Assembly: GCA_030620925.1 (NCBI GenBank)
Contig: JAUXIQ010000032.1
Location: 1 to 10,750 of the forward strand
DNA: 10,750 nt
Reading direction: 5' to 3'
Source: JAUXIQ01 sp030620925 [NCBI: Nitrospinota bacterium]
GTDB taxonomy: Bacteria; JAUXIQ01
Part shown: piece after piece, positions 1 to 10,750 of the stretch
How the letters are laid out: the number at the start of each line of letters is the position of its first letter
Numbering within the stretch: position 1 is the stretch's first letter
Program-made: the position numbers and the translations under genes
The notes under the pieces: model-generated
Seen by the model: only the letters and a program-made list of their open reading frames with translations
The model's database searches: none
What the model was told of the DNA's origin: nothing

Positions 1-73
1 CCAGGAGGCCCCTCATCTGGGCGTTCCCTTCCGTTCCATCGGCTCCGAAGTAGTAGACATATTTTTGCCCCAT
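1..73 (-). CDS. ppdK: Pyruvate, phosphate dikinase, N-terminal fragment
   Basis: Only the first 24 codons are inside the window; the rest lies beyond position 1. The peptide starts MGQKYVYYFGADGTEGNA and continues QMRGLL. This matches the conserved N-terminus of pyruvate, phosphate dikinase (KYVYxFG, then GNAxMKxLLGGKGANL in the family), and the first base of the next codon is G, as expected. The enzyme interconverts pyruvate, ATP and Pi with phosphoenolpyruvate, AMP and PPi in the cytoplasm and is common in anaerobes. The ATG ending at 73 is preferred because AGGGGAG (80-86) lies 6 bases upstream. An in-frame ATG ending at 79 touches that site directly and is less likely. The gene follows glyS on the same strand. 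The identification rests on a short stretch, but the match is distinctive. Confidence 0.85.
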   Translation of the reverse strand, partial: MGQKYVYYFGADGTEGNAQMRGLL

Positions 74-180
74 CAACATCTCCCCTACGCTGACTTATCG
101 TCTGGTGTCCATGATATCGAATGTTATAAGAATAAAAAAAGTTCTCTCGCTCATTTCACATAAATTAAACCGCCTGCAGG
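74..180. other. glyS-ppdK intergenic spacer
   Basis: This spacer of about 107 bases separates the glyS stop from the ppdK start. On the minus strand it is AT-rich in the middle, with a run of seven T and a TATAAC that could be a -10 element (about 132-137). I find no convincing -35 at normal spacing and no hairpin before the T run, so neither a promoter nor a terminator is established. The ppdK ribosome binding site AGGGGAG is at 80-86. ppdK may be transcribed from glyQS or from a weak promoter here. Confidence 0.4.
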
Positions 181-2244
181 TCATCCGCTGACCACCACCT
201 CGGAAAAATCGGCCACGGCCGTAAAGAGGTCGGCCACCTTGCACAGCAGTGCCAGACGATTGCGCCGCAACTCCTGGTCTTCGGCCATAACCATGACGGA
301 GTCGAAGAAACAGTCCACCGAGTCTTTCAATTCCGCTATTGCGGCCAGGGCCTCCAGGTAGTGCTCGCCCTCCAGCAGTCCGTCTAACTTAGCTTTCACC
401 TCCGAAGTTTTCGCATCGAGCTTGATCTCGGCGTCCTCAGCCAGCAGAGAATGCTTCACTTCGTCAAACCGTTCCGGGGGTATGATGTTCACAACCCTCT
501 TAAAGGTTGTGGTAAGGGCCTCGAAATCGGTCCTCCTGGAAAATTCCGCCAGCGCCTCCAGCCTCAGCTTCAATCCGGGGAGGTCATCGAAACCCGCTCC
601 CATGGCCGCATTCACCAGATCATATCTGTAATCCTCGGAGAGGAACAGGTTTTCAATTCGTCGAGCGAAAAACTCCAGCAGCTCGGCTTTCACCTCTGTC
701 GGATTCTCCGTCTTGAGAATTTCCAGCGCTTTATCCACTGCGCCGCTGAGCGGGAAACAGTAGGCGTTATCCATAATTATATTGATGATTCCCAGGGCCT
801 GCCGCCTCAAACCGTGAGGGTCCAGGTTGCCGGTGGGCTTCATGCCGATCCCGAAACTGCCAGCCAGTGTATCCAGCTTATCGGCCAGGCTGAGCAGGGC
901 GCCGGTGTGAGTCTCCGGCAGGCTGTCCCCCGAATAGCGGGGGAGGTAGTGCTCATATATGCTTCTCGCCACTTCCTCCTTCTCGCCGGAAAGAAGCGCA
1001 TACTCCCTGCCCATGACTCCCTGGAGACCGGGGAACTCATAGACCATCTGAGTCACCAGGTCGGCCTTGCAGAGGTAAGCGGCCCGCTCCACCATATCCG
1101 GCGAGCTCACGTCCATGACCGATTGCAGGTAAAGGGCGAGCCGGCGAAAGCGCTCCATCTTCTGGTAAGAAGTACCCAGCTTCTCCTGGTACAGTACGCG
1201 CTTAAGCCCCTCCACATACTCATCCAGAGGTTTGGCTGAGTCTTCCTTAAAGAAAAACATGGCGTCCGCCAGACGGGCCCGCAGCACCTTCTCGTTCCCG
1301 TGGGCCACCACCCCTATATCCCTGGCTCTGGTGTTGCAAACGGCGATGAAGTTGGCCATCAACGCTCCGTCAGGACCCTCAACGGGAACGTAACGCTGGT
1401 GTTTCACCATCGTGGTGACCAGCACCTCACGGGGGAGTTTAAGATACTCCTCGTCGAAGCTCCCCCACACGCCCACCGGATACTCCACCAGATTGGTGAC
1501 TATGTCCAGCAGATCCTCATCCCCGGAAGCCACCCCGCCGTGAGCCGAAGCCAGCTCGTGAACAGCCTTTCTCACCATCTCTTTCCTGGTTTTATTATCC
1601 ACTATCACCGAGTTTTTGGCGGCGGCGGCTAGATAAGCTTCAGGGGTCTTTACCGCAAAGGCTTTCGGAGCCATGAACCTGTGCCCCCTGGAGAGGTTCC
1701 CGCTGGCCACGCCGCCGTATTGAAACTCTACCGTGCGGTTACCGAAAAGACAGAGCAGCCAGTGAATAGGCCGAACGAACCTGGCCTCCCCCTCCCCCCA
1801 GCGCATGGACTTGGGGAAGGGCAACTGGTTCATGAGCTCTGGAATCAGCTCCGGCAGAAGCTTATATACCTCTTTGCCCCTGTCCACCCTGGCGGCATAT
1901 AGATACTCTCCCTTGGGGGTCTCCTCAACCTCCAGCTCTTCCACGGTGACGCCGCACTTCTCGGCAAAACCCACCGCCGCCCTGGTGGGGTTCCCCTCCT
2001 GGTCGAAGGCCGCCTTTTTGGGAGGGCCGAATGTTTTGGTTACCAGCTCTTTCTGCTCCTCGGCCACGCCCTCAACCATCAGCACCAGGCGGCGTGGCGT
2101 CCCCAGTGCAACGGCCTTCCCGGCCTCTATGCGGTTCTTATCCGCCAGATCGCCCCACAGTTTTTCCATGGCCCGCAGTGCGGGGTTAAGGTAGTCGGAG
2201 GGTATCTCTTCGGTTCCGACCTCCAGCAGAAAATCCTTGCTCAT
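181..2244 (-). CDS. glyS: Glycyl-tRNA synthetase beta subunit
   Basis: This is the large subunit of the bacterial alpha2-beta2 glycyl-tRNA synthetase, which with GlyQ charges tRNA-Gly with glycine in the cytoplasm. At 687 residues it has the usual family length. Family blocks are visible in order: LLEVGTEEIP at 6-15, FPKSMRW at 143-149, RFVRPIHW at 155-162, MFFFKED at 329-335, YEFPGLQGVMGREYA at 402-416, LADKLDTLAGSFGIG at 453-467 followed by a DPHGLRRQALGI segment, and FFDSVMVMAED at 646-656. By family knowledge the middle holds an HD-like domain and the last 100 or so residues an anticodon-binding helical domain. The ATG directly follows the glyQ TAG with no spacer, and GGGAG (2250-2254), inside the end of glyQ, is its ribosome binding site. 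That layout supports translational coupling and equal subunit output. Confidence 0.98.
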   Translation of the reverse strand: MSKDFLLEVGTEEIPSDYLNPALRAMEKLWGDLADKNRIEAGKAVALGTPRRLVLMVEGVAEEQKELVTKTFGPPKKAAFDQEGNPTRAAVGFAEKCGVTVEELEVEETPKGEYLYAARVDRGKEVYKLLPELIPELMNQLPFPKSMRWGEGEARFVRPIHWLLCLFGNRTVEFQYGGVASGNLSRGHRFMAPKAFAVKTPEAYLAAAAKNSVIVDNKTRKEMVRKAVHELASAHGGVASGDEDLLDIVTNLVEYPVGVWGSFDEEYLKLPREVLVTTMVKHQRYVPVEGPDGALMANFIAVCNTRARDIGVVAHGNEKVLRARLADAMFFFKEDSAKPLDEYVEGLKRVLYQEKLGTSYQKMERFRRLALYLQSVMDVSSPDMVERAAYLCKADLVTQMVYEFPGLQGVMGREYALLSGEKEEVARSIYEHYLPRYSGDSLPETHTGALLSLADKLDTLAGSFGIGMKPTGNLDPHGLRRQALGIINIIMDNAYCFPLSGAVDKALEILKTENPTEVKAELLEFFARRIENLFLSEDYRYDLVNAAMGAGFDDLPGLKLRLEALAEFSRRTDFEALTTTFKRVVNIIPPERFDEVKHSLLAEDAEIKLDAKTSEVKAKLDGLLEGEHYLEALAAIAELKDSVDCFFDSVMVMAEDQELRRNRLALLCKVADLFTAVADFSEVVVSG

Positions 2245-3138
2245 CTATTCTCCCGTGTCGAACTTTCCCATCAGGGGATAGTCCATCTGTTGGCGCTGGT
2301 TTATATATTTCTCGCTGCACCCCCGGGCCAGGTTCCTCACCCGCCCGATATACCCCGTACGCTCGGTAACGCTGATGGCGCCCCTGGCGTCCAGCAGGTT
2401 GAAGGTGTGTGAGCATTTCAGGCAGTAGTCATACGCGGGGAGCACCAGGTCCTCATCAATAAGTCGCTGCGATTCGGCCTCATACATGTCGAAGAGTTTG
2501 AACAGCATATCCACGTCGGCCTGGTGAAAGTTATAATGGGAGAACTCCACTTCGCTCTGATGGTGCACGTCTCCGTACTTCACCGCGCCGTCCCAGACCA
2601 GGTCGTAGACATTGTCCACGTCCTGGAGGTACATGGCGATTCGTTCGAGTCCGTAGGTTATCTCCACCGGAATCGGCTTGAGGTCCAGGCCCCCGGCCTG
2701 CTGGAAGTAGGTGAACTGGGTTATCTCCATGCCGTCAAGCCAGACCTCCCATCCCAGGCCCCAGGCCCCCAGGGTGGGCGCTTCCCAATCGTCTTCAACG
2801 AACCTGATGTCGTGGCTCAAGTGGTCGATGCCCAGGTGGCGCAAGCTCTCCAGATATATTTCCTGAACGTCCAGGGGCGATGGCTTGATGATAACCTGAT
2901 ATTGATAGTAATGCTGGAGGCGGTTGGGATTTTCTCCGTAGCGGCCGTCGGTAGGCCGCCGCGACGGCTCGACGTAGCCTACCTTCCAGGGCTCGGGGCC
3001 CAGGACGCGCAGGAACGTGGCGGGGTTCATGGTCCCCGCTCCCTTCTCCACGTCGTAGGGCTGCTGGATCACGCACCCCCTATCGGCCCAGAATTTCTCC
3101 AGGGCCATCACCAGTTGTTGAAAGGTCAGCTTTTCCAT
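2245..3138 (-). CDS. glyQ: Glycyl-tRNA synthetase alpha subunit
   Basis: This is the catalytic small subunit of tetrameric glycyl-tRNA synthetase, a class II enzyme that forms glycyl-adenylate. Its 297 residues match the family. The N-terminal [18 protein letters not shown] is followed by the [20 protein letters not shown] block (25-44). The class II motif 2 region [18 protein letters not shown] spans 56-73 and the motif 3-like [12 protein letters not shown] spans 161-172 with Arg166. A C-terminal cysteine-containing segment ([19 protein letters not shown], 238-256) is also family-typical. The ATG at 3136-3138 has only a weak purine stretch upstream (GAGTTAG), so translation may depend partly on readthrough from cimA. 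glyQ lies 39 bases downstream of cimA and directly abuts glyS. No T-box sequence or specifier hairpin fits in the short upstream gap, unlike many clostridial glyQS operons. Confidence 0.98.
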
Positions 3139-3177
3139 CTAACTCAGATACCCGGTTAAAAGTTGTCGAATACGGCC

Positions 3178-4773
<1,596 letters not shown>

Positions 4774-4802
4774 TTTCCCTCTCTCTGCCTATCCGGCGGC
4801 CA

Positions 4803-6023
4803 TCAATCGTCTTCGCCGATTTTAAAAGACTCGTGCAGCGCCCTCACCGCAAGCTCCGAATACTTGCTGTCTATGACGCAGGAAACCTTTATCTCCGAGG
4901 TGCTGATCATTTGTATGTTTATGTTCTCTTCGGCCAGAGTCTGGAACATCTGGGCCGCCACCCCGGAATGGCTCTGCATGCCCACCCCCACGATGGACAC
5001 TTTGGCAATGCTCTCATTGATGGTCACGCCGCCCGCACCGATCTCTTCAGCTATTTTCTTTACCTCACCCTCCACCTTGCTCACATCACCTCCGGGGACG
5101 GTGAAGGAGATATCGGTAATGCCTGCGGTGCTCACGTTCTGGATGATCATATCCACCACCACACCGGCATTAGCTATCTGCCCGAAAATTTTTCCGGCGA
5201 TGCCCGGTTTATCGGGCACGAGGGCTATGGTTAGTTTGGCCTGTTTCTTATCACAGGTAACACCCGATACCACTACTTTTTCCATGCTTTCGTCTTCGTT
5301 GGTCACCAAGGTTCCACTGCCCTCCTTAAAAGTAGATTTAACCAGCAGGGGCACATCGTATTTCTTGGCGAATTCCACCGCCCTGTTATGAAGCACCTTG
5401 GCCCCCAGGCTGGCCATCTCCAGCATCTCATCATAGGATACCTTATCCAGTTTCCTGGCGTTGCTCACCGTGTTGGGGTCGGCGGAAAAGACCCCCTCCA
5501 CGTCCGTGTATATAATACACAAATCCGCCTTCAGGGCGGCGGCCAGGGCCACGGCCGTGGTATCCGACCCTCCGCGCCCGAAGGTGGTGACGTTCTGGTT
5601 GCTGCTTATACCCTGGAAACCGGCCACTACCACTACTTTACCCTCTTCGAGCGTCTTGCGGATGGGCTCCGCATCTATATGGGTGATGCGTGCCCTGGTG
5701 TGCGCGTCGTCGGTCTGTATGCCCACCTGTCGGCCGGTGAAGGAGCGGGCGGGATAGCCCATGGTCTGAAGGGCTATGGCCGCCAGGGCGGCTGTTACGC
5801 GTTCGCCAGAGGACATGAGAAGGTCCATCTCCCTTTCGTCCGGGAGGTCCGTGATCTCACTGGCCAGGCTGATGAGTTTATCCGTCTCGCCGGCCATGGC
5901 GGATACCACCGCTACGACGTCGTTTCCCTCGTCCCTGGCCTCAGCTATCTTTTTGGCCACTTCCTTGATGCGCTCTATACTGCCCACGGAAGTGCCGCCG
6001 TATTTATGAACCATCAAACCCAA
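4803..6023 (-). CDS. lysC: Aspartate kinase, monofunctional, two ACT domains
   Basis: This enzyme phosphorylates aspartate to 4-phospho-aspartate, the committed step to lysine, threonine, methionine and isoleucine. The 406 residues hold an amino-acid-kinase domain (about 1-240) with KYGGTSVGS (7-15), SAMAGETD (41-48), [16 protein letters not shown] (149-164) and [12 protein letters not shown] (172-183). Two ACT domains follow (about 264-325 and 341-403), so feedback control by lysine and/or threonine is expected. The start is TTG at 6021-6023, which gives [10 protein letters not shown] and fits the usual MALIVQKYGG-like N-terminus. GGAG lies 10 bases upstream (6034-6037). An ATG at 6012-6014 would remove three residues and cannot be excluded. 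Met247, at the domain boundary (5283-5285), could be an internal start for a separate regulatory subunit, as in some Gram-positive aspartokinases. The gene lies 19 bases downstream of the apgM-family gene. Confidence 0.97.
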
Positions 6024-6042
6024 TTACCCAAAACTCCATTGT

Positions 6043-7239
6043 TCACATCGCTAAAAAGAAATCCATCAATTGATACCCGTTTTTGAACTCCCTTACGGGT
6101 GCGGTCGCCAGCTCTTCGCTGAAAGCTTCCCGGCCCTCGGAGCTCACTCCCGTGCCGCAAATGGCGAAGGGGACGGGATCGGCACTATGCGTCCTTATGG
6201 ATAAAGGCGTGTAGTGATCGGGCATAACCAGCACCCGATGGTCCCCCAGGGCTCGAAGTCCGTCCATCATGCGGCCCACCACCAGCTCGTCGAAATCCTC
6301 TATGGCTTTAACTTTCTTTTCCGGCTCTCCTTCGTGGCCCGTCTCATCAGGCGCTTCAACGTGAAGATAGAGGAAATCTCCCTCCTCGAGGGCTTCCAGT
6401 CCGTAATCCACTTTGCCCCGATAATTGGTATCCAGGTAGCCGGTGGCCCCGGGCACTTCGATGGTCTTCAACCCCAGACAGCGCGCTATGCCCATTATAA
6501 GGTCCACGGCGGCTATGACCGCGCCGTCCAAACCATGCTTCTCCTTGAAGGAAGGCATCTGCGGGGCCCTGCCGCAGCCCCATAGCCAGACGCTGTCCGC
6601 GGCGTTCTTCCCTTCCTCCCTCCGTTTGCGGTTGACGGGGTGTTCTTTCAGCCACTGCCGGCTGCGCTCCATGAGCTCTAACATCTCCCCGCTCCCTTCG
6701 CCGCCGGGCAGGTATTCTACCACAGGCCTGGTGAGTATGTCGTGGGGGGGCGTGAGCTCAAGCTGCTCCGGCCCACCTTTCCAGACGGTGAGGTGGCGGT
6801 AGCTTTTACCGGGGTAAAACTTTATATATTCCGTCCCCAGCTCCCGCTGCAATCCGGTTATCAGGGTCGAAGCCTCGGAGTCGGTTATATGGCCGGCGCT
6901 GTAATCCTCCATTATGGTAACCCCGGCCCGCACCCCCAGAGTCACCAGGTTGCAGCGGAAGGCCACTTCATCGGGGCCCAGCTCCACCCCCATGCTAGCG
7001 GCCTCAAGGGGCGCCCTGCCGCTGTAATAACGGTGGGGGTCGTAGCCCAGGATGCTCAGGTTGGCCACGTCGCTGCCGGGGGACATGCCGTCCGGTATGG
7101 TGTGCGCACTGCCTGTCATGCCCTCCTTGACCAGGGCGTCCATGTTGGGCGTGTGCGCCACCTGCAGGGGAGTCCTGTCTCCCAATTGCGGGCACGGCTC
7201 GTCGGCCATGCCGTCACCTATTAACACCACGTATTTCAA
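6043..7239 (-). CDS. apgM: ApgM-family protein, probable non-orthologous homoserine kinase
   Basis: This 398-residue protein belongs to the alkaline-phosphatase superfamily branch of archaeal-type cofactor-independent phosphoglycerate mutases. Visible active-site blocks are GDGMADEP (8-15, Asp9), PGSDVANLSILGYDP (54-68, candidate nucleophile Ser56), APDETGHEGEP (296-306, Asp298 and His302), PDHYTPLS (340-347, Asp341 and His342) and THSADPVPF (350-358, His351). By sequence alone it would be called phosphoglycerate mutase (3-PG to 2-PG). However, it sits between hom and lysC. The related subfamily described by TIGR02535 has been proposed from gene context to phosphorylate homoserine where classical ThrB is missing. 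The reader should treat both functions as open, with the threonine role favoured. The start is TTG at 7237-7239 (MKYVVLIGDGM, family-typical), with GAGG six bases upstream. lysC follows after 19 bases. Confidence 0.88.
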   Translation of the reverse strand: MKYVVLIGDGMADEPCPQLGDRTPLQVAHTPNMDALVKEGMTGSAHTIPDGMSPGSDVANLSILGYDPHRYYSGRAPLEAASMGVELGPDEVAFRCNLVTLGVRAGVTIMEDYSAGHITDSEASTLITGLQRELGTEYIKFYPGKSYRHLTVWKGGPEQLELTPPHDILTRPVVEYLPGGEGSGEMLELMERSRQWLKEHPVNRKRREEGKNAADSVWLWGCGRAPQMPSFKEKHGLDGAVIAAVDLIMGIARCLGLKTIEVPGATGYLDTNYRGKVDYGLEALEEGDFLYLHVEAPDETGHEGEPEKKVKAIEDFDELVVGRMMDGLRALGDHRVLVMPDHYTPLSIRTHSADPVPFAICGTGVSSEGREAFSEELATAPVREFKNGYQLMDFFLAM

Positions 7240-7298
7240 AACCCGCCTCGCTCTTTATCCGGTAAACTTTATTCGTGATAGGGCCTAAGAACAACTCC

Positions 7299-8612
7299 TC
7301 ATCCGGCCCTCTCGTTTTCCACGCGGATCAGCATGGTCTCCTCGAGGACGAAATCGAACCTGGTTATCTCTCGCAGCGACCGCTGAACGTCCTCCTCCCG
7401 GGCCTTATGAGTCATCATCACCAACGGCACTGCGCCGCCTTCCCGCCTCCCCTTCTGGATGACGGAGGCGATGCTTATACCGGCAGCGCCCAGTATACCT
7501 GAAATCCGGGAGAGCACCCCGGACTTGTCCATGACTGTGAAACGAAGATAGTATTCGGTCTCTATATCATTAATGTCCCTCACCCTGAGTCCGTTTTGAG
7601 GATCCCGGTTGCGGGTGGGAGGGGGGAGCCTCTCCTTAACGCCCTTGAGCAGTTCCCGGCTGATTTCTATCACGTCACCCATGACCGCGCTTGCCGTGGG
7701 CAGCGAGCCGGCTCCCTGTCCGATGAGGGTGTTGGGCCCTGCCATGTCCCCTATCACGTGGACGGCGTTGTATACCCCGCTCACTTTCGCCAGCAGCTCG
7801 TCCTCGGGGATAAGGGCCGGGTGCACCCGTAACTCCACTTCGCCGCCCACACGCTTGGCCACGGCCAGAAGTTTTATCCGGTAACCGAACTCGCGGGCGT
7901 ATTGGATATCCAGCGGGGTGATATCGGTTATTCCCCTGCAAAAAACAGCTTCCAGGTCGAGAGGGATGCCGAAAGCCAGCGAAGCCAGAATGGCTATCTT
8001 ATGCGCCGAATCTATTCCCTCGATATCGTAAGTGGGGTCCGCCTCAGCGTAACCCAGGACCTGCGCTTCCTCAAGCACCTCGCCAAACGGCCTTCCCTCC
8101 TCAGCCATTTTGCTGAGTATGTAGTTGGCGGTACCGTTGACGATCCCCTGGATGGCCTGAAACCTGTTGGCGGGGAAGCCTTCCCGGATTGCCCTGATAA
8201 TGGGTATGCCTCCTCCCACACTGGCCTCGAAACCTATGGTCACCCCGTTATCGGCTGCGGCCTCGAACAGCTCTTCCCCGTGATGCGCCAGCAGGGCCTT
8301 GTTGGCGGTAACCACGTGTTTACCGTTCTCCACCGCCCGGAGGATGAAGCTCCTCGCCGGTTCCAGGCCGCCGATCAATTCTATGACTATGTCGATGTCC
8401 GGCCCGTCCAGCACCTCATCGGCGTTGGTGGTAAGCATCTCCTTTTCCACCTCCAGGCCCCGGTCGCTATCGATATCCAGGTCGGCTATCATTTTCAGCA
8501 CCAGGGAGGCGCCCAGGCGTTGGTCGATGACCGGGGAGTTCCCCTGGAAAATCTTCACCACGCCGCTGCCCACCGTTCCGAAACCGATGAGGCCCACGTT
8601 CACCTGTTTCAC
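7299..8612 (-). CDS. hom: Homoserine dehydrogenase with C-terminal ACT domain
   Basis: This enzyme reduces aspartate semialdehyde to homoserine with NAD(P)H, the branch point to threonine and methionine. The 437 residues match the monofunctional Hom family. The Rossmann nucleotide-binding motif GFGTVGSG is at 10-17. TANKALLA at 102-109 contains the conserved Lys105. EASVGGGIP is at 129-137, and the family signature GYAEADPTYDIEGIDSAHK spans 187-205. An ACT domain occupies about 354-430 (YYLRFTVMDKSGVLSRISG), so allosteric control, classically by threonine, is likely. The start is GTG at 8610-8612, with a strong GGAGG (8620-8624) seven bases upstream. hom follows lipA after 61 bases and precedes the apgM-family gene by 59 bases, so it probably heads the aspartate-family operon or continues a lipA transcript. 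Confidence 0.97.
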   Translation of the reverse strand: MKQVNVGLIGFGTVGSGVVKIFQGNSPVIDQRLGASLVLKMIADLDIDSDRGLEVEKEMLTTNADEVLDGPDIDIVIELIGGLEPARSFILRAVENGKHVVTANKALLAHHGEELFEAAADNGVTIGFEASVGGGIPIIRAIREGFPANRFQAIQGIVNGTANYILSKMAEEGRPFGEVLEEAQVLGYAEADPTYDIEGIDSAHKIAILASLAFGIPLDLEAVFCRGITDITPLDIQYAREFGYRIKLLAVAKRVGGEVELRVHPALIPEDELLAKVSGVYNAVHVIGDMAGPNTLIGQGAGSLPTASAVMGDVIEISRELLKGVKERLPPPTRNRDPQNGLRVRDINDIETEYYLRFTVMDKSGVLSRISGILGAAGISIASVIQKGRREGGAVPLVMMTHKAREEDVQRSLREITRFDFVLEETMLIRVENERAG

Positions 8613-8673
8613 AAAACAGCCTCCGTCAAGAGAGTATCAAATTAAAAAATATTTTGACTTTTTTACAGCTTCG
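8613..8673. other. lipA-hom spacer, AT-rich
   Basis: The 61-base gap is strongly AT-rich next to GC-rich genes. It contains an all-A/T inverted repeat (8643-8649 with 8659-8665, 9-base spacer) and the hom ribosome binding site GGAGG at 8620-8624. The TTGACG just upstream of that site is too close to the start codon to be a useful -35. I see no clear promoter or intrinsic terminator, so lipA-hom co-transcription is possible. Confidence 0.4.
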
Positions 8674-9534
8674 CTACCCCGGCTTCTTCTCCAGCGCCTC
8701 TTCGGCGTTGAAAGAGCTCCTCACCAGTGGAGCCGAGGCCACGTACAGGAAACCCAGCTTCTCTCCTTCCTGCTTATAATATTCGAACTTATCCGGGTGT
8801 ATATATTCCACCACGGGCAGATGCTCCTTCGAAGGCCGCAGATACTGACCGATGGTGAGCATGTCGCAGCCGGCCTCCCGCAAATCGTTCAGGACACCGA
8901 GGACCTCGCCCTCGCTCTCACCAAATCCCACCATGAGGCCCGACTTGGTGAACAGGCCCCCGCCCGATTCTTTTGCACAGCTCAGCACCCCGAGGGAGCG
9001 CCGATACTCCGCCTGTGGCCTCACCGCAGTGTACAGCCTGGGCACCGTCTCCAGGTTGTGGTTGAAAATGTGAGGCCCGCTTTGAAGCACAATTTCCAGA
9101 GCTTCGAGATTCCCTTGAAAATCGGGTGTGAGCACCTCGAGGGTCGCTTCCGGGAGTTCTTCCTTGAGGGCCAGGACCGTCGCTGCAAAATGGGAAGCAC
9201 CGCCGTCCGGCAGGTCGTCCCTGGGGACGGAGGTGATCACCACGTGCTTTAATTTCAACTGGCGGGCGGCATCGGCGATCTTCGACGGCTCCTCCCGGTC
9301 CAGGGCCTGCGGACTCCCATCGGCCACTGCGCAGAAACTGCAGTTTCTGGTGCAGACGTCCCCCATAATCATAAACGTGGCCGTAGGTTTGGAGAAACAC
9401 TGGAAGATATTGGGGCACATGGCCGATTCACAGACGGTGTGAAGACCTTTTTCCCTCAAAGCGGCCTTCACCTCATGTATTTCAGAGGAGCGGGAATATC
9501 GCTGTCTCAGCCACGGGGGCAATCTGTTGTTCAT
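8674..9534 (-). CDS. lipA: Lipoyl synthase (radical SAM)
   Basis: LipA inserts two sulfur atoms into octanoyl groups on lipoyl carrier proteins (2-oxoacid dehydrogenase E2 or glycine cleavage H protein). The 286 residues are of normal length. The auxiliary iron-sulfur cluster motif is Cys35-X4-Cys40-X5-Cys46 (TVCESAMCPN). The radical-SAM motif is Cys61-X3-Cys65-X2-Cys68 (GDVCTRNCSFCAV). The C-terminal RSSFNAEE (272-279) supplies the serine that ligates the auxiliary cluster in this family. VITSVPRDDLPDGGA (99-113) and TIGQYLRPSKEHLPV (227-241) are further LipA hallmarks. The ATG at 9532-9534 gives the usual PPWLR N-terminus. The ribosome binding site is weak: GGACGGG lies about nine bases upstream. 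No lipB or lipoate ligase is in the window. The gene has its own promoter-like elements and a structured leader upstream. Confidence 0.97.
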   Translation of the reverse strand: MNNRLPPWLRQRYSRSSEIHEVKAALREKGLHTVCESAMCPNIFQCFSKPTATFMIMGDVCTRNCSFCAVADGSPQALDREEPSKIADAARQLKLKHVVITSVPRDDLPDGGASHFAATVLALKEELPEATLEVLTPDFQGNLEALEIVLQSGPHIFNHNLETVPRLYTAVRPQAEYRRSLGVLSCAKESGGGLFTKSGLMVGFGESEGEVLGVLNDLREAGCDMLTIGQYLRPSKEHLPVVEYIHPDKFEYYKQEGEKLGFLYVASAPLVRSSFNAEEALEKKPG

Positions 9535-9544
9535 GGGGAACTAC

Positions 9545-9638
9545 CCGTCCGAAAGGGATGCAAAAATAAAATAAAAATTAAGCCGCGGGCCGTCCGAATG
9601 GGGAGCTTAAAAGCAGCGAAGGTCATTTTAATGGACGG
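9545..9638 (-). promoter_or_regulatory. Structured lipA leader with nested and competing inverted repeats
   Basis: Read on the minus strand, CCGTCC (9633-9638) can pair with GGACGG (9590-9595). Nested inside are TTAAAA (9626-9631) and TTTTAA (9607-9612) around a 13-base loop. The outer stem is followed by a short GC-rich patch and then a U-rich stretch (about 9561-9581). A second GGACGG (9545-9550), part of a repeated 9-mer TTCGGACGG (9545-9553 and 9590-9598), lies just upstream of the lipA ATG and could pair with the same CCGTCC instead. This looks like a possible attenuator or start-site control. It matches no riboswitch class I recognise and its function is inferred. Confidence 0.35.
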
Positions 9639-9645
9639 TACATTC

Positions 9646-9672
9646 ATTATAACAGTGAAAAAAAGTATTCAA
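9646..9672 (-). promoter_or_regulatory. Extended -10 promoter candidate for lipA
   Basis: The minus strand carries a perfect TATAAT (9646-9651) preceded by TG with one intervening base (TGTTATAAT, 9646-9654), an extended -10. A TTGAAT (9667-9672) sits 15 bases upstream as a weak, short-spaced -35. Transcription would begin near 9639-9641, immediately before the CCGTCC arm of the leader stem, giving a leader of about 105 nt. Confidence 0.6.
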
Positions 9673-9673
9673 T

Positions 9674-9702
9674 ATTAAAAGTAATCAGCGGCGGATTGTC
9701 AA
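9674..9702 (-). promoter_or_regulatory. Sigma-70-type promoter candidate for lipA
   Basis: On the minus strand there is a perfect -35 TTGACA (9697-9702), a 17-base spacer and the -10 TTTAAT (9674-9679), which matches five of six consensus bases. It lies in the AT-rich gap just after metF and points at lipA. It is upstream of the extended -10 element, so the two would form a tandem pair. Confidence 0.6.
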
Positions 9703-9732
9703 TTATGAAAATCCGGGCCGCTCGAGCGCAAG

Positions 9733-10599
9733 TTAATAAATTATCCTCTCTAAAAAACTTCCCAGGCCCGCCTCCCCGCCAATAGGCATGATGTGTATTC
9801 CCTTGACGGAATCCCTTATACGAGTCACAAACTCCGCGGCGATGTCCATACCCTCTTCCACAGAATCGGGCGAGACTTCGAGTCTCTTTATGATGCTCTC
9901 CGGAAGGGGTTTGTTGAGAAGCTTCTCGCTCATGAACTTGGCCATACCCACTGAGCGCAAGGGGGTGATCCCCACCAGAAAGCGCACACCGGTCTCGCTT
10001 TCGAGCTTCATGATAGTCTCCACCATTTCCATGGAGAAAACCGGCTGCGTCTGTATATATCCCGCTCCGGCTTCTATCTTCTTTTTCAGCTTCATTACCT
10101 GGAGTTCCATGGGGTCGGCATAGGGGTTAAAAACAGCTCCGGCATTGAAACCGGTTGCCCCTTGCAGCGGATTTCCCATGGAGTCCGTGCCCCGCCCCAG
10201 TTCTCTCATAAATTCCAATAACTGCACGGAATCGAGGTCGAAAACCCCTTTAGCATTGGGGTGATCTCCCAGAGCTGGATGATCGCCGGTCATCACGCAG
10301 ACGTTTCTGATGCCCATGGCCCATGCCCCCAACAAGTCTGACTGCAGGGCGATACGATTTCGATCCCTGCAACAAACCTGCATGACCGGCTCGTGCCCGT
10401 AAGCTTTAAGCAGAGAGCAGGCGGACAGGGAGCTCATGCGCATGACGGCCCGCTGATTATCGGTGATGTTTATAGCATCGACCTTCCCCCTCACCGAATC
10501 GGCCAAATCCATCATATTTTCTATGTCCGCGCCCTTGGGCGGAGATATTTCAACAGTCACCACCCTCTCGCCTGAAGCTATCTTCTCCTTAAAACCCAT
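9733..10599 (-). CDS. metF: Methylenetetrahydrofolate reductase, short MetF type
   Basis: MetF reduces 5,10-methylene-tetrahydrofolate to 5-methyl-tetrahydrofolate, feeding methionine synthesis or, in acetogens and relatives, the methyl branch of the Wood-Ljungdahl pathway. The 288-residue FAD-binding barrel shows VEISPPKG (16-23) with the catalytic-type Glu17, NITDNQRA (44-51), CRDRNRIALQSDLLGA (77-92), VMTGDHP (102-108) and YIQTQPVF (181-188). The start ATG at 10597-10599 has GGAG (10607-10610) seven bases upstream. The short form is typical of anaerobes, where it often works with a zinc-binding MetV partner; no metV is visible inside the window. lipA follows 198 bases downstream behind its own promoters. 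An exact biochemical partner or electron donor cannot be told from this sequence. Confidence 0.93.
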   Translation of the reverse strand: MGFKEKIASGERVVTVEISPPKGADIENMMDLADSVRGKVDAINITDNQRAVMRMSSLSACSLLKAYGHEPVMQVCCRDRNRIALQSDLLGAWAMGIRNVCVMTGDHPALGDHPNAKGVFDLDSVQLLEFMRELGRGTDSMGNPLQGATGFNAGAVFNPYADPMELQVMKLKKKIEAGAGYIQTQPVFSMEMVETIMKLESETGVRFLVGITPLRSVGMAKFMSEKLLNKPLPESIIKRLEVSPDSVEEGMDIAAEFVTRIRDSVKGIHIMPIGGEAGLGSFLERIIY

Positions 10600-10665
10600 A
10601 TTTCTTCTCCGGTAATAATGAAAAAAGCCGCGTCAATATCACCCCATAAAGGATATGAATGCCCG

Positions 10666-10695
10666 TTTATAAACTAATCACCACTCTCCTTTCAA
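10666..10695 (-). promoter_or_regulatory. Promoter candidate for metF
   Basis: The minus strand has TTGAAA (10690-10695), an 18-base spacer and TATAAA (10666-10671), each matching five of six consensus bases. A transcript would begin near 10659 and carry a leader of about 60 nt before the metF ATG. Confidence 0.5.
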
Positions 10696-10750
10696 TATCC
10701 CCTTACCGGTATTCACCCTGCGAGGATGGGTCGATCGCAAGTGGTCCTTC
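10672..10750 (-). other. Possible tail of an upstream gene at the window edge
   Basis: Two minus-strand frames stay open from the right edge into this region. One ends at TAA (10703-10705) after 15 codons and the other at TGA (10678-10680) after 23 codons. Either could be the C-terminus of a gene upstream of metF. The longer frame has slightly more G/C at third positions, like its neighbours, but I recognise no family in either peptide. Confidence 0.25.

Follow-up and report, generated by a model that had tools for sequence, protein, structure and literature searches.

What reaction does a protein of the phosphoglycerate mutase (PGM) family carry out when its gene lies between hom and lysC? 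The window, that is, the whole stretch of 10,750 nucleotides analysed here, comes from a Nitrospinota bacterium and holds such a gene, which an earlier note on the bare sequence had placed in the homoserine kinase position. The genes are arranged on one strand in the order lipA, hom, apgM-like gene, lysC, cimA, glyQ and glyS, with the following coordinates.

6043..7239, minus strand: ApgM-family protein of the threonine clade (TIGR02535 / ThrB2 type), 398 aa, TTG start (ORF, profile scores, alignment, tree, model)
7299..8612, minus strand: hom, homoserine dehydrogenase with ACT domain (NF004976, 540.7 bits)
4803..6023, minus strand: lysC, aspartate kinase (NF005155, 610 bits)
3178..4773, minus strand: cimA, citramalate synthase (TIGR00977, 819.6 bits)
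2245..3138, minus strand: glyQ, glycine--tRNA ligase alpha subunit (TIGR00388, 510.9 bits)
181..2244, minus strand: glyS, glycine--tRNA ligase beta subunit (TIGR00211, 824.4 bits)
8674..9534, minus strand: lipA, lipoyl synthase (TIGR00510, 400.4 bits)

The apgM-like gene is separated from hom by 59 bp and from lysC by 19 bp, in agreement with the operon-like spacing that the earlier note had described. A minus-strand frame at the left window edge resembles what we take to be the N-terminus of ppdK. At 9733-10599, also on the minus strand, a MetF-like protein matches positions 314-587 of a 611-position model, below its cut-off; the model is that of a bifunctional homocysteine methyltransferase / methylenetetrahydrofolate reductase. 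For the protein between hom and lysC, homoserine phosphotransferase is the best reading and PGM is unlikely. We give a probability of about 0.6 that it is a metal-dependent phosphotransferase of the ApgM / alkaline-phosphatase fold, making O-phosphohomoserine from homoserine for threonine synthesis.

Scores over three family cut-offs indicate that 6043..7239 is no chance ORF. The best NCBIfam score is against NF003242, 'cofactor-independent phosphoglycerate mutase' (562 bits, cut-off 426), followed by TIGR02535, 'proposed homoserine kinase' (540.8 bits, cut-off 446.3), and TIGR00306, apgM (529.4 bits, cut-off 320). Membership of TIGR02535, on which the earlier proposal drew, is thus borne out, and the ApgM models are passed as well. 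Since the PGM equivalog NF003242 and TIGR02535 are both over cut-off, a single protein receives two conflicting functional names. At E up to 1e-5, Pfam finds PhosphMutase and Metalloenzyme and nothing else; the lack of a GHMP domain rules out a GHMP kinase. An AlphaFold2 model built with 46 sequences (mean pLDDT 95.4) has as its best PDB match the archaeal-type PGM 2zkt (Z 45.7, rmsd 2.3, 366 residues aligned, 31% identity) and as its second the archaeal-type PGM 3kd8 (Z 34.7, rmsd 5.2, 354 residues). Next among the fold neighbours come iPGMs (Z about 20 to 22), then alkaline phosphatases, nucleotide pyrophosphatases and phosphopentomutases (Z about 19 to 20). The predicted fold tells the family of the protein, not its substrate.

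Comparison of 92 sequences allowed us to separate two types within this family. The alignment sets 81 clade sequences (the window protein and 80 loci, the best 80 of 100 relatives found) against 11 canonical-type ApgMs, namely T. acidophilum 3kd8 plus ten sequences that are second copies in other genomes and are labelled canonical by annotation and motif. Alignment A2 was made without L042, L079 and L028, the last of which has a stop codon within its range. The 81 fall apart from the 11 with SH-aLRT 100 in a quick tree without bootstrap, for which the program warned of long branches meeting, including Bacteroidetes rows and canonical rows. Members of the clade come from Bacteroidetes, Deltaproteobacteria/Syntrophaceae, Nitrospirota, archaea and others. 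The window protein sits on a long end branch with no resolved exact sister, in the same clade as the Bacteroidetes sequences L081, L083 and L084, which are presumed orthologues of BT2402, itself outside the tree.

The catalytic apparatus is common to both types. Asp9, Ser56, Asp298, His302, Asp341, His342 and His351 are all present in the window protein as the earlier note had numbered them, giving it the nucleophile Ser and the two-metal site of canonical ApgM, and none of the catalytic positions is lost in more than one of the 81 clade members. Position 302 is Glu in eight and His in three of the 11 canonical-type proteins. The difference lies in basic residues. Arg at query positions 113, 114 and 117 is found in 11/11 canonical-type sequences versus 0/81 clade members, so that the canonical D-R-R-A-G-R, shared by P. 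horikoshii 2zkt, reads D-Y-S-A-G-H in the window protein. Likewise, canonical R220 is replaced by W in 80/81 and canonical K295 by E in 81/81 clade members. The window protein is typical of its clade: among 72 other members, 72 positions reach a conservation of 95% or more, and it keeps 71 of these. Thirty further TIGR02535 loci contain no D-R-R-A-G-R; 25 have the clade pattern and the other five were missed by the search expression. From their conservation and charge, these basic residues probably hold phosphoglycerate in true mutases, and their loss would point to a substrate other than phosphoglycerate.

Gene neighbourhoods link the clade to threonine synthesis. At least one of hom, thrC, lysC and thrB lies on the same strand in 58/80 loci (hom 47, lysC 18, thrC 15, thrB 5), and at L037, L038, L066, L071 and L082 the order is hom-thrC-apgM, with apgM where thrB could be expected. 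The remaining 22 loci, which include Methanoperedens-type archaea, have no recognised threonine gene; many loci are truncated by a contig end, and the queries did not include asd. Of the 155 genomes in the class of the Syntrophaceae genome G026 (locus L047), 118 have a TIGR02535 match over cut-off, 25 have one that falls short of it and 12 have no match at all; none of the 155 has GHMP thrB over cut-off. This class therefore shows thrB absence, not alternation between the two genes, and something must do the work of ThrB there. Neither TIGR02535 nor thrB is over cut-off in 37 of the 155.

We also surveyed 50 genomes with a clade member, consisting of the window's own genome and those of 49 of the 80 loci (31 loci's genomes were left out), picked by eye for diversity and size of contig before any thrB result. 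Threonine synthase (thrC) is over cut-off in 48/50. GHMP ThrB is over cut-off in 7/50. Among the GHMP matches below cut-off, five were translated (L092 and L094 to L097) and, judged by eye from a motif, look like IspE. Another full-scoring iPGM occurs in 36/50, as GpmI in 23 and as a second ApgM in 13 others; ten of the 13 were aligned and all have the canonical motif, G024, G035 and G045 being outside the alignment. Partial iPGM matches occur in 3/50 (G008, G017, G038), and no other iPGM was accepted in 11/50, among them the window's genome.

An observation in its own right concerns bacterial-type GpmI proteins of permuted order, each in one open frame, at L251:2410-4023 (G025:C18) and L252:2063-3994 (G027:C44). 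The half with the later metal motifs comes first and the N-terminal half with the nucleophile serine last. GpmI-like matches of permuted order were also seen on G017:C121 and G018:C10 (L253, L254), in open frames reported as 3113 and 5962 aa. One literature search gave no paper title on permuted GpmI among the matches listed.

Published work bears on the function of the family. The TIGRFAM curators proposed phosphate transfer from a donor such as PEP to homoserine, and BT2402 mutants of Bacteroides thetaiotaomicron need threonine in minimal medium, according to PMC7311316. The same source reports homoserine kinase as a low-confidence step in 29 of 148 prototrophs, 15 of the 29 carrying TIGR02535, and relays a personal communication that E. 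coli thrB is not complemented by BT2402. In PMC9026213, ThrB2 is given for 300 gut genomes, 278 of them without thrB, a largely complementary distribution, and in some Bacteroidetes species the operon has thrB in the place of thrB2. The zinc sites of BT2402 are described as conserved with a PGM structure, and a calcium site as not conserved (PMC9765024). Among the papers listed by our literature search, which include few from subscription journals, we found no biochemical proof of the TIGR02535 / ThrB2 family. Novel homoserine kinases are said to be still awaiting discovery in PMC5764234, which describes a shikimate-kinase-like one, DvMF_0971, found by mutant fitness.

A mechanism can be proposed that is consistent with these observations. 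A phosphate donor (ATP, PEP or pyrophosphate) would phosphorylate Ser56 at a two-metal site formed by Asp9, Asp298, His302, Asp341, His342 and His351, and the phosphate would then be passed to the hydroxyl of homoserine, bound where a mutase would bind phosphoglycerate. The residues that replace the basic ones, which are aromatic, hydroxyl-bearing, His or Glu, would suit a zwitterionic amino acid over a highly negative phosphate ester. A tentative version of this scheme, which we hold to be possible and clearly less secure than the reaction itself, is that of an alkaline-phosphatase-superfamily homoserine phosphotransferase that works through a phosphoserine enzyme and draws its phosphate not from ATP but from, say, PEP or pyrophosphate. 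A requirement of this sort could explain both the failure of BT2402 in E. coli and the retention, by some archaea and clostridia, of the clade protein next to an ATP-dependent ThrB.

The genome of the window itself complicates the picture. Its assembly (2.5 Mb in 445 contigs, 89.47% complete, 3.55% contaminated) is the sole genome found for its order and phylum, and the relatives compared here come from other phyla. It contains thrC (contig C110, 314 bits); two proteins, on C110 and C361 (L150, L151), are over the TIGR00260 threonine synthase cut-off. No GHMP ThrB match is over cut-off in the assembly, where two pieces lie at contig ends: a ThrB-like N-terminus on C443 (L004:1-312) and a ThrB-like C-terminus on C55 (L003:1486-2103). 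For both pieces the best NCBIfam model is homoserine kinase NF002288 (39.4 and 86 bits, against a cut-off of 194 that is set for the whole protein), and the best PDB match is homoserine kinase 4p52. Aligned with five intact ThrBs, taken from seven over cut-off with L090 and L091 left out, the pieces account for the start and the end of the protein but not for its middle, and the C-terminal one has extra residues. A PAC2 gene upstream and a TGS GTPase gene downstream run in the same direction as the pieces, and the whole is arranged as it would be beside one gene cut by an assembly gap. A third TIGR00191 match, on contig C331, was rejected as ThrB, being IspE.

Contamination is one possible source of the ThrB-like pieces. 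In tetranucleotide composition, C55 correlates with the remainder of the bin at 0.917 and C443 at 0.770, as compared with 0.478 to 0.931 for 3.3-kb pieces of 22 own sequences and 0.495 to 0.775 for 31 pieces of other genomes of like G+C; on this basis C55 appears to be native, whereas C443 could be either. No plasmid matched the C-terminal piece when it was used as a query. A GHMP ThrB-like protein may share the task of the clade protein or carry it in this organism.

No GpmI and no second ApgM were found in the readable part of the assembly. PF00300 has three matches, of which the two strong ones were scanned and are below every PGM cut-off listed for them; the third, at C219, is weak. The five contigs under 3 kb in a sample of 20 read as N, so the missing middle of ThrB or a PGM could be hidden in such contigs, and together with 89.47% completeness this makes the absent PGM weak evidence. 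The earlier note had named a standard thrB elsewhere together with no other phosphoglycerate mutase as grounds against its proposal. The genome comes near this combination, with neither half firm in an incomplete assembly, and that test speaks against the kinase, though from an assembly with gaps; the residues, for their part, speak against the mutase. The premise that the family belongs to genomes without ThrB does not apply cleanly here, with no ThrB over cut-off but ThrB-like ends on C443 and C55. The proposal of O-phosphohomoserine synthesis is in turn strengthened in part, by TIGR02535 membership, threonine context, basic-residue loss, a separate clade with the Bacteroidetes type and the class that lacks thrB, and weakened in part, by the ThrB-like pieces and the lack of another convincing PGM in the readable assembly.

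Some relatives sit beside or near ThrB. A thrB gene is next to or near the clade member at L044, L051, L060 and L062 in Methanocellales and at L035 in Clostridiales. At Methanocellales locus L154, a shortened clade ApgM of about 369 aa (apgM 2403..3509) lies directly upstream of an intact thrB (3503..4408; both from first start codons, so that true starts may differ), as also seen at L153 and L155; further downstream of thrB at L154 is a coenzyme F420-0:L-glutamate ligase gene. The Methanocellales genomes G023 and G029 also hold a canonical-motif ApgM (L157, L156). In Clostridiales the order is hom-thrB-lysC-apgM (L035, L152). ThrB is over cut-off in all three Methanoperedens genomes tested, and at the one Methanoperedens locus scanned (L250) no threonine neighbour was seen, the adjoining genes encoding a lipid-synthesis protein, a DUF2111 protein and an aminotransferase. 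A simple substitute for ThrB would not be expected next to it, and the loci with both genes therefore count against plain replacement. The clade protein is not always a plain ThrB replacement, which could be explained by another phosphate donor or by an additional function.

There are possible explanations other than homoserine phosphorylation. The main rival is a threonine-linked but different or redundant role, in which the protein would serve the threonine branch without being its homoserine kinase, or would be only a redundant or conditional one; it could act as a phosphotransferase or phosphatase on O-phosphohomoserine, or as a partner alongside ThrB. The neighbouring intact thrB genes in Methanocellales, the Clostridiales row, the seven clade genomes with ThrB, the pieces in the window's genome and the E. 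coli result with BT2402 (PMC7311316) would all be accommodated by such a role. We nevertheless consider it rather improbable, given a class of 155 genomes in which ThrB is lacking throughout and TIGR02535 is widespread, and Bacteroidetes operons in which thrB takes the place of thrB2, as reported in PMC9026213 and as expected for interchangeable enzymes.

The view that the earlier note had set against its own, a true cofactor-independent phosphoglycerate mutase, here encoded within an amino-acid operon and possibly connected with the ppdK nearby, fares worse and is unlikely. The protein scores best against a PGM equivalog, a ThrB-like gene is present in pieces, and in the assembly no GpmI or second ApgM was found, the two strong histidine-phosphatase proteins being below the PGM cut-offs listed for them. 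Against a mutase stand the loss of basic residues that all 11 canonical-type ApgMs possess and the other full-scoring iPGM in most clade genomes, and an absent PGM counts for little in an assembly of this completeness with contigs read as N. It is very improbable that the protein is a phosphatase or phosphotransferase for some other metabolite with an indirect link to threonine genes. The superfamily is diverse, as the fold neighbours illustrate, and the 22 loci without a recognised threonine gene and the scanned Methanoperedens locus would fit; hom, thrC and lysC nevertheless recur as neighbours across many lineages, and BT2402 has a threonine phenotype (PMC7311316). Homoserine phosphotransferase is thus retained as the best reading.

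Homoserine kinase ranks among the most frequent gaps in the amino-acid pathways of bacteria according to PMC7311316, and databases give this one protein two incompatible names. Across the 92 sequences compared, the residue signature tells members of the threonine clade and canonical-type ApgMs apart; it could therefore help to correct annotations, and it names positions for testing function. Such correction could reach the counts in PMC2964296, in which archaeal-type iPGMs in bacteria are treated as mutases.

The proposed product, O-phosphohomoserine, is the same as that of GHMP ThrB (TIGR00191), an unrelated family for which the window protein has no match. DvMF_0971 is another replacement of ThrB, from a different family, and it complemented an E. 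coli thrB mutant whereas BT2402 did not (PMC5764234, PMC7311316). With ApgM (P. horikoshii PH0037, PDB 2zkt; T. acidophilum, PDB 3kd8) the window protein shares the fold, nucleophile and metal residues, but it is without D-R-R-A-G-R, R220 and K295. Its genome holds ThrB-like pieces, unlike those on which the proposal for TIGR02535 hyp_Hser_kinase / ThrB2 / BT2402 mainly rests, which lack ThrB; it resembles that system in its score over cut-off, its clade with Bacteroidetes and its threonine-gene neighbours. The window protein is an ordinary member of this known, biochemically unproven family.
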